64,000 bases of DNA. Origin: an uncultured Kordia sp. (GTDB lineage Bacteria > Bacteroidota > Bacteroidia > Flavobacteriales > Flavobacteriaceae). A program made the translations under genes and the position numbers. The notes beneath the pieces were generated by a model that ran no database searches, was not told where the DNA came from, and worked only from the letters and a program-made list of their open reading frames with translations. The stretch spans positions 62,001 to 126,000 of the forward strand of contig NZ_CANMEZ010000009.1 of NCBI RefSeq assembly GCF_947496985.1, in the 5' to 3' direction. Positions within the stretch are counted from its first letter, which is position 1. Every line of letters starts with the position of its first letter. Positions 1-64,000 of the stretch are shown one piece after another.

Positions 1-1078
1 CTTTTTGAGCTAAGAAAAATGGTTTTCTTCCGTCTGTTTCAGCCATCGAATTCAGTAAATCTAGGATTAAGGTATTTGCTTCAATTAATTTATTACCTTT
101 TGTGAGTGCTTTGCATTTGTTGTATTTAAATACAATAGAATTGCCTGGATAGTTTTTGTTTTCAATTAAATCAATAGACTTATCTATATAATAAGTTCCG
201 TGTTCTAAATGTTTTTTATCAATTAAAGAATCGGCTTTGTAGCTTATATACCAATCGCCCACATGATTTAAAGCGGTACTGTAATAGATTCTTTCATTTT
301 CTTGGAATGATGGTGACGCATGTGAAGCTTCCAAGCTTTTTATCACTTTGGTGAGTTCAAGACTGTCTTCTTTTTTTTCTGCTAGTTTGTAAAGTAAGTA
401 TATTTTTCGGTAGTCTAAGATAACTTCATACCGATGCGATTTGGTTTTGTCAAGATGTTTTTTGTGTTTTCTATATATTTTTTCAGCAAAGCGAATGTTT
501 CGTTTCGCTTCTGCCAAATTTCCATGATATGCAGCTTCTGTTGATAGAAATACATACGCATCCACTAAATAGTCCAAGTTTGGTTTATAGTCATCCGTTA
601 AGTATTTGATGGCAGTTTTCATGGTATTTTCTGCACGTTTTGGAAAGTTGAGGTTCGATTCTCCATATGCTCTTTTGTAATATAAAGCACCTTTAACATT
701 TTTCCCTCTTTTGCTCGTGATGTTATTGCAGAATGGAAGTCCTTTTTCAACACTTTTTATACTTTCTGAATAGTTTCCGGTGTAAAAATATCCTTGAAAT
801 TCATAGTAATATAAATCTGCGATATCTAAACTGTCTTTTGCTGTTTTTGGATTTACATTGTTGATATGTGTATCTAAATATTCCAACAGTTTAGTGTACT
901 GTTCCGTATTGTTTAGTGCGCTGGCTGTTTTCCACATTAAATGAACGCTAGGGTTTGTAAGCGAATCTTGTTTTTGATAGTGATTACTTTTTGCAGCTAC
1001 GCTAGTGTATATACATAGTACGCATAGGATAAAAGTTATGCGTACTATGTTGACTATTTGTGGTTTGGATTTGTTCAA
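1..1078 (-). CDS. TPR-like exported protein, C-terminus off the window
   Basis: An open frame runs from about 1078 leftwards off the window edge without a stop, so only about 359 N-terminal residues are visible. No ATG lies at the 5' end; a TTG at 1076-1078 gives a short basic stretch followed by a hydrophobic segment (ITFILCVLCIYTSVAA), a likely signal peptide. The rest is helical and rich in Tyr, Lys and Asn, with spaced patterns typical of degenerate tetratricopeptide repeats. Two full-length proteins in this window (18211-20412 and 60984-63197) begin the same way and end as hybrid histidine kinases, so this may be the sensor half of a related kinase or of a LuxR-type regulator. That is inference, because the catalytic or DNA-binding part is not present here. 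The start codon is uncertain. Confidence 0.6.
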   Translation of the reverse strand, partial: MNKSKPQIVNIVRITFILCVLCIYTSVAAKSNHYQKQDSLTNPSVHLMWKTASALNNTEQYTKLLEYLDTHINNVNPKTAKDSLDIADLYYYEFQGYFYTGNYSESIKSVEKGLPFCNNITSKRGKNVKGALYYKRAYGESNLNFPKRAENTMKTAIKYLTDDYKPNLDYLVDAYVFLSTEAAYHGNLAEAKRNIRFAEKIYRKHKKHLDKTKSHRYEVILDYRKIYLLYKLAEKKEDSLELTKVIKSLEASHASPSFQENERIYYSTALNHVGDWYISYKADSLIDKKHLEHGTYYIDKSIDLIENKNYPGNSIVFKYNKCKALTKGNKLIEANTLILDLLNSMAETDGRKPFFLAQK

Positions 1079-1138
1079 TTTGTTTAAATAGGTTGTATTG
1101 TGGTTTCCTTAAAAGTACAATTTTTTGTTTGTATTTTT

Positions 1139-1726
1139 TTAGAAAAGATTTGTGCTTTCTGCTATCGCAATAGCTATTTTTTTATAATCGCGGTTTTTGG
1201 CAACTTCTTCTTCTTTAAATACAGATCCTGGAGCCGTTATAACAACAGAATAACCATCCATTTTTATAGAAAGCTCTCTTTTTTTAGCCTTCCAAATAGC
1301 AGCTTTTCCCAAATTAGATACATATTCTGAAGATTTTGACATCTTTTTTTTGAGTTCCCAAGTTTCTTCCCATTTTTCACCTTCTGCGAGTTGATCTTCA
1401 GAGGCAAAAATAGTTCCTGTGAGATAATTGAAATCTCCATCACCTATGTATACAAGAAATCGACAGCTTTTAGACATGAATGTTTTTCCATCATCAGTCA
1501 ATATTTTTGAAGCATCAGGATAGAGTTCTTTTACTTTGTCATTATTGATGTAAGTACATAAATTTTTAGGAAGTGCAGAGAATTCTATTTTGTTTTTTAT
1601 AAAATTTGTATTTACAAAGTTTGTATCTCCTAATTCTGTTCCCACAGCGATGTTTTTGTCTCCAAAACATCCAGTGAGTGAAAAAGATATAGATAATATT
1701 AAAGCAATCAGTTTTATTGTTTTCAT
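1139..1726 (-). CDS. putative lipoprotein of unknown function
   Basis: A 195-residue protein with a lipoprotein signal peptide: Lys-rich start, hydrophobic core and lipobox LTGC with the acylated Cys at residue 20. It should therefore be membrane-anchored on the periplasmic or outer face. The mature part is mixed alpha/beta with a central Cys pair and no motif I recognise. It starts only 7 nt after the end of the upstream T9SS protein gene (1734-3617), which itself follows a secreted DUF4412-like gene by 14 nt, so the three are probably one transcript of exported proteins. Function unknown. Confidence 0.75.
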   Translation of the reverse strand: MKTIKLIALILSISFSLTGCFGDKNIAVGTELGDTNFVNTNFIKNKIEFSALPKNLCTYINNDKVKELYPDASKILTDDGKTFMSKSCRFLVYIGDGDFNYLTGTIFASEDQLAEGEKWEETWELKKKMSKSSEYVSNLGKAAIWKAKKRELSIKMDGYSVVITAPGSVFKEEEVAKNRDYKKIAIAIAESTNLF

Positions 1727-1733
1727 TGTTATA

Positions 1734-3617
1734 TTAGTTGATGATTAATTTTTTTATTTGAGTTGTGTTATCTGTTTTTATTCGGACAGCATACATTCCG
1801 CTAGCTAAAGTGTTGAGCTGAATTGTTTGAGCATGTGTAGTACCGTTTTTACGACTTAAAATTTGTTTTCCAGACATGTCATAAATTGAAATTTCTTCTA
1901 ATGGAGTTTTAGCACTTATTGTAAAATTATTATTTGCAGGATTTGGATATAAAAGTATTTGGTTTTCATTATTTTGAAAGTCCGTAACCGAAAGCGTTGA
2001 CGTATCTTGCACATTTAAAACAAAACCTCCATTTACGTTTTCAGGTAAATCTGTTCTGTTCATGGTATCAACTTCCAGCCAAACTTGTATATAATATGTT
2101 GTGTTTGGCATTAGATTTTCACCCAATAATTCACCTTCTGCGCAAAGCAACGGATTGGCATCTGTACACGATTCATAAAGCGCTATTTTTGAAGTAATTG
2201 TTCCCGCATTTATTGTCATGGTAACACTTCCAGATGCAGGTACTATAAATTCATACCAAACATCAAATATGACAATTCCATTTTGTTGACAGCTTGGTGT
2301 ATTTGTGCTCGCTGTAGCTCCTTGAGTTGTACCAATAGTATCTTGCGCTAATGTTATAGATGTTGCGTTTGTACAATCATCATTTTCTGGAGTACAATCG
2401 AGACTAAAATTAGTTTGTACATCTTTTTGAGTCCACGTAGTATTGCTGTAATTTACATCGTCAACATCAATACAGATTAAATTAGGATTTGAAGTAACTA
2501 TAAAGTTTGAAGTGTTGATATTTGAATTGCCACCATTTCTCATATCTAACCGAGTTAAAGCATTGTTATTAAGAATAACATTTGTTAATAATGGATTTTG
2601 TGACAAGTCTAGCTGTCCCACCATATTATTTGGAATCGTTAATTCTTCAAGAGCGGGCAATGTGCTTACATCAAGAGCTGTAAGGTTATTATCCTCTACA
2701 TATACTTGTGTTAAGTTTACATTTGATGAAAGATCTAAGCTCGTTATTGAGTTTTGATTTAAGCTTATAGATATCAAATTCACATTGTTTGAGAGATCAA
2801 TATTTGTTAACTGATTTATTGCAATTAATAATCCTGTTAAGGCAATATTCTGACTGACATCAACTGTCGTTAAATTATTATTGTAAACAAACAGTGTCTC
2901 TAGTGATGTAAATGCTTCAATACCTGTAAGGTCTGAAATATTACTGCTGTTTACATCTAAATAACTTATGTTGATGACATCAGACCGTAATATAAAACCA
3001 TTGACTATTCCGTCAGAATCAATATTTTGATCTACCAATGCTTGTTCAAAATTCATATCGGGAATTTCGACATTAACACTTTCTGCCAATTGAATATCGT
3101 CAAAAACAGCGTCGTTACTAGCTCCATTATTTCGTAGCGATATTATTCGAATACGAATAGTTCTTGTTCCAATAGGAGCAACTCTTGTATCTTCAAACCT
3201 ATACCATTCGCTTGTACTTGTTATAAACCCAGTATCAAATACTTCCAAAATGTTTCCATTTTCGTCACGATATTCTGCAATGGCTTTACCGCTATCTGCT
3301 GGAGTTTGTAAAAATGATTGTATATATCCACTAAATGTGTAATAATAAAGACCTGTGTCAATCAATACACTATTGGAAGAAACATCTACATCTTGACTTA
3401 ATTCTGCTAGCGCATTACTTCCTGCATAAAACATCTTTGTACCTTCTACTGGAGAAAATTGTGAATTTGCATTTGAGGCAGCCCAATTTCCTGAAACTTG
3501 CGTCCAACCATTACTTGTAAATGGTGAAACTTCAGCGCTTCCATTCACGACCAAATTTTGTGCATTCAGTGTAAAAGAAAATAATAATGTGAGTATTATA
3601 GATAATTGTAATTTCAT
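1734..3617 (-). CDS. secreted leucine-rich-repeat protein with T9SS type A sorting domain
   Basis: A 627-residue exported protein. An N-terminal signal peptide ending in LNAQ is followed by a beta-rich module (about 20-180) resembling carbohydrate-binding or CenC-type domains. Next come roughly eight leucine-rich repeats of about 21 residues (about 185-390, pattern LTxxDLSxNxxL), a domain with paired Cys resembling PPC-type modules (about 410-545), and a C-terminal sorting domain starting at LYPNPANN and ending KKLIIN. That ending is the hallmark of Bacteroidota T9SS type A cargo, so the protein is expected to be translocated through T9SS and attached to or released from the surface. The LRRs suggest a binding rather than catalytic role. 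It lies in a tight three-gene exported cluster on the minus strand. Confidence 0.88.
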   Translation of the reverse strand: MKLQLSIILTLLFSFTLNAQNLVVNGSAEVSPFTSNGWTQVSGNWAASNANSQFSPVEGTKMFYAGSNALAELSQDVDVSSNSVLIDTGLYYYTFSGYIQSFLQTPADSGKAIAEYRDENGNILEVFDTGFITSTSEWYRFEDTRVAPIGTRTIRIRIISLRNNGASNDAVFDDIQLAESVNVEIPDMNFEQALVDQNIDSDGIVNGFILRSDVINISYLDVNSSNISDLTGIEAFTSLETLFVYNNNLTTVDVSQNIALTGLLIAINQLTNIDLSNNVNLISISLNQNSITSLDLSSNVNLTQVYVEDNNLTALDVSTLPALEELTIPNNMVGQLDLSQNPLLTNVILNNNALTRLDMRNGGNSNINTSNFIVTSNPNLICIDVDDVNYSNTTWTQKDVQTNFSLDCTPENDDCTNATSITLAQDTIGTTQGATASTNTPSCQQNGIVIFDVWYEFIVPASGSVTMTINAGTITSKIALYESCTDANPLLCAEGELLGENLMPNTTYYIQVWLEVDTMNRTDLPENVNGGFVLNVQDTSTLSVTDFQNNENQILLYPNPANNNFTISAKTPLEEISIYDMSGKQILSRKNGTTHAQTIQLNTLASGMYAVRIKTDNTTQIKKLIIN

Positions 3618-3631
3618 AGTTTGTGATAGAT

Positions 3632-5035
3632 TTAAAACATCTTTTTATATTCCTTCGGGTTGATAGTTTTACTAATATTATCTTTGATGGCAATCGTTTC
3701 ACTTTTCATTGTACCTTCATTTGACTGAACCGTATATTCCATAATGTATCCTTGTAGCACTTCATTGTTTTGAATAAACCAGTTTGATAATTTCACTTCT
3801 GGCGCTACCCAAAAATTGATTTTTACAGAGTTATCAGACATTGAATATTCATAACACTTAGCACCTAAAATAGTTTTGGTATTTCCTGTTTTGGACAATT
3901 TTGTATAATCGTACTTCATCATTTGATCGGTAGGATTGTTCATGTTTTGTTGTCCCATCATTCCGTTAGACATGCGCATTTTTATTCCGGATGTTTCTAC
4001 AAAAATGTGTGTATTTCCTTTGTCCATAACAATGATGGATTCTCCAGCCATACCTTCATCGGAATATTCACTCATATCCGCTTTGATAGCAATATATTTT
4101 GCATTAGGGTTTAGTAGATACGATATGTTATAGGATCTATTTTGTTCTGGAACTGTAATTTTGGTTACTGTTTCAAATGTGAATTTATAAGTGCCAGGAA
4201 CTGCATTGTCTGTGGTTTTTTTTGAATTTTTATCGCCCCAAGAAGTCTCTTTTTTCGAATTGTTTTCCTTTTTAACTACACTTTGTTCATTTATAAATTC
4301 GGGTGTTTTCGAATCAATTCCACCTGTAATAGAAGATTCAAAAAAGGTTTCCGAATAGTCATCAATGTTTGCTTTTCTAATTACTTCTCTTAAAGTAGCA
4401 ACACCAGAAAAACTAATCTGAATTGCTTCATCTGTAAGTACATCTAGAGTAATTTCACCTTTGGCAACATCGTAGTTTTGATAATCATCAGTAACAGCAC
4501 GTTTAAAGTTATCTTCAGATTTTTTGTTGTAAGGTAGCTGTGGATCATATCCAAGACTTAAGCTAGCTTCTTCAGGAATTTTAAAAACCTGCCTTCCCTT
4601 AATTTTAGCTTCTTTGGTATCGTGTTTTAAATTTTTGTCGGTTTTGATATGAATTGTAAAGCCATCATAAATATCCGCTTCATGCGACCACCAATTTCCA
4701 GAAATGCGATAGCCATCATTTGTTTTTGCAACTTTAATCTTGGTAGCTTCCGTAATTTCAACACTACCAAACTTTTTAGAATGTTTGATAATTACATCTC
4801 CAAAATCTTTTTCATTTTTGGTAGCTGGTTTTCCTGCATTCAGATTGTTTCTACCTTCTATAGCACCATCGATTGTTTTTTCTGCTTTATCTTCTATTTT
4901 TTTTAAGGCCTTATTTTCAAGTTCTTTTGCTTTTTGTTTTGCTCTTTCTTTCATTTTTTTAAAAATCTGAGCATCAGCATTTTGAAATGAAAATACACAA
5001 AGAATAAGGAGTAGAATACTTAATTTATGTTTCAT
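3632..5035 (-). CDS. secreted DUF4412-like protein
   Basis: A 467-residue protein with a signal peptide (cleavage near NADAQ). A strongly basic, Lys/Glu-rich helical stretch (about 24-65) follows, then a mostly beta C-terminal half. The last 150 residues (methionine-rich segment, then GAKCYEYS and VAPEVKLSNW) resemble the DUF4412 family of periplasmic Bacteroidota proteins; the assignment is from pattern memory only. It is the first gene of the exported cluster and is divergent from the sigma factor at 5141, with 105 nt between starts. That layout makes the cluster a candidate target of that sigma factor (inference). Confidence 0.7.
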   Translation of the reverse strand: MKHKLSILLLILCVFSFQNADAQIFKKMKERAKQKAKELENKALKKIEDKAEKTIDGAIEGRNNLNAGKPATKNEKDFGDVIIKHSKKFGSVEITEATKIKVAKTNDGYRISGNWWSHEADIYDGFTIHIKTDKNLKHDTKEAKIKGRQVFKIPEEASLSLGYDPQLPYNKKSEDNFKRAVTDDYQNYDVAKGEITLDVLTDEAIQISFSGVATLREVIRKANIDDYSETFFESSITGGIDSKTPEFINEQSVVKKENNSKKETSWGDKNSKKTTDNAVPGTYKFTFETVTKITVPEQNRSYNISYLLNPNAKYIAIKADMSEYSDEGMAGESIIVMDKGNTHIFVETSGIKMRMSNGMMGQQNMNNPTDQMMKYDYTKLSKTGNTKTILGAKCYEYSMSDNSVKINFWVAPEVKLSNWFIQNNEVLQGYIMEYTVQSNEGTMKSETIAIKDNISKTINPKEYKKMF

Positions 5036-5140
5036 GATAAATACGTTTGTTTATCCTTTTGTATATTTAGCAAGCTTAATATTAACAGCTACATAAAAAA
5101 AATCATTCTATTGTTAATATTTTAATCTTTTGCATAACTA

Positions 5141-5689
5141 ATGAATAGAAATAGCACAGATGCTGAATTACAAGATTTATTAAGATCTGATGATAAGAAG
5201 GCGCTTGAGACTATATATGTGAAATACAAGAATGAGTTTCTAAACTATGCCAAAAAGTATGGTTTGGATACGTACAATGCAACAGATATTTATCAAGATG
5301 CAATCATCGCAATGCATCATAACTTTGTTTCATCACAATTAGTAATTACTTCAAGCTCTATCAAAACCTATTTATTTGGTATTGGGAAATTTAAAATTTT
5401 AAAAAAGTTAAAAGAAGAACAAAAATTTTTAAATGTTGAAGCAAAAGAAGAAGATACATATACAGAAACACGTATAGAAGAATTAGAACCATCTGAACAA
5501 TCAATTACTTTAAGTAAAAACTTGGATAAGATGTCTGAAAGTTGTAGAAAAGTTTTAGAACTGTTTTATTATCGAAACTTAACAGTAGAAGAAATTGTAC
5601 AACTTACAGATTACAAAGATGGAAATACTGTTCGAAGTCATAAGTCGCGATGTTTAAAACGTTTAAAATCTTTATTTAAAATTAAATAA
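5141..5689 (+). CDS. ECF-type RNA polymerase sigma factor (sigma-70 family)
   Basis: A 182-residue protein with the two-domain layout of extracytoplasmic-function sigma factors: region 2 at about 25-95 (core-binding and -10 recognition, with DIYQDAIIAM) and region 4 helix-turn-helix at about 125-178 (LELFYYRNLTVEEIV through VRSHKSRCLKRLK). It would direct RNA polymerase to a small regulon. The stop codon TAA overlaps the ATG of the next gene by one base, so the two are translationally coupled, the usual arrangement of a sigma factor with its regulator. The exported cluster at 1139-5035 diverges from it. Confidence 0.9.
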   Translation: MNRNSTDAELQDLLRSDDKKALETIYVKYKNEFLNYAKKYGLDTYNATDIYQDAIIAMHHNFVSSQLVITSSSIKTYLFGIGKFKILKKLKEEQKFLNVEAKEEDTYTETRIEELEPSEQSITLSKNLDKMSESCRKVLELFYYRNLTVEEIVQLTDYKDGNTVRSHKSRCLKRLKSLFKIK

Positions 5690-6411
5690 TGGATAAAGAA
5701 AAATTCATACAAAATTATATAGCCAATCGCCTGTCTGAAGAAGAAAAGGCTAACGTAGAAGCTTTACTTGAAACAGATGCTGAAATGCAAGACTTGTATG
5801 AAACGCACAAGGAAATGGCTGCTGCGTTTCAATTATCTAATAAAAAAGCTATAAAGAAGCGTTTACAAGCATTAGATACTGAAGAAACTGGTTCTAAAAG
5901 GAAAGGTTTTTTTCAAAATAATTATAGTAAAATAGCCATTGTAGCTGTTTTTATTTTGGGTGTATTTTTTATGATTAATGTATTAAAGTCAGATGGCAAT
6001 TTATATGATTCTTATTTTGAAATTTGCCCCAATACCTATCTTCCTGTAACAAGAGGTGATTATCAAGATACATTAGAGTTTGAAGCGTTTAAATCTTATG
6101 AAAGCGCAGATTTTAAAACGGCAGAAACAACTTTCAATACTATTTTAAAAACGGATACAAATCCTACGATTCAATTTTATTACGCGATGTCTTTATTAAA
6201 TCAAGATAAACTTGATGAAGCTTTAACGCAATTACAGATATTGAATACAAAAACCTTCGATTACCAACTAGAATCACTTTGGTATACGGCATTAATTCAA
6301 ATTAAAAATAAAGATGTAGTAAGTGCTGAAAAGCATTTGAATGCTATTCAACAGTTAGATTCAGTTTTCAAAACTAAAGAAATTCAAGCGATCCTTAATA
6401 CATTTCCATAG
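5689..6411 (+). CDS. membrane TPR protein, probable anti-sigma partner
   Basis: A 240-residue protein with an N-terminal cytoplasmic region of about 80 residues whose opening (MDKEKFIQNYIANRLSEEEK) resembles the zinc-less anti-sigma N-terminus common in Flavobacteriia. A single transmembrane helix (about 82-99) and a periplasmic C-terminal part of about 140 residues with tetratricopeptide-like helices (YYAMSLLNQDKLDEAL and similar) follow. It overlaps the sigma gene by 1 nt. The likely role is membrane sequestration and signal-dependent release of the sigma factor; this follows from arrangement and topology, not from a diagnostic motif. Confidence 0.7.
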   Translation: MDKEKFIQNYIANRLSEEEKANVEALLETDAEMQDLYETHKEMAAAFQLSNKKAIKKRLQALDTEETGSKRKGFFQNNYSKIAIVAVFILGVFFMINVLKSDGNLYDSYFEICPNTYLPVTRGDYQDTLEFEAFKSYESADFKTAETTFNTILKTDTNPTIQFYYAMSLLNQDKLDEALTQLQILNTKTFDYQLESLWYTALIQIKNKDVVSAEKHLNAIQQLDSVFKTKEIQAILNTFP

Positions 6412-6587
6412 TTACAAATAGAAAGCATGTTTTGATATTTTTTATTTTTATTAAAAATTTGATAATCAATAATTTGTAGTGGATTTTCTTATTGCTTAAA
6501 TTAGATAATTTATGCTTTCTTCATTTGTTTTGCTTAGCAAATTCATAGTTCTTCGATTCATTAATTAATTTTAAAATCTTTACAATT

Positions 6588-6821
6588 ATGAAAAAAAAGA
6601 ATCTTAAATCATTAAGTTTTAACAAATCAAAAGTAAGTTTATTAGGAAGTAAAAACCTCACTGGTGGTTTGTGGCCAAATACAGGTTGGTTTTGTCATTC
6701 AGATATGTCTGAGTGTTTATGTTCTGGAGTACCAGGTTGTCCAATGCCATTAAATACAAACGAAGGACCATGTCCAAGTGGAAGTATAGGTTGTAATACT
6801 ACAACAAACATGGAACCATAA
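6588..6821 (+). CDS. Cys-rich RiPP precursor peptide, class I lanthipeptide-like
   Basis: A 77-residue peptide. The leader (residues 1-27) is MKKKNLKSLSFNKSKVSLL followed by a stretch ending in Thr-Gly-Gly at 25-27. It matches the Lys/Leu/Ser-rich, double-glycine leaders of the Bacteroidota natural-product precursor family (TIGR04149-like, often annotated class I lanthipeptide). The 50-residue core holds six Cys (36, 43, 45, 51, 62, 69) and many Ser, Thr, Gly and Pro. The GG motif predicts cleavage by a C39 peptidase-transporter. No dehydratase, cyclase, radical SAM maturase or ABC exporter lies in the window except the unrelated lipA, so it is an orphan precursor here. Whether it is modified with lanthionines or just disulfide-bonded is unknown. 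It follows the sigma/TPR pair by 176 nt. Confidence 0.72.
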   Translation: MKKKNLKSLSFNKSKVSLLGSKNLTGGLWPNTGWFCHSDMSECLCSGVPGCPMPLNTNEGPCPSGSIGCNTTTNMEP

Positions 6822-7133
6822 AAATTTAAGATATATAATACCATTTATGTAATTTTATAAAATGGTGTAAAAATCAAATGTAGGCTGTTTAAAAAGAGGA
6901 GGAGAACACTATTCTAACTTTTATCAACTTGATTCAAAATTCAGTTCAGAGTGATATCTTTTAAATTTTTAGACAGCTTATTTTCATTTCTTTAAAGTAT
7001 ATTAGTTTTCCTTAACCTTTCAGGAAAAACGCCCATTTAAGTCCCAATTCTTTTAGTTTCAATAATACAGGATATTCAAAACTCTTATACATAATAAGTT
7101 TGTAATGCGTATTAATCAGAAACTAAAATACTC
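6822..7133 (+). other. intergenic region with hairpin and MITE-like repeat
   Basis: No gene seen in these 312 bases. They contain an AT-rich hairpin just after the peptide gene (arms ACCATTT at 6840-6846 and AAATGGT at 6860-6866, without a clear T-run) and the 100-bp inverted-repeat element at 6881-6980 described separately. The last 100 bases presumably hold the promoter of the beta-helix gene; I cannot place a clear TAnnTTTG box. Confidence 0.5.
6881..6980. mobile_element. MITE-like 100-bp element with 15-bp terminal inverted repeats
   Basis: The ends TAGGCTGTTTAAAAA (6881-6895) and TTTTTAGACAGCTTA (6966-6980) are inverted copies matching at 13 of 15 positions. The GGCTGTCTAAAAA-type terminus resembles insertion-sequence ends seen in Bacteroidota. 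The interior is too short for a transposase, so this may be a non-autonomous miniature element or a solo remnant. No obvious target-site duplication could be confirmed by eye. Confidence 0.45.
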
Positions 7134-8702
7134 ATGAAAAAAAATATTCTTATAACAGTATTCCTTATTGTCTTTACAATAGAGGCGTACGGAGCAATCA
7201 GATATGTAACTCCAACTGGAGCCGGAACTTTAGATGGTACAAGTTGGGCAAATGCATTACCAGGCACTTCGCTTCAAGCAGCCATTGATGCATCGAGTGT
7301 TAATGACGAAGTTTGGGTTGCCTCAGGTACATATTATACCACAACCACCACTAATAGGACCATTTCATTTGGTATGAGAAATGGTGTTACAATTTATGGT
7401 AGTTTTTTAGGCACAGAAACACTTCTATCACAGCGTGTATTAACAAATGGGCTTACAAGTGTATTAAGTGGCGAAATTGGCGGAGTAGGAATTGCCGATA
7501 ATAGCTATAACGTTGTTTACAATCAAGAGTTAGATAATACGGCAATTATAGATGGTTTTATTATAGAAGGAGGAAATGACAATCGTTCTCCTACGAGTTC
7601 AGGCAATGGTTTAGGTGGCGGAATGTATAATCATGGGTATAATACTGGCGGATATTGTCATCCAATTGTTAGAAATTGTTTGTTTAGACAAAATACAGCT
7701 TCATGGGGCGCTGGCGCTTTTAATAATGGTTATGGTGGCGGAAATACTTTACCAACATATATCAATTGTGTATTTTCTCAAAATCATGCTTTAATTGAAG
7801 CAGGAGGAATGGATAGTTATGGTGTTGGCGGCACGGCAAGTCCAACAGTAATTAATACTATTTTTTATGAAAATACTTCAGCTACTAATGTAGGTGCTAT
7901 GTATGCTTGGGGCGGAGACGGCGGAAATTGTCATCCAGTTTTGATCAATTGTGCATTTATAAACAATATGGCGTTAAACGGTTATGGTGGTGCGTTCATT
8001 GCAGATAATTTAGATCCAAGTGGCGGAACATCATCAGGTTCATGTACAGTGACACTACAAAACTGTATAGTTTGGAATAATACCGCAACAGGAACGAGTC
8101 CACAATTTTATGTGCGAGGAACTGGAGCACAGGTAATTGCTACATATTCAGATATAAGTCTTACTGGGCAAAATGCTCCACATGTTATTTCTGGTGTAGG
8201 TACAGGAAACATTGATACAGATCCATTGTTTTTAGATATTACAACAGGAGCAGGAATTGATGGAATTTGGATGACTGCTGATGATGGTTTACAATTGCAA
8301 AATACTTCTTTGTGTATTGATGCTGGAAACAATACAGGAGTTGCCTCAACCGATATACTATTCAATAATAGAATATTCAATGCTACAGTAGATATGGGAG
8401 CATATGAATTTGACACAACAACTTTGAGTGTGAAAAATACGAAATCTAAATTGGTTGTAAGCATATATCCTAATCCAACAACATCCATTGTAAATCTAAG
8501 TTATAATAGTGCAGAAACAAATAATAGTTCAGTATTGCTTTTAGATATGCATGGAAAATTGATAAAAACGATTACTAAAGGACAAAAAAATACAGATACA
8601 TTCAATTATCAAGCAGATCTATCAAAACAACCATCAGGAATTTATTTTCTAATACTTCAAACAGACAAAGGAAATTATACAAATAAAATCATACGAAAAT
8701 AA
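7134..8702 (+). CDS. secreted right-handed beta-helix protein with T9SS type A sorting domain
   Basis: A 522-residue exported protein with a signal peptide (about 1-20, ending in AYGA). A long Gly/Asn-rich region (about 21-420) has the repeat character of a parallel beta-helix: it opens with RYVTPTGAGTLDGTSWANAL and has recurring blocks such as PTVINTIFYENTSATNVGAM and PVLINCAFINNMALNG. The C-terminal sorting domain begins VSIYPNPTTS (about 445) and ends NKIIRK. Such proteins are surface adhesins or polysaccharide-binding or -degrading proteins; no catalytic residues of a specific lyase family are identifiable. It is followed by a rho-independent-type hairpin at 8753-8784. Confidence 0.87.
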   Translation: MKKNILITVFLIVFTIEAYGAIRYVTPTGAGTLDGTSWANALPGTSLQAAIDASSVNDEVWVASGTYYTTTTTNRTISFGMRNGVTIYGSFLGTETLLSQRVLTNGLTSVLSGEIGGVGIADNSYNVVYNQELDNTAIIDGFIIEGGNDNRSPTSSGNGLGGGMYNHGYNTGGYCHPIVRNCLFRQNTASWGAGAFNNGYGGGNTLPTYINCVFSQNHALIEAGGMDSYGVGGTASPTVINTIFYENTSATNVGAMYAWGGDGGNCHPVLINCAFINNMALNGYGGAFIADNLDPSGGTSSGSCTVTLQNCIVWNNTATGTSPQFYVRGTGAQVIATYSDISLTGQNAPHVISGVGTGNIDTDPLFLDITTGAGIDGIWMTADDGLQLQNTSLCIDAGNNTGVASTDILFNNRIFNATVDMGAYEFDTTTLSVKNTKSKLVVSIYPNPTTSIVNLSYNSAETNNSSVLLLDMHGKLIKTITKGQKNTDTFNYQADLSKQPSGIYFLILQTDKGNYTNKIIRK

Positions 8703-8752
8703 TCATTGAGCAATCATAAATTGATTCATAGTTTCTAAGAATAATTCGCTAA

Positions 8753-8784
8753 AGTCAGAAAAATCAACATTTCTGGCTTTTTTA
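8753..8784 (+). terminator. rho-independent-like terminator
   Basis: Arms AGTCAGAAA (8753-8761) and TTTCTGGCT (8770-8778) pair with one G-T wobble across an 8-nt loop and are followed by a run of Ts. It sits 50 nt after the stop of the beta-helix T9SS gene. Confidence 0.65.
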
Positions 8785-8917
8785 ATTTCGTTATTGGAAA
8801 TATTTTACTGAAAAATGTTGAGGTTTATAAATGTATTAAAAGCAAGATGAACTTTGTGATTTTTACCCATAATTACTGAATATTAGTTAAAAATCGGTCA
8901 AAAAATATAAAAATCAC

Positions 8918-8925
8918 TACTTTTG
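8918..8925 (+). promoter_or_regulatory. Bacteroidota-type -7 promoter element
   Basis: TACTTTTG fits the TAnnTTTG -7 consensus of the Bacteroidota primary sigma factor. It lies 47 nt before the TTG and 74 nt before the GTG candidate start of the cysteine dioxygenase gene. The -33 element 19 nt upstream is poor, so the call rests on the -7 box and its position. Confidence 0.5.
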
Positions 8926-8964
8926 CAAAACGGAAGTTATTTCATGCGCTACTGAAATAGTGAA

Positions 8965-9558
8965 TTGAATTTGAGGAGTGACCTTGGATTTGTGAATAAT
9001 ATCAACAAAAATGATAACAATTTGAATTCTAAAGAACAAAACTCAACAACACTTCAATCAATAGATGATTTAATCACCGCTCTTTGTGAAGAAGAGAGGA
9101 CGACATACAATCACATAATCCGTTCCATAAATTTACCAAGTGAAGCTTTCAAGAACTATTGCTCATGGTCTAATACTTGTTATACGCGTAACTGTATTGC
9201 TGAAAATGAGAAGTTTGAATTGATCTTATTATGTTGGGAAAAAGGACAAAAAACACCTATTCATGATCATGGAGGCGAAGAATGTTGGGTGAAAATTATT
9301 GAAGGCGAATTTAGAGAAACTATATACCAAAAAGATGAAACTGGCACACTTGCTAGTGTTACTTCAACAATTTCAAAAGTAAATGACATTTCGTACATGA
9401 TAGATTTCATGGGATATCATTGCTTAGAAAATCTTTCAGAAAAAAGAAGTATGTCTCTTCATCTATATGCAAAACCTATAAGTAATTGTAATGTTTTTGA
9501 TGAAAAATCGAACAAAATCATCAATAAAGAGTTAAGCTACGATACGATTGCTAGATAA
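8965..9558 (+). CDS. cysteine dioxygenase (cupin family)
   Basis: A 197-residue cupin that oxidises L-cysteine to cysteine sulfinic acid with a non-haem iron. In numbering from the TTG start the metal ligands are His100 and His102 (PIHDHGGEEC) and His152 (GYHCLENLS). Cys107 aligns with the Cys of the mammalian Cys-Tyr cofactor (HDH then C five residues on), and Tyr168 in SLHLYAKP matches the partner Tyr. Length is typical of the family. There is no in-frame ATG upstream: the start is TTG at 8965 or GTG at 8992. The next gene follows after 23 nt and encodes a PLP decarboxylase that could use the product, giving hypotaurine. A -7 box lies at 8918-8925. Confidence 0.9.
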   Translation: MNLRSDLGFVNNINKNDNNLNSKEQNSTTLQSIDDLITALCEEERTTYNHIIRSINLPSEAFKNYCSWSNTCYTRNCIAENEKFELILLCWEKGQKTPIHDHGGEECWVKIIEGEFRETIYQKDETGTLASVTSTISKVNDISYMIDFMGYHCLENLSEKRSMSLHLYAKPISNCNVFDEKSNKIINKELSYDTIAR

Positions 9559-9581
9559 ACAACAACTAAAAAACAAATTGA

Positions 9582-10985
9582 ATGGCTGATATGAATAATG
9601 ATATCACTTTATTTAATGAACTTATTGAAATTTTATTAAATGAAGAAAAGAAGAATCCAGTTGCAGACCGAATAGAAGCAAACAAATTATATGCTTCACT
9701 TGACCTCTCGTTAAATGAGTCTCCAATGGTAGATGATGAATTTAAAACGGCACTTCGAGATGTTGTCATATCTACTCCAAAAACAGCGACAAACTTATTT
9801 TTTAACCAATTATTTGGAGGGAGACAAAGCAAAGCCGTTTTAGGTGATTTATTAGCAGTAATGCTAAATAATAGTATGTATACTTATAAAGTAGCAGGTC
9901 CTCAAGTTGGTATTGAGCAAGAAATTATAAGAAAGTCATGTGAGTTAATTGGTTATGGACCACAGAGTAATGGAACATTTCCAACTGGAGGTTCTATGAG
10001 TAATTATATGGCGTTGGTAATGGCAAGAGATGCAAAAGATCCAGCATGTAGATCTAAAGGAATGACAAAGCCGATGGTAATATATACTTCTAAAGAATCA
10101 CATTATTCAAACGCTAAAAACACAAGCTTTACAGGAATAGGTAAAGATAATATTAGGTATATTGAAGCTGATGAAACAGGAAGAATGATTCCTGAAAAGT
10201 TAGAAGCAACAGTGATTGAAGATATAAAAAATGGATTTGTGCCAACGTATGTAAATGCTACGGCAGGAACCACTGTTTTAGGTGCTTTTGACCCAATAGA
10301 CAAACTTGCAGATATTACTGAAAAATATGACATGTGGTTACATGTTGATGGTGCTTATTGTGGAAGTGTAATTTTCAGTGAAGCCTACAAACATTTATTA
10401 AAAGGTGTAGAAAGATCAAATTCATTCAGTTACAATGCGCACAAAATGCTTGGCACACCTTTAACATGTTCTATTATTTTAGTTAACGATAAAAAGCATT
10501 TACACAATTCGTTTAGTAATGACGCTGATTATTTGTATCAAACAGATGGAGATGATTTCAACTTAGGTAAAACTTCATTCCAGTGTGGAAGAAGAAATGA
10601 TGCATTAAAATTTTGGACACTTTGGAAATCTGTTGGAACAAGTGGTTTAACACAAATTGTAAATCAGCAATTTGAATTAGCAAATGTTGCCCGTAACTAT
10701 GTCAAAAATCATCCTGACTATACTTTATATAGTTTTGAAGATTCAATTTCTATATGTTTTAATTACAAAAACATCGATCCAACAACTTTATGTACTGTAT
10801 TGTATGAACATCAAGTTACGGTGGTAGGTTTTGGTTCTTTTAAAGAAGATACTTTCGTAAGATTGGTTACTGTAAACGCAAATAATACAACGCAAGATAT
10901 ATTGCATTTCTTTAAAGTATTAGAAACATTTGTAGAAGAAAACCCAAGTGTATTTGAAACTAAAGATGAAGCAATCAATATATAA
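9582..10985 (+). CDS. group II PLP-dependent decarboxylase, probable cysteine sulfinate decarboxylase
   Basis: A 467-residue member of the glutamate/aspartate/cysteine-sulfinate decarboxylase family. Landmarks are the stacking His174 in SKESHYS, Asp256 in LHVDGAYCG, and the PLP-binding Lys288 in NAHKMLG. The TGGSMSNYMAL segment (136-145) forms part of the cofactor site. Family membership is firm; substrate is not readable from motifs. Its position 23 nt downstream of cysteine dioxygenase argues for cysteine sulfinate, giving hypotaurine and eventually taurine, but aspartate or glutamate remain possible. The gene ends before a strong bidirectional hairpin at 11048-11083, closing a two-gene operon. 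Confidence 0.87.
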   Translation: MADMNNDITLFNELIEILLNEEKKNPVADRIEANKLYASLDLSLNESPMVDDEFKTALRDVVISTPKTATNLFFNQLFGGRQSKAVLGDLLAVMLNNSMYTYKVAGPQVGIEQEIIRKSCELIGYGPQSNGTFPTGGSMSNYMALVMARDAKDPACRSKGMTKPMVIYTSKESHYSNAKNTSFTGIGKDNIRYIEADETGRMIPEKLEATVIEDIKNGFVPTYVNATAGTTVLGAFDPIDKLADITEKYDMWLHVDGAYCGSVIFSEAYKHLLKGVERSNSFSYNAHKMLGTPLTCSIILVNDKKHLHNSFSNDADYLYQTDGDDFNLGKTSFQCGRRNDALKFWTLWKSVGTSGLTQIVNQQFELANVARNYVKNHPDYTLYSFEDSISICFNYKNIDPTTLCTVLYEHQVTVVGFGSFKEDTFVRLVTVNANNTTQDILHFFKVLETFVEENPSVFETKDEAINI

Positions 10986-11047
10986 TTATTAGTATAAAAT
11001 ATTCTTTTTCTAAAAGGAGAAGAAATTTCTACATAACATAAAACCTC

Positions 11048-11083
11048 AAAAAACCAGAGAAACTAACGACTCTGGTTTTTTTT
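11048..11083 (+). terminator. rho-independent terminator
   Basis: Perfect arms AAAAAACCAGAG (11048-11059) and CTCTGGTTTTTT (11070-11081) with a 10-nt loop and a T-run. It ends the dioxygenase/decarboxylase operon and, read on the other strand, can also stop transcription coming from the right. Confidence 0.85.
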
Positions 11084-11231
11084 ATGGCATAACTAAAATG
11101 ACTGTAAGATTAAATTAGTATATGCTAATTACAATGATTGAGATTTTCCCTGTTCACAATACTATCAGCTTTGTCTACAAGTAATTGTATTCTTCTTTTT
11201 ATCTTCTAAAAACGCTATTTGAATTTTAGTT

Positions 11232-11687
11232 TTACTCTTTCATTTGAGCATAAAATTTTCTCCATTCAGTAGTATCATATATCAAATTCGATTCTTTTAT
11301 AAGTCCGTCTTCAATTCTGAACCATTCGGTTCCTGAGTTTGACTCTAAACCTTTGACTGATGATTTAAAAATATAAAAAACAGCTATCCAATTTCCGTTT
11401 TCGGCAATATTAATAATCTCTATCCCAGTAATTACAGCGCCAATCTGTTTGGCTAGCTCAATAAATTCTTTTTTAGAATTAAGTTCAAGCATTGGATTCT
11501 TAAATCTATAATCATCGGCCAACAAGTCCAAAGATTTTTGAATTTGTTCTGGGTTATTGAATCCATTTAAAAACGTAGTCACGATTTCTTGATTTGTCAT
11601 AGTCTTACTTTTAATTTGTTGCGCGTTACTTTGGATTGAGAATATGGCTAATCCAATAATAACGGCTTGTTTTATTAGTTTCACCAT
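11232..11687 (-). CDS. exported SnoaL/NTF2-like protein
   Basis: A 151-residue protein with an N-terminal hydrophobic signal (residues 4-22, ending SNAQQ). A fold of about 120 residues follows that reads like the SnoaL or nuclear-transport-factor-2 family: an opening helix TNQEIVTTFLNGFNN, a DDYRFKNPML strand region, and GTEWFRIEDGLIKE near the end. Members are small cone-shaped barrels with varied functions, so no reaction is proposed. An internal ATG at MTNQEI would give a cytoplasmic form. It may be co-transcribed with the Crp-like regulator that starts at 12321 and ends 73 nt upstream. Confidence 0.7.
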   Translation of the reverse strand: MVKLIKQAVIIGLAIFSIQSNAQQIKSKTMTNQEIVTTFLNGFNNPEQIQKSLDLLADDYRFKNPMLELNSKKEFIELAKQIGAVITGIEIINIAENGNWIAVFYIFKSSVKGLESNSGTEWFRIEDGLIKESNLIYDTTEWRKFYAQMKE

Positions 11688-11760
11688 TCTATTTTAAATT
11701 TATGATGAGACAAAATTGCAACAGATTATAGACTCTATTCTTGGTAAAAACCAAGATTTT

Positions 11761-12321
11761 TTAAAATTTTACAGAATTGATTAATTTACTAAAGTTTGTA
11801 GGGTCAATTCGTAAATATGAAGCAATATCTTTCTGCGGAATCATATTTATCAAATGCGGACTTCTTTTTATGAATTTCTTAAAACGAGTATCTGTGTTGA
11901 AAGCCATTAATTGGTGATGTCTTTCGATAATACCTATTAAAAACTGTTCTGTGATGATTCTAAATAGGGTTTCAAGTTCTCTATGCTTTTTTATTAATTG
12001 AGAATGTTTCGTGTAAGGTATTCGTAAAAATGTACTGTTTGTGATTGCTTCAAGATAGTATTTGGAAGGAGTTTGTGTAAGAAAAGATTCAACGACTCCA
12101 CTAAATGATGGCGCGTAGGCAAAAAACATAACATGCATTTTTCCTTCATTTAAGTAGTATGACTTTTGAATTCCTTCTTTTACAAAATAAAGGTAGCGTT
12201 CAGTTCTACCGCATTCAGTAATTAATGTTTTTTTTGGAACAGAATATTCCGACCAATGAGAAATATATTCTTCTAGGACTTCTTCTTTAATTTTATAAAA
12301 AGAGGACAAGTATTTTTTCAA
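11761..12321 (-). CDS. Crp/Fnr-family transcriptional regulator
   Basis: A 186-residue protein with a cyclic-nucleotide-binding-type beta-roll at about 20-115 (LYFVKEGIQKSYYLNEGK, then YLEAITNSTFLRIPY), a dimer helix at about 120-145, and a C-terminal helix-turn-helix (MIPQKDIASYLRIDPTNFSKL). It is typical of the short Bacteroidota Crp-like regulators that lack obvious cAMP-binding residues. The likely role is regulation of the neighbouring small exported protein or of distant genes; effector unknown. Confidence 0.85.
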   Translation of the reverse strand: MKKYLSSFYKIKEEVLEEYISHWSEYSVPKKTLITECGRTERYLYFVKEGIQKSYYLNEGKMHVMFFAYAPSFSGVVESFLTQTPSKYYLEAITNSTFLRIPYTKHSQLIKKHRELETLFRIITEQFLIGIIERHHQLMAFNTDTRFKKFIKRSPHLINMIPQKDIASYLRIDPTNFSKLINSVKF

Positions 12322-12692
12322 TTGTTTACCAACGATTTATATAAAAACTATAACGGATTATTATGTGCGTATCGTTCAAAAAGCAATATACTAATTTAAA
12401 CGCGAAAACGGCACTAAGTGAACTGTCAAACAGTTATTCTTCTTATAGTTTCTAGAGTGTTATTTTTTTTCTATTTCAGAGAATGAATCCCGATTGTTTT
12501 GCCTTTTACTTTAGTTTGTTTTATTTGGGAAATTCATTAATTGAAAGTTGTTGCGTTTTGTTGCAAACTATTGCTAGATTCATTTTTTAGACCTAAGAAA
12601 ATAGTATGTGAATATTTAATATGCTTAAAATTAGTTCATTGGAAATGGATACATTCTTTTGTTGGGAGTCCATACATTGTTATCGCACGTTT
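12322..12692. other. intergenic region without a recognisable gene
   Basis: These 371 AT-rich bases separate the Crp-like regulator from the accessory gene cluster. No open frame with coding character was seen on either strand. The segment CATACATTGTTATCGCACG (12671-12689) resembles the CATACATTGTTATG-type motif at 14293-14305, part of the repeat family bordering the small genes to the right. Confidence 0.4.
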
Positions 12693-13169
12693 TTACTTTT
12701 CAGATTCATATCCGTGAATATTCCAAGTTTTTAAAAAATCATAACCTTTATGTCTCAAATATGTCATTCCGTCTATTTTAAATTTCATTTTAGTCAAGAC
12801 TTCGATTTCCGTTGTATCTGAATCTCCTAAACCAACAAATTCTAACTGGACTTTACCGTTAAGTTTTATCAATCCAGCGATTGTTGAAGAAGAAGTTATT
12901 GGCAGTTCTTCTGTCCGTTTGATATCTTCTGTATATGGTATTATTTCCCAAGTTGCAAAATTCTTCACTTTATGAAAGTTTAGCCATAATATATTTTCTC
13001 CTTTAATATTATTTTCAGGAATCCAAAATCCGTTAAGATTTTTACGTACTGAATCCAATTTCGTCAAATCAATTTCAGAGTCATTTTCCACAACAATTAA
13101 ATTTCGTTTAGGATTAGAACAACCGAAAAATATAAAAGTCAAAATCGATATGTAAATTATTAATCTCAA
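12693..13169 (-). CDS. small putative lipoprotein, unknown function
   Basis: A 158-residue protein with a lipoprotein signal and lipobox FFGC (Cys17). The mature part is beta-rich (WLNFHKVKNFATWEIIP, FKIDGMTYLRHKGYDFL) with no family I can name. It lies 52 nt downstream of a structured repeat (13221-13309), the same arrangement as the unrelated gene at 48236. Together with the neighbouring small genes it looks like accessory cargo. Confidence 0.65.
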   Translation of the reverse strand: MRLIIYISILTFIFFGCSNPKRNLIVVENDSEIDLTKLDSVRKNLNGFWIPENNIKGENILWLNFHKVKNFATWEIIPYTEDIKRTEELPITSSSTIAGLIKLNGKVQLEFVGLGDSDTTEIEVLTKMKFKIDGMTYLRHKGYDFLKTWNIHGYESEK

Positions 13170-13220
13170 GTTGCTGTTTTTTAAATGTGTGGTAATGTGT
13201 TTGTGTCTAATTCCGTAGAG

Positions 13221-13309
13221 TGTATTAGCAACTAAATTAGCAAAAACAAACCAAATAGAAAATCTGTGAAGATTTTTAAGAAGTAAGTGAGAACAAGCAA
13301 TTACTTATA
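13221..13309 (-). repeat. structured intergenic repeat, cassette-boundary type A, copy 1
   Basis: Read on the minus strand the element starts TATAAGTAATTGCTTG and contains the hairpin AAAATCT/AGATTTT (plus strand 13259-13265 and 13270-13276), then TTTGGTTTGTTTTTGCTAA and TAGTTGCTAA. A diverged copy with the same order of blocks is at 48104-48190 on the plus strand. Both copies end about 50 nt before the start codon of an unrelated small gene. Confidence 0.55.
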
Positions 13310-13817
13310 GCCATTATTGTGGTTAGTTTTTTCCGATGCTATTGTTTCGTTTAAAAAAATCAAAACTTCCTTAAAATAACGTTCTAAACTTTGGTGTTCT
13401 TCTTCTCCAGTATTTCCACTTTTTATTTGTTGAATTCGGTGGAATAAGAAGAAAGTATTGTTCTTGATTTATTCCTGCAATTAAAATACTTTTTTCGAGT
13501 TGTTTTCCAATATCTTCAAATTCGTTAATACAATAAGCTTCGATTATAAAACTGTCAATATTTTTCAGAAAGTCAATTTTGTTAATTGACTCAAAATTCG
13601 GTTCGATATCGTTTGGTGCAGAAAATCCGTTTGAGATTAATAGAAACTGTTTAAAGTTATTCGGAAATTTAATCCCAAGTCTTTTTTCGGTTAGTTGTAT
13701 TTCATTTTAAAATGTTGGTTTTGTACCTAGCCATTTATTTTCAATCTGCTCTTGAGTAAACTCAAAATCGGCTAATTCTATTGCTTTTACAGATATTTGA
13801 TTTAATAGATCTTTCAT
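13301..13817 (-). pseudogene. SMI1/KNR4 (SUKH)-like gene, inactivated
   Basis: A reading frame begins at ATG 13815-13817 (MKDLLNQISVKAIELADF) and meets an in-frame TAA after GTKPTF. The same frame continues with LGIKFPNNFKQFLLISNGF, the signature of SUKH/SMI1-KNR4 proteins. It changes frame near 13440: coding character shifts from FFLIPP to HRIQQIKSGNTGEEEHQSL, ending at TAA 13301-13303. One premature stop plus one frameshift mean the gene is dead, unless both are sequencing errors. SUKH proteins are commonly immunity proteins against secreted nuclease toxins; no toxin gene is adjacent. Confidence 0.7.
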
Positions 13818-13829
13818 TATTCTAATTTA

Positions 13830-14174
13830 TCATAAATGTGGTTTTGCAAAATAGAGCCAACCACACCATAGGGTCCAAAAACAGCTAAATAAGAGTCCGA
13901 TTATAAAAAAAAATATTCGAAACCTTTTTAGTCCGATTTTGTTTTTCAAATAATACCAATCAAACAATTCTAATAGAGTTCCTAATGAGTAAAAAATATT
14001 TGCTCCAATTCCCCAAATTATAATTCCGATTGTGTCCTCTATAGTCCAAGAATATTCTCCTCTTGAAAGGCCATCATAAATTGCAAAAAATCCAAAAAAT
14101 CCAACAACAATATTGTAAATCCATCTTTTAGATTCCCACCATTTTATATTCAATTTTAGTTCTTCTATTGTCAT
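13830..14174 (-). CDS. small integral membrane protein, unknown function
   Basis: A 114-residue protein with a short amphipathic N-terminus (MTIEELKLNIKWWESKRW) and about three hydrophobic helices (about 20-36, 47-68 and 85-108). It is rich in Trp and Phe. No family recognised. It starts just left of the hairpin repeat at 14243-14287 and ends 12 nt before the SUKH pseudogene, in the same orientation. Confidence 0.6.
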   Translation of the reverse strand: MTIEELKLNIKWWESKRWIYNIVVGFFGFFAIYDGLSRGEYSWTIEDTIGIIIWGIGANIFYSLGTLLELFDWYYLKNKIGLKRFRIFFFIIGLLFSCFWTLWCGWLYFAKPHL

Positions 14175-14242
14175 TTTCTCAAATTAAACAACCGTCAGTT
14201 ATGGGTTTAAAGTTACTGATTTTTGATAAAAAACAGACTTTA

Positions 14243-14287
14243 GCAATTCCGAGTGGAGTCGGACAAAGTCGAATCCGCCGTAATTGC
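14243..14287. repeat. large imperfect hairpin, cassette-boundary type B
   Basis: GCAATTCCGAGTGGAGTCGGAC and GTCGAATCCGCCGTAATTGC form an imperfect stem of about 20 bp with a loop of only about three bases. It is followed by GATTATACATTGTTATGTG. It lies between two unrelated small minus-strand genes (start 14174, end 14290). From memory, similar GCAATTxCGGCGGATTCGAC elements recur between accessory genes in marine flavobacteria. Confidence 0.6.
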
Positions 14288-14289
14288 GA

Positions 14290-14646
14290 TTATACATTGT
14301 TATGTGTAGTTTTTTTATTGTTCATTAATTCAGTTATTTTTTTCGCTTTTTCAAAATCCGCATCAATCAGCCATATCTTCAAATTCCGATTTTCCATTTC
14401 AAGAATTAAATTGGCTTTTTTCTTAAATTTTCCACCAACTCCACTTCCTATGAGTAAATCCACAATTATACTTAAAGTCGAAATTAACCAATTCGTCCGT
14501 TCTGCATTCAATTCCGTATTTTTTAGCTTTCTGAATGAGTAGATTCCGCTATTTTTCGGTTCAGAAGCATCAACGATTTCAAATTCATCGTTATTCAGAA
14601 TTATTTTCAGTTCAGGTTTGTTCCTCAATTCAATAGTTGTGATCAT
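14290..14646 (-). CDS. hypothetical protein with one hydrophobic segment
   Basis: A 118-residue protein. The N-terminal half is beta-rich (MITTIELRNKPELKIIL), the centre has a hydrophobic glycine-containing stretch (STLSIIVDLLIGSGVGG, about 55-71), and the C-terminus is charged. No known family recognised. The stop codon abuts the type B hairpin. Upstream, 21 nt before the ATG, lies TTACACAAAACGTTTA (14667-14682), which recurs inverted at 49006-49021 next to another accessory gene. Confidence 0.55.
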   Translation of the reverse strand: MITTIELRNKPELKIILNNDEFEIVDASEPKNSGIYSFRKLKNTELNAERTNWLISTLSIIVDLLIGSGVGGKFKKKANLILEMENRNLKIWLIDADFEKAKKITELMNNKKTTHNNV

Positions 14647-14666
14647 TTTCGAGTTCTGATTTTAAC

Positions 14667-14682
14667 TTACACAAAACGTTTA
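14667..14682 (+). repeat. 16-bp motif TTACACAAAACGTTTA, copy 1
   Basis: An exact 16-base match to the reverse complement of 49006-49021. Here it lies upstream of a minus-strand accessory gene; the other copy lies downstream of a plus-strand accessory gene. Read along the genes, both give TAAACGTTTTGTGTAA at a gene boundary. Confidence 0.5.
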
Positions 14683-14791
14683 GTGTATGGAAAGTAGGGC
14701 AGAAGAAAGCGACAAACTTTCAAGATTGCTCTGAACTAAATCGTTATATTTTGTTTTTAACTTCTCATTTTTAAAACCCAATCAAAAAAAA

Positions 14792-14832
14792 TGGCGGACT
14801 TGGTTAAAAGCTTTAAACTTTGGGTTAAGCAC
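14792..14832 (+). repeat. cassette-boundary repeat type C, copy 1
   Basis: TGGCGGACTT at 14792-14801 and CTTTGGGTTAAGCAC at 14818-14832 recur with almost the same spacing at 15956-15997. The two copies are direct repeats bracketing the TetR gene and its divergent membrane-protein partner. Confidence 0.65.
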
Positions 14833-14843
14833 CAAAATCCGTA

Positions 14844-15506
14844 TTAGTTGTAGTCCTTTTTAGGCACAGTTTTTTCTATTCTACTGAAATACTCATGATA
14901 TTTTTTTAAAGATTCTGACTCAAGATATGGTTCCAATAATCCACAACAAATTTCCATATAATAAGATAACTCAATATTTTTATTAGATGAAATTTCTGCA
15001 TCAATAGCCCAAAAATTATTTAGTATTTGACCAACATTAATTATTCTTTCAATGTTCTTTTTGTTCAAGCTACGAATCAGAATACCTTTTTTTATATAAT
15101 ATTCTAATATCTGTTCTGCTAAGACTCTTTCATTAGAGGTGTTTTGTATAAAATCAGTTTTTATAGTTTCATAATTTGACAATATTTCAAATAAGTTTAA
15201 ATAAAAGAATCTATATTTTGATTGTATTTTAAAAAGTTCTTTATGAGTATCAAGATATGTAATTATACTTGGTTTTTCATTTTTAACTACTGAATACATG
15301 TTTTGTAATTCCTGTTGTAATTCGATATATAGAGATTTTATGATTACTTTTTTATCAGGGTAGTGATATGAGTAACTACCTAAGCTAATTTTTAGGTTTT
15401 CGCATATCATTCTTGCAGTAACATTGTTCAATCCTTTTTTATTATAGAGAATTCTAGCAGTATTTAATATTTTCTTTTTTGTATCCACTTCACAAAGATA
15501 AAACAT
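14844..15506 (-). CDS. TetR-family transcriptional regulator
   Basis: A 220-residue protein from the ATG at 15506; the longer open frame to 15689 would run through the operator and the partner gene, so it is rejected. The N-terminal helix-turn-helix reads TKKKILNTARILYNKKG, then NVTARMICENLKIS and GSYSYHYPDKK, the canonical TetR pattern. The C-terminal all-helical part resembles regulators annotated TetR/AcrR in Bacteroidota. It is divergent from a small membrane protein at 15565. A perfect palindrome ATCGTACATTTGTACGAT at 15533-15550 and a related site at 15507-15522 lie between the two starts, so autoregulation and repression of the partner are likely. Confidence 0.88.
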   Translation of the reverse strand: MFYLCEVDTKKKILNTARILYNKKGLNNVTARMICENLKISLGSYSYHYPDKKVIIKSLYIELQQELQNMYSVVKNEKPSIITYLDTHKELFKIQSKYRFFYLNLFEILSNYETIKTDFIQNTSNERVLAEQILEYYIKKGILIRSLNKKNIERIINVGQILNNFWAIDAEISSNKNIELSYYMEICCGLLEPYLESESLKKYHEYFSRIEKTVPKKDYN

Positions 15507-15550
15507 TCGTACACTTGTACAATTAAAAAGATATCGTACATTTGTACGAT
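15507..15550. promoter_or_regulatory. TetR operator pair
   Basis: The perfect palindrome ATCGTACATTTGTACGAT (15533-15550) and a second, imperfect copy TCGTACACTTGTACAA (15507-15522) share the core CGTACAnTTGTAC. They fill the 58-nt gap between the divergent TetR and membrane-protein starts; the inner site overlaps the TetR leader. Position and symmetry fit a self-regulating TetR operator. Confidence 0.75.
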
Positions 15551-15564
15551 AAAATATTATACTT

Positions 15565-15873
15565 ATGGATTTCTCTCTTATTGATTTTATTATTGGACTT
15601 ACATTGGTGAATACTATTCCACATTTTGTTTTAGGTATTTGGAAAGGTAGAATGTTTAGTGGATTAGGTTTTGGGAACAAACAAAACATTCTCTATGGCT
15701 TGTTGAATTTAGTTATATCTCTTAGTTTGTTTATCTACAAGTATAAAGTGGAAGGTTTATTAGAAAATAGCATCTATTTGGGGGCTCTTTTCGTGATTTT
15801 CTCTTATCTTCTTGTTGGAAAGTTATGCTATAAGTATTTCCATGAGAAATATTTTTCGGAAAATGAGTCGTAA
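15565..15873 (+). CDS. small 3-TM membrane protein controlled by the divergent TetR
   Basis: A 102-residue protein with three hydrophobic helices (about 5-25, 42-58 and 68-88) and a charged C-terminus (YKYFHEKYFSENES). It contains the motif PHFVLGIWKGRMFSG in the first loop. I do not recognise the family. Its start lies 14 nt after the palindromic operator, so its expression should respond to the TetR ligand; a role in efflux or membrane adaptation is only a guess from that pairing. Confidence 0.7.
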   Translation: MDFSLIDFIIGLTLVNTIPHFVLGIWKGRMFSGLGFGNKQNILYGLLNLVISLSLFIYKYKVEGLLENSIYLGALFVIFSYLLVGKLCYKYFHEKYFSENES

Positions 15874-15955
15874 TTGTGCCTATGGTTTGTGTATGAAACG
15901 TAGTGTGTAAAAATACACTAACATTTCGAGCTAACACAAAGCCAAACTTAAAATT

Positions 15956-15997
15956 TGGCGGACTTTATAAAAATACACAAACCTTTGGGTTAAGCAC
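15956..15997 (+). repeat. cassette-boundary repeat type C, copy 2
   Basis: TGGCGGACTT (15956-15965) and CTTTGGGTTAAGCAC (15983-15997) match the copy at 14792-14832. It is preceded by a palindrome GCCAAA...TTTGGC (15941-15959), which the first copy lacks. It lies 83 nt after the membrane-protein stop. Confidence 0.65.
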
Positions 15998-16035
15998 TTT
16001 TTAGCTATGTTTTATACACCGTGTTGGCAGTAGTT

Positions 16036-16719
16036 TTATTCTTTCATCATTTGATATTTTTTATAAATAGAATTTTTCCACTTAGTAATATTTTCAGTTT
16101 TACTGTTGTCTAATTTACTTTCAATACTATCTATAATTTCTCTTGTCCAATTTAATTGTAAAGCTTTACCAAATTCTATAATCTTATTATTTTCAATTTC
16201 ACATTCCCACCAAAATAAGATATCTGAAACAAATAATCCATCCCAAGTAAATCTTTGAGAACTTTCATTGATATTTGGTTCTGGCATTTCAATATCAAAA
16301 GTTAAAAATCCATTCTTTTTTTTATCGTATGCATAGATTTTATAAAAACTTATGTCAGACAGAAATGGAATTATGTTTTCAACATTATAAGCGTCTTGTT
16401 CCTTTTTTGTCATCAGGAAAAATTCAGTTGGACATCTCAAATAATTGTTGAGCCCTATTCTTTTAGATTCTTCATTTTTACAAAATAAATCACTTATTGT
16501 CTTGGGTAAATCAAGCTTTTTTATTGTATTTAAAACATCTTTTTCTTTTAATCTTTCTGTATCTCTTTCCCATTCTGATTTGTAATTCGCCATTTTTAAT
16601 AAACTATCAAATGGTAATTTGGGGTATTGTTTTTTATATTCTTCAAAGTACATTCTTGTCAAGTCATCTTTGATTTGACTGACTTCATCCTTTTGTCTTT
16701 TTCCAAATAAATTAAACAT
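16036..16719 (-). CDS. hypothetical cytoplasmic protein
   Basis: A 227-residue soluble, charged protein with no signal peptide or membrane segment. The N-terminal half is helical (DDLTRMYFEEYKKQYPKLP) and the C-terminal half contains FLTFDIEMPEPN and SDILFWWECEIE, a pattern reminiscent of small immunity-type or SMI1-like proteins but too weak to name. Its start overlaps the stop of the broken protease gene by 1 nt and lies 33 nt from the 16752-16797 hairpin. Likely accessory; function unknown. Confidence 0.6.
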   Translation of the reverse strand: MFNLFGKRQKDEVSQIKDDLTRMYFEEYKKQYPKLPFDSLLKMANYKSEWERDTERLKEKDVLNTIKKLDLPKTISDLFCKNEESKRIGLNNYLRCPTEFFLMTKKEQDAYNVENIIPFLSDISFYKIYAYDKKKNGFLTFDIEMPEPNINESSQRFTWDGLFVSDILFWWECEIENNKIIEFGKALQLNWTREIIDSIESKLDNSKTENITKWKNSIYKKYQMMKE

Positions 16720-17667
16720 TATCTTGTTTTGTTAATTACTGCTAACATTCCTTGTATATTGCGTTTGCCTACCGAAGGCGGCATATGCAATATACAAACT
16801 GTTATGCAAAAGTTTCTTGGTCTTTTAATTTCCCTTTGATTAATTTCTTCAATAACTTCTTTTTTCCATACAATACCTAGCTGAGCATCAAATTCAGATT
16901 TTCCAGTTATCCTTCCAGAATAGATCCCGACAAATCCTCTTATTTCGCCAATTCTTGAATTAACTCTTAAAGTTTCATCTTCTACTCCGTGAATTCCAAA
17001 TCTTCTAAAAATTACTGGTGAGCCAGACATTCCTGATTTGCTGGCAGTATCAATAAAAACCTTTGGTAAATCTTCGTAATCAATATCAGGCTCGGTTGCC
17101 ACACTTCCTCTTTTCCATATTGGTAATGATCCACCACCTGTTATGGAGTATGGAAACCCTAGAATAAAAACCTCGTCAGCGATTCTTAGGTTGAAATCAT
17201 CGAACTGAATTTTATTAATTGGTCTTAAAATTCCATTAAAATTATCAGGAGTTTCCATTTCAAATACAACTACATCGACAAGTTCCTTATGGACAGGATG
17301 TACAAACCAATCCGCTTTATCATTATCATAAAGATTCATTGTGAAAGTTTCCCATTCTATGATTGGTTCTTTTTGTATTTGAAGTTTAAAATTTAATACA
17401 TCAGGTATACCTATGGTTTCCTATATGCTCTTTTGTTATTGGATTTAAGCCGGTAACATTGTGCCAATTGGTAATCAAATAAAACTTTTCCTCAAATTCA
17501 TAAATAAATGCAGTTCCTGAGGCTAATTTTTGTTTAGTTTCCGAAAAATGCATTGTGATAGGAATACTTGTATAAGATATTTGGTCGAAGTTGAATTTTT
17601 TCACAGATTTTTCAATTTTGCATAACGTATGTATAACAGGAATTTCTGTTATTTCTACTATAACCAA
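16719..17667 (-). pseudogene. trypsin-like serine protease gene with a frameshift
   Basis: Two overlapping frames together encode one trypsin-like (S1/S46-type fold) peptidase. The 5' part (to 17401) carries the His of the triad in YLITNWHNVTG; the 3' part carries Asp in KELVDVVVFE and Ser in SKSGMSGSPV. The reading frame changes near 17405-17415, between KEHIGNH and GIPDVLNF, so the gene is frameshifted by at least one base (or contains a sequencing error). Its 5' end is unclear: TTG 17667, GTG 17604 or ATG 17553 are possible. The last 30 or so codons run through the hairpin at 16752-16797, so the original C-terminus was probably different. Catalytic residues survive. Confidence 0.75.
16752..16797. 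repeat. large hairpin, cassette-boundary type E
   Basis: TTGTATATTGC (16752-16762) pairs perfectly with GCAATATACAA (16787-16797); inner bases TTTGCCT and AGGCGGCA extend the stem. It is bordered by GCTAACA on one side and TGTTATGCAAAA on the other. A related CATAACGTATGTATAACAGG sequence lies at 17622-17641 near the 5' end of the same protease gene. Symmetry and bordering AAC/GTT bases recall integron attC sites, though the 7-bp core consensus is not met. Confidence 0.55.
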
Positions 17668-18210
17668 ACTTTTTTATCGATTAAAGATTTAGTTATTTTA
17701 AAACTACAATTTTCTTATTCCAAGTCAAAATCATCTAAAGAATTTTTAATACCTGTTTGAGTAATACGTAGCCAATTTCCTTTTCATATTAGAAGTGTGA
17801 CATTTTGAATGTGTGTAAGTTTTAATGAGTTGAGTTCTATTATTAATATCAATTTCATTTTTTGCGTCATTAATTATGGTAAAATTATATGATATTTTTT
17901 TATTTACGATTTATGCAAATTTGTCTAATATACACATAAAAAAAGATTTGTAAAAAACTAAAAACCCTTATGAATAGTATGTTTAAAGCTATAGTTCCAA
18001 ATTCTTATATAAAACAAGAAAGGCGAGTAACCAACTCGCCTTGTTCTTTAACTAACCAATCCAAAATTTATGTGAAATGAAAACAAAGCGTGATGCTTTT
18101 ATTTGCTTTCAATTAATAAATAACAAACCGTGTGCCAAAAGTTGAAATTTCAATTTTTTGGAATGCTAAATATTTGTTAATGAATGGTTTTTGAACTTCT
18201 TTAACTTTGT
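17668..18210. other. long intergenic region
   Basis: No convincing gene in 543 bases. The stretch 17710-17850 on the minus strand has short coding-like pieces in different frames (for example NWLRITQTG ending in SLDDFDLE) and could be a decayed gene, but I cannot identify it. A hairpin terminator lies at 18020-18042. A 22-codon open frame at 18077-18145 has no supporting evidence. The 3' part is the downstream region of the hybrid kinase gene. Confidence 0.4.
18011..18050. terminator. bidirectional hairpin terminator
   Basis: AAGGCGAG (18020-18027) pairs with CTCGCCTT (18035-18042) across a 7-nt loop. Flanks are AAACAAGA on the left and TGTTCTTT on the right, so a T-rich tail follows on either strand. 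It lies 160 nt past the stop of the minus-strand hybrid kinase and may serve it or a lost plus-strand gene. Confidence 0.6.
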
Positions 18211-20412
18211 TTACGATAAAATATGAGAAATCTTTTGGTAGAAAATTTCAGGATCAAATGGTTTTGAAATTACTTCGTTAAAACCATCTTTTAAGAAGTC
18301 ATCTTTGTTATCGTCCAATGAAATTGCCGTTAACGCAATGATAGGTGTAGAAACATCAAACTTTCTAATTTCTTTAGTTGCTTCAATTCCACTAATTCCT
18401 GGCATGTGAATATCCATTAAAATAAAGTCATAACGGTTGCTTCGCGCGTAATCAATAGCTTGATAACCATCATCGGCAATATCGCATGTCATATTTTGTT
18501 TGGCAATAATTTTCTTAGTAATTACTTGGTTGATTTTATTATCTTCTACCAATAATACTTTAAATTTACGACTCTTAAGATCTGTTTTTTCTTCGTTGAT
18601 AGCTTCTGCTTCAATCGTTTCCACAGGAATTTTATCAAATGTTAGTGTAAAACGAAACGTAGAACCTTGGCCAAGTTTACTTTCTAGTTGAATATCGCTT
18701 TCAAGCAATTCTAAGAGACTCTTTACAATAGTTAATCCCAAACCAGTTCCGCCATATTTACGGTTTATTTGAACTGAACCTTGTGAAAAACTATCAAAAA
18801 TATTTTCTTGCATTTCATCAGAAATACCAATTCCATTATCTTTTATTTCAAACTGAATAGTTTGTTGTGTATCACTTTCCTCTTTAATAGAAGCAATGAT
18901 TTCAACCAAACCATCTTTCGTAAATTTCAAGGCATTACTAATCAAGTTGATGAAAACCTGTGACATCTTTAAATAGTCACCAATCAACTTTTCAGGAATA
19001 CCTTTGTCAATATTCAGAATGATTTTGTTATTATTTTCTTTTGACGTCTGCGTAAGGGAATTCATAACGTCATTCAATACTTTTTTTAGTTGTAAAGGAG
19101 CTTTTTCAACAGCTAACTTTCTCGCTTCAATCTTATTAACTTGAAGTATATCATTGATAAAGGTCAATAGATAATCACCTGAAAATTTCAAAGATTTTAA
19201 ATGTTCTTTTTGACTCTCACTTGGGTTTTCTTCCAACAATAAATGTGTCAAACCAGTTACAGCATACAGAGGCGTCCGCAATTCGTGTGTTACGGTTGAT
19301 AAGAATTGCGCTTTAGCTTTCATAGCTTTTTCAGCATTGTCTTTTGCCAATTGCAATTCAGAGTTTTTCTTTAATAATAAGTTGTTTGTTTTTACCTTAA
19401 TTTGATTATTTCGATACAATGAAATCGTTAATAATGAAATAATAATTAGTAATGCCGAACTGAGTATGGAAGTTAATTTATTTCGTTTTCCTTTTTGTGA
19501 TTCTTCTGTGTTTTCACGCTTTAACTCTTCAATATAACGTGTTTTAAACTCATTGTCAAAATAAGCATCCGCCGTAACTTCTTGTTGTAGACGTGCATTA
19601 TTATAGATTGAATCGTTGATTTTTAGATACTTGGATTGAAAAATATAAGCATTTTCCATGTCGCCCATTCCATGATACGTATCAGAAATGATAAGTGTAC
19701 TTTGTAATTTTATAATAGGGAAATTATAGGAAGTAGCAATACGCAAAGCAGCTTCTGCATTGAGTTTTGCATCTTTATATTCCTTGATGTTTTTGTAAGC
19801 TTTCGCTAGATTTAAATGAACTTTGGCGCGTAAATAATTTGGTTGATAGATGTCATTAATCGGTAATGAATTTTCAAAACGTTCAATAGCGCGTCCATTA
19901 ATTCCTTGACTTAAAAAGAATAAACCTCTATAATATTTTAATTTATTAATATCATCTTTCGATTGAAATTTACTAAAAATTACCTCAGCTTTATTAAAGT
20001 GTCCATCAGCAATACTATACGAAGTATTTCGAGTAGCTGTCAACGCTTGCAATATGTAATTGTAACCGAGTCCGAGAGAGTCTTTAATCTCTTCTTGAAT
20101 TTCTGCAGCTCTGAGTAAAATATCTTTAATATCCTTTGGATTAAAGTCTTTGTAGTTCTCTTCAATCTCTAGTTCGGCACGAAGCATGTAAGCTTTGGCT
20201 CTACTTTTTTTATCATTAATACTATCAGAAAGATCTATAATAGTGGTTAACTTCTCGTATGCTAAATGTTTTTTAGCTTTCTTTTTGTATTCATATACAT
20301 CAACAAAAGAGCGCTCAATACTGTCCTTTACTGTTTCATTTGACTGTGCTTGGGACAATACAGAGGATAAAGCAAACAAGATATATAAAATGTGTTTTAC
20401 TTTAAACACCAT
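18211..20412 (-). CDS. TPR-containing hybrid histidine kinase/response regulator
   Basis: A 733-residue membrane sensor. A signal peptide (about 1-22) is followed by a periplasmic array of tetratricopeptide-like helices (about 40-290), one transmembrane helix (about 313-333), a coiled linker, and a HisKA domain with phosphoacceptor His376 in VTHELRTPLY. An ATPase domain (N-box NLISNALKF, G1 KDNGIGIS, G2 GTGLGLTIV) and a C-terminal receiver domain with phosphoacceptor Asp667 in FILMDIHMPG complete it. There is no DNA-binding output, so signal probably passes by phosphotransfer to other proteins. The paralogue at 60984-63197 has the same layout with His at the identical residue number. It lies next to gap with no obvious operon link. 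Confidence 0.93.
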   Translation of the reverse strand: MVFKVKHILYILFALSSVLSQAQSNETVKDSIERSFVDVYEYKKKAKKHLAYEKLTTIIDLSDSINDKKSRAKAYMLRAELEIEENYKDFNPKDIKDILLRAAEIQEEIKDSLGLGYNYILQALTATRNTSYSIADGHFNKAEVIFSKFQSKDDINKLKYYRGLFFLSQGINGRAIERFENSLPINDIYQPNYLRAKVHLNLAKAYKNIKEYKDAKLNAEAALRIATSYNFPIIKLQSTLIISDTYHGMGDMENAYIFQSKYLKINDSIYNNARLQQEVTADAYFDNEFKTRYIEELKRENTEESQKGKRNKLTSILSSALLIIISLLTISLYRNNQIKVKTNNLLLKKNSELQLAKDNAEKAMKAKAQFLSTVTHELRTPLYAVTGLTHLLLEENPSESQKEHLKSLKFSGDYLLTFINDILQVNKIEARKLAVEKAPLQLKKVLNDVMNSLTQTSKENNNKIILNIDKGIPEKLIGDYLKMSQVFINLISNALKFTKDGLVEIIASIKEESDTQQTIQFEIKDNGIGISDEMQENIFDSFSQGSVQINRKYGGTGLGLTIVKSLLELLESDIQLESKLGQGSTFRFTLTFDKIPVETIEAEAINEEKTDLKSRKFKVLLVEDNKINQVITKKIIAKQNMTCDIADDGYQAIDYARSNRYDFILMDIHMPGISGIEATKEIRKFDVSTPIIALTAISLDDNKDDFLKDGFNEVISKPFDPEIFYQKISHILS

Positions 20413-20437
20413 GAAGTAATGATTTATTCAAAAATAC

Positions 20438-21433
20438 TTATTTATTTGAAATATATAGAATTAAATCAATTAATCTGTAGGAATATCCTATTTCATTATC
20501 ATACCAACCGACAACTTTTACCATTTTCCCAATAACAGAAGTCATTAATGAATCAAATGTACACGAATATGGATTGTCAATTACATCTACAGAAACTATT
20601 GGATCTTCCGTATATGACAAAATTCCTTTTAAACTTGTTTCAGAAGCGTTTTTAAAAGCTAAATTAATTTCATTAATCGAAGTTTCTTTTTTCACGTTAA
20701 ATGTAATATCCGTGAGCGAACCATCAGGAACAGGAACACGTATTCCACAACCACCAATAACATCTGAAAACTCTGGAAATATTTTTGTCAATGCTTTTGC
20801 AGCACCTGTAGTTGTAGGAACAATACTTTGACTTGCGCCACGTGCGCGACGTAAATCACGATGTGGCTGATCATGTAAACTTTGATCTGTAGTATACGAA
20901 TGAATCGTAGTAATATACGCTTGTTCAATTCCACATAACTCATTGATGACTTTCATCATTGGAGCTGCATTATTTGTCGTGCAAGAAGCATTAGAAACAA
21001 TGGTTTCTGAACCATCTAAAATATGTTCATTAACACCTAAAACCACCATTTTAATTTCTTCATCTTGTGGAGGAACCGCTAAAATAACTTTTTTAGCACC
21101 ATTGGTAATATGATGATTTAATAACGATTTTGTTTTAAATTTTCCAGTAGCTTCAATTACAAAATCTATATCATATGGCTGCCAGTTGAGTTGCGTAATG
21201 TCAGAAATATTTGTTACAGGATATTTTTTTTGATCAACTAAAATTTCAGTTTCAGTATGTTTTACTTCTTGCGGAAGCACGCCGTGAATACTATCATATT
21301 TCACTAAATGACTCAAGGTACGTGTATCTGCCAAATCATTAATCACAACAACTTCAATAGACGGATGGTTTAGGAGTAAGCGAAAGAAGTTTCGACCAAT
21401 TCTACCAAAACCATTAATAGCAATTCTAATCAT
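20438..21433 (-). CDS. gap: type I glyceraldehyde-3-phosphate dehydrogenase
   Basis: A 331-residue enzyme that oxidatively phosphorylates glyceraldehyde 3-phosphate to 1,3-bisphosphoglycerate in central carbon metabolism. The N-terminal Rossmann motif is INGFGRIGRN; the catalytic Cys151 lies in SNASCTTN and the base His178 in TTIHSYTTDQ. The sequence RGASQSIVPTTTGAAKA and the C-terminal WYDNEIGYSYR are family signatures. Length is normal. Bacteroidota often carry more than one gap gene; which one this is (glycolytic or gluconeogenic) cannot be told here. It is 25 nt upstream of the hybrid kinase gene in the same direction. Confidence 0.95.
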   Translation of the reverse strand: MIRIAINGFGRIGRNFFRLLLNHPSIEVVVINDLADTRTLSHLVKYDSIHGVLPQEVKHTETEILVDQKKYPVTNISDITQLNWQPYDIDFVIEATGKFKTKSLLNHHITNGAKKVILAVPPQDEEIKMVVLGVNEHILDGSETIVSNASCTTNNAAPMMKVINELCGIEQAYITTIHSYTTDQSLHDQPHRDLRRARGASQSIVPTTTGAAKALTKIFPEFSDVIGGCGIRVPVPDGSLTDITFNVKKETSINEINLAFKNASETSLKGILSYTEDPIVSVDVIDNPYSCTFDSLMTSVIGKMVKVVGWYDNEIGYSYRLIDLILYISNK

Positions 21434-21790
21434 GTGTATGCTGTATTTATAAGAAAAGCAAAATTACGGTTTTTAGTTGGATTGTAAGTTTGATAGATTA
21501 TTAGATTTTTTGAAATGAAGTAGTACTAACAGATCACACTTTAATCAAAATATATTTTTTGGTAATTATGCAGTAAAATTCTATGATGATGAAAGAAAAT
21601 TCCATAAAAAGATATCGATTTTTGTTAAACAGAAAAGATTATTCAAGATGAATTTTTAGATATGTAAAATTTACAGTATCTATGAGATACGTAAAATTAC
21701 GCATTTTCATATTTGTTGCTTTTTTTACATTTACAATGAGAAAGAAATAGTATTTACTAACAAATTATTCAATTTAAAACCCTAAACATT
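21434..21790. other. divergent intergenic region with palindromic motif
   Basis: A 357-base gap between the divergent gap gene and the signalling module. At 21671-21695 it has an imperfect palindrome TTACAGTATCT-ATG-AGATACGTAA. The overlapping sequence AGATAnGTAAAAT occurs twice as a direct repeat (21658-21670 and 21685-21697). It lies about 95-130 nt before the first gene of the module and could be the binding site of the module's own NarL-type regulator. No gene seen. Confidence 0.45.
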
Positions 21791-22465
21791 ATGGCTGGAT
21801 TCTCAGACCCACAACTCAGTATTGAAAATTGGAAAGCACTTGCACAAGAGTCACCTATTGATGGAATTATTTCCTTGTTTGAAAAAAGCGGAAATAATTT
21901 TCAATTGACATTAGATGAAAAAATGAAATCTTCTGAACGATTACATATATACCTGACGCTTAGTGATGATGAAATTAGTTTCTTTGTAATTCCGTCAGCT
22001 TCTGATTTACCTGTGAATAAAAATATTTATGGTTCAGGAGTTTATCCTGTAGCAATTAGTGCAACACAACAAACAGTTTCTGGTACTGGAAATGAAGAGT
22101 TAATGACCTGGATTAACAATTGGTGTAATGAAAAAATGCGTAATACTTGGTTAATGAACGTTCAGAAAGCGCCACAAGTACTAGTTATTCATACAGATGA
22201 TTTTATTGTAGATAATTTACATGAATGCTATTTCGCTTTAAGACCTAATTCAAATGCATCAATTCCAACTAAAAATAGAATGGATTTAGTTGTAAAAAAT
22301 ACTGTAACTGGAACATTTTTAAATGTAGAATTAGAAACAGCTACAGCAGAAGGTGTTGGACCTCAATTTAGAGATATGGCACGACCAGTTCCTCCATTTG
22401 GACAGGAGAATCATACCTCAACAGATGTATCTAATTTTGGAATATTATCACTATTAGGAGAATAA
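21791..22465 (+). CDS. unknown soluble protein, first gene of signalling module 1
   Basis: A 224-residue protein without signal peptide or membrane helices, beta-rich with scattered Trp and Cys (NNWCNEKMRNTWLMN). Its C-terminus is Gly/Pro-rich (MARPVPPFGQENH). I recognise no family. It ends 2 nt before the start of a 7-TM protein gene that overlaps a histidine kinase gene, so it is almost certainly co-transcribed with that sensing module and may be its ligand, effector or cargo. Confidence 0.7.
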   Translation: MAGFSDPQLSIENWKALAQESPIDGIISLFEKSGNNFQLTLDEKMKSSERLHIYLTLSDDEISFFVIPSASDLPVNKNIYGSGVYPVAISATQQTVSGTGNEELMTWINNWCNEKMRNTWLMNVQKAPQVLVIHTDDFIVDNLHECYFALRPNSNASIPTKNRMDLVVKNTVTGTFLNVELETATAEGVGPQFRDMARPVPPFGQENHTSTDVSNFGILSLLGE

Positions 22466-22467
22466 TA

Positions 22468-23124
22468 ATGACACTTAGTACATTTTCTGAAATAATGACT
22501 TACTTATCGCCACTCGTGCTATTTATTGGTACGAGTGTTGGTATCTTTTATCATAAAAAATTAGATAAAATTACTAAGTTATTATTGTATTTTTTAATGG
22601 GAAGCTTGGCAATAGATATTTTTTCTCGAGTTTTGGGAGAACTGTTAAATAATAATTTAATTTTATATGTAGCACTAAGTTTGCTTGAGTTACTCATTTT
22701 TTTTAACATTTATGATAGCTTATGTAAAAAGAAAAAAATCATCAGAATCTTAACAGTCATTGGTGTGTCATATACACTGATAGAATCTATATATTTAAAT
22801 GCAAACAATGTAGAGTTATTTCAACCATATGCAAAAGCGTTAACCCCTTTGTTAATTGTAATAATGACGATAGTGTATTTCTTTGAATTGATACAAGATG
22901 AAATGAAATTAGTCAAAGGAAAGGCACGTTATTTTTCGTTTAACAGTATCGTTCTATGTTTTTTTGCGTTGGAATTTTTATTTTTAGTGCCCATTAACTT
23001 TTTAATAAACGGTGGTTTTTATTTGGCAGTATATGTCTTATTAGCGCATGTTTTTTTACTTGTATTATTTTATTCGTACTTAACTTATTTTATATGGAAG
23101 CATGGCAGAAACCCGAAACAATAA
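22468..23124 (+). CDS. 7-TM membrane protein, presumed sensor partner of kinase, module 1
   Basis: A 218-residue protein with seven predicted hydrophobic helices (about 10-27, 37-54, 63-80, 90-108, 123-140, 155-175 and 183-207), short loops and a basic C-terminus. It has no enzymatic motif. Its last 31 nt overlap the start of the histidine kinase gene, indicating translational coupling. The kinase has one TM helix and hardly any periplasmic part, so this protein is the natural candidate for the sensing unit. A counterpart of similar size (225 residues) lies at 34840-35517 next to a second kinase. Confidence 0.78.
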   Translation: MTLSTFSEIMTYLSPLVLFIGTSVGIFYHKKLDKITKLLLYFLMGSLAIDIFSRVLGELLNNNLILYVALSLLELLIFFNIYDSLCKKKKIIRILTVIGVSYTLIESIYLNANNVELFQPYAKALTPLLIVIMTIVYFFELIQDEMKLVKGKARYFSFNSIVLCFFALEFLFLVPINFLINGGFYLAVYVLLAHVFLLVLFYSYLTYFIWKHGRNPKQ

Positions 23125-23846
23125 TTCTTTGGATCATTATTGTGGGAATATTTTTAGTGGTGCTCCTAACGGTCATCATCTTCTTGGTGCGCGCCATCTT
23201 TAAAAAAATTATAAAAGCAAAAGAAAAAGAAGCAAAGACACAATTAGCCTATCAGCAAAACTTACTTGAAACAACGATAAAAACGCAAGAAATTGAACGA
23301 CATCGTATTGCGGCAGACATTCATGATGCGTTAATAGGAAAGTTAACGGCGATTAAAATGGAGCAAGAAATCACACAAAAAGACCAAAAAACAATTGAAG
23401 CGTTGCATGATAGTATCGCAATTGCTCGTAGAATCTCGCATGATTTAAGTCCGCCACTCATTGAATTTACTAAGCTTCCCGAGTTAATAAAAGAATTACT
23501 ATATCCTTGGGAGCAACATGTTTTAATTACGGCTATTTATGATATTCGTCACGATACCAACGAAACGGACGATTTTAAAGTACAGATTACGCGTATCATT
23601 CAGGAAATCATTACTAACATTGTAAAACATGCTGAAGCTACACAAGTAACATTACATTTAAAACAGACCGAAAATTACATGGCATTGTATATAAGTGATA
23701 ATGGAAAAGGATATGATACAGGTAGCAATAGCAAAGGTTTAGGAACTAAAAATATAGAAACTAGAGTACAGTATCTAAAAGGAATTTACAAAGTAAAATC
23801 GAACATAGGAAAAGGAACTTCAAATATGTTTCTATTTAAAAACTAA
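23094..23846 (+). CDS. sensor histidine kinase, HisKA_3/NarX type, module 1
   Basis: A 250-residue kinase: one transmembrane helix (about 10-32), a basic coiled linker, and the HisKA_3 dimerisation motif ERHRIAADIHD with phosphoacceptor His77. The ATPase domain has N-box QEIITNIVKHAEA, DNGKGYD and GLGTKNIETR. The small size and absence of an input domain mean that signal must come from a partner, presumably the overlapping 7-TM protein. The response regulator gene follows after 8 nt. The kinase at 34058-34873 has the same phosphoacceptor position (His77). Confidence 0.93.
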   Translation: MEAWQKPETIILWIIIVGIFLVVLLTVIIFLVRAIFKKIIKAKEKEAKTQLAYQQNLLETTIKTQEIERHRIAADIHDALIGKLTAIKMEQEITQKDQKTIEALHDSIAIARRISHDLSPPLIEFTKLPELIKELLYPWEQHVLITAIYDIRHDTNETDDFKVQITRIIQEIITNIVKHAEATQVTLHLKQTENYMALYISDNGKGYDTGSNSKGLGTKNIETRVQYLKGIYKVKSNIGKGTSNMFLFKN

Positions 23847-23854
23847 AAAGAATT

Positions 23855-24529
23855 ATGGAAAAAATAACACTCGGATTGGTAGATGATGATGCATTAATTG
23901 TATCTCTTTTAAAAGACTTTTTAGGAAATCAAGAAGGAATAGAAGTATGTTATACGGCAGATAGTGGCGAAATGCTCAAAGAGAAATTATTGACGGATAG
24001 TGCATTGCCAGATATCATTATTCTAGATTTAAATATGAAAGGAATTAATGGTGTAGAAGTAACCGAGTTTTTAAAGAAAAACTATCCGAGTATTGGTGTC
24101 ATTTTAATGACTTCACACTACAAGCGTTCTTTTATGGGATTCATGTTAAAAACGGGCGTTTCTGCATTTTTACCCAAAGGAATTTCGCCAGTACAATTAC
24201 TAGAAATTGTTAGAGAAGTGTATGACAAAGGATTTTACTTTATGGACGATCAATTGGGTGTATTGCGTGAGCAAATATCACATAAAAGTCCAAAACCAAC
24301 CTTAATTGAAAAAAATAAACTTACCGAACGAGAAATAGAAGTATTAAAACTGATTTGCTTCCAAAAAACAGCCAAAGAAATTGCAGAAAAACTTTTTATT
24401 ACACCTCGAACTGTGGAAGGTCATAAAAGTAATCTATTCATCAAAACGGAAGCTAGAAACATTGCAGGTTTGGTGATTTACGCGATTCAGAATAATTATA
24501 TTGAACCGAATGAAATTCCGTTGATTTAG
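23855..24529 (+). CDS. NarL/LuxR-family response regulator, module 1
   Basis: A 224-residue regulator. The receiver domain has the acidic pocket (VDDDA, residues 9-13), phosphoacceptor Asp58 (IIILDLNMKG) and Lys in FLPKG. The C-terminal LuxR-type HTH (LTEREIEVLKLICFQKTAKEI, FITPRTVEGHKSNLF) ends the protein. It is the expected phosphotransfer partner of the kinase immediately upstream. The operon ends here; downstream lie hairpins and intergenic repeat sequence. Confidence 0.94.
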   Translation: MEKITLGLVDDDALIVSLLKDFLGNQEGIEVCYTADSGEMLKEKLLTDSALPDIIILDLNMKGINGVEVTEFLKKNYPSIGVILMTSHYKRSFMGFMLKTGVSAFLPKGISPVQLLEIVREVYDKGFYFMDDQLGVLREQISHKSPKPTLIEKNKLTEREIEVLKLICFQKTAKEIAEKLFITPRTVEGHKSNLFIKTEARNIAGLVIYAIQNNYIEPNEIPLI

Positions 24530-24598
24530 TTTTTTAGTAATGAGATGTTAGTATTGAGAATTGAAATATTGGAATGTTAGAGTTCTTACACAGTCGTT

Positions 24599-24619
24599 AT
24601 CCTGAACTTGATTCAGGAT
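24599..24619. terminator. hairpin after module 1
   Basis: ATCCTGAA (24599-24606) pairs with TTCAGGAT (24612-24619) over a 5-nt loop, 70 nt after the response-regulator stop. There is no T-run, so it could equally be part of the adjacent intergenic repeat. Confidence 0.4.
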
Positions 24620-24640
24620 CACATAGCAGTAACTAAGGTG

Positions 24641-24719
24641 CTGAATCGAGTCTAGTCATGACACGGAGCGTAAAAAAAAGGGCTAGAAGCGAAGCGCAGC
24701 TAGCCTAAAATTTATAATT
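24641..24719 (+). repeat. intergenic repeat F, copy 1
   Basis: CTGAATCGAG, a CATGACxxGGAGCGT block, a poly-A run, then a hairpin GGCTAG...CTAGCC (24681-24686 and 24700-24705) and AAAATTTATAATT. The same blocks in the same order are at 28350-28424. The two direct copies flank the large propeller gene. Confidence 0.7.
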
Positions 24720-24793
24720 CTTTATTTTACAAAGCTCTTTAACGGATCATGGTGCTTTAAGAACTTGATAAGTTATGTCTTGATAAGTCTACG

Positions 24794-27700
24794 TTATAAC
24801 TTTATAAATTTAAAAACGTTTTCTACACCTTTTAATTTTAAAAAATAAACACCAGATTGTAATTTCTCTATATTGATAGGCTGATTGTTTGTAATCTTAC
24901 CTTGAACAATATTACTTCCTTGAACAATATTACTTCCTTGAATATTATAAATTACATACTCTTTACTTTCTTTAAGCCCCGTAATAGCTACTAAATTATG
25001 TGAAGGATTAGGATAAAGACTCAGTTTTTCAATGATAGTATTGGTGTCAACTCCTAAAGTTGCATCAACATTCAAGAAAGCTAGGTTACTTTGCACACTG
25101 CATGATGATGAACTAAACACTTCTACAAAGTATCGACTACCATCGTCTGCCAATTGTACATTATTTAGCGTAAGTGTTGCGTTGGTTTCGCCTGCTAATG
25201 GTGTAAAAGGGCTGATAATAGATAAACCTCCACCACCAAAAACTATATCACCTGTAGCTACATAAATAGTTCCGTTGGATTCGTATACCCCTTGAGAGTC
25301 ATTACTAAGTAAACCATCAGTTGTGGTCTTATTGATAAAGGTGTTACCTGCATCTGTAGAGATCGATAAACCTCCTCCAGGTGTAGCTACATAAATAGTG
25401 CCGTTGGATTCGTATACATCAAAACAAATATTACTGCCTAATCCATCTGTTGTGGTCTTATTGGTAAAGGTATTACCTGTATCTGTAGAGATTGATAAAC
25501 CTCCAGTTGTACCAATATAAATAGTGCCGTTGGATTCGTATACCCCATAACAGGAATCAGTCCCTAATCCATCAGCTGTAGTTTTATTGGTAAAATTATT
25601 ACCTGCATCTGTAGAGATCGATAAACCTCCAGCTGTAGCCACATAAATAGTGCCGTTGGATTCGTATACGCCTCGACAGAAGTTATTCCCTAAACCGTCT
25701 GTTGTAGTTCTAGTGGTAAAAGAAGTTCCTCCATTTGTAGAAGTCGATAAACCTGCAACTGTAGCCACATAAATAGTGCCGTTGGATTCGTATATGCCAT
25801 TACAAACATTACTTCCTAATCCATCTGTTGTGGTTTTATTGGTAAACGTACTTCCTCCATCTGTAGAGATTGACAAGCCTCCACTTGTAGCCACATAAAT
25901 AGTGCCGTTGGATTCATATACACCATTACAAGTATTACTCCCTAAACCGTCTGTTGTAGTTCTATTGGTAAACGTACTTCCTCCATCTGTAGAGATCGAT
26001 AGACCTCCATTTGTAGCCACATAAATAATACCGTTGGACTCATAAACATCATTACAAACATTACTCCCTAATCCATCAACTGTGGTTTTATTAGTAATAA
26101 GCTCTCCTGGTTCGTACCACTGATACATAACATTGGTACCTGAAGCTACAACATTAAAACTAGCATCACTTCCTTCAATAACACTTACATTTTGAGGCGG
26201 AGTCATGATGGCTATATCGCAAGGATCAACTGTTAATGTAACTAGGTTACTTTGCACGTTACATGTTGATGTATTAAACACCTCTACAAAGTATTGACCA
26301 CCATCGTCTGCCAATTGTACATTATTTAGCGTAAGTGTTGCGTTGGTTTCGCCCGCTATTGGTACAAAAGAGCTGATAATAGATAAACCTCCATTTGTAG
26401 CCACATAAGTAGTAGCGTTGGATTCGTATACACCATTACAAATATTATTTCCTAATCCATCAGCTGTGGTTTTGTTGGTAAAAGTAGCTCCTCCATCTGT
26501 AGAGATCGATATACCTCCATCTGTAGCGACATAAATAGTACCGTTGGACTCGTATACATCTCGACAGAAATTATTTCCTAATCCATCAGCGATGGTTTTA
26601 TTAATAAAGGTATTTCCTGCATCAGTAGAGATGGATAAACCTCCACTTGTAGCCGCATAAATAGTGCCATTGGATTCGTATATTGCTAGGCAACCATTAT
26701 TCCCTAATCCATCAGCGATGGTTTTATTGGTAAAGGTATTTCCTGCATCAGTAGAGATTGACAAACCTCCACTTGTAGCCACATAAATAATACTATTGGA
26801 TTCGTATACATCTCGACAGAAATTATCTCCTAATCCATCTGTTGTGGTTTTAGTAGTAAACGTATTTCCTGCATTTGTAGAGATCGATAAACCTCCACCA
26901 CTTGTAGCCACATAAATAATACCGTTGGATTCGTATACCCCTGCACAGTTATTATTCCCTAATCCATCTGTTGTGGTTTTATTGGTAAAGGTATTTCCTG
27001 CATCTGTAGAGATCGATAAACCTCCAGATGTAGCTACATAAATAGTGCCGTTGGATTCGTATATATCTGAACAGATATTACTCCCTAATCCATTAGCTGT
27101 GGTTTTATTGGTAAATGTAGTTCCTCCATCAGTAGATATTGATAAACCTCCAAATGTACCTGCATAAATAGTGCCGTTGGATTCGTATACTCCTCTACAA
27201 ACATTATTCCCTAATCCATCAGTAGTAGTTTTATTAGTAATAAGCTCTCCTTCTCCGTACCACTGATACATACTATTGGTACCCGAAGCTACAACATTAA
27301 AACTAACATCACTGCCTTCAATAACACTTACATCTTGAGGTTGCGTATTGATGGCTATATCGCAATTAATTAATTGCACATCTGCAATTTGAAGAATTGA
27401 TGACGCGCTACAAGTTCCTGTAAAATTTAATCTATAATGTGTATATGAATTTGTATTTTGGAAAGAAAATGTTCTTGAAGAAAGACGTGTTGAAATACAT
27501 GGAATTACGCCTGCAGTAATGCTTGTAAAGTTGGTCCCGTCGTTAGAACCAAAAATTTGATAATTTGTCGGATCTCTTTCAGGCGCATCATTAGCAGTCA
27601 CAAATTCCATACTAGTGACTCTACTTGCAACACCTAACATATCGACTTGAAAACCGATACCATCATTGGCATTAAAATCTAAATATTTTGTATTTGAATT

Positions 27701-27850
27701 TTGGTCAATGACATTTTGCACCTGTTCTCCTCCAGGTGAATTTACACTCCCAAAGGTAGTGGCAGTATGTATAGAGCTATTAAAAATGCCTTGCGCATAA
27801 TTGGTAGTTGTTACTGTAATAAAAATGAATAAAAGTAATAGTTTTCGCAT
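24794..27850 (-). CDS. giant T9SS-exported protein: discoidin-like domain plus two 7-blade propellers set in Ig-like domains
   Basis: A 1018-residue protein. A signal peptide (about 1-19) is followed by an F5/8C (discoidin)-like domain (about 22-165). An Ig-like half (SVIEGSDVSFNVVASG ... YQWY), seven repeats of about 42 residues, and the other Ig-like half (AGETNATLTLNNVQLADDGG) come next. The whole unit is then repeated once, again with seven blades. The blade consensus is LGxNxCxxVYESNGTIYVAT followed by GGLSISTDGG. A T9SS sorting domain (LYPNPSHN to the end) closes the protein. Seven blades per unit matches the commonest beta-propeller closure. It is likely a surface-binding protein; ligand unknown. 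A perfect 18-bp duplication near the C-terminus encodes GSNIVQ twice. Confidence 0.88.
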   Translation of the reverse strand: MRKLLLLFIFITVTTTNYAQGIFNSSIHTATTFGSVNSPGGEQVQNVIDQNSNTKYLDFNANDGIGFQVDMLGVASRVTSMEFVTANDAPERDPTNYQIFGSNDGTNFTSITAGVIPCISTRLSSRTFSFQNTNSYTHYRLNFTGTCSASSILQIADVQLINCDIAINTQPQDVSVIEGSDVSFNVVASGTNSMYQWYGEGELITNKTTTDGLGNNVCRGVYESNGTIYAGTFGGLSISTDGGTTFTNKTTANGLGSNICSDIYESNGTIYVATSGGLSISTDAGNTFTNKTTTDGLGNNNCAGVYESNGIIYVATSGGGLSISTNAGNTFTTKTTTDGLGDNFCRDVYESNSIIYVATSGGLSISTDAGNTFTNKTIADGLGNNGCLAIYESNGTIYAATSGGLSISTDAGNTFINKTIADGLGNNFCRDVYESNGTIYVATDGGISISTDGGATFTNKTTADGLGNNICNGVYESNATTYVATNGGLSIISSFVPIAGETNATLTLNNVQLADDGGQYFVEVFNTSTCNVQSNLVTLTVDPCDIAIMTPPQNVSVIEGSDASFNVVASGTNVMYQWYEPGELITNKTTVDGLGSNVCNDVYESNGIIYVATNGGLSISTDGGSTFTNRTTTDGLGSNTCNGVYESNGTIYVATSGGLSISTDGGSTFTNKTTTDGLGSNVCNGIYESNGTIYVATVAGLSTSTNGGTSFTTRTTTDGLGNNFCRGVYESNGTIYVATAGGLSISTDAGNNFTNKTTADGLGTDSCYGVYESNGTIYIGTTGGLSISTDTGNTFTNKTTTDGLGSNICFDVYESNGTIYVATPGGGLSISTDAGNTFINKTTTDGLLSNDSQGVYESNGTIYVATGDIVFGGGGLSIISPFTPLAGETNATLTLNNVQLADDGSRYFVEVFSSSSCSVQSNLAFLNVDATLGVDTNTIIEKLSLYPNPSHNLVAITGLKESKEYVIYNIQGSNIVQGSNIVQGKITNNQPINIEKLQSGVYFLKLKGVENVFKFIKL
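25210..27214 (-). repeat. in-frame tandem repeats of about 126 bp, two arrays of seven
   Basis: Coding tandem repeats inside the preceding gene: one array at about 26380-27214 and one at about 25210-26070, separated by Ig-like sequence. Each unit begins with codons for LGxN and ends with those for TTxDG. High nucleotide identity between neighbouring units means that copy number could change by recombination and that short-read assembly may be unreliable here. Confidence 0.85.
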
Positions 27851-28450
27851 ATGTAGGATATTTTAAATAAATAGAATTGGGGTTACTAAATGTATAAATT
27901 CAAACAAAGATATATAACTTGATACTCCATAATTTTTAAATGTTCTGAATAGGCGTTATGGTGTTACGAAAGACTAATAAATTAATATTTAGAATTGTTG
28001 CATAGTAGGTATTGTATATCCTAAAGTAGATTTATGATGCACGATTTTAGGAATATCATTGCGAACATTATTGAGATCAAAATATATTTCTTGGAAAGCA
28101 TAAACGTCACTTCAAGTGATTCGCCCATGCGAATTGTATCGAGAAGTACTTGGAAACGATTAGTGTCACAGCACTTCTAGCTAGTTCTGCTGAACTTGTT
28201 GAAGTACATTTTTTTCATTTTGCTTTGCAACGAAAAAACACTCGAAGAGACGTTCGGTGTTGTGATAAAAAGAAAGTTTAAAAAAACAATTCGTGAATTC
28301 GTGGTGAGAAAATAAAGTCTTGCAATTATTCAAAAAAATGGATGAGCTACTGAATCGAGTTCAGCATGACGTGGAGCGTCAAAAAAAAGCTAGAAGCGAA
28401 AGCAACTAGCCAAAATTTATAATTTAAAATTCTGAATTTAACATTCAAAA
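27851..28450. other. long intergenic region with repeats
   Basis: A 600-base gap between the propeller gene and lipA. No gene seen. It holds a short palindrome TCACTTCAAGTGA (about 28109-28121), stretches resembling dispersed intergenic repeats (CGAATTGTATCGAGAAGTACTTGG at about 28130-28154) and the second copy of repeat F at 28350-28424, whose hairpin lies 27 nt from the lipA stop and may act as its terminator. Confidence 0.5.
28350..28424 (+). repeat. intergenic repeat F, copy 2
   Basis: CTGAATCGAGTTCAGCATGAC, then GGAGCGTC, poly-A and GCTAG...CTAGC hairpin (28389-28393, 28406-28410) and AAAATTTATAATT. It is about 75-80% alike by eye to 24641-24719 and in the same orientation. Confidence 0.7.
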
Positions 28451-29326
28451 TTACTCAATATGTTTATGTGCTTTGTATGACGAACGTACCAATGCACCAC
28501 TTTCTACATGACGGAATCCTAAGTCCAATCCGATTCGGCGGTATTTGTCAAACTGATCTGGTGTAATGAATTGCTGAACAGGTAAATGCTTTTTACTTGG
28601 TTGTAAGTATTGCCCAATCGTAACGACATCTACATTCGCTTCACTCAAATCGTGTAATGTTTGAATGACTTCTTCTTCTTTTTCACCCAAACCTAACATA
28701 ATCCCTGATTTGGTTCTGTTGATTCCTTGATCTTTTAAATATTTTAAAACACCTAAGCTACGATCGTATTTTGCTTGAATTCTTACTTCACGCGTTAAAC
28801 GACGTACGGTTTCCATATTATGCGAAACTACTTCTGGAGCTACTTCTACAATACGATCTAAATGACGTTCAACACCTTGAAAATCTGGTATTAATGTTTC
28901 TAAGGTAGTCGTAGGATTCATTCGGCGTACAGCCTTTACCGTTTCTGCCCAAATGATACTTCCCATATCTTTTAAATCATCACGATCAACCGAAGTCAAA
29001 ACTGCATGCTTAATTTTCATGATTTTAATAGAACGCGCTACTTTCTCAGGCTCGTCCCAAGCAACCGTCTCTGGTCGTCCAGTTTTTACACCACAAAATC
29101 CGCATGAGCGTGTACATACATTTCCTAAAATCATAAAGGTTGCTGTTCCTTCTCCCCAACATTCGCCCATATTCGGACAACTTCCAGACGTACAAATGGT
29201 ATTCAATTTATACTTATCAACCAATCCACGAAGTTCTGTATATTTCTTTCCTGTTGGAAGTTTTACACGAAGCCATTTCGGTTTTCCTTTAGGAGGCAAC
29301 ACACTTGCTTTTGTTTCTATACTCAT
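28451..29326 (-). CDS. lipA: lipoyl synthase
   Basis: A 291-residue radical SAM enzyme that inserts two sulfur atoms into octanoylated lipoyl domains of the 2-oxoacid dehydrogenases and the glycine cleavage system. The auxiliary cluster Cys45, Cys50 and Cys56 ([12 protein letters not shown]) and the radical SAM cluster Cys71, Cys75 and Cys78 (CTRSCGFC) are intact, as is the C-terminal RSSYKAHKH with its conserved Ser ligand. Length is normal. It stands alone on the minus strand; an upstream gap of 150 nt separates it from the transporter operon. Confidence 0.96.
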
Positions 29327-29492
29327 AGCTATTTTCTATTCTATTCGTTGAAAATATGAACAGCAAAGATACAAAGAATCTCTTAAAAAAATGCTTGTTC
29401 GTAGTTCGTCAATTTATTAATTTGTTTTTTGTCAATTTGAAGATTTTTCAATGGGAATTCCACATGGAAAAGATATTTTTAAGAGTCAAGAG

Positions 29493-30707
29493 CTAAAGAG
29501 TAAAAAGATACCAAACCGAAAATCCTGTTAAGAAAAACATACCCGCCCAACTTAGAATTCGTAAAACAGTATTGGGTTGCCATTCTTTAGGTGTGTGTGT
29601 ACTAGTAATAAGTATATAGTTTGATATTGCATAAAAAGGAGCTGTAATGAATGAAAGCGCTGTTGCTACATAAATTAATGTACTCATTTTTGCTAAAAAC
29701 TGTGTTAAGATTAGAACTGTTCCAATCACTAAAATAAGCATCCAAAAAATGTAACTATGTCTAATGTATTTTCCAAAGAGTAGCTGACTCGTTTTTGCCA
29801 TTGCTCTAGGTGAAGCATCCAATGTTGTTAGAGTTGTACTAAACATAGTTGTAAATGCTGCAATAGCAATAATAATGTAAGTACCACTTCCTAGATTCTG
29901 TGTATATAAATCAATGAGTTGTGAAGCAAAAACACCGCCTTTTGGCGAAAATACAGTGCCAGAATTAAACATTACATACGCGCCCAATCCCATAAAACAA
30001 ATTCCTAATACAATTGTAACGAAGTATCCTAGGTTAAAATCGAATAGTGCGTTTTTAGGTGTAAAACTCTGTGTTTCATTTTTCTTTTCAATTGCCCATA
30101 ACGAATGCCAAATAGAAATGTCCAGTGGCGCTGGCATCCAACCCATAAACACAATAAGCAAAGTAATTCCGCCAATTTCTGATGGGAAAATTTGTCCTGC
30201 GCTTAAGGTGTCATTTCCTTTAAATATTGCAAAACATATTGCAATTACAGTACTGATGGTAAGTGTAATGATAATTACCTTCATCAGTTTATCTAAAATA
30301 GTATAGCGTCCCATGGCTAGGATTCCTAAACAGATAGCTGTAATAATAGTACTCCAAATTTCCATAGATAAGGCAATTCCAAATAATTGCGAAGCCAATC
30401 CAGCTGTAACAATAGTAACAGCCGTTTGTATGGTAAACATTGTTGCAAATGATAAAATAAAATAGGCAACTAAGAGTCCTTTGCTAAGTTTTTTATAACC
30501 GTCCAGTAAACTTTCTCCAGTTGCGGCAGCATATCGAGGTCCAAATTGAAAGAATGGATATTTAAATAAATTCACTAATAACAAAGCCCATAACAAGCCA
30601 AAACCAAATTCGGCACCAACCTTTGTAGAATTTACCAAATGCGAAACACCAATAGCTGCACCTGCAAATAGTAATCCTGGACCTAGTTTTTTAAGAAATG
30701 AAGTCAT
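29493..30707 (-). CDS. Nramp-related transporter lacking the canonical metal-binding motifs
   Basis: A 404-residue integral membrane protein with about 11 hydrophobic helices and the Nramp-like opening KKLGPGLLFAGAAIGVSHLV. In true Nramp metal transporters TM1 carries DPGN and TM6 carries MPH. Here the TM1 site reads AAIGVSHL and the TM6 site reads WMPAPLDIS, so neither canonical ligand set is present. It may therefore carry a different substrate, as reported for Nramp-related magnesium transporters. The ATG is at 30707; the sigma factor stop overlaps it by 1 nt. The assignment to the superfamily is from pattern recognition. Confidence 0.8.
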   Translation of the reverse strand: MTSFLKKLGPGLLFAGAAIGVSHLVNSTKVGAEFGFGLLWALLLVNLFKYPFFQFGPRYAAATGESLLDGYKKLSKGLLVAYFILSFATMFTIQTAVTIVTAGLASQLFGIALSMEIWSTIITAICLGILAMGRYTILDKLMKVIIITLTISTVIAICFAIFKGNDTLSAGQIFPSEIGGITLLIVFMGWMPAPLDISIWHSLWAIEKKNETQSFTPKNALFDFNLGYFVTIVLGICFMGLGAYVMFNSGTVFSPKGGVFASQLIDLYTQNLGSGTYIIIAIAAFTTMFSTTLTTLDASPRAMAKTSQLLFGKYIRHSYIFWMLILVIGTVLILTQFLAKMSTLIYVATALSFITAPFYAISNYILITSTHTPKEWQPNTVLRILSWAGMFFLTGFSVWYLFTL

Positions 30708-31264
30708 TATTGTTTCTGAATTATTTCTGCAAGTAATTTTTTAGCACGTAACAGTTTCACTTTTACATTGTTCATCGGTTCATGTAATTGCTCCGAAATT
30801 TCTTTGTAACTCAACTCTTGAAAGTAGCGTAAATTGATCACTTCTTGGTAATGTGGTTTTAGCTTTTTGATATCACGTAAAAGTTTGGCTAAATTTTGCT
30901 CTGTAATAATTTTATCTTCAGGCGTTGGACCATCATCAATGATTCTATATACTTCTTCTTCTTGTTCTTGCGTGGTTTCGATTAAAGTTTTTTTCTTGCG
31001 TAAAAAGTCAATATGAACATTTTTGGAAATTGTAATCAACCATGTTTTAAACTTGTAGTTTTCATCATAGCTGTCAATTTTATCAAATGCTTTCGAGAAG
31101 GTTTGAATGGTAATATCTTCCGCATCATTTTCGTTTTGAACACGTTTTAATTGAAATCCATACACATCATTCCAAAATGAATTTAAGAGAAAATTGAAAG
31201 CCACTTGATTGCCTAGTTTAGCTTTTTGAATGTATGCTTTCAGAATCGTTTCGGCTATTTCCAA
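30707..31264 (-). CDS. ECF-type RNA polymerase sigma factor
   Basis: A 185-residue sigma-70 family protein: region 2 (about 20-90, FNLLNSFWNDVYGFQLK through FKTWLITISKNVHIDFLRKK) and region 4 HTH (about 130-180, YQEVINLRYFQELSYKEIS ... VKVKLLRAKKLL). It overlaps the upstream glycosyltransferase gene by 10 nt and the downstream transporter by 1 nt, so all three are one transcription unit. No anti-sigma factor is adjacent, unlike the other two sigma genes in the window; this may mean housekeeping-level use or control elsewhere. Confidence 0.92.
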   Translation of the reverse strand: MEIAETILKAYIQKAKLGNQVAFNFLLNSFWNDVYGFQLKRVQNENDAEDITIQTFSKAFDKIDSYDENYKFKTWLITISKNVHIDFLRKKKTLIETTQEQEEEVYRIIDDGPTPEDKIITEQNLAKLLRDIKKLKPHYQEVINLRYFQELSYKEISEQLHEPMNNVKVKLLRAKKLLAEIIQKQ

Positions 31265-32358
31265 TGCGTTGGTTTTGAGGTCAAATTAGTGATAAAGATA
31301 CCAAAATGTATGATAACTAAAAAGATTTCAAGAATTGGCAGTACATATAAAACGTCTTGTTCTTTTAGTTTGCTTGCCGCGAAACCTAACACAAAGTATT
31401 GAATTATGATTCTGAATACAAGTATGCAAAGTGCATATTGCCACATAGATGTGCATAGTAAAACAATAGCTAAAATCCAGAAGAATAGTTGTGAGGTATA
31501 GAATAGTCCTAATAAGAATTTATGAATAAACTTGTAATGCGAAGATGTACTTACATGTCTGCGTTTTTGACGAAACCACGCAAAGAATCCTGTTTTTGCT
31601 TCCGAAATAGTAAAGCTATCTTTTGAAAAACAAATAGCAGTATTTTTTTTAGTAGCTGCGTCTTTTATGAATAAATCATCATCGCCAGAACGTATTTTCA
31701 TATGGTTTACAAAACCATTTACACCATAAAACTCATCTCTATGATATGCTAAATTGCGTCCAACAGCAGTGTATGGAATACCTATTTTAGCATAACTAAA
31801 TGCTTGAATGGCTGCCATAACTGTTTCAAATCGGATTAAAATATTTAGTAGTGAGTATTTCTTTTTCGCGTAAGCGCCATACCCAATAATAATCTTTTTT
31901 GAACTTGAAAAATGCTGACTCATTTCTGTTATCCAATGTTTGGAAGCAGGTTTGCAATCGGCATCTGTAAACAATAAATAATTATGTGTTGCTGCTTTTA
32001 TTCCAAGCGTAAGTGCATACTTTTTATTACCCCAAAAGGCTTCATTGTTTTCTACATTGACAATTTTAATATTGCTATGTTCTTTTTGAAAACCTTCCAT
32101 TATGTCTAAGGTTTCATCAGAAGATGCGTCATTTATCAATACAATTTCAAAGTTTTTGTAGGATTGTTGAAGTAATTCTGGAATTAGGCTCTTCAAGTTT
32201 TCGGCTTCATTTTTAGCGCAAACAATCACGGAAATAGGAATGTCGTATTGTTTCGTATTATGTTTGATCTTCGCAAAAGCGAACACACCAAAAACTGAAA
32301 AATAAACGACTTGTATAGCAGTAATTGCTATAAAAATGTAAAAAAGTAGTGTAATCAT
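31255..32358 (-). CDS. membrane glycosyltransferase, family 2 type
   Basis: A 367-residue processive-type GT-A enzyme. An N-terminal TM helix (about 2-24) is followed by the nucleotide-sugar binding fold (ISVIVCAKNEAENLKSLI, VLINDASSDET) and the metal-binding DADC (in LLFTDADCKP). The segment FRQKRRH corresponds to the QxxRW-like acceptor region, and the C-terminus has TM helices. The substrate is probably an envelope lipid or polysaccharide sugar; the acceptor is not identifiable. It overlaps the sigma factor gene by 10 nt. Confidence 0.88.
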   Translation of the reverse strand: MITLLFYIFIAITAIQVVYFSVFGVFAFAKIKHNTKQYDIPISVIVCAKNEAENLKSLIPELLQQSYKNFEIVLINDASSDETLDIMEGFQKEHSNIKIVNVENNEAFWGNKKYALTLGIKAATHNYLLFTDADCKPASKHWITEMSQHFSSSKKIIIGYGAYAKKKYSLLNILIRFETVMAAIQAFSYAKIGIPYTAVGRNLAYHRDEFYGVNGFVNHMKIRSGDDDLFIKDAATKKNTAICFSKDSFTISEAKTGFFAWFRQKRRHVSTSSHYKFIHKFLLGLFYTSQLFFWILAIVLLCTSMWQYALCILVFRIIIQYFVLGFAASKLKEQDVLYVLPILEIFLVIIHFGIFITNLTSKPTHWK

Positions 32359-32373
32359 AAAAGGAGAGAAGTC

Positions 32374-32577
32374 CTACTGATGTTGAGGTTCAGCGCATGA
32401 ATCAAATTGATCTGGCGTTTTTCCACAAAAACCACATGCTTCTCCATTTTTGTTAAGCATAGGGTTTTGACTTGCGCAAGTTCCTGCAAATTCTCCATCT
32501 TTTTTTGCCCAAAGTTTAATTGCAATTCCGGCAACACCTAGTAATAATAAACCAATTGTTAATAATGCAAGTTTCAT
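32374..32577 (-). CDS. small membrane-anchored Cys-rich protein
   Basis: A 67-residue protein: one N-terminal hydrophobic helix (residues 4-24) then a short charged tail with four Cys (TCASQ, GEACGFCGK, SCAEP). The CGFC pair could bind metal or form a redox disulfide. I have the impression of similar small proteins near glycosyltransferases in Flavobacteriia but cannot name a family. It lies 15 nt upstream of the glycosyltransferase and is probably the first gene of the operon; the alternative frame 32355-32537 is a shadow. Confidence 0.72.
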   Translation of the reverse strand: MKLALLTIGLLLLGVAGIAIKLWAKKDGEFAGTCASQNPMLNKNGEACGFCGKTPDQFDSCAEPQHQ

Positions 32578-32775
32578 GTGTTAATATCTATTATTTTTTA
32601 TCGGTCACATGTTTCATCCTAAAATGGTTATCATCTTTAGATTAAAAGTCATCTTTGGGATGATTCATGTAATTTGATTTTTTTTCAGTACTCAATAATC
32701 TATTGCAAAGATACAGCTTTTTATGGAATAATTTTTGATATCTTGTAGTAGGTTTTCAAACAAAAATATAGCGCT

Positions 32776-33294
32776 ATGAAGTATTTAGGAATGATTTGCA
32801 TGTTGGTTTTAGTTGTAGGATGCTCGGCTCCAAAAGTTATATATGATTATGATTCAAAGTTAGATTTTTCCATATACAAATCGTACAATTATTATCCAGA
32901 GTTTGAATCTGGTTTGAGTGAACTCGATACAAAACGTCTTCTGAGACAAACCGATTCTATTTTACAATCGCGCGGATTTAAAAAAGTAGCGACACCTGAT
33001 TTTTATATAAATGTAATGGCGAGTGCTTTTGAAAGTGAGCAAAACAGTGCTGTTGGTGTTGGAGTTGGTGGCGGCGGACGTAGTGCTGGTGGTGGAATTT
33101 CTATAGGATTACCTGTTGGGTCAAAGTTGAATCAGCAATTGACTTTTGATTTTGTAGATGTTCGAAAAGATGCGTTATTTTGGCAAGCTATTGCCGAAGG
33201 CTATTATAAAGATGAAGCCACACCACAAGAACGCGAAGCGTATTTTAGAATGATTTTATTAAAGGTTTTGGAAGATTATCCTCCAAAAAAATAA
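32776..33294 (+). CDS. DUF4136-family lipoprotein
   Basis: A 172-residue lipoprotein with lipobox VVGC (Cys16). The mature part opens VIYDYDSKLDFSIYKSYNYYP, the characteristic beginning of DUF4136 proteins, contains a Gly-rich middle loop (GVGVGGGGRSAGGG) and ends LKVLEDYPPKK. Function of the family is unknown; members are outer-membrane-associated lipoproteins. It stands alone on the plus strand, between minus-strand operons. Confidence 0.88.
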   Translation: MKYLGMICMLVLVVGCSAPKVIYDYDSKLDFSIYKSYNYYPEFESGLSELDTKRLLRQTDSILQSRGFKKVATPDFYINVMASAFESEQNSAVGVGVGGGGRSAGGGISIGLPVGSKLNQQLTFDFVDVRKDALFWQAIAEGYYKDEATPQEREAYFRMILLKVLEDYPPKK

Positions 33295-33372
33295 CTTCGA
33301 CTCCGCTCGGACTGACAAATAATTTATTTTAAGTCACTTGAAAAGACGTTCGATTTTAAGATTCATAAAGTC

Positions 33373-34047
33373 TCACTTTTTTGTTTTCAATAGAGGAATA
33401 TCTATCAAGTTATTTTGAAGTACATATACAACCAAGCCAGCAACATTTCTACATTCTAGTTTTGAAAGTAAGTTATTGCGATGTCCGTCTACTGTACGGG
33501 CACTGATGAATAATTTTTCTGCAATTTCGGGTGCTGTATACTGTTCGCAAATTAATTGTAAAACTTCTTTTTCTCTTCTAGTTAACTCAATTGAAAACTG
33601 TGCTTTTGGCTTTTTTTTCGAAATAATATTTTCTCTAATAATTGCTAGAACTTGTGTGTTGTAATGGAACCCTTTTTCGTAAACAGCTTCAATGGTTTCT
33701 ACAACTTCTTCGGGTTGTGAATTTTTTGGTAAGTATGCAACTGCTGATAATTCAATCATATTGATAATAAACGCTCTACTAAAGTGTGTAGAAATTACAA
33801 TGATTTTTAGAGTTGGATATTTTTTCTGTATGAGTTTTGCTGCTTCAATTCCATTCATCTCAGGCATTTTCAAATCGAGCAATAAAATGTCAGGAACGGT
33901 TTTGCAATTGGCTAATTTCTTTAATAAATCAACTCCGTTTTCTGCTTCCAAGTCTACTTGAAGATTTTCGTAAGCGTTCAATAATAAGCTCATTCCTTTT
34001 CGGAATAGTGCTTCATCGTCTGCAATAGCAATAGAAATAATTTTCAT
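33373..34047 (-). CDS. NarL/LuxR-family response regulator, module 2
   Basis: A 224-residue regulator from the ATG at 34047 (MKIISIAIADDEA); an in-frame upstream start at 34086 would overlap the kinase gene and adds a non-receiver extension, so it is rejected. Receiver: ADDE, phosphoacceptor Asp58 (ILLLDLKMPE), Lys in YLPKN. LuxR HTH: LTRREKEVLQLICEQYTAPEI and FISARTVDGHRNNLL. It has the same length and layout as the module 1 regulator and is the partner of the kinase ending 11 nt upstream. Confidence 0.94.
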   Translation of the reverse strand: MKIISIAIADDEALFRKGMSLLLNAYENLQVDLEAENGVDLLKKLANCKTVPDILLLDLKMPEMNGIEAAKLIQKKYPTLKIIVISTHFSRAFIINMIELSAVAYLPKNSQPEEVVETIEAVYEKGFHYNTQVLAIIRENIISKKKPKAQFSIELTRREKEVLQLICEQYTAPEIAEKLFISARTVDGHRNNLLSKLECRNVAGLVVYVLQNNLIDIPLLKTKK

Positions 34048-34057
34048 AGTTGATGTA

Positions 34058-34873
34058 TTAAATTTCATGAGTTTTATTTGGAACAATTTCTATCATTACT
34101 GTAGTTCCATTTTCTTTGGACGAATCCAATTGATATGTTCCGTTGATAATATGCAACCTACTTTCAATATTTTTCATACCAAGTCCTTTTTTATAAGATG
34201 CTTCGGAAGTATCAAAACCAGTTCCATTATCTTGATATATTAGTTTAATTGATGTTTTTTCTGAATGTAAATTTATATCGATTTCAGTCGCTTTTCCATG
34301 CCGAATAGAATTGTTGATGAGTTCTTGAATGATCCTAAAAAGATTCAATTCGATTAAAGAATTTTCTATAGGATGCGAATCATCTACCGTAGTGAAATCG
34401 ACTTGAACTTTACCCGCCAAATTATAACTGTGTTGTAATTCTCGAATCGTTTCTATCAATCCAAATTCTTCTAAAGTAGGCGGTAATAATTCATGCGATA
34501 TAAAACGTATTGAATCTATGGTTGTATGAATTACAGTTTCGACTTCATCAGTAATTAGCTGAATTTCTTCGTTTTTTTGACCATGTTTTTTAAGCCGACA
34601 AATATTTAAAAAAATAACATTCAGTTTAGATCCAATTTCATCGTGTAAATCTCGTGCAATTCTATTTCTTTCTTTTTCTTGGGTTAAAATGGTTGCATGT
34701 AGTAATTCTTCTTGATGTTTATAATCTAACTTTTGCACACGCATTTGCTCTTTAAGAATCTTTTTTTGAGAGTAATTCACAAAAAGTACAAATGCCATCG
34801 CAAAAGCGAGCATAATTAGTATACCAAAGATGATTAGTATTATAAAATTTTCTTTTTGAAAAATACTTTCCAT
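34058..34873 (-). CDS. sensor histidine kinase, HisKA_3/NarX type, module 2
   Basis: A 271-residue kinase with one TM helix (about 11-33), basic linker, phosphoacceptor His77 in ERNRIARDLHDEIGSKL, then an ATPase domain (QELINNSIRHGKA, DNGTGFD, GLGMKNIESR). The absence of a sensory domain again points to the adjacent multi-TM protein, whose gene overlaps this one by 34 nt. Paralogue of 23094-23846, in the reverse orientation. Confidence 0.93.
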   Translation of the reverse strand: MESIFQKENFIILIIFGILIMLAFAMAFVLFVNYSQKKILKEQMRVQKLDYKHQEELLHATILTQEKERNRIARDLHDEIGSKLNVIFLNICRLKKHGQKNEEIQLITDEVETVIHTTIDSIRFISHELLPPTLEEFGLIETIRELQHSYNLAGKVQVDFTTVDDSHPIENSLIELNLFRIIQELINNSIRHGKATEIDINLHSEKTSIKLIYQDNGTGFDTSEASYKKGLGMKNIESRLHIINGTYQLDSSKENGTTVMIEIVPNKTHEI

Positions 34874-35517
34874 AATCCTATTAAAATTAACAACTGAAAA
34901 AGAATGTTTAATAACGCATTAAAAATCCAAAATATATCATATACTTGCGCATTTTCATAATAAACATTGCTACACATAAATATAAATAAACTTCCTGAGT
35001 AATAGATAAGTACAGCCGAATTGATCAATCGCAAACTTTTTGATACGGTTGGTGCAAATACTTGGTTCTCGATCAAATTATAAAAATACAGAATGGCATA
35101 TCCAATAATAGTTAACTGTACAAACGTTTTGGCATAACTATTAAAAATATAAATGCTTTGTAGCCATGTTGAGTTACACACAATAAAAAGACTTCCTATG
35201 AGTATAAAATACCAAAAATACTTTTTGAAAAAAATGGGTTTGTTCAATAAACTTTTAAAGAAATATGAAAACAAAATAAATTCTCCCAAAGTATATATGT
35301 GTAGTAATGGTAAATTGTTTGAATACCCCAACTTGCTAGCAATTAGAACTATAATTTCAATGCTAAGATTCCAAATTAGATAATAGAATAAACGTTGAAA
35401 CGGAGTATTTAATTTTTTTCGATAAAAAATACATAACGCTACATTAATGCAAAGACAAAGCAAGGCAACATTTGCCGTATGAAAGTAAATACTATGCAAT
35501 GTAACGATAGAATCCAT
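34840..35517 (-). CDS. multi-TM membrane protein, presumed sensor partner of kinase, module 2
   Basis: A 225-residue protein with about seven hydrophobic helices and a C-terminal FFKKK tail. It is similar in size and topology to the 218-residue protein of module 1 (both with a charged KKK loop after the first two helices and a tyrosine/phenylalanine-rich core); sequence identity is modest by eye. The overlap with the kinase start (34 nt) and the gap of 12 nt to the upstream lipoprotein stop indicate one operon. Confidence 0.78.
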   Translation of the reverse strand: MDSIVTLHSIYFHTANVALLCLCINVALCIFYRKKLNTPFQRLFYYLIWNLSIEIIVLIASKLGYSNNLPLLHIYTLGEFILFSYFFKSLLNKPIFFKKYFWYFILIGSLFIVCNSTWLQSIYIFNSYAKTFVQLTIIGYAILYFYNLIENQVFAPTVSKSLRLINSAVLIYYSGSLFIFMCSNVYYENAQVYDIFWIFNALLNILFQLLILIGLWKVFFKKKIL

Positions 35518-35529
35518 TAGTTTAGCTGT

Positions 35530-36075
35530 TTAATTATTTGTAGGATATTCTAAGTTAGGTATATTTTTCGGACAACCATTTGGGCAAGGTCGTGTAAAAT
35601 CAAAATAAGTATATGTTGGATTTTCTTTATGATCTTTTGATTCAAGTACAAACATGATTTCGGTAACAGGTTCACCTTCAATTGGTTTTCTGTTTTCATC
35701 GAGTTTTGGTCTAATAGTATTCATTAAAAATAATTTGTCACTACACACAAATTTACGATGCGCTAAAACTTCTAATAACAAGTCAAAATCTACTTCAGAG
35801 CCATAATTTAATTTATCTTCTTTATCAGGAAATGCTTCTGGAGCTTTTTTATCAAGCGTTTCTTTTACACGATCTATATAATCTTTATACTCAGTTAATC
35901 CTTTTGTTGCTTCAGTGCTACCTATTTTATGAGGCTCGTGCTCATGAGGACATGATAAATCCCAATCTACTACAATTGGTTTGAATGAATTAGTTTCCGC
36001 TTGGGTATGATTACACGATACTAAATAGATGAATGTGATAATTAGTAAGACTGCATATGTAATGGTTGTTTTCAT
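35530..36075 (-). CDS. putative lipoprotein, first gene of module 2
   Basis: A 181-residue protein with a lipoprotein signal and lipobox LVSC (Cys21). The mature part begins with a Cys/His-rich segment (DLSCPHEHEPHKIG) and ends with a second Cys pair (FTRPCPNGCPKNIP). That pattern suggests a metal-binding or disulfide-linked small domain, but no family is recognised. Its position directly upstream of the membrane protein/kinase/regulator genes makes it a candidate periplasmic ligand-binding component of that sensor. Confidence 0.7.
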   Translation of the reverse strand: MKTTITYAVLLIITFIYLVSCNHTQAETNSFKPIVVDWDLSCPHEHEPHKIGSTEATKGLTEYKDYIDRVKETLDKKAPEAFPDKEDKLNYGSEVDFDLLLEVLAHRKFVCSDKLFLMNTIRPKLDENRKPIEGEPVTEIMFVLESKDHKENPTYTYFDFTRPCPNGCPKNIPNLEYPTNN

Positions 36076-36369
36076 GATGATTAAGTTTAAGTTATCAATC
36101 GTTTTCAGAAGAAAGGTAGTGCGTAACTATTTGAAAAAAATAGTTTCAAACTCAAAACAGGTTGAATTACCTAGTAAATGCCGTTAAATCACCTACGTTA
36201 TACATCATAAAAAACACCCAAGTAGTTTAGCTTGATTTCTAAAAACACGCTGTTGCACTCTTATGCAGGATGTTTCTTCTCTTGATATTTGTGCAAACAA
36301 GATCGATCGTTATGGAGTGCAGAACCCATTTAAAAAAACGCATTATTAAATCAATTTAAACTATAAATT

Positions 36370-36750
36370 ATGAGTAATCAAGTAGAAGAAAAAACATTAG
36401 AAAAAGTTGCAGAAAATGCAGTAGTCGCAAAAAATAATGCAGAAGCGTCAGGTACAGCAGGTAAAGCGTCAGGTCAAATAACATTTTCAATGGAAGCTTA
36501 TGAGTATCAAGGGAAACTTCATATTAGAACTAAATCGAGTATGGTTCCTTTAAAATTATACGCTCAAATATACTTAAATGGATTTCCATCAAATCCAAAT
36601 ACTGGATATACTAAAGCTAGTCAAATTAAAAAGACAACCGATGTGTGGAACACTGGATTAGATTGGGGAGTAGGCTATGGTTGTGCTTTAATTATAGACA
36701 CATATGATAGCCCATACACGTACGAGTATGTTTGTAGATACACGACATAA
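36370..36750 (+). CDS. hypothetical small protein, divergent from module 2
   Basis: A 126-residue protein with no signal peptide. The first 35 residues are Ala/Glu/Lys-rich and probably disordered; the remainder is Tyr-, Gly- and Trp-rich beta sequence (MVPLKLYAQIYLNGFPSNPNTGY, then WNTGLDWGVGYGCALI). No family recognised. It is divergent from the module 2 lipoprotein (294 nt apart) and followed by a clear terminator at 36774-36812, so it is a monocistronic, probably well-expressed gene. Module 1 also begins with an unknown soluble protein. Confidence 0.65.
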   Translation: MSNQVEEKTLEKVAENAVVAKNNAEASGTAGKASGQITFSMEAYEYQGKLHIRTKSSMVPLKLYAQIYLNGFPSNPNTGYTKASQIKKTTDVWNTGLDWGVGYGCALIIDTYDSPYTYEYVCRYTT

Positions 36751-36773
36751 TTAAGTGTGGTTTACGGTTTTAT

Positions 36774-36812
36774 AAAAAAACAGCATTTCAAAAAAAGAGA
36801 TGCTGTTTTTTC
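36774..36812 (+). terminator. rho-independent terminator
   Basis: AAAAAACAGCAT (ending 36786) pairs with ATGCTGTTTTTT (36800-36811) across a 13-nt loop, followed by Ts. It lies 25 nt after the stop of 36370-36750 and may also serve the minus-strand gene at 36890-37495. Confidence 0.8.
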
Positions 36813-36889
36813 TATATATAAAAATCGTTTTAAGAATTACTCTGTACAATAGCGCTTGTAATCTTTTATACGTAATGACTTTTAAAAAA

Positions 36890-37495
36890 TCATTTTGCGC
36901 AGTAAATATTATAGTCTTCTACAAGTTTTTTCATATCTCTATATTTGTATTCACCAGATGCAATTCCTTCGGTAACTTCTGGACAATTATTGAAATAGGC
37001 AATCATTTTCTTTTTCCAGCTACTAAATAGACCAATTTTTACAAGTATTGCTTTTTCATCCTCTATTTTTTTTAGAAATAATGTAAAACTTGTTTGTCTT
37101 GAAATATTCCCATTGTTTGGTTGAAAAACACTTCCTTCCCCAATATTTACATTCAAAGGGAAATGTATCCAACTGGTGTCAGCACGAGCGTACAATTTTA
37201 TATCACCATCTACAACAACTTCCATCAATTCGTATGTACGTTTCCATCGAGTTTTTACGTATTCAAATGCTAGTTGAGAATTTTCAAAACCAAAAAAAGT
37301 GATACGCTGTATATTTTCACTTCCCCAAATGTCTGCGTTACTTTTTTTATCAAGTCGAAATTTAATACGGTTCTTTTTTGTAAGACTAGCATACCCTTCT
37401 ATAGTTGTACCGTCTTTGAAAAGTAGTTCGCATTTTTGATTTTGACTAAAAGCGATTCCTGTAAAACAGAGAAAAATGATAATATATTTTAACAT
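36890..37495 (-). CDS. exported hypothetical protein
   Basis: A 201-residue protein with a signal peptide (about 1-17, ending AFSQ). The mature part starts with a Sm-like beta region (CELLFKDGTTIEGYASLTKKNRIKF) and a domain of about 150 residues with a C-terminal CAK. Similar small periplasmic proteins are frequent in flavobacteria; function unknown. It lies 34 nt downstream of murB in the same orientation, perhaps by chance. Confidence 0.65.
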   Translation of the reverse strand: MLKYIIIFLCFTGIAFSQNQKCELLFKDGTTIEGYASLTKKNRIKFRLDKKSNADIWGSENIQRITFFGFENSQLAFEYVKTRWKRTYELMEVVVDGDIKLYARADTSWIHFPLNVNIGEGSVFQPNNGNISRQTSFTLFLKKIEDEKAILVKIGLFSSWKKKMIAYFNNCPEVTEGIASGEYKYRDMKKLVEDYNIYCAK

Positions 37496-37529
37496 AAATG
37501 TACTTTTATAATTTTCAATACTGAGAATA

Positions 37530-38546
37530 CTATATCACATTCACTTCTGCTTCAATAGCAATATTGAATTTATCTAAAACGGACGCTTGTATTTTTTTGG
37601 CTAAAGCCAGAATTTCCGCGCCAGTAGCATTGTCATAATTAACTAAGACTAAGGCTTGATTTTTATGAACGCCAGCGTCTCCAAATCGTTTTCCTTTAAA
37701 ACCGCATTGTTCAATCAACCAACCTGCAGGAACTTTAATTTCAGTATCAGAAATCACATAATGCGGTGCATTAGGATGTTCTTTTTGTAATATATCAAAA
37801 GCAGCTTTCGAAATTACGGGATTCTTAAAGAAACTTCCACTATTGCCAATTTCTTTAGGGTCTGGAAGCTTTCGCTGGCGAATAGCAATGACTGCATCGC
37901 TTACATTTTTAATTGTAGGTTTTGTAATCTGATTACGTTCTAATTCTTGCTGAATAGCTCCGTATGAAGTATTGAGTTTGTGATTTTTTCGAGTTAATTT
38001 AAAAACCACAGATGTAATAATATACTTGCCTTTTACTTCATTTTTAAAAATGGAATTTCGATAGCCAAAATTGCAATCATCACGTTGAAAGACTTTTTGT
38101 TCTTGTGTTTTTATGTCAATTGCTGCACAACTTATAAATGTATCTTTTAACTCTACGCCATAAGCACCAATATTCTGAATAGGCGATGTTCCTACATTTC
38201 CTGGAATCAATGACAAATTTTCAACACCACCAAAATCATTTTCTATACACCAAAGCACAAATTCGTGCCAATTTTCACCAGCTTGAATTTCAACTAATAC
38301 TTCATCTTCAGTAGAAAAAACAACTCTTTTTCCTTTACTATTAATGTGCAATACAGGGATTTCTATATCCTGTGTCAATAACATATTACTTCCGCCACCA
38401 AGTACGAAATAGTTAGAAAATTCCTCTAATTGTAGCGCGACAATGAGTTCAGATATATTTGTAATGGTGATAAAGTTTTTTGCTTTGGTATTAATGCCAA
38501 ACGTATTAAACTTTTTGAGGGAAACATTATGTTGTATTGTAATCAC
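37530..38546 (-). CDS. murB: UDP-N-acetylenolpyruvoylglucosamine reductase
   Basis: A 338-residue FAD enzyme that reduces UDP-GlcNAc-enolpyruvate to UDP-N-acetylmuramate, second committed step of peptidoglycan synthesis. Motifs: FAD-binding VLGGGSNMLL, IPGNVGTSPIQNIGAYG, catalytic Ser in GNSGSFFKNP, and the C-terminal acid in IEAEVNVI. The sequence fits the type I (E. coli-like) form with the YRNSIFKNE loop. It is followed 29 nt upstream by the aminotransferase gene on the same strand. Confidence 0.95.
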   Translation of the reverse strand: MITIQHNVSLKKFNTFGINTKAKNFITITNISELIVALQLEEFSNYFVLGGGSNMLLTQDIEIPVLHINSKGKRVVFSTEDEVLVEIQAGENWHEFVLWCIENDFGGVENLSLIPGNVGTSPIQNIGAYGVELKDTFISCAAIDIKTQEQKVFQRDDCNFGYRNSIFKNEVKGKYIITSVVFKLTRKNHKLNTSYGAIQQELERNQITKPTIKNVSDAVIAIRQRKLPDPKEIGNSGSFFKNPVISKAAFDILQKEHPNAPHYVISDTEIKVPAGWLIEQCGFKGKRFGDAGVHKNQALVLVNYDNATGAEILALAKKIQASVLDKFNIAIEAEVNVI

Positions 38547-38575
38547 GTATAGTTTTATGGTTTTAGTTGAAAAAA

Positions 38576-39766
38576 TTAAGCATTATATTGTTGTAAAGCT
38601 TCTTTTAAAATGTTGACGGAAGCTATTAAATCTTTTTTATTGAGTACATATGCAATTCGAACTTGATTCAATCCAATACCCGGAGTAGAATAAAAACCAG
38701 CCGCCGGAGCTACCATAATTGTTTCACCGTTATGATCAAATTTTTCTAATAACCATTGCGCAAAATCATCTGCGCTTTCTACAGGTAATTCGGCAATACA
38801 GTAAAAAGCTCCTTTTGGATTTGCAACACGTACACCGTCAATTTTTTGTAATTCTGAAACTAAAGTGTTTCTTCGTTCTACGTATTCTTCAATTACATCA
38901 TCAAAATAACTTTTAGGGGTTTCCAATGCAGCTTCACTTGCAATTTGTGCATATGTTGGAGGTGATAAACGTGCTTGTGCAAATTTTAAAGCGGTTGCCA
39001 TAAATGCTTTATTTTTAGAAACAATACAACCAATTCGTGCACCACACATGCTGTAACGTTTGGAAACAGAATCAATTACAATTGCATTTTCTTCCAAACC
39101 AGCTTCTTGCATTACAGAATAATGTTGCAATCCGTCATAAGCAAATTCACGATATACTTCATCGGCAATCAAAAATAAGTCATGCTTTTTTACAATACTA
39201 GCTAGTTTTTGAACCTCTTCTTTTGAATATAAATATCCTGTTGGATTTCCAGGATTACAAATTAAAATTGCTTTCGTTTTTGGAGTAATTAACTTTTCAA
39301 ACTCTTCAATTGGAGGCAATGCAAAATTGTCTTCCATTTTAGAAATTACAGGCACAACTTTTACGCCAGATGCCGTAGAAAAACCATTATAATTTGCATA
39401 AAATGGTTCAGGAATTATTACTTCATCTCCAGCATCCATAATACTTCCAAAAGTGAATAATAAAGCTTCACTTCCGCCAGTAGTTACAATAATATCAGTA
39501 GCAGTTACATGAATATCATTTTTTACATAATATGCTGCAATTTTAGTTCTGTATTCTTCGGAACCTTCTGATCTACTGTATGCTAGGACTTCAAGGTTGT
39601 TGTTTTTAATAGCATCAAGAGCAACCTTTGGGGTTTTAATATCTGGTTGACCGATGTTTAAGTGATATACTTTTGTTCCACGTTTTTTAGCATCTTCTGC
39701 ATAGGGTACCAATTTACGAATTGGCGATTGCGGCATTGCAATTCCTTTATTAGAAATAGTTGGCAT
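38576..39766 (-). CDS. class I/II PLP-dependent aminotransferase
   Basis: A 396-residue aspartate-aminotransferase-fold enzyme. Landmarks: LNIGQPDIKTP, NPGNPTGYLYS, IADEVYREFAYDG, and PLP-binding Lys236 in DSVSKRYSMCGARIG. It probably transfers an amino group between an amino acid such as aspartate, alanine or an aromatic acid and 2-oxoglutarate; the substrate cannot be read from the sequence. It lies directly upstream of murB (29 nt), likely the same transcript. Confidence 0.92.
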   Translation of the reverse strand: MPTISNKGIAMPQSPIRKLVPYAEDAKKRGTKVYHLNIGQPDIKTPKVALDAIKNNNLEVLAYSRSEGSEEYRTKIAAYYVKNDIHVTATDIIVTTGGSEALLFTFGSIMDAGDEVIIPEPFYANYNGFSTASGVKVVPVISKMEDNFALPPIEEFEKLITPKTKAILICNPGNPTGYLYSKEEVQKLASIVKKHDLFLIADEVYREFAYDGLQHYSVMQEAGLEENAIVIDSVSKRYSMCGARIGCIVSKNKAFMATALKFAQARLSPPTYAQIASEAALETPKSYFDDVIEEYVERRNTLVSELQKIDGVRVANPKGAFYCIAELPVESADDFAQWLLEKFDHNGETIMVAPAAGFYSTPGIGLNQVRIAYVLNKKDLIASVNILKEALQQYNA

Positions 39767-39919
39767 ACTGTTAGTTTTTTAGAAACACAAAATTGCAAAA
39801 TATATTTCAAATTTAAGTTATTCTTATAGACATTTTCATCAATGTTAAAAAATGAAAAAATATGCGGTAATTAGTACTGATTTTTGTACCTTTAGTTGTT
39901 ACCAACTCCCTTTATTACT

Positions 39920-41272
39920 TTGATCAGATTTAAAAAACATATCATTTTATTTTTTTTATGTATAGTTAGCTTTGCACAAGCACAATACAAATTTGAAATG
40001 CCCGAAGGAAAAGATAAAGTCACAATTCCGTTTAAGCTTTTAAACAATTTGATTTTAATTCCTGTAGAAGTTAATGGTGTAGAAATGTCTTTTTTATTAG
40101 ATTCAGGAGTAAATAAACCTATTTTATTCAATCTTAATCCTGGCGATTCTCTTGAAATAGAACAACGCGAACGTATAGAACTTCGTGGTTTGGGTTCAGG
40201 AAGTACTATTTCTGCAGTGCGAGCACGTTCTGATTCTTTCAAAATAAAAAACGTAGAAAAAATAGATCTAGAATTGTTTATCATTTTAGATGAAGAAATA
40301 AATATGTCTACACGCTTAGGTGTTCCAGTACATGGAATTATTGGGTATGATGTGTTTAAAGATTTTATTGTTGAAATAAATTATAGTAACTCTAAAATAA
40401 AACTACACAGACCAGAAAGTTATACTTATAAATCGTGTCGAAATTGTGTAGATCTTCCGCTAACTTTTAGGCATAGTAAACCATATATAGATGTAAATGT
40501 TGCTATAGAAAGTGATGAAGAAATTCCTGTAAAGCTGCTGATAGATTCAGGAGGAAGCGATGCATTGTGGCTTTTCGAGGAAGATCAACTAAATATTAGC
40601 GTTCCTGATAAGCACTTTGATGATTTCTTAGGGAAAGGACTAAGTGGTAGTATTTACGGAAAACGATCACGTGTAAAGAAATTTTCTATGGGAGGTTTTT
40701 CATTTAAAAATGCAAAAGTTGCGTTTCCTGATTCTTCTGCTATTGTTTATGTAAAGAATTTTAAAGAACGTAATGGAAGTATTGGCGGTGAAATTTTAAA
40801 ACGTTTCAAAGTTGTATTAGATTATGGAAACAAACGAATTCGTCTTCGAAAAAGTCGCTTCTTTTCTGATCCTTTTAGATATAATATGAGTGGAATTGAT
40901 TTACAACATAATGGAATGCGCTTAGTGTCTGAAGTTGTAAAAAAGAGCAGTGCAACAACACAGTCAGATACAAGTACGCTGAGAAACTCGAACACATTGG
41001 GAGAAGTAAGTATTGTATTTGAACATTACAATAAATTTAGCCTTGTAAAATCATTTGAAGTAGCAGAAGTCCGAGAAAATTCTCCAGCAGGACAAGCAGG
41101 TTTAATCAAAGGTGATATTATTATCTCTATCAATGGACGCTATGTTCACAATTATTCACTTAACAGAGTAACAGGAATGTTAGAGGGAAAAGAAGGTAAA
41201 AAGATACGAATGAAAGTAAATCGTAATAATATCTTATTTGAATTTGAATTCCGACTGAAAGAAGTTCTTTAA
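39920..41272 (+). CDS. exported retropepsin-like aspartic protease with PDZ domain
   Basis: A 450-residue protein from the TTG at 39920, which gives an ideal signal peptide (MIRFKKHIILFFLCIVSFAQAQ); a TTG at 39896 is another possibility and no ATG is available. Two retropepsin-like aspartyl-protease cores follow, each with a DSG triad (MSFLLDSGVN near residue 50 and KLLIDSGGSD near 205). A PDZ domain occupies about 370-450 (VRENSPAGQAGLIKGDIIISING). It is periplasmic or surface-exposed. The two half-domains may form one pseudo-dimeric active site. It stands alone, divergent from the aminotransferase operon. Confidence 0.87.
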   Translation: MIRFKKHIILFFLCIVSFAQAQYKFEMPEGKDKVTIPFKLLNNLILIPVEVNGVEMSFLLDSGVNKPILFNLNPGDSLEIEQRERIELRGLGSGSTISAVRARSDSFKIKNVEKIDLELFIILDEEINMSTRLGVPVHGIIGYDVFKDFIVEINYSNSKIKLHRPESYTYKSCRNCVDLPLTFRHSKPYIDVNVAIESDEEIPVKLLIDSGGSDALWLFEEDQLNISVPDKHFDDFLGKGLSGSIYGKRSRVKKFSMGGFSFKNAKVAFPDSSAIVYVKNFKERNGSIGGEILKRFKVVLDYGNKRIRLRKSRFFSDPFRYNMSGIDLQHNGMRLVSEVVKKSSATTQSDTSTLRNSNTLGEVSIVFEHYNKFSLVKSFEVAEVRENSPAGQAGLIKGDIIISINGRYVHNYSLNRVTGMLEGKEGKKIRMKVNRNNILFEFEFRLKEVL

Positions 41273-41371
41273 ATTTTAGTATTCAGTATTGCAATAAATC
41301 GGTCAATGAATAACTAATAATACTACAATCTATATTTTTTTCTCTATTGCCTTTTTTCTTAAAATCAACAC

Positions 41372-41407
41372 AAAAAAATGCCTCATCAAATTGACAAGGC
41401 ATCTTTT
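41372..41407 (-). terminator. bidirectional terminator
   Basis: ATGCCT (41378-41383) and AGGCAT (41397-41402) form a stem flanked by a 7-A run on the left and TCTTTT on the right. On the minus strand it ends the DUF1573 gene with a T7 tail; on the plus strand it ends the retropepsin gene. Confidence 0.72.
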
Positions 41408-41432
41408 ATAGTTTGTATTTTAATGTAAATGA

Positions 41433-41858
41433 TTAAGATTCGATTTCCGATTTATCTTTCATCATGATACTTTTTCCTTTTGCTGGATCAACAATCTTTC
41501 CTTTAATCTTGATTGCTTTCGTTGGCTCGTCTGCATTAGAATATACTGTGATAGTTTTTCTAATTGGACCAACTCTTTTTGTGTCGTACTTCACTTCAAT
41601 AACACCTGTTTTTCCTGGTAAAATAGGAGCGTCTGGTTTTTTAGGAATTGTACAACCACAACTAGAATATACTCTAGTAATGATTAACGGAGCATCTCCT
41701 GTGTTTGTAAATTCAAAAACACGAACGCCGTCAGCGCCTTTTTCAATGGTTCCGTAATCAATTGTCTCTGTTTTAAACTTGATTTTTGCAGTCTTTTCCT
41801 GTGCGTTTACGGCAAAGGCAAATAAACCAACAAATAATATAGTAACTATTCTTTTCAT
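41433..41858 (-). CDS. DUF1573 secreted protein
   Basis: A 141-residue protein: signal peptide (about 1-19, ending VNAQ), then the DUF1573 Ig-like fold, readable from DYGTIEKGADGVRVFEFTNTGDAPLIIT, the Cys-containing SSCGCTIP motif and VIEVKYDTKRVG. Such proteins are common periplasmic proteins of Bacteroidota with unknown role. Monocistronic, followed by a strong hairpin. Confidence 0.9.
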   Translation of the reverse strand: MKRIVTILFVGLFAFAVNAQEKTAKIKFKTETIDYGTIEKGADGVRVFEFTNTGDAPLIITRVYSSCGCTIPKKPDAPILPGKTGVIEVKYDTKRVGPIRKTITVYSNADEPTKAIKIKGKIVDPAKGKSIMMKDKSEIES

Positions 41859-42012
41859 TATTTCTATTTTTTGTATTACTGTAAAATTACTTACTTATTT
41901 GTAATCTTACAAAATTTGTTTCACAAAATACAAACTAATCTGTATTACCTGCACATATTTAACAATTAAATGCAAAAGTGATAAAACACTTTTTAAATAG
42001 TACAGATATAAG

Positions 42013-42020
42013 TACTTTTG
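42013..42020 (+). promoter_or_regulatory. -7 promoter box of valS
   Basis: TACTTTTG matches TAnnTTTG and lies 29 nt before the ATG of valS at 42050. Because it lies inside the longer open frame that begins at 41978, it supports the shorter start. No good -33 element is visible. Confidence 0.5.
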
Positions 42021-42049
42021 CCAATTATATTACAAAAACAATACCAAAA

Positions 42050-44686
42050 ATGAGTATTCAAGCAAAGTATGATCCAAGTAAGATCGAAGACAAGTGGTAC
42101 CAATATTGGATGGAGAACAACTATTTCCATTCAGAACCAGACGAACGTGAAGCGTATACAATAGTAATCCCGCCACCAAACGTCACTGGAGTCTTGCACA
42201 TGGGACATATGTTAAACAATACCATTCAAGATGTATTAATTCGTAGAGCACGATTGAAAGGATTTAACGCTTGTTGGGTTCCTGGAACCGATCATGCTTC
42301 TATTGCTACCGAAGCAAAAGTTGTTAATAAACTAAAAGAAGAAGGTGTTCAAAAAGCAGATCTTACGCGTGAAGAGTTTTTAAAGCACGCTTGGGAATGG
42401 ACAGACAAGCATGGAGGAATCATTTTAGAGCAACTAAAAAAATTAGGAGCTTCTTGTGATTGGGACAGAACAAAATTTACAATGGATGACGATATGTCAG
42501 AAGCTGTAATTAAAACGTTTGTTGATTTGTATAACAAAGGCTTGATTTATCGTGGATATCGTATGGTAAATTGGGATCCTGAAGCAAAAACAACTCTTTC
42601 TGATGAAGAAGTAATCTACGAAGAAAAGCAAGGAAATCTTTATTATTTGTCATATGCCATTGAAGGTAGTGATGAAAAAGTAACGATTGCAACAACGCGT
42701 CCTGAAACGATTTTGGGAGATACTGCAATATGTATCAATCCAAATGATGAGCGTTATGCACATCTAAAAGGAAAAAAGGCAATTGTTCCGTTAGCAAATA
42801 GAGTAATTCCTATTATTGAAGATGAATATGTAGACATCGAATTTGGTACAGGTTGCTTAAAAGTAACACCTGCGCACGATGAAAATGATAAAGTTTTAGG
42901 AGAGAATCACAACTTAGAAGTAATTGATATTTTTAATGAAGATGCTACGCTAAATAGTTTCGGATTGCATTACGAAGGAAAAGATCGTTTTGTAGTGCGT
43001 AAAGAAATTTCAAAAGAACTTGAGGAAAAAGGATTTCTAATAAAAACGGAACAGCATATTAATAAAGTTGGAACGTCTGAAAGAACCAAAGCTGTGATTG
43101 AACCAAGATTATCAGATCAATGGTTTTTGAAAATGGAAGACTTGGTAAAACCTGCTATCAAAGCAGTTTTAGATGAAGATAGTGATATCAATTTGTTCCC
43201 AAAGAAATTTGAAAATACGTATCGTCATTGGATGGAGAATATCCGTGATTGGAATATTTCACGTCAACTTTGGTGGGGACAGCAAATTCCTGCGTATTAT
43301 TTTGGTGACGGAAAAGAAGATTTTGCTGTTGCTGAAACCAAAGAAGCTGCATTAGCATTAGCAAAAGCTACTACAGGAAATGAAAACTTAAAACTTGATG
43401 ATTTACGTCGAGATGAAGATGCTTTAGACACATGGTTCTCTTCTTGGTTGTGGCCAATGAGTGTATTTGATGGAATTCGTAATCCTGAAAATGAAGAGAT
43501 AAAGTATTACTATCCAACAAATGACTTGGTAACTGGACCAGATATTTTATTTTTCTGGGTTGCCCGAATGATCATTGCTGGTTATGAATATAGAGATGTA
43601 AAACCTTTTACAAACGTATATCTTACAGGATTGGTTCGTGACAAACAAGGTAGAAAAATGTCTAAATCCTTAGGGAATTCACCAGATGCTTTAAAGTTAA
43701 TTGAAGCATATGGAGCAGATGGAGTTCGTGTTGGATTGTTATTAAGTGCTGCTGCAGGAAACGATTTATTATTTGATGAATCACTATGTGATCAAGGAAA
43801 GAAATTTGCTAATAAAATCTTTAATGCATACAATTTAACCCAAATTTGGGAAGTAAGTGATAGTGTTGATCAACCAGAAGTTGCAAAAGTTGCGATAAAA
43901 TGGTTTCAATCGAAGTTTCAAAAAGCATTAGTTGATTTAGAAGATCAATACAGTAAATATAGAATCTCCGATGCGTTAATGATTACATATAAATTAATTT
44001 GGGATGATTTCTGTTCATGGTTCTTAGAAATGGTAAAACCAACATACGGTTCTCCAATAGATAAGAAAACATATGATACAGTTATTTCATTATTTGAAGA
44101 TGTTTTAAAAATTTTACATCCGTTTATGCCATTCCTTTCGGAAGATATATGGCAACGTATGTCAGATCGTTCCAAAGAAGATGCTTTAGTAATTTCGGCT
44201 TGGCCAGAAACAGCGACAATAGATGAAACATTATTGAAGAATTTTGAAATGATTCAAGAGGTTGTTTCAGGAATTAGAACAATACGTAAAGAAAAGAATA
44301 TTCCAAACAAAGATGCGTTATCGTTGATTATTGTAAATAACGAAAAAGCTACTGAGGATTTAAATGCTGCAATTGCGAAACTTGGAAACATAGAAAATAT
44401 TAGTTACAGCGATGAAAAGGTTGATGGTGCATTGTCATTCCGTGTAAAATCGAATGAATACTTTATACCAATGGAAGGTGCTATTGATATTGAAGCTGAA
44501 ATTGAAAAACTAACTAAAGAACTTGAATATGTTGAAGGTTCTTTGAAGATAGTTCAAAAGAAACTAGCAAACGAACGTTTTGTGAACAATGCTCCTGATC
44601 AAGTTGTCGCAAATGAAAAGAAAAAAGAAGCAGATGCTATTAGTAAAATAGAAACATTAAAAGCGAGTTTAGCTTCTTTGAAATAA
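42050..44686 (+). CDS. valS: valine-tRNA ligase
   Basis: An 878-residue class I aminoacyl-tRNA synthetase that charges tRNA-Val. Landmarks: [14 protein letters not shown] with HIGH-type HMGH at 50-53, the editing (CP1) domain with [24 protein letters not shown] (KMSKS Lys near 536), the anticodon-binding domain, and the C-terminal coiled coil rich in Glu and Lys ([17 protein letters not shown]). The start at 42050 ([11 protein letters not shown]) is preferred over the upstream GTG at 41978. Monocistronic, followed by a terminator hairpin. Confidence 0.97.
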
Positions 44687-44744
44687 TGTAACAGTTAGAT
44701 ATTTCAACTTCACTTAGTATGAAGTGTTGATTAATATATTATAG

Positions 44745-44786
44745 AAAACCATGTGCAAAAGTAATTTTGTATGTGGTTTTTGTTTA
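44745..44786 (+). terminator. terminator of valS
   Basis: AAAACCAT (44745-44752) pairs imperfectly with ATGTGGTTTT (44771-44780) and continues into TTGTTT. A second small hairpin, ACTTCA...TGAAGT, lies just upstream at about 44707-44725. Confidence 0.6.
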
Positions 44787-44808
44787 AGAAATGGAATAAT
44801 TAACAAAC

Positions 44809-46500
44809 TTAATGATTCAAAACATTAAAAGTCTCGTTGAATGATTTTGACTTTGAATATGAAAAATGTAATCTTAAAAATGACTGTGCTTTTTCTAGAT
44901 TCTTTTGAAAGAATTTCAAGCGTGAATCATTATTTTTTGTAGCTAATTTAACTGCTTTCCCGAAACTCCTTACAGCTTTTTCATAAGCTTTACATTTTAA
45001 ATAACTTTCTCCTAAACTGTCCCATAAATTTGGCGAATTAGGAAATTTCTCTGTAGCTTCTTTAAAAATTTCTGCAGCTTTTTGATAATTAAATTTGAAT
45101 ATTCTATAACCTAATTGATTCATATCATTTCTAGAAGGATCATGTGATTCCATGTATGCTTTTCGGATACTATCACCCTTTTGATTGTTCCCGTTTTTAT
45201 AATACAAACTCATAATTTGCTGCAATGAACCATTAGAAGGTTTGATATCATAACCGCATAAATTAGATAATTTATTAAAGTATGTATTTAAGGCTTTAAT
45301 ACCTCCTTCTCTTTCAAATTCGGTTAAAGATCCTCTATCAGGATATCCTTCTAGTCTATATTTATCCTCAAGCTGATTCGCTGTTAAATATAATCTATGG
45401 ACTATTTTTTGAGCTTTTATTCTATTCACATTACTTGTAAATATTATGGTAGTACCATCATCAAACAAACTAATCACTGAAGCATGCCCAAAAGTTGACC
45501 CTGTGTGTGAATATAATTTGGCTTGTGTATTTCTTTCAATGATATCATCCCAGTTCCTAACCCAACCGTAAGCAAAGCCTTGTTTAACTGGGGTTAGCAT
45601 TTTTTTGGTAGTCTTTTCAGATAGTAGTGTATTATTTTTAATAGCCTTACTCCAAATAAATAAATCCTTAACAGTTGAATGCATTCCACCTGCAGTATAA
45701 ATATTGGATTGGTCTCTATCAGGAGCTTCTTGAAAGTGACCTCCATGTTTGATAAATAGCATCTTATAAGTTTTATCTTCATTAAAAATATAGCCTTTTG
45801 CTATTTCTTTTTTTATAAATTTATTAGATGCAAATCCAGTATTTATAAGCCCAAGTGGTTTTGTTATTTTTTCTTTTAATAATTCTGAAAAAGATTTTCC
45901 AGACACTTCTTCTAAAATAGCACCTAACAACATATAACCAAAACTACTGTAATGTGCTGATTTTCCTGGCGTATCAATTAACTTCATCTTACTAATAAAT
46001 ATCGCTAACTCCTTTGGAGTATAAAATGTAGAGGTAAATGTCCTTGAGTTCATCCCTATAGTTGCTAAACCTGTATAATGTGGTAATCCTGATGTATGTG
46101 ATAATAACTGATGAATTGTTATATTCTCGGCAAATGTTTTAGGTAGATACTCTAGGTGTGTAGATACCGAATCATTTAATTTTAAAATACCTTCTTCAAC
46201 CATTTGCATTACTAACATTGCTGTGAATTGCTTCGTTAAAGATCCTATCGAAAATTTAGTCTCTATTTTATTAGGAATATTTTTAGCTCTATCTTTTAAC
46301 CCGTAAGCTCCTGTAAATAGAATTTCGTCATTTTTTGCTACTAATACAGTGCCTGTGAATGGGCTTCCAAGTTCTTTTCTTCCGTTTTCTGCATAGTCAT
46401 TCATAATACTTTCAATAGTATTTTCACTATTCATACATGAACTAAAAAGCAATAATATCATGCCTAGCAATAATGATTTTAATATCTTATTTGCATTCAT
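44809..46500 (-). CDS. beta-lactamase-fold serine hydrolase lipoprotein with C-terminal TPRs
   Basis: A 563-residue lipoprotein from the ATG at 46500 (lipobox FSSC, Cys22); the longer frame to 46572 lacks a signal. The serine hydrolase domain (about 45-380) has the SxxK motif in FSIGSLTKQFT, the YxS-type motif in HYSSFGYML, and HTGSTFGHAS as the third motif, fitting class C-like beta-lactamase/esterase/D-peptidase proteins. About 400-560 holds TPR-type helices (AEIFKEATEKFPNSPNLWDSLGESYLKC). Function probably hydrolysis of a cell-wall peptide or ester; a true beta-lactamase role is not implied. It lies next to a sigma-factor operon. Confidence 0.87.
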   Translation of the reverse strand: MNANKILKSLLLGMILLLFSSCMNSENTIESIMNDYAENGRKELGSPFTGTVLVAKNDEILFTGAYGLKDRAKNIPNKIETKFSIGSLTKQFTAMLVMQMVEEGILKLNDSVSTHLEYLPKTFAENITIHQLLSHTSGLPHYTGLATIGMNSRTFTSTFYTPKELAIFISKMKLIDTPGKSAHYSSFGYMLLGAILEEVSGKSFSELLKEKITKPLGLINTGFASNKFIKKEIAKGYIFNEDKTYKMLFIKHGGHFQEAPDRDQSNIYTAGGMHSTVKDLFIWSKAIKNNTLLSEKTTKKMLTPVKQGFAYGWVRNWDDIIERNTQAKLYSHTGSTFGHASVISLFDDGTTIIFTSNVNRIKAQKIVHRLYLTANQLEDKYRLEGYPDRGSLTEFEREGGIKALNTYFNKLSNLCGYDIKPSNGSLQQIMSLYYKNGNNQKGDSIRKAYMESHDPSRNDMNQLGYRIFKFNYQKAAEIFKEATEKFPNSPNLWDSLGESYLKCKAYEKAVRSFGKAVKLATKNNDSRLKFFQKNLEKAQSFLRLHFSYSKSKSFNETFNVLNH

Positions 46501-46642
46501 AATTTTTGTTTTAAGTAATAGGATTATCTGTTCGCAGAGAATTGTTCTTTGCAAATACTTGTTCCGTAGCATTTTGCTACGATTAAAATTTGTTTTTGAA
46601 TCTTTAGGTTGTTCTTATATCAACATCAGTCCTGTTATTGAT

Positions 46643-46978
46643 TTATGAATCGTTTTTTATACGTTGTTTTGAATGACCTGAAGCAGTTTCTAATTGTAAA
46701 AATAAATTCACTAGTATAAAAGAACACATTCCGAGCTGTATCAATGGGTTTCTATAATCTGCACTTAGATTAGGATTATCGTAAAGCTCTAAAAATAGAA
46801 CTATCAATATCAAAGTAATGAAGACACCCAATAGGCCATATTTCCTATTTTTAGCTATCTGTTTTTTAACTTTAGCTTGTGTTTTTATTTTTTGCATAAT
46901 GGCATCTTCAAAATCTACTTCGGTATAAATTGACTCAATATTTTTAAAAATGTTTTGTAACTCGTCTTGTGTTTCCAT
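46643..46978 (-). CDS. small membrane protein, partner of sigma factor
   Basis: A 111-residue protein: an acidic N-terminal segment (METQDELQNIFKNIESIYTEVDFEDAIMQKIKTQ) and two TM helices (about 48-68 and 78-95), with a short basic tail. Its start is 5 nt from the stop of the sigma factor gene, so it is probably the anti-sigma-like regulator. Topology supports that role; no motif is diagnostic. Confidence 0.65.
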   Translation of the reverse strand: METQDELQNIFKNIESIYTEVDFEDAIMQKIKTQAKVKKQIAKNRKYGLLGVFITLILIVLFLELYDNPNLSADYRNPLIQLGMCSFILVNLFLQLETASGHSKQRIKNDS

Positions 46979-46982
46979 GGTG

Positions 46983-47549
46983 TTATAGTAAATCGTTTAT
47001 ACTTGAAATATGATGTTCATTCCTTATTATATCATAAAAGTGAGCTCTAGCTCTATGCAGTAAGATTTTTACATTTGCTTTTGAAAAGTTCAAAATACTT
47101 ACTATTTCATCAACTTTTAATTCATTTAAGTAAAATAATTGCAGCATTAGTGCTTCTTTGGGTGGCATTTTGGTTAAAATACTTTTTATCAATTGTTTCA
47201 ATTCATCTTGATGTAAACGTATGATGGCATCATTATAATTAGATCTGTCTTGAGCTGATACAACTGATGAAACTTCATCTAGAGTATATCTTTTTTCTTT
47301 TTCAAGAAGCCTTAAGCTCTTGTTAACTACAATACGATACAACCACGTTGAAAATTTAGATTTCTTCTTAAATGATGACAACGAATTATAAGCTTGGATA
47401 AAACTCTCTTGAACAACATCTTTTGCCTTATCTTCAGATTTCATAATAGATATAGCTACTGCATAAGCTCCATTCTGATACGTTTTGATGAAGTAAGAAA
47501 AAGATTGAGCATCTCCATTTAATACTTTTTGTAAGTATTGGTCGTCCAT
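46983..47549 (-). CDS. ECF-type RNA polymerase sigma factor
   Basis: A 188-residue sigma-70 family protein: region 2 (QSFSYFIKTYQNGAYAVAIS, DVVQESFIQAYNSL, FSTWLYRIVVNKSL) and region 4 (MPPKEALMLQLFYLNELKVDEIVSIL, NVKILLHRARAHF). Operon with the membrane proteins on both sides (11 nt and 4 nt spacing). Target genes unknown; the neighbouring TPR/beta-lactamase lipoprotein is a reasonable candidate. Confidence 0.93.
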   Translation of the reverse strand: MDDQYLQKVLNGDAQSFSYFIKTYQNGAYAVAISIMKSEDKAKDVVQESFIQAYNSLSSFKKKSKFSTWLYRIVVNKSLRLLEKEKRYTLDEVSSVVSAQDRSNYNDAIIRLHQDELKQLIKSILTKMPPKEALMLQLFYLNELKVDEIVSILNFSKANVKILLHRARAHFYDIIRNEHHISSINDLL

Positions 47550-47560
47550 TAAACAGATGC

Positions 47561-47902
47561 TTATTTTTTTGAACGTTTATTTAACTTTGCTACTACCAAA
47601 TAAGATATTAAAAGATTTACTCCTCCAAAAAGAAGCATGTAAGCAGAATACATAGCATAATCTGTATTAGAACCTTCAGCACCCTTAGCTAGAATCATAC
47701 CAAAACCTAGGCCTATCATTAACATTCCAAACTTTATATCTAAATAAGAATTTGCAGATGAATTTTGATTTTCACTCAGCTGATTTCGTTCAATTTGCGC
47801 CATACGTTCGAGATGTCTTGCTTTATGAAAAAAATAGATTGTAATTGCTGATACAATAATTAAAAGGGCTAGTATTTCCCCAAAACCGATAAATGATTCC
47901 AT
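47561..47902 (-). CDS. two-TM membrane protein, DUF6249-like
   Basis: A 113-residue protein with an N-terminal TM helix (about 8-24), a short basic loop with RHLERMAQIERNQL, and two further hydrophobic helices (about 55-70 and 85-102). Small proteins with this layout next to sigma factor genes are often called DUF6249 in Bacteroidota; that name is from memory. First gene of the three-gene operon, with 11 nt to the sigma factor. Confidence 0.6.
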   Translation of the reverse strand: MESFIGFGEILALLIIVSAITIYFFHKARHLERMAQIERNQLSENQNSSANSYLDIKFGMLMIGLGFGMILAKGAEGSNTDYAMYSAYMLLFGGVNLLISYLVVAKLNKRSKK

Positions 47903-48235
47903 AATAATGATTTGTTTCTAGTAAGATACGTCGTTTAGAAAAAAGGTTACAAAAAACACGGTATAATTGTTTTTGCATACTATAGGCAAAAGATAATGTC
48001 AGAAATAATTCTGACTTTTAGAATTTGATAAAGCTTAACTAGATTTTTGTAAAATGAATACTATTACTGATAATAGGTAAAACATACAATGGGTGAGAAT
48101 GTGTATAATCAATTGCTTGGTTGTCGACTACTTGGGGATTTCTTCGGTTCTCCTCTGGTTCGTTTTCTTTTACTAACTTTGTTCTTAACAGCGCAACTAG
48201 TAGTACGCGAATACATTGCTCATTATTAGAATTGA
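47903..48235. other. intergenic region with cassette-boundary repeat
   Basis: A 333-base gap. The left part presumably holds the promoter of the sigma-factor operon; no clear box found. The right half is repeat A copy 2 (48104-48190), followed by 45 nt to the next start codon. No gene seen. Confidence 0.45.
48104..48190 (+). repeat. structured intergenic repeat, cassette-boundary type A, copy 2
   Basis: TATAATCAATTGCTTG opens the element and blocks ACTACTT, GATTTCTTCGG, CTCTGGTTCGTTTT, ACTAACTTTGTTCTTAACA follow in the same order as in 13221-13309 read on the minus strand. Both copies end about 50 nt before the ATG of a small gene. Confidence 0.55.
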
Positions 48236-48955
48236 ATGTTTAAATTTTTTAAGAAAAAGAAGAAGGTTGGTTGCCCAGTTTGCCATAAGAAAAACATCGT
48301 AGGATTCGGAACTGATTATTTGGAATCTAAATTCGATTCAAGAATTTTGGCGTCAGAAATAATCGGCAACATTCAGACTTATCAATGCTCAATATGTAAA
48401 TCTATATTTTATAAGGAAGTAGAAATGTTTCAAAGATTTGCAAATGGGCAAATAGAAATATTGAAAGAATTCGACTCTCATAATTTAGAATTGAATGAGA
48501 AACTTAAAATTGAATTGAACTCAATTGGATTATCAGACGATTTGCATATGAATAAGACAGCGCCTGTGAAAGTTTTACTTAAAAATGGAAAAACTATCGA
48601 TTTTGCAACAATCCGAATTTCAAAAAAGCCACCAATTGGTTATTACTTTGACCATTTCAAAGAAGTAATATTTATTGACAAAGTCGAAGCTATAGAGAAA
48701 AGTGAATTTGGATTGTCAAAAAAAATCAGAGAGAAAGCAAAAAATGCAGAAGAAATGCGGATGGGATTTTACCCTACTGTTCTTGGAGCAAGTAATGGAG
48801 AGAAAGTCGTTATAAACGGAAAACCACTTTTCTTTCGGAATGGAAAAATTAAAAGAGCTGATTTAAAACTTGAGAATGAATCCTGGGATCATAGAGTTAC
48901 ATATGTTTATGAAGAAAAAATTGAAGAACAAGTTATAGTGATATCTAAAAAGTAA
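48236..48955 (+). CDS. hypothetical protein with N-terminal zinc-ribbon-like motif
   Basis: A 239-residue cytoplasmic protein. The N-terminus has two CxxC pairs, VGCPVCHKK (14-17) and YQCSICKSIF (about 56-59), the spacing of a zinc ribbon. The rest is charged alpha/beta (KTAPVKVLLKNGKTIDFATIRISKKPP, FFRNGKIKRADLKLENE). No family recognised. It sits between a type A repeat and TAAACGTTTTGTGTAA (49006-49021), so it looks like a single-gene accessory cassette. Confidence 0.68.
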   Translation: MFKFFKKKKKVGCPVCHKKNIVGFGTDYLESKFDSRILASEIIGNIQTYQCSICKSIFYKEVEMFQRFANGQIEILKEFDSHNLELNEKLKIELNSIGLSDDLHMNKTAPVKVLLKNGKTIDFATIRISKKPPIGYYFDHFKEVIFIDKVEAIEKSEFGLSKKIREKAKNAEEMRMGFYPTVLGASNGEKVVINGKPLFFRNGKIKRADLKLENESWDHRVTYVYEEKIEEQVIVISKK

Positions 48956-49005
48956 AATTAGTGAACAATAAATAATTAATTGTTGATTCACTAGTTTTAG
49001 AAGGA

Positions 49006-49021
49006 TAAACGTTTTGTGTAA
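49006..49021 (-). repeat. 16-bp motif TTACACAAAACGTTTA, copy 2
   Basis: Exact inverted copy of 14667-14682, lying 50 nt after the stop of the zinc-ribbon gene. Shared boundary sequence of two unrelated accessory genes 34 kb apart. Confidence 0.5.
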
Positions 49022-49094
49022 TTTGAAAAGATTTAATGTAGAGTATGGAGTTTATTGATGTATACTATACTTTGTAAAAGCAAAACGAGCCCAG

Positions 49095-49940
49095 CTATCT
49101 AACTGTTTTTCTTCTATAATACCAATCAATTATAAAAATGCTTATTAACATTAGTAAAGACCCTAAAAGTGAGCCTTCAAAGCCAAAATGACCGCCATTT
49201 ATGTAATTATCTTTAGTGCGAACTTGTTCTACAATAGAATATGAACTAAAACCACTTACACCAAAACCAAAAATGGGTCCTTGGAAAAAATTCCAACTTA
49301 AATGTAACGCTATAGGAAACCATAAATTTTTTGTGTGAATATATGTGATACCAAGCAATACGCCTGCTAAAAATAAATTTAAAAGCGGAATTGTGCCTAT
49401 GTTAGGGTTAAACATGTGTAGTGCAGCAAAAAAGATAGAAGTTATAATGAGAGAAAGATATTTGTCATACACATTTAGCAATTGACCAAGGACATAGCCT
49501 CTACATAAAACTTCTTCCATAAAAGCAACAAATGTGTAAAAAATAAAACTGTATGCAATAGCACTTTTATTGATATGTGTATTATAATTTAGCTCTATTT
49601 CATGTAAATAAAACAAAGAAAAACACCCGATTACCATAATAAGTATCCCTAAAAAGAAACCAGCAATAATATCAATAGTTCTATGTTTTAAGTGAAGTCC
49701 AATAGAAATAAACGATGTTTTGTCTACAAATTTTGTAAAAATAAAAATAGCAAGTAATGTTCCTATAAATTGAAATAATCGATCTAAAGTTAAAGTGTCT
49801 AAATTTCCTATTTCATAAGGAAGTATGTGAAGTTGATTCACAAAATAAGCAGCAATTTGAAATATGAGTAAGCAAGCAAACCACGTGATTATAAATAAGC
49901 ACAGTTTTAATACGATAGGTAAGTTATTGTTAGACTTCAA
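49095..49940 (-). CDS. CPBP-family intramembrane metalloprotease
   Basis: A 281-residue membrane protein with about eight hydrophobic helices. The CPBP/Abi (type II CAAX prenyl protease-like) motifs are EEVLCRGYVLGQLL (EExxxR), AALHMFNP with its conserved His, and HLSWNFFQG (HxxxN). It is an intramembrane glutamic/metalloprotease of unknown substrate. Its start overlaps the ACBP stop by 11 nt, so it ends the membrane-lipid operon. Confidence 0.88.
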   Translation of the reverse strand: MKSNNNLPIVLKLCLFIITWFACLLIFQIAAYFVNQLHILPYEIGNLDTLTLDRLFQFIGTLLAIFIFTKFVDKTSFISIGLHLKHRTIDIIAGFFLGILIMVIGCFSLFYLHEIELNYNTHINKSAIAYSFIFYTFVAFMEEVLCRGYVLGQLLNVYDKYLSLIITSIFFAALHMFNPNIGTIPLLNLFLAGVLLGITYIHTKNLWFPIALHLSWNFFQGPIFGFGVSGFSSYSIVEQVRTKDNYINGGHFGFEGSLLGSLLMLISIFIIDWYYRRKTVR

Positions 49941-50190
49941 AATATGAATTAACTAATTCTATATATGCTTTCTTAGCTTGTTCAGGAGTAATGTCTTGTG
50001 TTTGTAAAAGTGCATTCATTTTAAAGGCATTGATAATTGGTCTACGACTACTAGGTTTGCCATCGTTGTTTGTTGCCTTTTTGTAGTATGCATACAATCG
50101 CAATAGGAAATCTGCAGGAAATGCAGACGTACTATTGTTTACGCGCTCTACGGCTTCAAAGAATTCTATGTCTAACTTTGAGGAACTCAT
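49930..50190 (-). CDS. acyl-CoA-binding protein
   Basis: An 86-residue protein with the four-helix ACBP signature: LDIEFFEAVERVNN, a LRLYAYYKKAT (LYxxYKQAT-type) helix, GKPSSRRPIINAFKMNAL, and KKAYIELVNSYF. ACBP binds medium- to long-chain acyl-CoA and buffers or transports it. Bacterial members are uncommon; here it is translationally coupled to psd (stop/start overlap of 1 nt) and the CPBP protease gene. The Trp of the usual KWxAW motif is replaced (NAFKMNAL), slightly unusual. Confidence 0.85.
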   Translation of the reverse strand: MSSSKLDIEFFEAVERVNNSTSAFPADFLLRLYAYYKKATNNDGKPSSRRPIINAFKMNALLQTQDITPEQAKKAYIELVNSYFEV

Positions 50191-50837
50191 TACTTCATCG
50201 CAATTACGTCAACACCACCTTTTACAACTTGGTTGAGTTTTACATTGATATTTGTATCTAACGGAAGAAATAAATCTACACGTGAACCAAATTTAATAAA
50301 ACCAGCATCTTCACCTTGTACAGCAGCTGCGTTTTCTTCAGCATAATTTACAATTCTTTTTGCTAAAGCACCAGCAATTTGTCTATATAAAATAGGTCCA
50401 TATGTTTCATTATCAACCACAACAGTAGTACGTTCGTTTTCCTCAGAAGCTTTTGGATGCCAGGCTACTAAGAATTTCCCTGGATGATATTTACTGAATT
50501 TTATAGTGCCACCAATAGCATAACGTGTTACATGTACGTTAATTGGTGACATGAAAATAGATACTTGTAAACGCTTATCTTTAAAGTATTCTTTTTCAAA
50601 TACTTCTTCAATAACAACTACTTTTCCATCAACAGGAGCAATAACATGTTCGTCATTTTTTGGAGTCGTACGTTTTGGATTTCTAAAAAATTGTAGAATC
50701 AAAATTAAAAATACAACTGCAATTCCTTGCAATAGGTATTTAATCCAAGCTGTATCAATTTTATCAGCAGTAATCACAATAGCTGCAACAATGATAAACG
50801 TTACAATGATAATTTTATATCCTTCTTTATGAAACAT
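50190..50837 (-). CDS. psd: phosphatidylserine decarboxylase
   Basis: A 215-residue protein, one TM helix pair at the N-terminus and the Psd family fold: HVIAPVDGKVVVIEEV, the SPINVHVTRYAIGG region with HVxR, FLVAWHPKASEENER, and the self-cleavage site in IKFGSRVDLFLP (Gly-Ser, the Ser giving the pyruvoyl group). It converts phosphatidylserine to phosphatidylethanolamine at the inner membrane. This is the short group with an FGS rather than LGST processing site. Overlaps cdsA by 11 nt. Confidence 0.93.
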   Translation of the reverse strand: MFHKEGYKIIIVTFIIVAAIVITADKIDTAWIKYLLQGIAVVFLILILQFFRNPKRTTPKNDEHVIAPVDGKVVVIEEVFEKEYFKDKRLQVSIFMSPINVHVTRYAIGGTIKFSKYHPGKFLVAWHPKASEENERTTVVVDNETYGPILYRQIAGALAKRIVNYAEENAAAVQGEDAGFIKFGSRVDLFLPLDTNINVKLNQVVKGGVDVIAMK

Positions 50838-51630
50838 AATCTAATATCTTTAAAAACAAATAAATAAATGGAGCAGAAAATATCATGCTGTCCAATCGGT
50901 CAAAAATACCACCATGACCTGGTAGTATAGAGCCACTATCTTTTACATTGGCTTGTCGTTTGAATTTTGATTGAATCAAATCGCCAATAGTTCCTATAGA
51001 ACTTATAATAATTGCTAAGATTAGCCAACTGCTAAAACTTAACGTATCTGTAAATTTAGCTATAAAATAACTAGCAACACAAGAAAAAAGCAATCCGCCT
51101 AAAAATCCTTCTACAGTTTTCTTAGGTGAAATACGTTCAAATAATTTCTGTTTACCAAAGTTTTTTCCTGTCAAATATGCAAAGGAATCATTTACCCAAA
51201 CTAAGATAAAACTTCCTAAAATAATGCATGGTTCATACGTTCCTGCAGCGCTCGGTATTAATAATAAGAATGCAAAACTACTACTTATATAAAAGGTAGC
51301 AAGTAGGAATTTTTTAAACTGAAAAAGCGGAATTACCTTTTTTGTAAATAAATCTTGAATCAAGAAAAAAGAAACGAATATAGAAAACACTAATAAGATC
51401 ATAGTGGCTTCCTGACTTGGTTTCCAGTAGGCAAATACACCTACAATTACTAAGAATATGATGTGTTGAATAAATCCTCTAAGATTGATAAGTTTACTAA
51501 ATTCTGTCATGCAAACCAATCCGAAAACTACGAATACAACCAAAATAGCTGTTTCTGAATAGAATACTGAAAAAATTAATAGTGAGATAAAAATTAATCC
51601 AGATAAAGATCGCGTTAAAAGTTCTTTCAT
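50827..51630 (-). CDS. cdsA: phosphatidate cytidylyltransferase
   Basis: A 267-residue membrane enzyme making CDP-diacylglycerol from CTP and phosphatidate, entry to all phospholipids. About seven TM helices; C-terminal signature KFKRQANVKDSGSILPGHGGIFDRLDS. The start chosen is ATG 51630 (MKELLTRSLSG); an upstream in-frame ATG at 51681 falls in the LUD gene. It lies 1 nt downstream of the LUD protein stop and overlaps psd, so the two lipid steps are coupled. Confidence 0.95.
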   Translation of the reverse strand: MKELLTRSLSGLIFISLLIFSVFYSETAILVVFVVFGLVCMTEFSKLINLRGFIQHIIFLVIVGVFAYWKPSQEATMILLVFSIFVSFFLIQDLFTKKVIPLFQFKKFLLATFYISSSFAFLLLIPSAAGTYEPCIILGSFILVWVNDSFAYLTGKNFGKQKLFERISPKKTVEGFLGGLLFSCVASYFIAKFTDTLSFSSWLILAIIISSIGTIGDLIQSKFKRQANVKDSGSILPGHGGIFDRLDSMIFSAPFIYLFLKILDYVS

Positions 51631-51631
51631 T

Positions 51632-52240
51632 TTAGAGGTCTTCCAATAGTAGCAAATATAAGTTTTTTGAGCTACTTCCATAAGATAAAAAGTCCTTTTC
51701 TTCTTGCACTTGGAAATGCTTGATAGTAGTGATGTTACTTGGGATATTAGACTTGTATTTGTTTTTTATTCCACGCAAACCTTCACCAATTGCACCTACA
51801 AGTTGACTAGTTGTGGCAAGAATGACAAAGTTATCAGGTAAGTCGTTTAACTTTTTTTCTTTAATTTGATTAGAACAAACTAAAATAGAGCCATTATCAG
51901 CAATTAAATATTCGCAAGAAGCCAAATAAAAACTTGAATTCATGTTAATTTTTGAGAAACGAACGTCAAAATTGTCAAAACGTTCTTGCAATTGTTGATC
52001 AAAACAAAGCGCTTCTTTTCCTTCCCAACCGTTTTCAATTAGGATATTTTCCAAGCTATTGTATACATCGGTAAATGAATCGCAGTATAAAAATTTACCA
52101 CCATTCTTTCTGAAGTTTATTGTAAATCGCTCATCTATAGGGAGTTCAACTTGTGGCATATATTTGCCACGCTCATCTACAGAATTATCTTCCTGTTGCG
52201 GTTTAGATTTGGAGCCAAAAATTTTTTTAAAAAGACTCAT
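51632..52240 (-). CDS. LUD-domain protein (lactate-utilisation C type)
   Basis: A 202-residue protein. The N-terminal basic stretch (MSLFKKIFGSKSKPQQ) is followed by a domain matching the LUD (LutC/YkgG) family: ADNGSILVCSNQIKEKKLNDLPDNFVILATTSQLV and VEEKDF-type ending. The normal role is redox-linked lactate oxidation with LutA and LutB; neither is nearby, and in flavobacteria this gene is a constant neighbour of ftsH and cdsA (from memory). The function here may differ. Confidence 0.8.
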   Translation of the reverse strand: MSLFKKIFGSKSKPQQEDNSVDERGKYMPQVELPIDERFTINFRKNGGKFLYCDSFTDVYNSLENILIENGWEGKEALCFDQQLQERFDNFDVRFSKINMNSSFYLASCEYLIADNGSILVCSNQIKEKKLNDLPDNFVILATTSQLVGAIGEGLRGIKNKYKSNIPSNITTIKHFQVQEEKDFLSYGSSSKNLYLLLLEDL

Positions 52241-52355
52241 AGAGTCAAGCTGCAGTTTAATGTTAGGACATAGTTTCCGTAAAGATAGAAAATCTCGACT
52301 TATGCTAGCGATAAATCGAGATTTTTTAAATATAAATATCTGTTAAAGTAGTAGA

Positions 52356-54293
52356 CTATTCTTCAGAGTCTTCTATCTTGTTTGATTTTTCAAACGGTCT
52401 TGCTCCGAAAATTCCCTCTAAGTCATCTTTAAAGATCACTTCTTTTTCTAAAAGTAATTCGGCAAGTGTTGTTAGTTTATCTTTGTTTTGCTCTAATAAT
52501 TGAATAGCTCTTTGGTATTGATTTTCAATAATTGCAGAGATTTCTTTATCGATTACTTTCGCAGTTTCTTCACTATAAGGTTTAGAGAATCCATTATCAT
52601 TTCCGCTTGAATCGTAATACGTAATGTTTCCAATTTGATCATTTAAACCATATACCGTTACCATAGCACGCGCTTGTTTGGTAACTTTTTCTAAATCACT
52701 TAATGCACCAGTAGAAATTTTATCAAAGATTACTTTCTCAGCAGCTCGTCCTCCTAATGTAGCACACATTTCGTCTAACATTTGTTCTGTACGAACCAAT
52801 AAACGCTCTTCTGGTAAGTACCAAGCAGCTCCTAATGATTGTCCTCTTGGAACGATAGTAACTTTTACTAACGGTGCAGCATATTCAAGCAACCAACTTA
52901 CAGTTGCATGACCAGCTTCGTGAAAAGCAACTGTTTTCTTTTCGCCTGGCGTTATGATTTTATTTTTCTTTTCTAAACCACCAACAATTCTGTCAACCGC
53001 ATCCAAGAAATCTTGCTTCTCAACAGCTTTTTTCCCTTTACGAGCAGCAATTAATGCAGCTTCATTACACACGTTTGCAATATCAGCACCAGAGAAACCT
53101 GGTGTTTGTTTTGATAAGAAATCGGTATCTAAGTTATCTGCTTTCTTTAATGGTTTTAAGTGAACTTCAAAAATTTCTTTACGTTCACGAATGTCTGGAA
53201 GATCTACATAAATTTGTCTGTCAAAACGTCCAGCACGCATTAATGCTTTATCTAAGATATCTGCACGGTTGGTAGCAGCCATTACAATTACATTTGTATT
53301 GGTGCCAAAACCATCCATTTCTGTTAATAATTGGTTTAATGTATTTTCACGTTCATCGTTAGAACCTGTGAAATTATTTTTTCCACGTGCACGTCCAATC
53401 GCGTCAATTTCATCAATAAATATAATTGCAGGTGATTTCTCTTTTGCTTGTTTGAACAAGTCACGAACTCTAGAAGCTCCAACACCTACAAACATTTCTA
53501 CGAAGTCTGAACCTGATAGTGAGAAGAAAGGCACTTTTGCTTCTCCAGCGACTGCTTTTGCTAATAAAGTTTTACCTGTTCCTGGAGGTCCTACTAATAA
53601 GGCTCCTTTTGGAATTTTTCCTCCTAAAGAGGTATATTTCTCTGGATTTTTAAGGAAATCTACAATTTCTTGTACTTCTTCTTTTGCACCTTCTAATCCT
53701 GCAACATCTTTAAACGATGTTTTCATATCTGTTTTTTCGTCAAATAGCTTCGCTTTCGATTTCCCGATGTTGAAAATCTGTCCACCGCCGCCAGCGCCAC
53801 CGCCGCCAGACATTCTTCGCATGATAAAAATCCAAACTCCAATGATGAGTATAAATGGTAAAATGCTAACTAATATGCTTGTAAAGCTGCTGCTTTCTTG
53901 ATCGGAAGCAATTTCAAAATCAAGACTTTTCGCTACTTTGACTTCATTAAGATAATCTTCAAAATTTTCTAAGTTTAGATATTTTATCGTAAAATCAGGT
54001 GATTCACCCATAAAGGATAAACCTGTTTTTTTCTTTACAAAATCTTTGAAAATGTCTTTTTCTGCAGCGCCTTCTTTTAAATAAATTCTAGCAACTTTAG
54101 TATTTGTAACTACCTCAATTTTTTCAATATCATTGTATTGAACTAATTCTTTAAACTTTGTAAAAGTTACTTTGTCGTCAGAACCAGAATCATTTGAAAA
54201 TATTAAGAAAATAAGGAAGAGCCCAACCATTCCATAAATCCAATATGGACTGAATTTGGGTTTTTTATCAATGTTCTTGTTGTTGTTTGCCAT
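52356..54293 (-). CDS. ftsH: ATP-dependent zinc metalloprotease FtsH
   Basis: A 645-residue membrane-bound AAA+ protease that degrades misfolded membrane proteins and regulatory targets. Two N-terminal TM helices (about 15-33 and 140-158), a periplasmic domain between, then Walker A GPPGTGKTLLAKA, Walker B AIIFIDEIDAIG, pore loop FVGVGAS, second region of homology ATNRADILDKALMRAGRFDRQ, and zinc HEAGH in AFHEAGHATVSWLL. The Gly-rich linker (GGGGAGGGG) precedes the ATPase. Operon with rsfS upstream (18 nt) and the LUD gene downstream. Confidence 0.97.
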   Translation of the reverse strand: MANNNKNIDKKPKFSPYWIYGMVGLFLIFLIFSNDSGSDDKVTFTKFKELVQYNDIEKIEVVTNTKVARIYLKEGAAEKDIFKDFVKKKTGLSFMGESPDFTIKYLNLENFEDYLNEVKVAKSLDFEIASDQESSSFTSILVSILPFILIIGVWIFIMRRMSGGGGAGGGGQIFNIGKSKAKLFDEKTDMKTSFKDVAGLEGAKEEVQEIVDFLKNPEKYTSLGGKIPKGALLVGPPGTGKTLLAKAVAGEAKVPFFSLSGSDFVEMFVGVGASRVRDLFKQAKEKSPAIIFIDEIDAIGRARGKNNFTGSNDERENTLNQLLTEMDGFGTNTNVIVMAATNRADILDKALMRAGRFDRQIYVDLPDIRERKEIFEVHLKPLKKADNLDTDFLSKQTPGFSGADIANVCNEAALIAARKGKKAVEKQDFLDAVDRIVGGLEKKNKIITPGEKKTVAFHEAGHATVSWLLEYAAPLVKVTIVPRGQSLGAAWYLPEERLLVRTEQMLDEMCATLGGRAAEKVIFDKISTGALSDLEKVTKQARAMVTVYGLNDQIGNITYYDSSGNDNGFSKPYSEETAKVIDKEISAIIENQYQRAIQLLEQNKDKLTTLAELLLEKEVIFKDDLEGIFGARPFEKSNKIEDSEE

Positions 54294-54311
54294 TAAATGA
54301 AAATGTAATTT

Positions 54312-54683
54312 TTAATAATTTGCTTGAATAGTAGTAATCTTGGCATCTCCCCAAAGTCCTTCTATATCATAAAATTCACGGATGTGTTTTTGAAATACAT
54401 GAACGACTACATTCACATAATCCATTAATACCCATTCTGCGTTATCAGCACCTTCAATGTGCCATGGTTTGTCTTTCAATTCCTTACTCACCATTTTTTG
54501 AACAGAACCTACAATGGCATTTACTTGTGTATTAGATGTACCATTACATATTATAAAGTAGTCACAAACTGTATTTTCTATTTCGCGTAAGTCTAAGATA
54601 GTAATATCATTTCCTTTAACTTCTTCTATCCCTTTTACGATGCCCGTGATCAATTGATCCGTGCTAACCTCAGTTTTCGTCAT
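54312..54683 (-). CDS. rsfS: ribosome silencing factor
   Basis: A 123-residue RsfS (Iojap/DUF143) protein that binds ribosomal protein uL14 and blocks subunit joining during starvation. Signatures: DITILDLREIENTVCDYFIICNG, WHIEGADNAEWVLMDYVNVVVHVF and REFYDIEGLWGDA. It is the first gene of the rsfS-ftsH-LUD-cdsA-psd-ACBP-CPBP operon. A minus-strand TACTTTTG box lies at 54704-54711, 21 nt before the ATG. Confidence 0.95.
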   Translation of the reverse strand: MTKTEVSTDQLITGIVKGIEEVKGNDITILDLREIENTVCDYFIICNGTSNTQVNAIVGSVQKMVSKELKDKPWHIEGADNAEWVLMDYVNVVVHVFQKHIREFYDIEGLWGDAKITTIQANY

Positions 54684-54703
54684 TCAATTATTTATATTTT
54701 GTA

Positions 54704-54711
54704 CAAAAGTA
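54704..54711 (-). promoter_or_regulatory. -7 promoter box of the rsfS operon
   Basis: Minus-strand TACTTTTG matches the TAnnTTTG -7 consensus. It lies 20 nt upstream of the rsfS ATG at 54683. No good -33 element is visible. The 94-nt gap to the divergent birA gene must carry both promoters. Confidence 0.45.
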
Positions 54712-54777
54712 TTACTTTTAAATGTTATTTATAACACCATTAACATAAAGAATACTTAAAGAATTTTTAAATATACA

Positions 54778-55509
54778 ATGAAAATAATCAAACTTGATGC
54801 CATTGATTCCACAAATACTTATTTACGTCAGTTAAGCAACACTGAATTATTGGAAGATTTCACCATTGTAGTAGCTGCTTCACAGACAGCAGGTAAGGGA
54901 CAAATGGGAACAACTTGGAGCTCTGAAAAAGGCAAAAACCTTACGTTTAGTGTATTTAAAAAGATTTCGTGTTTAGATACTGATGAAGGTTTTTACATAA
55001 GTATGGCTACTTCTTTGGCTATTTATAATGCGTTAACATATTTTCAGATTCCTAAATTAGCGATTAAATGGCCTAACGACATTTTGTCAGAGAGTCAGAA
55101 GATTTGTGGAATTTTAATTGAAAGTGTCATACAAAATAGCAAAATGACAGCAGCAATTATCGGAATTGGAATAAATGTGAACCAAACAAAGTTTGAAAAT
55201 GGCTTAAATGCTTCTTCGTTAAAAAAGATTACAGGAATTCATTTTGATTTAGATGAAGTGATGTTTCAACTGACAAATCAATTAAAAAAGTACTCTCGCT
55301 TGATTACAGATCGATCTTTTGACCTATTGAAAACAGAATATGAATCGTTGTTATTTCGAAAAGACAAACCTTCTACTTTCAGAAAGTTAAATGGTGATTT
55401 ATTAATGGGATTTATTCAAGGAGTTGGCGAAGATGGAAAACTAAATGTGTTATTAGAGGATGAAATAGTAACAGCATTTGACTTGAAAGAAATTAAGCTT
55501 TTGTATTAA
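54778..55509 (+). CDS. birA: biotin-[acetyl-CoA-carboxylase] ligase
   Basis: A 243-residue monofunctional biotin protein ligase without the N-terminal DNA-binding domain of E. coli BirA. It activates biotin with ATP and attaches it to the biotin carboxyl carrier protein. Motifs: IDSTNTYLRQL, the GRGRxGR-like AGKGQMGTTWSS, LTFSV, and IKWPNDILSESQKICGILIE. Length is typical of the short form. Divergent from rsfS (94 nt), followed by a bidirectional hairpin. Confidence 0.93.
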   Translation: MKIIKLDAIDSTNTYLRQLSNTELLEDFTIVVAASQTAGKGQMGTTWSSEKGKNLTFSVFKKISCLDTDEGFYISMATSLAIYNALTYFQIPKLAIKWPNDILSESQKICGILIESVIQNSKMTAAIIGIGINVNQTKFENGLNASSLKKITGIHFDLDEVMFQLTNQLKKYSRLITDRSFDLLKTEYESLLFRKDKPSTFRKLNGDLLMGFIQGVGEDGKLNVLLEDEIVTAFDLKEIKLLY

Positions 55510-55570
55510 TTTTGACCTTTCTTTGATGCTTAATTAGTAGATCATTATCATTAGACATAGCCAGAATGAA

Positions 55571-55612
55571 AATAAAAAAGTTGAACAAAGATATCTTCAT
55601 TCAACTTTATAA
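55571..55612. terminator. bidirectional terminator between birA and SRPBCC gene
   Basis: AAAGTTGAA (55577-55585) pairs with TTCAACTTT (55600-55608) across a 14-nt loop. The A-run to the left and T-run potential on both strands suit the two convergent genes. Confidence 0.7.
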
Positions 55613-55632
55613 AAATTATATATTTTAAAGGT

Positions 55633-56025
55633 TTACAATTTCCCCATATTTTCAGCAAGCGTATTGATAAATTTCCCGATAGGTCCTTTTATCATCATTG
55701 CCATCATTGGATTAAAATCACCTTCAAAAGCTAATTGTGCTTCACTTTTCCCAGCTTCTAATTCCTCAATATTTCCTGTAAGCGTAAAAGGTAATTTATC
55801 AGATGCAGCTCCTAATACAACTGTATTTGGAGGTGTGCTTTCTTTTAATTTTAATACGATTTCAGGCATTCCTTTTAGCGCAAAAAGGAATTTTCCTTCG
55901 GCTAATACTTCAAATTTGCTAATACTTTCTGGCATTAATTTTTCAAAGTTCTCTACATTCGTCAAAAAATCGTAAAGCTCTTGCGGCGATTTCGCTACGG
56001 TAACTTTTGGGCTTTCTAAATTCAT
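55633..56025 (-). CDS. SRPBCC-family lipid/ligand-binding protein
   Basis: A 130-residue single-domain protein with the START/SRPBCC layout: TVAKSPQELYDFLTNVENFEKLMPESISKF at the N-terminus and a C-terminal long helix (FNPMMAMMIKGPIGKFINTLAENMGKL). Members bind hydrophobic ligands in a helix-grip fold; ligand unknown. It ends 20 nt before the terminator and follows pyrE by 27 nt on the same strand, probably one transcript. Confidence 0.85.
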   Translation of the reverse strand: MNLESPKVTVAKSPQELYDFLTNVENFEKLMPESISKFEVLAEGKFLFALKGMPEIVLKLKESTPPNTVVLGAASDKLPFTLTGNIEELEAGKSEAQLAFEGDFNPMMAMMIKGPIGKFINTLAENMGKL

Positions 56026-56052
56026 CTATTATTTTTTATTTGGGTATTCTAA

Positions 56053-56697
56053 TCAATTTGCGTTCCATTTTGAAGGGTCTTTTCGCCAATTTTCTAACGT
56101 TTCCAATTCTGAAGACGTAATATAATTTGTGTCTAAGGCTTGCTCAAGTAAGTTTTCATAGTTACTCAATGTGTTCAATTGTACATTGGCATTTTCAAAA
56201 TTTTCCTTAGCAATATCAAAATTATACGAAAAAATAGCCACCATTCCTTTTACATTAACTTCTGCTTCTTTTAATGCTTTTACGGCATTTAAGCTACTCT
56301 TTCCTGTACTGATCAAATCTTCTACAACCACTACATTTTGACCTTTTTGAATAAAACCTTCAATTTGGTTTTGTCTTCCGTGCTTTTTTGCTTCCGGTCT
56401 AACATATACAAACGGAAGACCTAAATATTCAGCCACTAGAATTCCAATTCCAATAGCGCCAGTAGCTACACCAGCAATTACATCAGGTTTTCCATACTCT
56501 TTTTCAATATGTTTTGCGAATTGTTCTCTTAGGTAGTTTCTAATAGGAGGAAACGATAGTGTTATCCTGTTATCACAATATATTGGAGATTTCCAACCAG
56601 AAGCCCAAGTAAAAGGTTCTTGTGGTTGTAATTTAATTGCGTTAATTTGCAATAATAATTCGGCAGTCTTTTTAGCTGTATTTTTATCAAAAATCAT
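56053..56697 (-). CDS. pyrE: orotate phosphoribosyltransferase
   Basis: A 214-residue enzyme of pyrimidine synthesis converting orotate and PRPP to orotidine 5'-phosphate. PRPP-binding motif VVVEDLISTGKSSLNAV, with RPEAKKHGRQNQIEGF and the N-terminal FTWASGWKSPIYCDNR. Start at ATG 56697 (MIFDKNTAKK); the longer frame to 56778 runs into the divergent NUDIX gene and has no matching family sequence. The NUDIX start lies 1 nt away, so the promoters of both genes must lie inside the opposite coding regions. Confidence 0.95.
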   Translation of the reverse strand: MIFDKNTAKKTAELLLQINAIKLQPQEPFTWASGWKSPIYCDNRITLSFPPIRNYLREQFAKHIEKEYGKPDVIAGVATGAIGIGILVAEYLGLPFVYVRPEAKKHGRQNQIEGFIQKGQNVVVVEDLISTGKSSLNAVKALKEAEVNVKGMVAIFSYNFDIAKENFENANVQLNTLSNYENLLEQALDTNYITSSELETLENWRKDPSKWNAN

Positions 56698-56698
56698 A

Positions 56699-57286
56699 AT
56701 GCAAATGTATAAAGTTTTTATCAATGAAAAGCTTATTATTCTATCAAATGAAATAAATAAGCATGAAATTTCCGACACTTTTTTATTGAAAGACGTTGAT
56801 TTTGAGTGGATTATTGGGAAAATTGCTGCCGGAAAATTAGATAAAGCGATCCTTTATCACGATAACGGTGATGAGTTATTACCACTTTTATATACAAAAT
56901 TGCCTTTGGTTGAAGCCGCAGGCGGATTGGTGAAAAATACAAATGATGATGTACTTTTTATTTTTAGAAATGGAAAATGGGACTTACCTAAAGGAAAAAC
57001 TGAAAAAGGCGAAGACATTAAAGAAACTGCTATTCGTGAAGTAGAAGAAGAGACAGGCGTAAAAGGTTTGGTAATTACAGATTTTATCACAAAAACGTAT
57101 CATGTTTTTAAACGTAATGGTGAATATCGTTTAAAATTAACACATTGGTATTATATGCGAACTGCGTATGAAGGTGAATTATTTCCACAATTAGAAGAAG
57201 ATATTCTTGAAGTTGTATGGAAAAATGAAGCAGAAACTACAGCGGCACTTCAAAATTCTTATGAAAATATAAAGTTGTTATTTTGA
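56699..57286 (+). CDS. NUDIX hydrolase
   Basis: A 195-residue protein with an N-terminal extension of about 75 residues and the NUDIX box GKTEKGEDIKETAIREVEEETG (about 100-121), which binds metal and hydrolyses nucleoside-diphosphate derivatives. The exact substrate is unknown. Starts possible at 56699 (MQMYKVFIN) or 56705. It is divergent from pyrE with a single base between the start codons. Confidence 0.9.
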   Translation: MQMYKVFINEKLIILSNEINKHEISDTFLLKDVDFEWIIGKIAAGKLDKAILYHDNGDELLPLLYTKLPLVEAAGGLVKNTNDDVLFIFRNGKWDLPKGKTEKGEDIKETAIREVEEETGVKGLVITDFITKTYHVFKRNGEYRLKLTHWYYMRTAYEGELFPQLEEDILEVVWKNEAETTAALQNSYENIKLLF

Positions 57287-57318
57287 CTTCAATTTCGCTC
57301 AATTTTCAAACTAATACA

Positions 57319-59070
57319 TTATCGCAAAATTCTGAAAATAGGATAACGCAGGTGTGCTTCTTCATAATGATTGGATTGTTTGTAAAGCCAACGTAATTGT
57401 TTAGATGCACTATTTGCAAAAGTAGTATCAGTTGCTTGCTTTTCGGCAAGTTCTTCACGTAAACGTTGATTAACGTTTAATATTTTTTGTATTTCATCTT
57501 CAAAAACATAGGCTGAAAACCCTTCTTTTTGCTGTAAAATAGTATCGAAAAAATTCCAATTGAAAAACGAATCAACAGCTTCAGGCTCTAAAGTTTCTAG
57601 GAGATAACGAAATGCTATCTGATTTGTATACACAATAAAATCACCTTGGGTAAAACCAATTTTTTGTTGAGTTTTCTTCACTTCAGTATTATAATGTGTA
57701 TAATGTCCTTCAAACGGATTTTTATAGGTTTTATAATTTTTAATATGATATGTTTCCACTCGGATAATCGTATCTTTTTTGAGTTGTGACATTTCAACCT
57801 TATTCAATTTTAAAAGCTCAATAACAGGATGCCAACCTTTTGGAATTACATATGCTTTTGGAATTACAACTTCTTTTTTAGGTTTGAAATAATTTGAATA
57901 GTTTACTTCTTTTGTAAATGGTTTTGTGTCATCATACTTTAAGCGTTGCTGTCCTGTAACGTCACTTTTAATAAAATTCCCCTCAAAACCTTTAAATTTT
58001 AAAACAGTTTTTTTGCTTTTATTTAATTCCCATTGTACAGGATAAGTTTTTGCATTTACAAAAGAGGTATGTGTCTTTGCACGAATAGACTTAATATTTG
58101 CATGATGTTTCGTTTCAATATTTTGAATTAGTGCATCCATTAAAGCATATGTTCCTTCTACACGTTGTTTATATGGTTTTAGCATATGTGTTTCCACCAT
58201 TAAACCAAGTGTATTAAACAATGTTGTGTATCCTGTAGAATAACGTGGAGAATCCATAAATTGAGAAAAACCGGCTTCTGGTGTTCTGCCAAAAACATTT
58301 ACATACGGTGTAATATCCCAATTGTTTTCTTGTAATGTTTCTTCTAAATCGGGCATCATGGTTTCGTGTAAAAACGTACCTGCTTCATGTCCTAACTTAT
58401 TATGTTGTGTAAATAAATGTGTCAAAGTATATTGATAATCTGCACCATTACTTACATGATTGTCTACAAAAACATCAGGTTGTACTTTATGAAAAATTTC
58501 AGCAAATGCTTTTGCGTTTCGCGTGTCAGATTTAATAAAATCACGATTTAAATCATAGTTCTGGGCATTTCCCCGAAAGCCATAAGCTTCAGGACCATTT
58601 TGATTGGCTCTCGTATCAGAATTTCGATTTAAACTTCCTCCAACATTATACACAGGAATTGTAGCAATCACTACATTTTTTGGAGCTTTTTTTGTTCCGT
58701 TTGCCAAATCTCTAAATAGCATCATAGTGGCGTCAATTCCATCACTTTCACCAGGGTGAATTCCATTATTGACTAATAAAATTGTTTTCTCTTTTCGAAT
58801 CGCATCAAAATCAAAATTTTCATCAGAATTGTAAGTAGCTAAATGTAATGGTTCGCCAGCATCTGTTTTTCCAATAGTTTCCAAATGAATTTGATCGTAA
58901 CTGTCTGCTAAATTTTCATAATACGCAATTACCTCAGGATATGTAGGTGTTTGTGTTCCTCCAGATTTTTCAAATTGTGTTGTAAAATCAATATCACTTT
59001 TAGCATTTTTTTGTTCAGAAGTACAGGCAAAAAATAATAAGAAGATAAAAAGATAGCTTAGTTTTTTCAT
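57319..59070 (-). CDS. M14-family zinc carboxypeptidase lipoprotein
   Basis: A 583-residue lipoprotein from the ATG at 59070 (lipobox FFAC, Cys16); the longer frame to 59142 is rejected for lack of signal-peptide character. M14 zinc peptidase domain at about 40-330: zinc ligands in NNGIHPGESDGIDA (His and Glu), His in FVDNHVSNGADYQYTLTHL, catalytic Glu in LMVETHML. The C-terminal 250 residues are beta-rich and of unknown function. Likely a periplasmic or surface peptidase. Divergent from the SulP transporter. Confidence 0.9.
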   Translation of the reverse strand: MKKLSYLFIFLLFFACTSEQKNAKSDIDFTTQFEKSGGTQTPTYPEVIAYYENLADSYDQIHLETIGKTDAGEPLHLATYNSDENFDFDAIRKEKTILLVNNGIHPGESDGIDATMMLFRDLANGTKKAPKNVVIATIPVYNVGGSLNRNSDTRANQNGPEAYGFRGNAQNYDLNRDFIKSDTRNAKAFAEIFHKVQPDVFVDNHVSNGADYQYTLTHLFTQHNKLGHEAGTFLHETMMPDLEETLQENNWDITPYVNVFGRTPEAGFSQFMDSPRYSTGYTTLFNTLGLMVETHMLKPYKQRVEGTYALMDALIQNIETKHHANIKSIRAKTHTSFVNAKTYPVQWELNKSKKTVLKFKGFEGNFIKSDVTGQQRLKYDDTKPFTKEVNYSNYFKPKKEVVIPKAYVIPKGWHPVIELLKLNKVEMSQLKKDTIIRVETYHIKNYKTYKNPFEGHYTHYNTEVKKTQQKIGFTQGDFIVYTNQIAFRYLLETLEPEAVDSFFNWNFFDTILQQKEGFSAYVFEDEIQKILNVNQRLREELAEKQATDTTFANSASKQLRWLYKQSNHYEEAHLRYPIFRILR

Positions 59071-59186
59071 GAAAATAGATTTTGACTTGTCAAACTTAGT
59101 CAAAAAAATCAGATGTTGTTTTTTTAAAATAATCATTAACATACTAACAATTCATCTTTATACTTTATGGGAAACTTTAAAAAAAC

Positions 59187-59216
59187 TTGTAAGAAGAAAT
59201 AATAACTGTATTTTTG
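59187..59216 (+). promoter_or_regulatory. Bacteroidota-type promoter of the SulP gene
   Basis: TTG at 59187-59189, a 19-nt spacer, then TATTTTTG (TAnnTTTG) at 59209-59216. This is the best match to the flavobacterial promoter consensus in the window and lies 38 nt before the ATG at 59255. Confidence 0.65.
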
Positions 59217-59254
59217 CCGCTTCTTAAAACACGAGAAAATTAGAGCAAAGAATT

Positions 59255-60895
59255 ATGACTGAGTTTATTAGAAAGCGTGCGGCGAATGCCAAAAATGATA
59301 TTTTAAGTGGATTAACAGTTGCGTTGGCATTAGTGCCAGAAGCAGTTGCATTTGCCTTTGTAGCAGATGTTCCGCCAATGGTTGGATTGTACGGAGCCTT
59401 TATGATGGGACTGATTACTGCTATTTTTGGAGGACGACCAGGAATGATTTCTGGAGCTACAGGAGCAATGGCAGTTGTTATGGTTGCTTTAGTGAAAAAA
59501 GGAAATGAATTCGGATTAGAAGGAGGACTTGGAGAGCAAGGTTTACAGTTCTTATTTATTACCTTGTTAATGGTTGGAGTTATTCAGGCTTTAGCTGGAG
59601 TTTTTAAACTTGGAAAATTTGTTCGCTTAATTCCACACCCAGTAATGATGGGATTCGTAAATGGTTTGGCTATTGTAATTTTTATGTCACAGTTGGCTAT
59701 GTTTCCGCAAATTGCACCAGATGGTGTTTCTATTTGGTCAGATGCAGGTGCTTGGTTTTCAGCATTATTTAGTAATGCGAAATTTTGGTTAATGTTCGGT
59801 CTAGTTGGATTGACAATGTTAATTATGTGGGGATTGCCAAAATTGACAAAGAAATTACCAGAAGCGTTAATCGCGATTATTGTGGTTTCTGCTATTGTGA
59901 TTTTAGGAAATGTAGATGTTGCCACAGTAAAATCATTTATTGTTGAAGGAAGTGAAGGAGCTGCTGATGGGCTAAAAGGAGGATTACCAGTATTTCAATC
60001 AGATATATTTACAGCTAAGTTATGGAGTATAGATGCATTATTGATGATGGCGCCGTATGCGTTCATTTTAGCAGCTATCGGATTGATAGAATCCTTAATG
60101 ACATTAAACTTAATTGATGAATTAACAGAAACTCGTGGAAATAGTAACCGTGAATGTTTAGCGCAAGGTGGCGCAAACTTTTTAAACGGACTTTTCGGTG
60201 GAATGGGAGGTTGTGCTATGATTGGACAATCAATTATTAATATCAAAGGTGGTGGACGTGGAAGACTATCAGGAATTGTAGCTGCATTAGCATTATTGTG
60301 TTTTATCTTATTTGCTTCAGGCCTTATAGAACAAGTGCCAATTGCTGCATTAGTTGGAGTGATGTTTATGGTAGTTATTGGAACTTTTGCTTGGAGTAGT
60401 TTTAGAATCTTAAATAAAATTCCTGTAAGTGATGCTATTGTTTTAATTGCAGTTTCTTTAATTACAGTTTGGCAAGATTTAGCTATTGCTGTAATAGCAG
60501 GTGTTATTATCTCTGCATTAGTGTTTTCATGGGAAAATGCAAAACGTATTCGTGCGCGTAAGAAAGAATTGGAAGACGGAACAAAGGTATACGAGATTTT
60601 TGGACCATTATTTTTTGGAAGTATTCAGGCGTTCAATAGTAAGTTTGATATAAAAAATGATCCTGATAAAGTAGTAATTGATTTTATGGAATCAAGAGTT
60701 TCTGATCATTCTGCTTTGGAAGCAATTTTCAATTTAATAAAGAAATACGAAACAGCAGGAAAACAGTTGCATGTAAAGCATTTAAGTGAAGATTGTAAGG
60801 CTTTAATGGTTAAAGCTTCTCCTAAGCTAGCAAATGTAATTGAAGATGCAATTGACGATCCACGGTATTATGTAGTAATGGATCCTGAGAACTAA
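59255..60895 (+). CDS. SulP-family anion transporter with STAS domain
   Basis: A 546-residue membrane protein: 10-12 TM helices (about 15-430) with the SulP signature AFVADVPPMVGLYGAFMMGLITAIFGGRPGMISGATGAMAVV-type region (first glycine-rich part), a conserved GGMGGCAMIGQSIINIKGGGRGRLSG, and a C-terminal cytoplasmic STAS domain (about 440-540, VVIDFMESRVSDHSALEAI). It transports sulfate or another anion such as bicarbonate; the substrate is undetermined. A good promoter is at 59187-59216. Confidence 0.92.
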   Translation: MTEFIRKRAANAKNDILSGLTVALALVPEAVAFAFVADVPPMVGLYGAFMMGLITAIFGGRPGMISGATGAMAVVMVALVKKGNEFGLEGGLGEQGLQFLFITLLMVGVIQALAGVFKLGKFVRLIPHPVMMGFVNGLAIVIFMSQLAMFPQIAPDGVSIWSDAGAWFSALFSNAKFWLMFGLVGLTMLIMWGLPKLTKKLPEALIAIIVVSAIVILGNVDVATVKSFIVEGSEGAADGLKGGLPVFQSDIFTAKLWSIDALLMMAPYAFILAAIGLIESLMTLNLIDELTETRGNSNRECLAQGGANFLNGLFGGMGGCAMIGQSIINIKGGGRGRLSGIVAALALLCFILFASGLIEQVPIAALVGVMFMVVIGTFAWSSFRILNKIPVSDAIVLIAVSLITVWQDLAIAVIAGVIISALVFSWENAKRIRARKKELEDGTKVYEIFGPLFFGSIQAFNSKFDIKNDPDKVVIDFMESRVSDHSALEAIFNLIKKYETAGKQLHVKHLSEDCKALMVKASPKLANVIEDAIDDPRYYVVMDPEN

Positions 60896-60983
60896 TTTTT
60901 TAACAGTAGCCCTTGAAAAAAAGTTAGAAAGCTACACTAATTTTTGTATCTTTTTCGGCAGATTTTTAGCCTACTCGCAAACT

Positions 60984-63197
60984 ATGGGTGCCATACGTGT
61001 GTTTTTATTATTTTCTGTCTTTGTTTCTATAGCTCATGGACAAATAAATCGTACCGTAGATAAAGATAGTATCAGTTCTTTGCACAGTATTGCTAAAGAA
61101 TTATCTTCCCAACGAAAGTTTAATGATGCCTTAGTGAAAGGTCAGACGGCCTTAAAACATGCTAGTTTTATAGAAAACGATAGTCTTATAGCAGAAAGCT
61201 ATCGAACTCTAGGAATTATTTATATCCGAATGGATTATGGCAAACTTGCCATTGAAAACTACTGGAATTCAATTTCATATTACGAACGATCAGACAATCA
61301 AAAAGGCTTGATGAAAATTTATAATAACATTGGTTATTATTTATTCAAACAAAAAAAATACGAAGAGGCAGAAAAACAATTACGTCAAAGTTTAGCACTT
61401 TCAGAAAATTTTACGGAAGATTTGAGTTCTATTTATCCAAAATATAATATTGGACAATTATATTTAGAACGAAAAAAGTATAGAAAAGCCAATGACTGTT
61501 TCGATAAGGTAATTGTATACTGTGATACAAGTATTAACTATAGTACATCGTCTAAAATATTACCTACAGCTTATTATTTTAAAGGGCAAGCATTATTTGG
61601 TCAGAAAAAAGTAAAAGAAGCTATAATAGCGTATAGTAAGCTTGTAAAACTATGTGATGAAGATGATCCAAATTATTATGAATTATTGTCTTTAGCATAT
61701 GAAAATTTACTCAAAATATACAAGATACAAGGGAATAAAACAGGTGAATTAGAAGTGTTGGAAAAGCACATTCACTTTTATGAATTACATAAGTTAAAAC
61801 AAAAAGATAAAACCTTTGAAGAAATTCTTCTTAAGTACGGAATTGACGAGTATGAAAGTCGTTTAGAAGTTATAGAAGAAGATCGAAAACTTAAAGAAGA
61901 TTATATTAATTGGTATGATAAGCTGATTTATGTGTTAATTGTAAGTTTATTTATATTATTACTATTTACAGGGTTTTTCTATTTGAATCAACGTTGGCGA
62001 ATACGAACAAATGCATTGTTAAGTGGTCAAAATAGACAGTTATTTGAAGCTAAAAAACAAATAGAAAATGTGTCTAAAATACGATCTAATTTCTTTTCGC
62101 TAATTAGTCATGAATTGCGTACACCTTTATATGCAATTATAGGAATGACAAATTTGTTATTGCTTGAAAAGCCTGAAAAATACCAAGAAAGATATCTAAA
62201 ATCATTAAAATTTTCAGGAGAACACTTGTTGGCAATTATCAATAATATTCTGCAAATGAATAAAATTGAAGCTAGTAAGATGAATACAGTTGAAGAAATA
62301 GTTGATCTAAAGAAAAGTATTCAAAATGTAATTACTTCTGTGAGCTTTCTTGTAAAAGAAAATAAAAACAACATAGAAATTCAATTTGATGAGGAAATTC
62401 CAGATCAATTGTTAGGTGATAGCTTAAAAATATCTCAAGTTTTATTCAATTTATTAGATAATGCAGTTCGTTATACCTACGATGGCAATGTAACACTTGC
62501 TATTATCAAAGTTGGTGAAACTAGCGAAACAGTACGATTGAAATTTTTAATAAAAGATGATGGTTTAGGAATTCCACAACAGAAGAAACATATTATTTTC
62601 GAAAACTTAGAAAAAGGAGTTGTACTTAGTGAAGACAATGGTTATTTAGACTTAGGGCTAGGATTAACAACTGTAAATAATTTACTAAAAGTATTAAAAT
62701 CTAAGCTGCACTTAAAAAGTGTATTAAATGAAGGTTCTGAATTTTACTTCGAATTAGAACTGATCAAAGGAGAGGACGAAGAAACGGAAGAAACATCATT
62801 TGATATAAAAAGTTATGACTTTGAAGGATTAAATATCTTAATTGTTGATGACAATGCAGTAAACGGTTTACTAACTCAAAAAATATTAGAACGTCGCCAA
62901 ATAAAAACCAAAGTAGTGCATAGTGGTTTTTCAGCATTAGACATATTAGATAAACAAGAATTTGATTTAATTCTGATGGATATGTTTATGCCAAAACTAA
63001 ATGGTATTGAAACGATTGAGAAAATTCGTGAAAACAACAATCATATTCCTATCATTTTATTAACTGCAATGGAAATTTCTGAAGCGTATGCAAAAGTTGT
63101 AAATACAGAGATAAGTGGTGTAATTAGCAAACCATTTGATCCAGAAATATTATACGATAAAATTGATAATGTAATACAGTCTTTCAATGAAGAATAA
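60984..63197 (+). CDS. TPR-containing hybrid histidine kinase/response regulator
   Basis: A 737-residue membrane sensor: signal peptide (1-19), TPR-like helices (about 30-290), a TM helix (about 314-334), HisKA with phosphoacceptor His376 (LISHELRTPLY), ATPase domain (NLLDNAVRY, DDGLGIP, LGLGLTTV), and receiver domain with Asp666 (DLILMDMFMPKLNG). Layout and residue numbering match 18211-20412, so the two are paralogues. Its stop overlaps by 11 nt the start of another TPR gene at 63187, giving a tandem of related sensors. Confidence 0.93.
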   Translation: MGAIRVFLLFSVFVSIAHGQINRTVDKDSISSLHSIAKELSSQRKFNDALVKGQTALKHASFIENDSLIAESYRTLGIIYIRMDYGKLAIENYWNSISYYERSDNQKGLMKIYNNIGYYLFKQKKYEEAEKQLRQSLALSENFTEDLSSIYPKYNIGQLYLERKKYRKANDCFDKVIVYCDTSINYSTSSKILPTAYYFKGQALFGQKKVKEAIIAYSKLVKLCDEDDPNYYELLSLAYENLLKIYKIQGNKTGELEVLEKHIHFYELHKLKQKDKTFEEILLKYGIDEYESRLEVIEEDRKLKEDYINWYDKLIYVLIVSLFILLLFTGFFYLNQRWRIRTNALLSGQNRQLFEAKKQIENVSKIRSNFFSLISHELRTPLYAIIGMTNLLLLEKPEKYQERYLKSLKFSGEHLLAIINNILQMNKIEASKMNTVEEIVDLKKSIQNVITSVSFLVKENKNNIEIQFDEEIPDQLLGDSLKISQVLFNLLDNAVRYTYDGNVTLAIIKVGETSETVRLKFLIKDDGLGIPQQKKHIIFENLEKGVVLSEDNGYLDLGLGLTTVNNLLKVLKSKLHLKSVLNEGSEFYFELELIKGEDEETEETSFDIKSYDFEGLNILIVDDNAVNGLLTQKILERRQIKTKVVHSGFSALDILDKQEFDLILMDMFMPKLNGIETIEKIRENNNHIPIILLTAMEISEAYAKVVNTEISGVISKPFDPEILYDKIDNVIQSFNEE

Positions 63198-64000
63198 TTG
63201 GAAATTACATATCGTCTTATGCATATTTGCCTGTTTACAAGCTGTGGCGCAACCTGTAGATAAAGATAGCATCCGAAAGCTAAATGAAAATGCTTTTGAC
63301 TTAACTCGTAAGTTCAGTTTTGGGAAATCACTTTCGTATAGTTACCTAGCAATTCAATATTCAATTAATAATGATGATGATGAATCGTTAGCAAGTTCAT
63401 ACAATACTTTAGGTATTACTTATAATCGAATGCATTATTACAACAAAGCACAAAAGTATTATGAAAAAGCGCTAGAAATTCATGAAGCATATGAGAATAA
63501 AAAGCAGATAGTATTACTAAATCATTATTTGGCGCGAATTTCTATAGATAGAAAAAATTATGGGAAAGCAAATGAATATTTAGATTTAGCATACAAAATA
63601 GCAAAAGAAACAGGTGATCCTGAAAACGAACTTGTGCTAGATTGGGTTCAAATTGATTTATACCAACTAGAAGGTGAATATACCAAAGTTGTCAAGCATG
63701 TAGATGGAATGTATGAACGCATCAAAATAGCTTCTAACAAAGCGTTCTACATTGCACGTAAGAATTACTTAGGCTTTGTGTTAGGAGATGCATACTATCA
63801 CTTAAAAGACTATGAAAAAGCTGAAAAATATCTAGAAAAACATACGAAAGACGAATATGTGCATAGTAATGATTTGGCTGTGTCATTCATGCAATTATCA
63901 GATATATATAAATCTAAAGGTGAAATTGACAAATTCAAAGAAGCACAAGAAAAATATCAAGAAAACTTAAAAAAGAAATTAAATACAGATCATCAACGAC
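63187..64000 (+). CDS. TPR-type sensor protein, truncated by window end
   Basis: An open frame from ATG 63187 running off the right edge (about 271 residues visible, no stop). Signal peptide MKNNWKLHIVLCIFACLQAVAQ, then TPR-like helices; PVDKDSIRKLNENAFDLTRKF is very similar to the N-terminus of the preceding kinase (TVDKDSISSLHSIAKEL). It is probably a third hybrid kinase. The start overlaps the upstream stop by 11 nt, implying co-translation. Confidence 0.82.
   Translation, partial: MKNNWKLHIVLCIFACLQAVAQPVDKDSIRKLNENAFDLTRKFSFGKSLSYSYLAIQYSINNDDDESLASSYNTLGITYNRMHYYNKAQKYYEKALEIHEAYENKKQIVLLNHYLARISIDRKNYGKANEYLDLAYKIAKETGDPENELVLDWVQIDLYQLEGEYTKVVKHVDGMYERIKIASNKAFYIARKNYLGFVLGDAYYHLKDYEKAEKYLEKHTKDEYVHSNDLAVSFMQLSDIYKSKGEIDKFKEAQEKYQENLKKKLNTDHQR

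Follow-up and report, generated by a model that had tools for sequence, protein, structure and literature searches.

How is a peptide matured that carries a double-glycine leader and a cysteine-rich core, if no modification enzyme or exporter is encoded in its vicinity? This question is raised by a gene located in the window, the 64,000-nucleotide stretch of Kordia DNA analysed here, which corresponds to positions 62001-126000 of contig C9 in a genome of 5.48 Mb on 61 contigs. The gene (6588..6821, plus strand, stop codon included) starts with ATG and encodes 77 amino acids. It consists of a 27-residue leader (6588..6668, plus strand), which is rich in Lys, Leu and Ser and ends with Gly26-Gly27, and a Ser/Thr-rich core of 50 residues (6669..6818, plus strand); reading of the ORF thereby bears out the description of the peptide in the original prediction. 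The core, assigned on the basis of a spacing test and of positions conserved among related cores (see below), contains six Cys (36, 43, 45, 51, 62 and 69), five Ser and five Thr. In the leader the series L9-S-F11-N-K13-x5-L19 fits the motif LxLxKx5L, with Phe replacing the second Leu. This motif, a GG end and C39 proteases encoded in the clusters have been described for class I leaders of Bacteroidetes (Walker et al., 2020, PMC7268733). The leader is the predicted recognition part for LanB and C39. A short inverted repeat, its 7-base arms matching perfectly, is found 3′ of the stop codon (6840-6866) and could be a weak terminator.

The window gene is a genuine gene. Homologues of the peptide keep conserved cores in other genomes of the genus (G007, 65% identity; G003, 68%; G009, 50%), which shows that the ORF is coding and not a chance frame; a Pfam search with the peptide gave no relevant match. 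In the comparison with G007, 37 of 48 aligned core residues (77%) are identical, whereas the leaders are 44% identical. Fifteen of the 37 identical residues use a different codon, core dN is 0.22 and core dS is 1.39; by this comparison the core is under purifying selection. The G007 homologue (L164:7985-8209) combines a near-identical core with a leader clearly different from that of the window gene, as if leaders and cores were exchangeable. A rule that cores are always more variable than leaders was discarded, since the results were mixed: the core is more conserved in the comparison with G007, the leader in the comparisons with C15b and G003.

Altogether, the core family has six members, the window copy on C9, two copies on contig C15 of the same genome and one each in G003, G007 and G009. 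C51, T57, E59-G60-P61-C62-P63, G65, G68 and C69 are invariant in all six, and position 66 is either Ser or Thr. Weak matches in the genus (G002:C1 and G007:C7) proved to be precursors with other cores, and a match in an Opitutia MAG (L243) was rejected as a chance match, since its frame lacks a leader and offers the GPCPSG match no partner Cys. The core family was also compared with PDB sequences; the five matches (best E 0.18, Frizzled-4) led nowhere.

To which class does the leader belong? The profile NF038153 (lant_leader_L1a) gives the window peptide 11.8 bits, which is below the curated cut-off of 22, so that by NCBI's rule the peptide is not filed under this profile. This weak score is answered by two observations: all four LanB-adjacent precursors that were scanned also miss the cut-off (16.5-21.3 bits), and an independent profile, built from 16 leaders adjoining LanB in 12 genomes from outside the genus (chosen by regular expression and by eye), gives the window peptide 18.6 bits. 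With the latter profile the next best among 565 window ORFs reached 4.9 bits, and none of 2,000 leader shuffles reached 18.6 bits (best shuffle 7.9). It also gives at least 10 bits for 221 of the 230 precursors that we counted in the genome (see below), the other nine lying under 10. The window peptide is most likely a Bacteroidota class I lanthipeptide precursor of the LxLxKx5L/GG type, in line with the class I lanthipeptide-like reading proposed earlier from its GG leader. A lack of homologous leaders elsewhere had been named as an argument against that reading; such leaders are common in the genome and the genus, and they also occur in the family sample.

No match to LanB, LanC or C39 (Pfam PF04738, PF05147 and PF03412) was found on contig C9. 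A scan for CxxxCxxC in window ORFs of more than 220 amino acids yielded only 28451-29326, which was read as a lipoyl synthase. Thus, the predicted lack of LanB/LanC, a radical SAM maturase and a C39 exporter near the peptide holds for the whole contig and, as regards a radical SAM maturase, for window ORFs above that size. In the genome as a whole there is one match to LanB (contig C1); LanC-like proteins and C39 give four matches each, of which two for C39 are strong, and further precursors are present. All of these maturation genes are located on contigs other than C9, as expected from the original prediction that the peptide would need enzymes in trans.

The LanB locus on contig C1 encodes, in this order, an ECF sigma factor, a TPR-containing membrane protein, LanC, LanB and a separate LanB C-terminal-domain protein, followed by a TPR-AraC protein, precursors, an HlyD-type protein and a C39-ABC exporter. 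Its precursors carry the same leader type as the window peptide. Gene lengths and order recur in G004, G006, G009 and G010 on ORF reading, G006 having a second TPR-sized gene, and each of the 11 genus genomes has exactly one LanB match. The ECF sigma factor and TPR membrane protein directly before LanC/LanB (L060:4064-5424 and the corresponding position in L200-L203) resemble the pair before the window peptide and possibly control the LanB locus. A second LanC, encoded on contig C15, is accompanied by a protein with a nucleotidyltransferase domain and by three Cys-rich precursors that resemble one another (L062:4759-7977), an arrangement that fits a Kordia locus described in PMC11118758. On contig C5 a LanC-like protein of 626 amino acids (L067:4312-6192) is encoded beside a large ORF read as adenylation/NRPS-type, with a small GG-leader peptide nearby. 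The LanC search of the genome placed a LanC-like ORF of 640 amino acids at C5:310319.

Does the leader type go together with LanB in other genera? Of 249 sampled genomes of the family, 15 have any leader match (E up to 0.01), and two of these belong to this genus. Outside the genus LanB was found in 10 of 13 leader-positive genomes compared with 5 of 56 leader-negative ones (p 2e-6), the 56 being the first in numbering of 234 leader-negative genomes. In eight of the ten leader-positive genomes with LanB, the distance between LanB and a leader match is no more than 5 kb. The three leader-positive genomes without LanB comprise two with weak matches (E 0.002 and 0.008) and one with a match at E 3.5e-7 (G199). 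On reading, four of the five leader-negative genomes with LanB show a leader-like peptide near LanB, which means that negative here stands for below the profile threshold.

Searches of the genome gave 110 matches with the window peptide as query (E up to 10), chiefly across the leader, and 131 with NF038153 (E up to 1). Each of the 11 genus genomes has at least 110 leader matches (E up to 0.001). Precursors were counted with a regular expression in 100 regions (639 kb), 99 around leader/TIGR04149 matches and LanB/LanC/C39 places plus the window. Strict filtering of 243 raw ORFs left 226 (17 set aside), and four were restored by eye. This gives about 230 precursors, all 230 of them distinct, a number that is a lower bound and may include a few false entries. 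The peptide, which had been called an orphan, is one within the window and on contig C9, but genome-wide it is one of about 230 precursors. Their leader consensus is MKK[K/R]NLKxLxLNKxx[I/V]SNL...GG; the leader ends with GG in 219 and with GA in seven, and the four precursors without GG or GA in the expected span were left out of the core counts. The remaining 226 cores (median 44 amino acids and 5 Cys) form 166 clusters, 147 of which are singletons, the largest having 32 members. The precursors of the genome share one leader type, and their cores are mostly unrelated. A shared promoter was not detected: TAnnTTTG is found upstream of 47 of 230 precursors versus 82 of 241 controls and is not enriched. 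Some AT-rich 8-mers are enriched upstream of precursors.

Spacings of 3-6 residues correspond to the lanthionine rings of known class I peptides such as nisin. The 166 non-redundant cores contain 807 Cys. A Ser or Thr precedes 739 of these at a distance of 3-6 residues; shuffles give 440, and for the C-terminal side the number is 416. If each Ser/Thr is used only once, the numbers are 737 versus 406 (s.d. 14) in shuffles and 404 on the C-terminal side. Position −2 relative to Cys is depleted in Ser/Thr, position +2 is enriched. Ser/Thr is present two residues after Cys at 0.33 versus 0.20 in shuffles, and Cys-x-Thr/Ser repeats occur in the cores. Moreover, Ser plus Thr at least equals Cys in 224 of the 226 cores, 102 of the 226 have an odd number of Cys, and Thr reaches 13.0%, twice the background of 6.3%. 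The family-wide Ser/Thr-Cys spacing fits lanthionine rings. The asymmetry is milder in nine LanB-adjacent precursors from other genera, with 38 of 46 Cys paired versus 27 of 46 on the mirror side. In the window core all six Cys pair with a Ser/Thr 3-6 residues upstream; five of six do so on the mirror side, and 28 and 17 of 2,000 shuffles (two counts) pair all six. On these figures the window core, taken by itself, gives weak evidence of rings, and it is the family that carries the argument. Possible candidate rings are T32-C36, S38-C43, S41-C45, S46-C51, T57-C62 and S64 or S66 with C69.

Upstream of the window gene lie genes for an ECF sigma factor (5141..5689, plus strand; TIGR02937 over cut-off) and for a membrane protein with a TPR-like, anti-sigma-like part (5689..6411, plus strand; TPR and anti-sigma matches below cut-off), which has one transmembrane segment at residues 81-99. 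Seven genus genomes (G002 and G004-G009; 51-63% identity) have orthologues of the pair, with the same divergent upstream gene. In none of these seven relatives was a precursor seen in the 1.5 kb downstream of the pair, and the beta-helix gene is likewise absent from that stretch. Because the relatives keep the pair without the peptide, the pair is not the conserved regulator of the window peptide. Control of its production by the adjacent ECF/TPR pair, as originally suggested, is therefore unsupported and was dropped, and both genes were judged not to be part of the system. On the other side of the peptide gene, a cysteine dioxygenase (PF05995) followed by a pyridoxal-dependent decarboxylase (PF00282) is encoded at 8965-10985; going by these domains, the two proteins together could yield hypotaurine from cysteine.

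The core relatives on C15 of the same genome, in G007 and in G003 lie downstream of a gene that is about 570-610 codons long. The encoded protein is TPR-AraC according to Pfam in G007, according to homology on C15, and according to position and length only in G003. The G003 homologue sits at the site matching C15, before a gene read as nitroreductase-like, and in G009 a TPR-AraC gene is found near the core relative on the opposite strand. Contig C9 has no TPR-AraC match, while the genome has 47. The window copy is solitary: it occupies a variable site, and the ECF/TPR pair in front of it is unrelated. Either the peptide moved into this site, or the relatives lack it through seven separate losses or one in an ancestor.

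The TPR-AraC matches were obtained with the protein of the LanB locus as query and were reduced from 47 to 38 (eight short HTH-only matches were dropped and two pieces of one gene joined). Of the 38, 22 are followed by a precursor in the same orientation at a distance of up to 600 bp, and 20 at up to 300 bp; random placement on the same contigs gave a mean of 0.5 and a maximum of 4 in 2,000 trials, against the 22 observed. Among the 16 uncounted proteins, one has a precursor on the opposite strand at 398 bp, and some have precursors at 1.7-2.9 kb. All six TPR-AraC proteins examined have a transmembrane segment near residues 389-412, between the TPR and AraC parts, and in three of the six an N-terminal hydrophobic segment exceeds our threshold. 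We hypothesise that TPR-AraC proteins are putative membrane receptors, the partner peptide of each being its downstream neighbour. The window peptide is not part of such a pair. In an extended picture, one LanB would mature about 230 peptides, and dozens of TPR-AraC receptors, each with a precursor about 100 bp downstream, would sense mature lanthipeptides and switch on arrays, so that many lanthipeptide-receptor signalling pairs would be layered over the peptide library. We regard this picture as tentative and on balance doubtful.

For the window peptide itself the likely reading, in our view, is a class I lanthipeptide precursor that the distant LanB/LanC mature in trans and a C39 system exports. 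Maturation in trans is supported; modification by the C1 LanB, the ring pattern, export and activity are what we infer from sequence. The LxFxKx5L leader would be bound by the genome's only LanB, a split enzyme with a separate C-terminal-domain protein, encoded on contig C1. Ser and Thr of the core would then be dehydrated, and LanC would close thioether rings onto Cys 3-6 positions downstream. The C39-domain ABC exporter encoded beside LanB would cut after Gly27 and export the cyclic core with its HlyD-type partner. Core relatives reside in arrays behind TPR-AraC, and the window copy may be a displaced one, a direction of movement that we infer. Against the route via the C1 LanB, the other LanC genes and the LanC/nucleotidyltransferase locus leave room for other enzymes.

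It is unlikely that the gene is a decaying stray copy, a precursor separated from its array and regulator and no longer used. Such a history would agree with the position of the relatives behind TPR-AraC on C15 and in G007, with the lack of TPR-AraC on contig C9 and with the absence of the peptide at the orthologous site in seven relatives. However, the frame, the leader motif, the GG and all Cys/Ser/Thr pairs are intact, and core dN is far below dS against G007, though much of this divergence may predate a move. The GG leader, the Cys-rich core and the C39-ABC exporter in the genome would also suit a microcin-like double-glycine peptide, unmodified or disulfide-bonded, which is cleaved and exported by C39 without LanB. 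We judge this quite improbable: the leader type tracks LanB across genera, Ser/Thr is favoured 3-6 residues before Cys and not after, Thr is raised above background, and nearly half of the cores have an odd number of Cys.

The possibility that the peptide is instead modified by a radical SAM enzyme (TIGR04149 type) appears very remote to us. Radical-SAM-modified as well as lanthipeptide clusters are reported for Kordia in PMC11118758, and TIGR04149 weakly matches 13 other precursors of the genome. None of the 13 exceeds the cut-off of 25 bits, and the window peptide gave no match, so that the profile search recommended with the original prediction came out negative. In the 100 precursor regions, the CxxxCxxC scan found two ORFs, read as ArsS-like and lipoyl synthase-like. 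This reading was dropped in favour of a class I lanthipeptide precursor.

How does such a precursor compare with known systems? It belongs to a type already described, and the RiPP richness of Kordia is in print (PMC11118758). With the precursors described in PMC7268733 it shares the leader motif, the GG end, a Ser/Thr/Cys-rich core and a C39 protease in the LanB locus. In contrast to them, the window gene lies outside the LanB/LanC cluster, is one of about 230 scattered precursors and scores below the NF038153 cut-off. The pinensins of Chitinophaga, named in the same paper, are also Bacteroidota class I products with a split LanB, but their precursors are clustered; the comparison with the window peptide is by description only. 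For other Bacteroidota, co-expression that included GluRS and tRNA-Glu of the producer is reported in PMC9993889. Prochlorosins and synechococsins (class II, ProcM/SyncM), with up to 83 precursors per genome (PMC10783134), are similar in having many scattered or tandem precursors, a common GG leader and one enzyme; they differ in using class II LanM and a Nif11-type leader, whereas Kordia has class I LanB/LanC and an unrelated leader.

Kordia is described as RiPP-rich in PMC11118758, which gives up to 176 precursors per genome for Bacteroidota and presents the Kordia LanC/nucleotidyltransferase locus, and a LanB/LanC/LanA cluster of K. algicida is reported in PMC3091789. Many biosynthetic clusters in Kordia are also mentioned in PMC10734526, PMC7477175 and PMC9248904. 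The genus, its precursor richness and the LanB/LanC cluster are thus shared with our case, whereas a single LanB for scattered precursors, the Ser/Thr-Cys spacing and the TPR-AraC pairing are not stated in the available text of PMC11118758 and PMC3091789. Nor were the single-LanB trans arrangement, the spacing rule or a recognised TPR-AraC/RiPP-precursor system found in the main texts of open PMC papers.

If maturation in trans by the single LanB is true, most lanthipeptide precursors of Kordia would lie outside the clusters that mining tools inspect. One class I dehydratase would then accept hundreds of natural cores, and the prochlorosins would have a class I counterpart. A concrete hypothesis on signalling comes from those TPR-AraC proteins that have a precursor as neighbour, and, lanB being single-copy, the purpose of such libraries would become testable.
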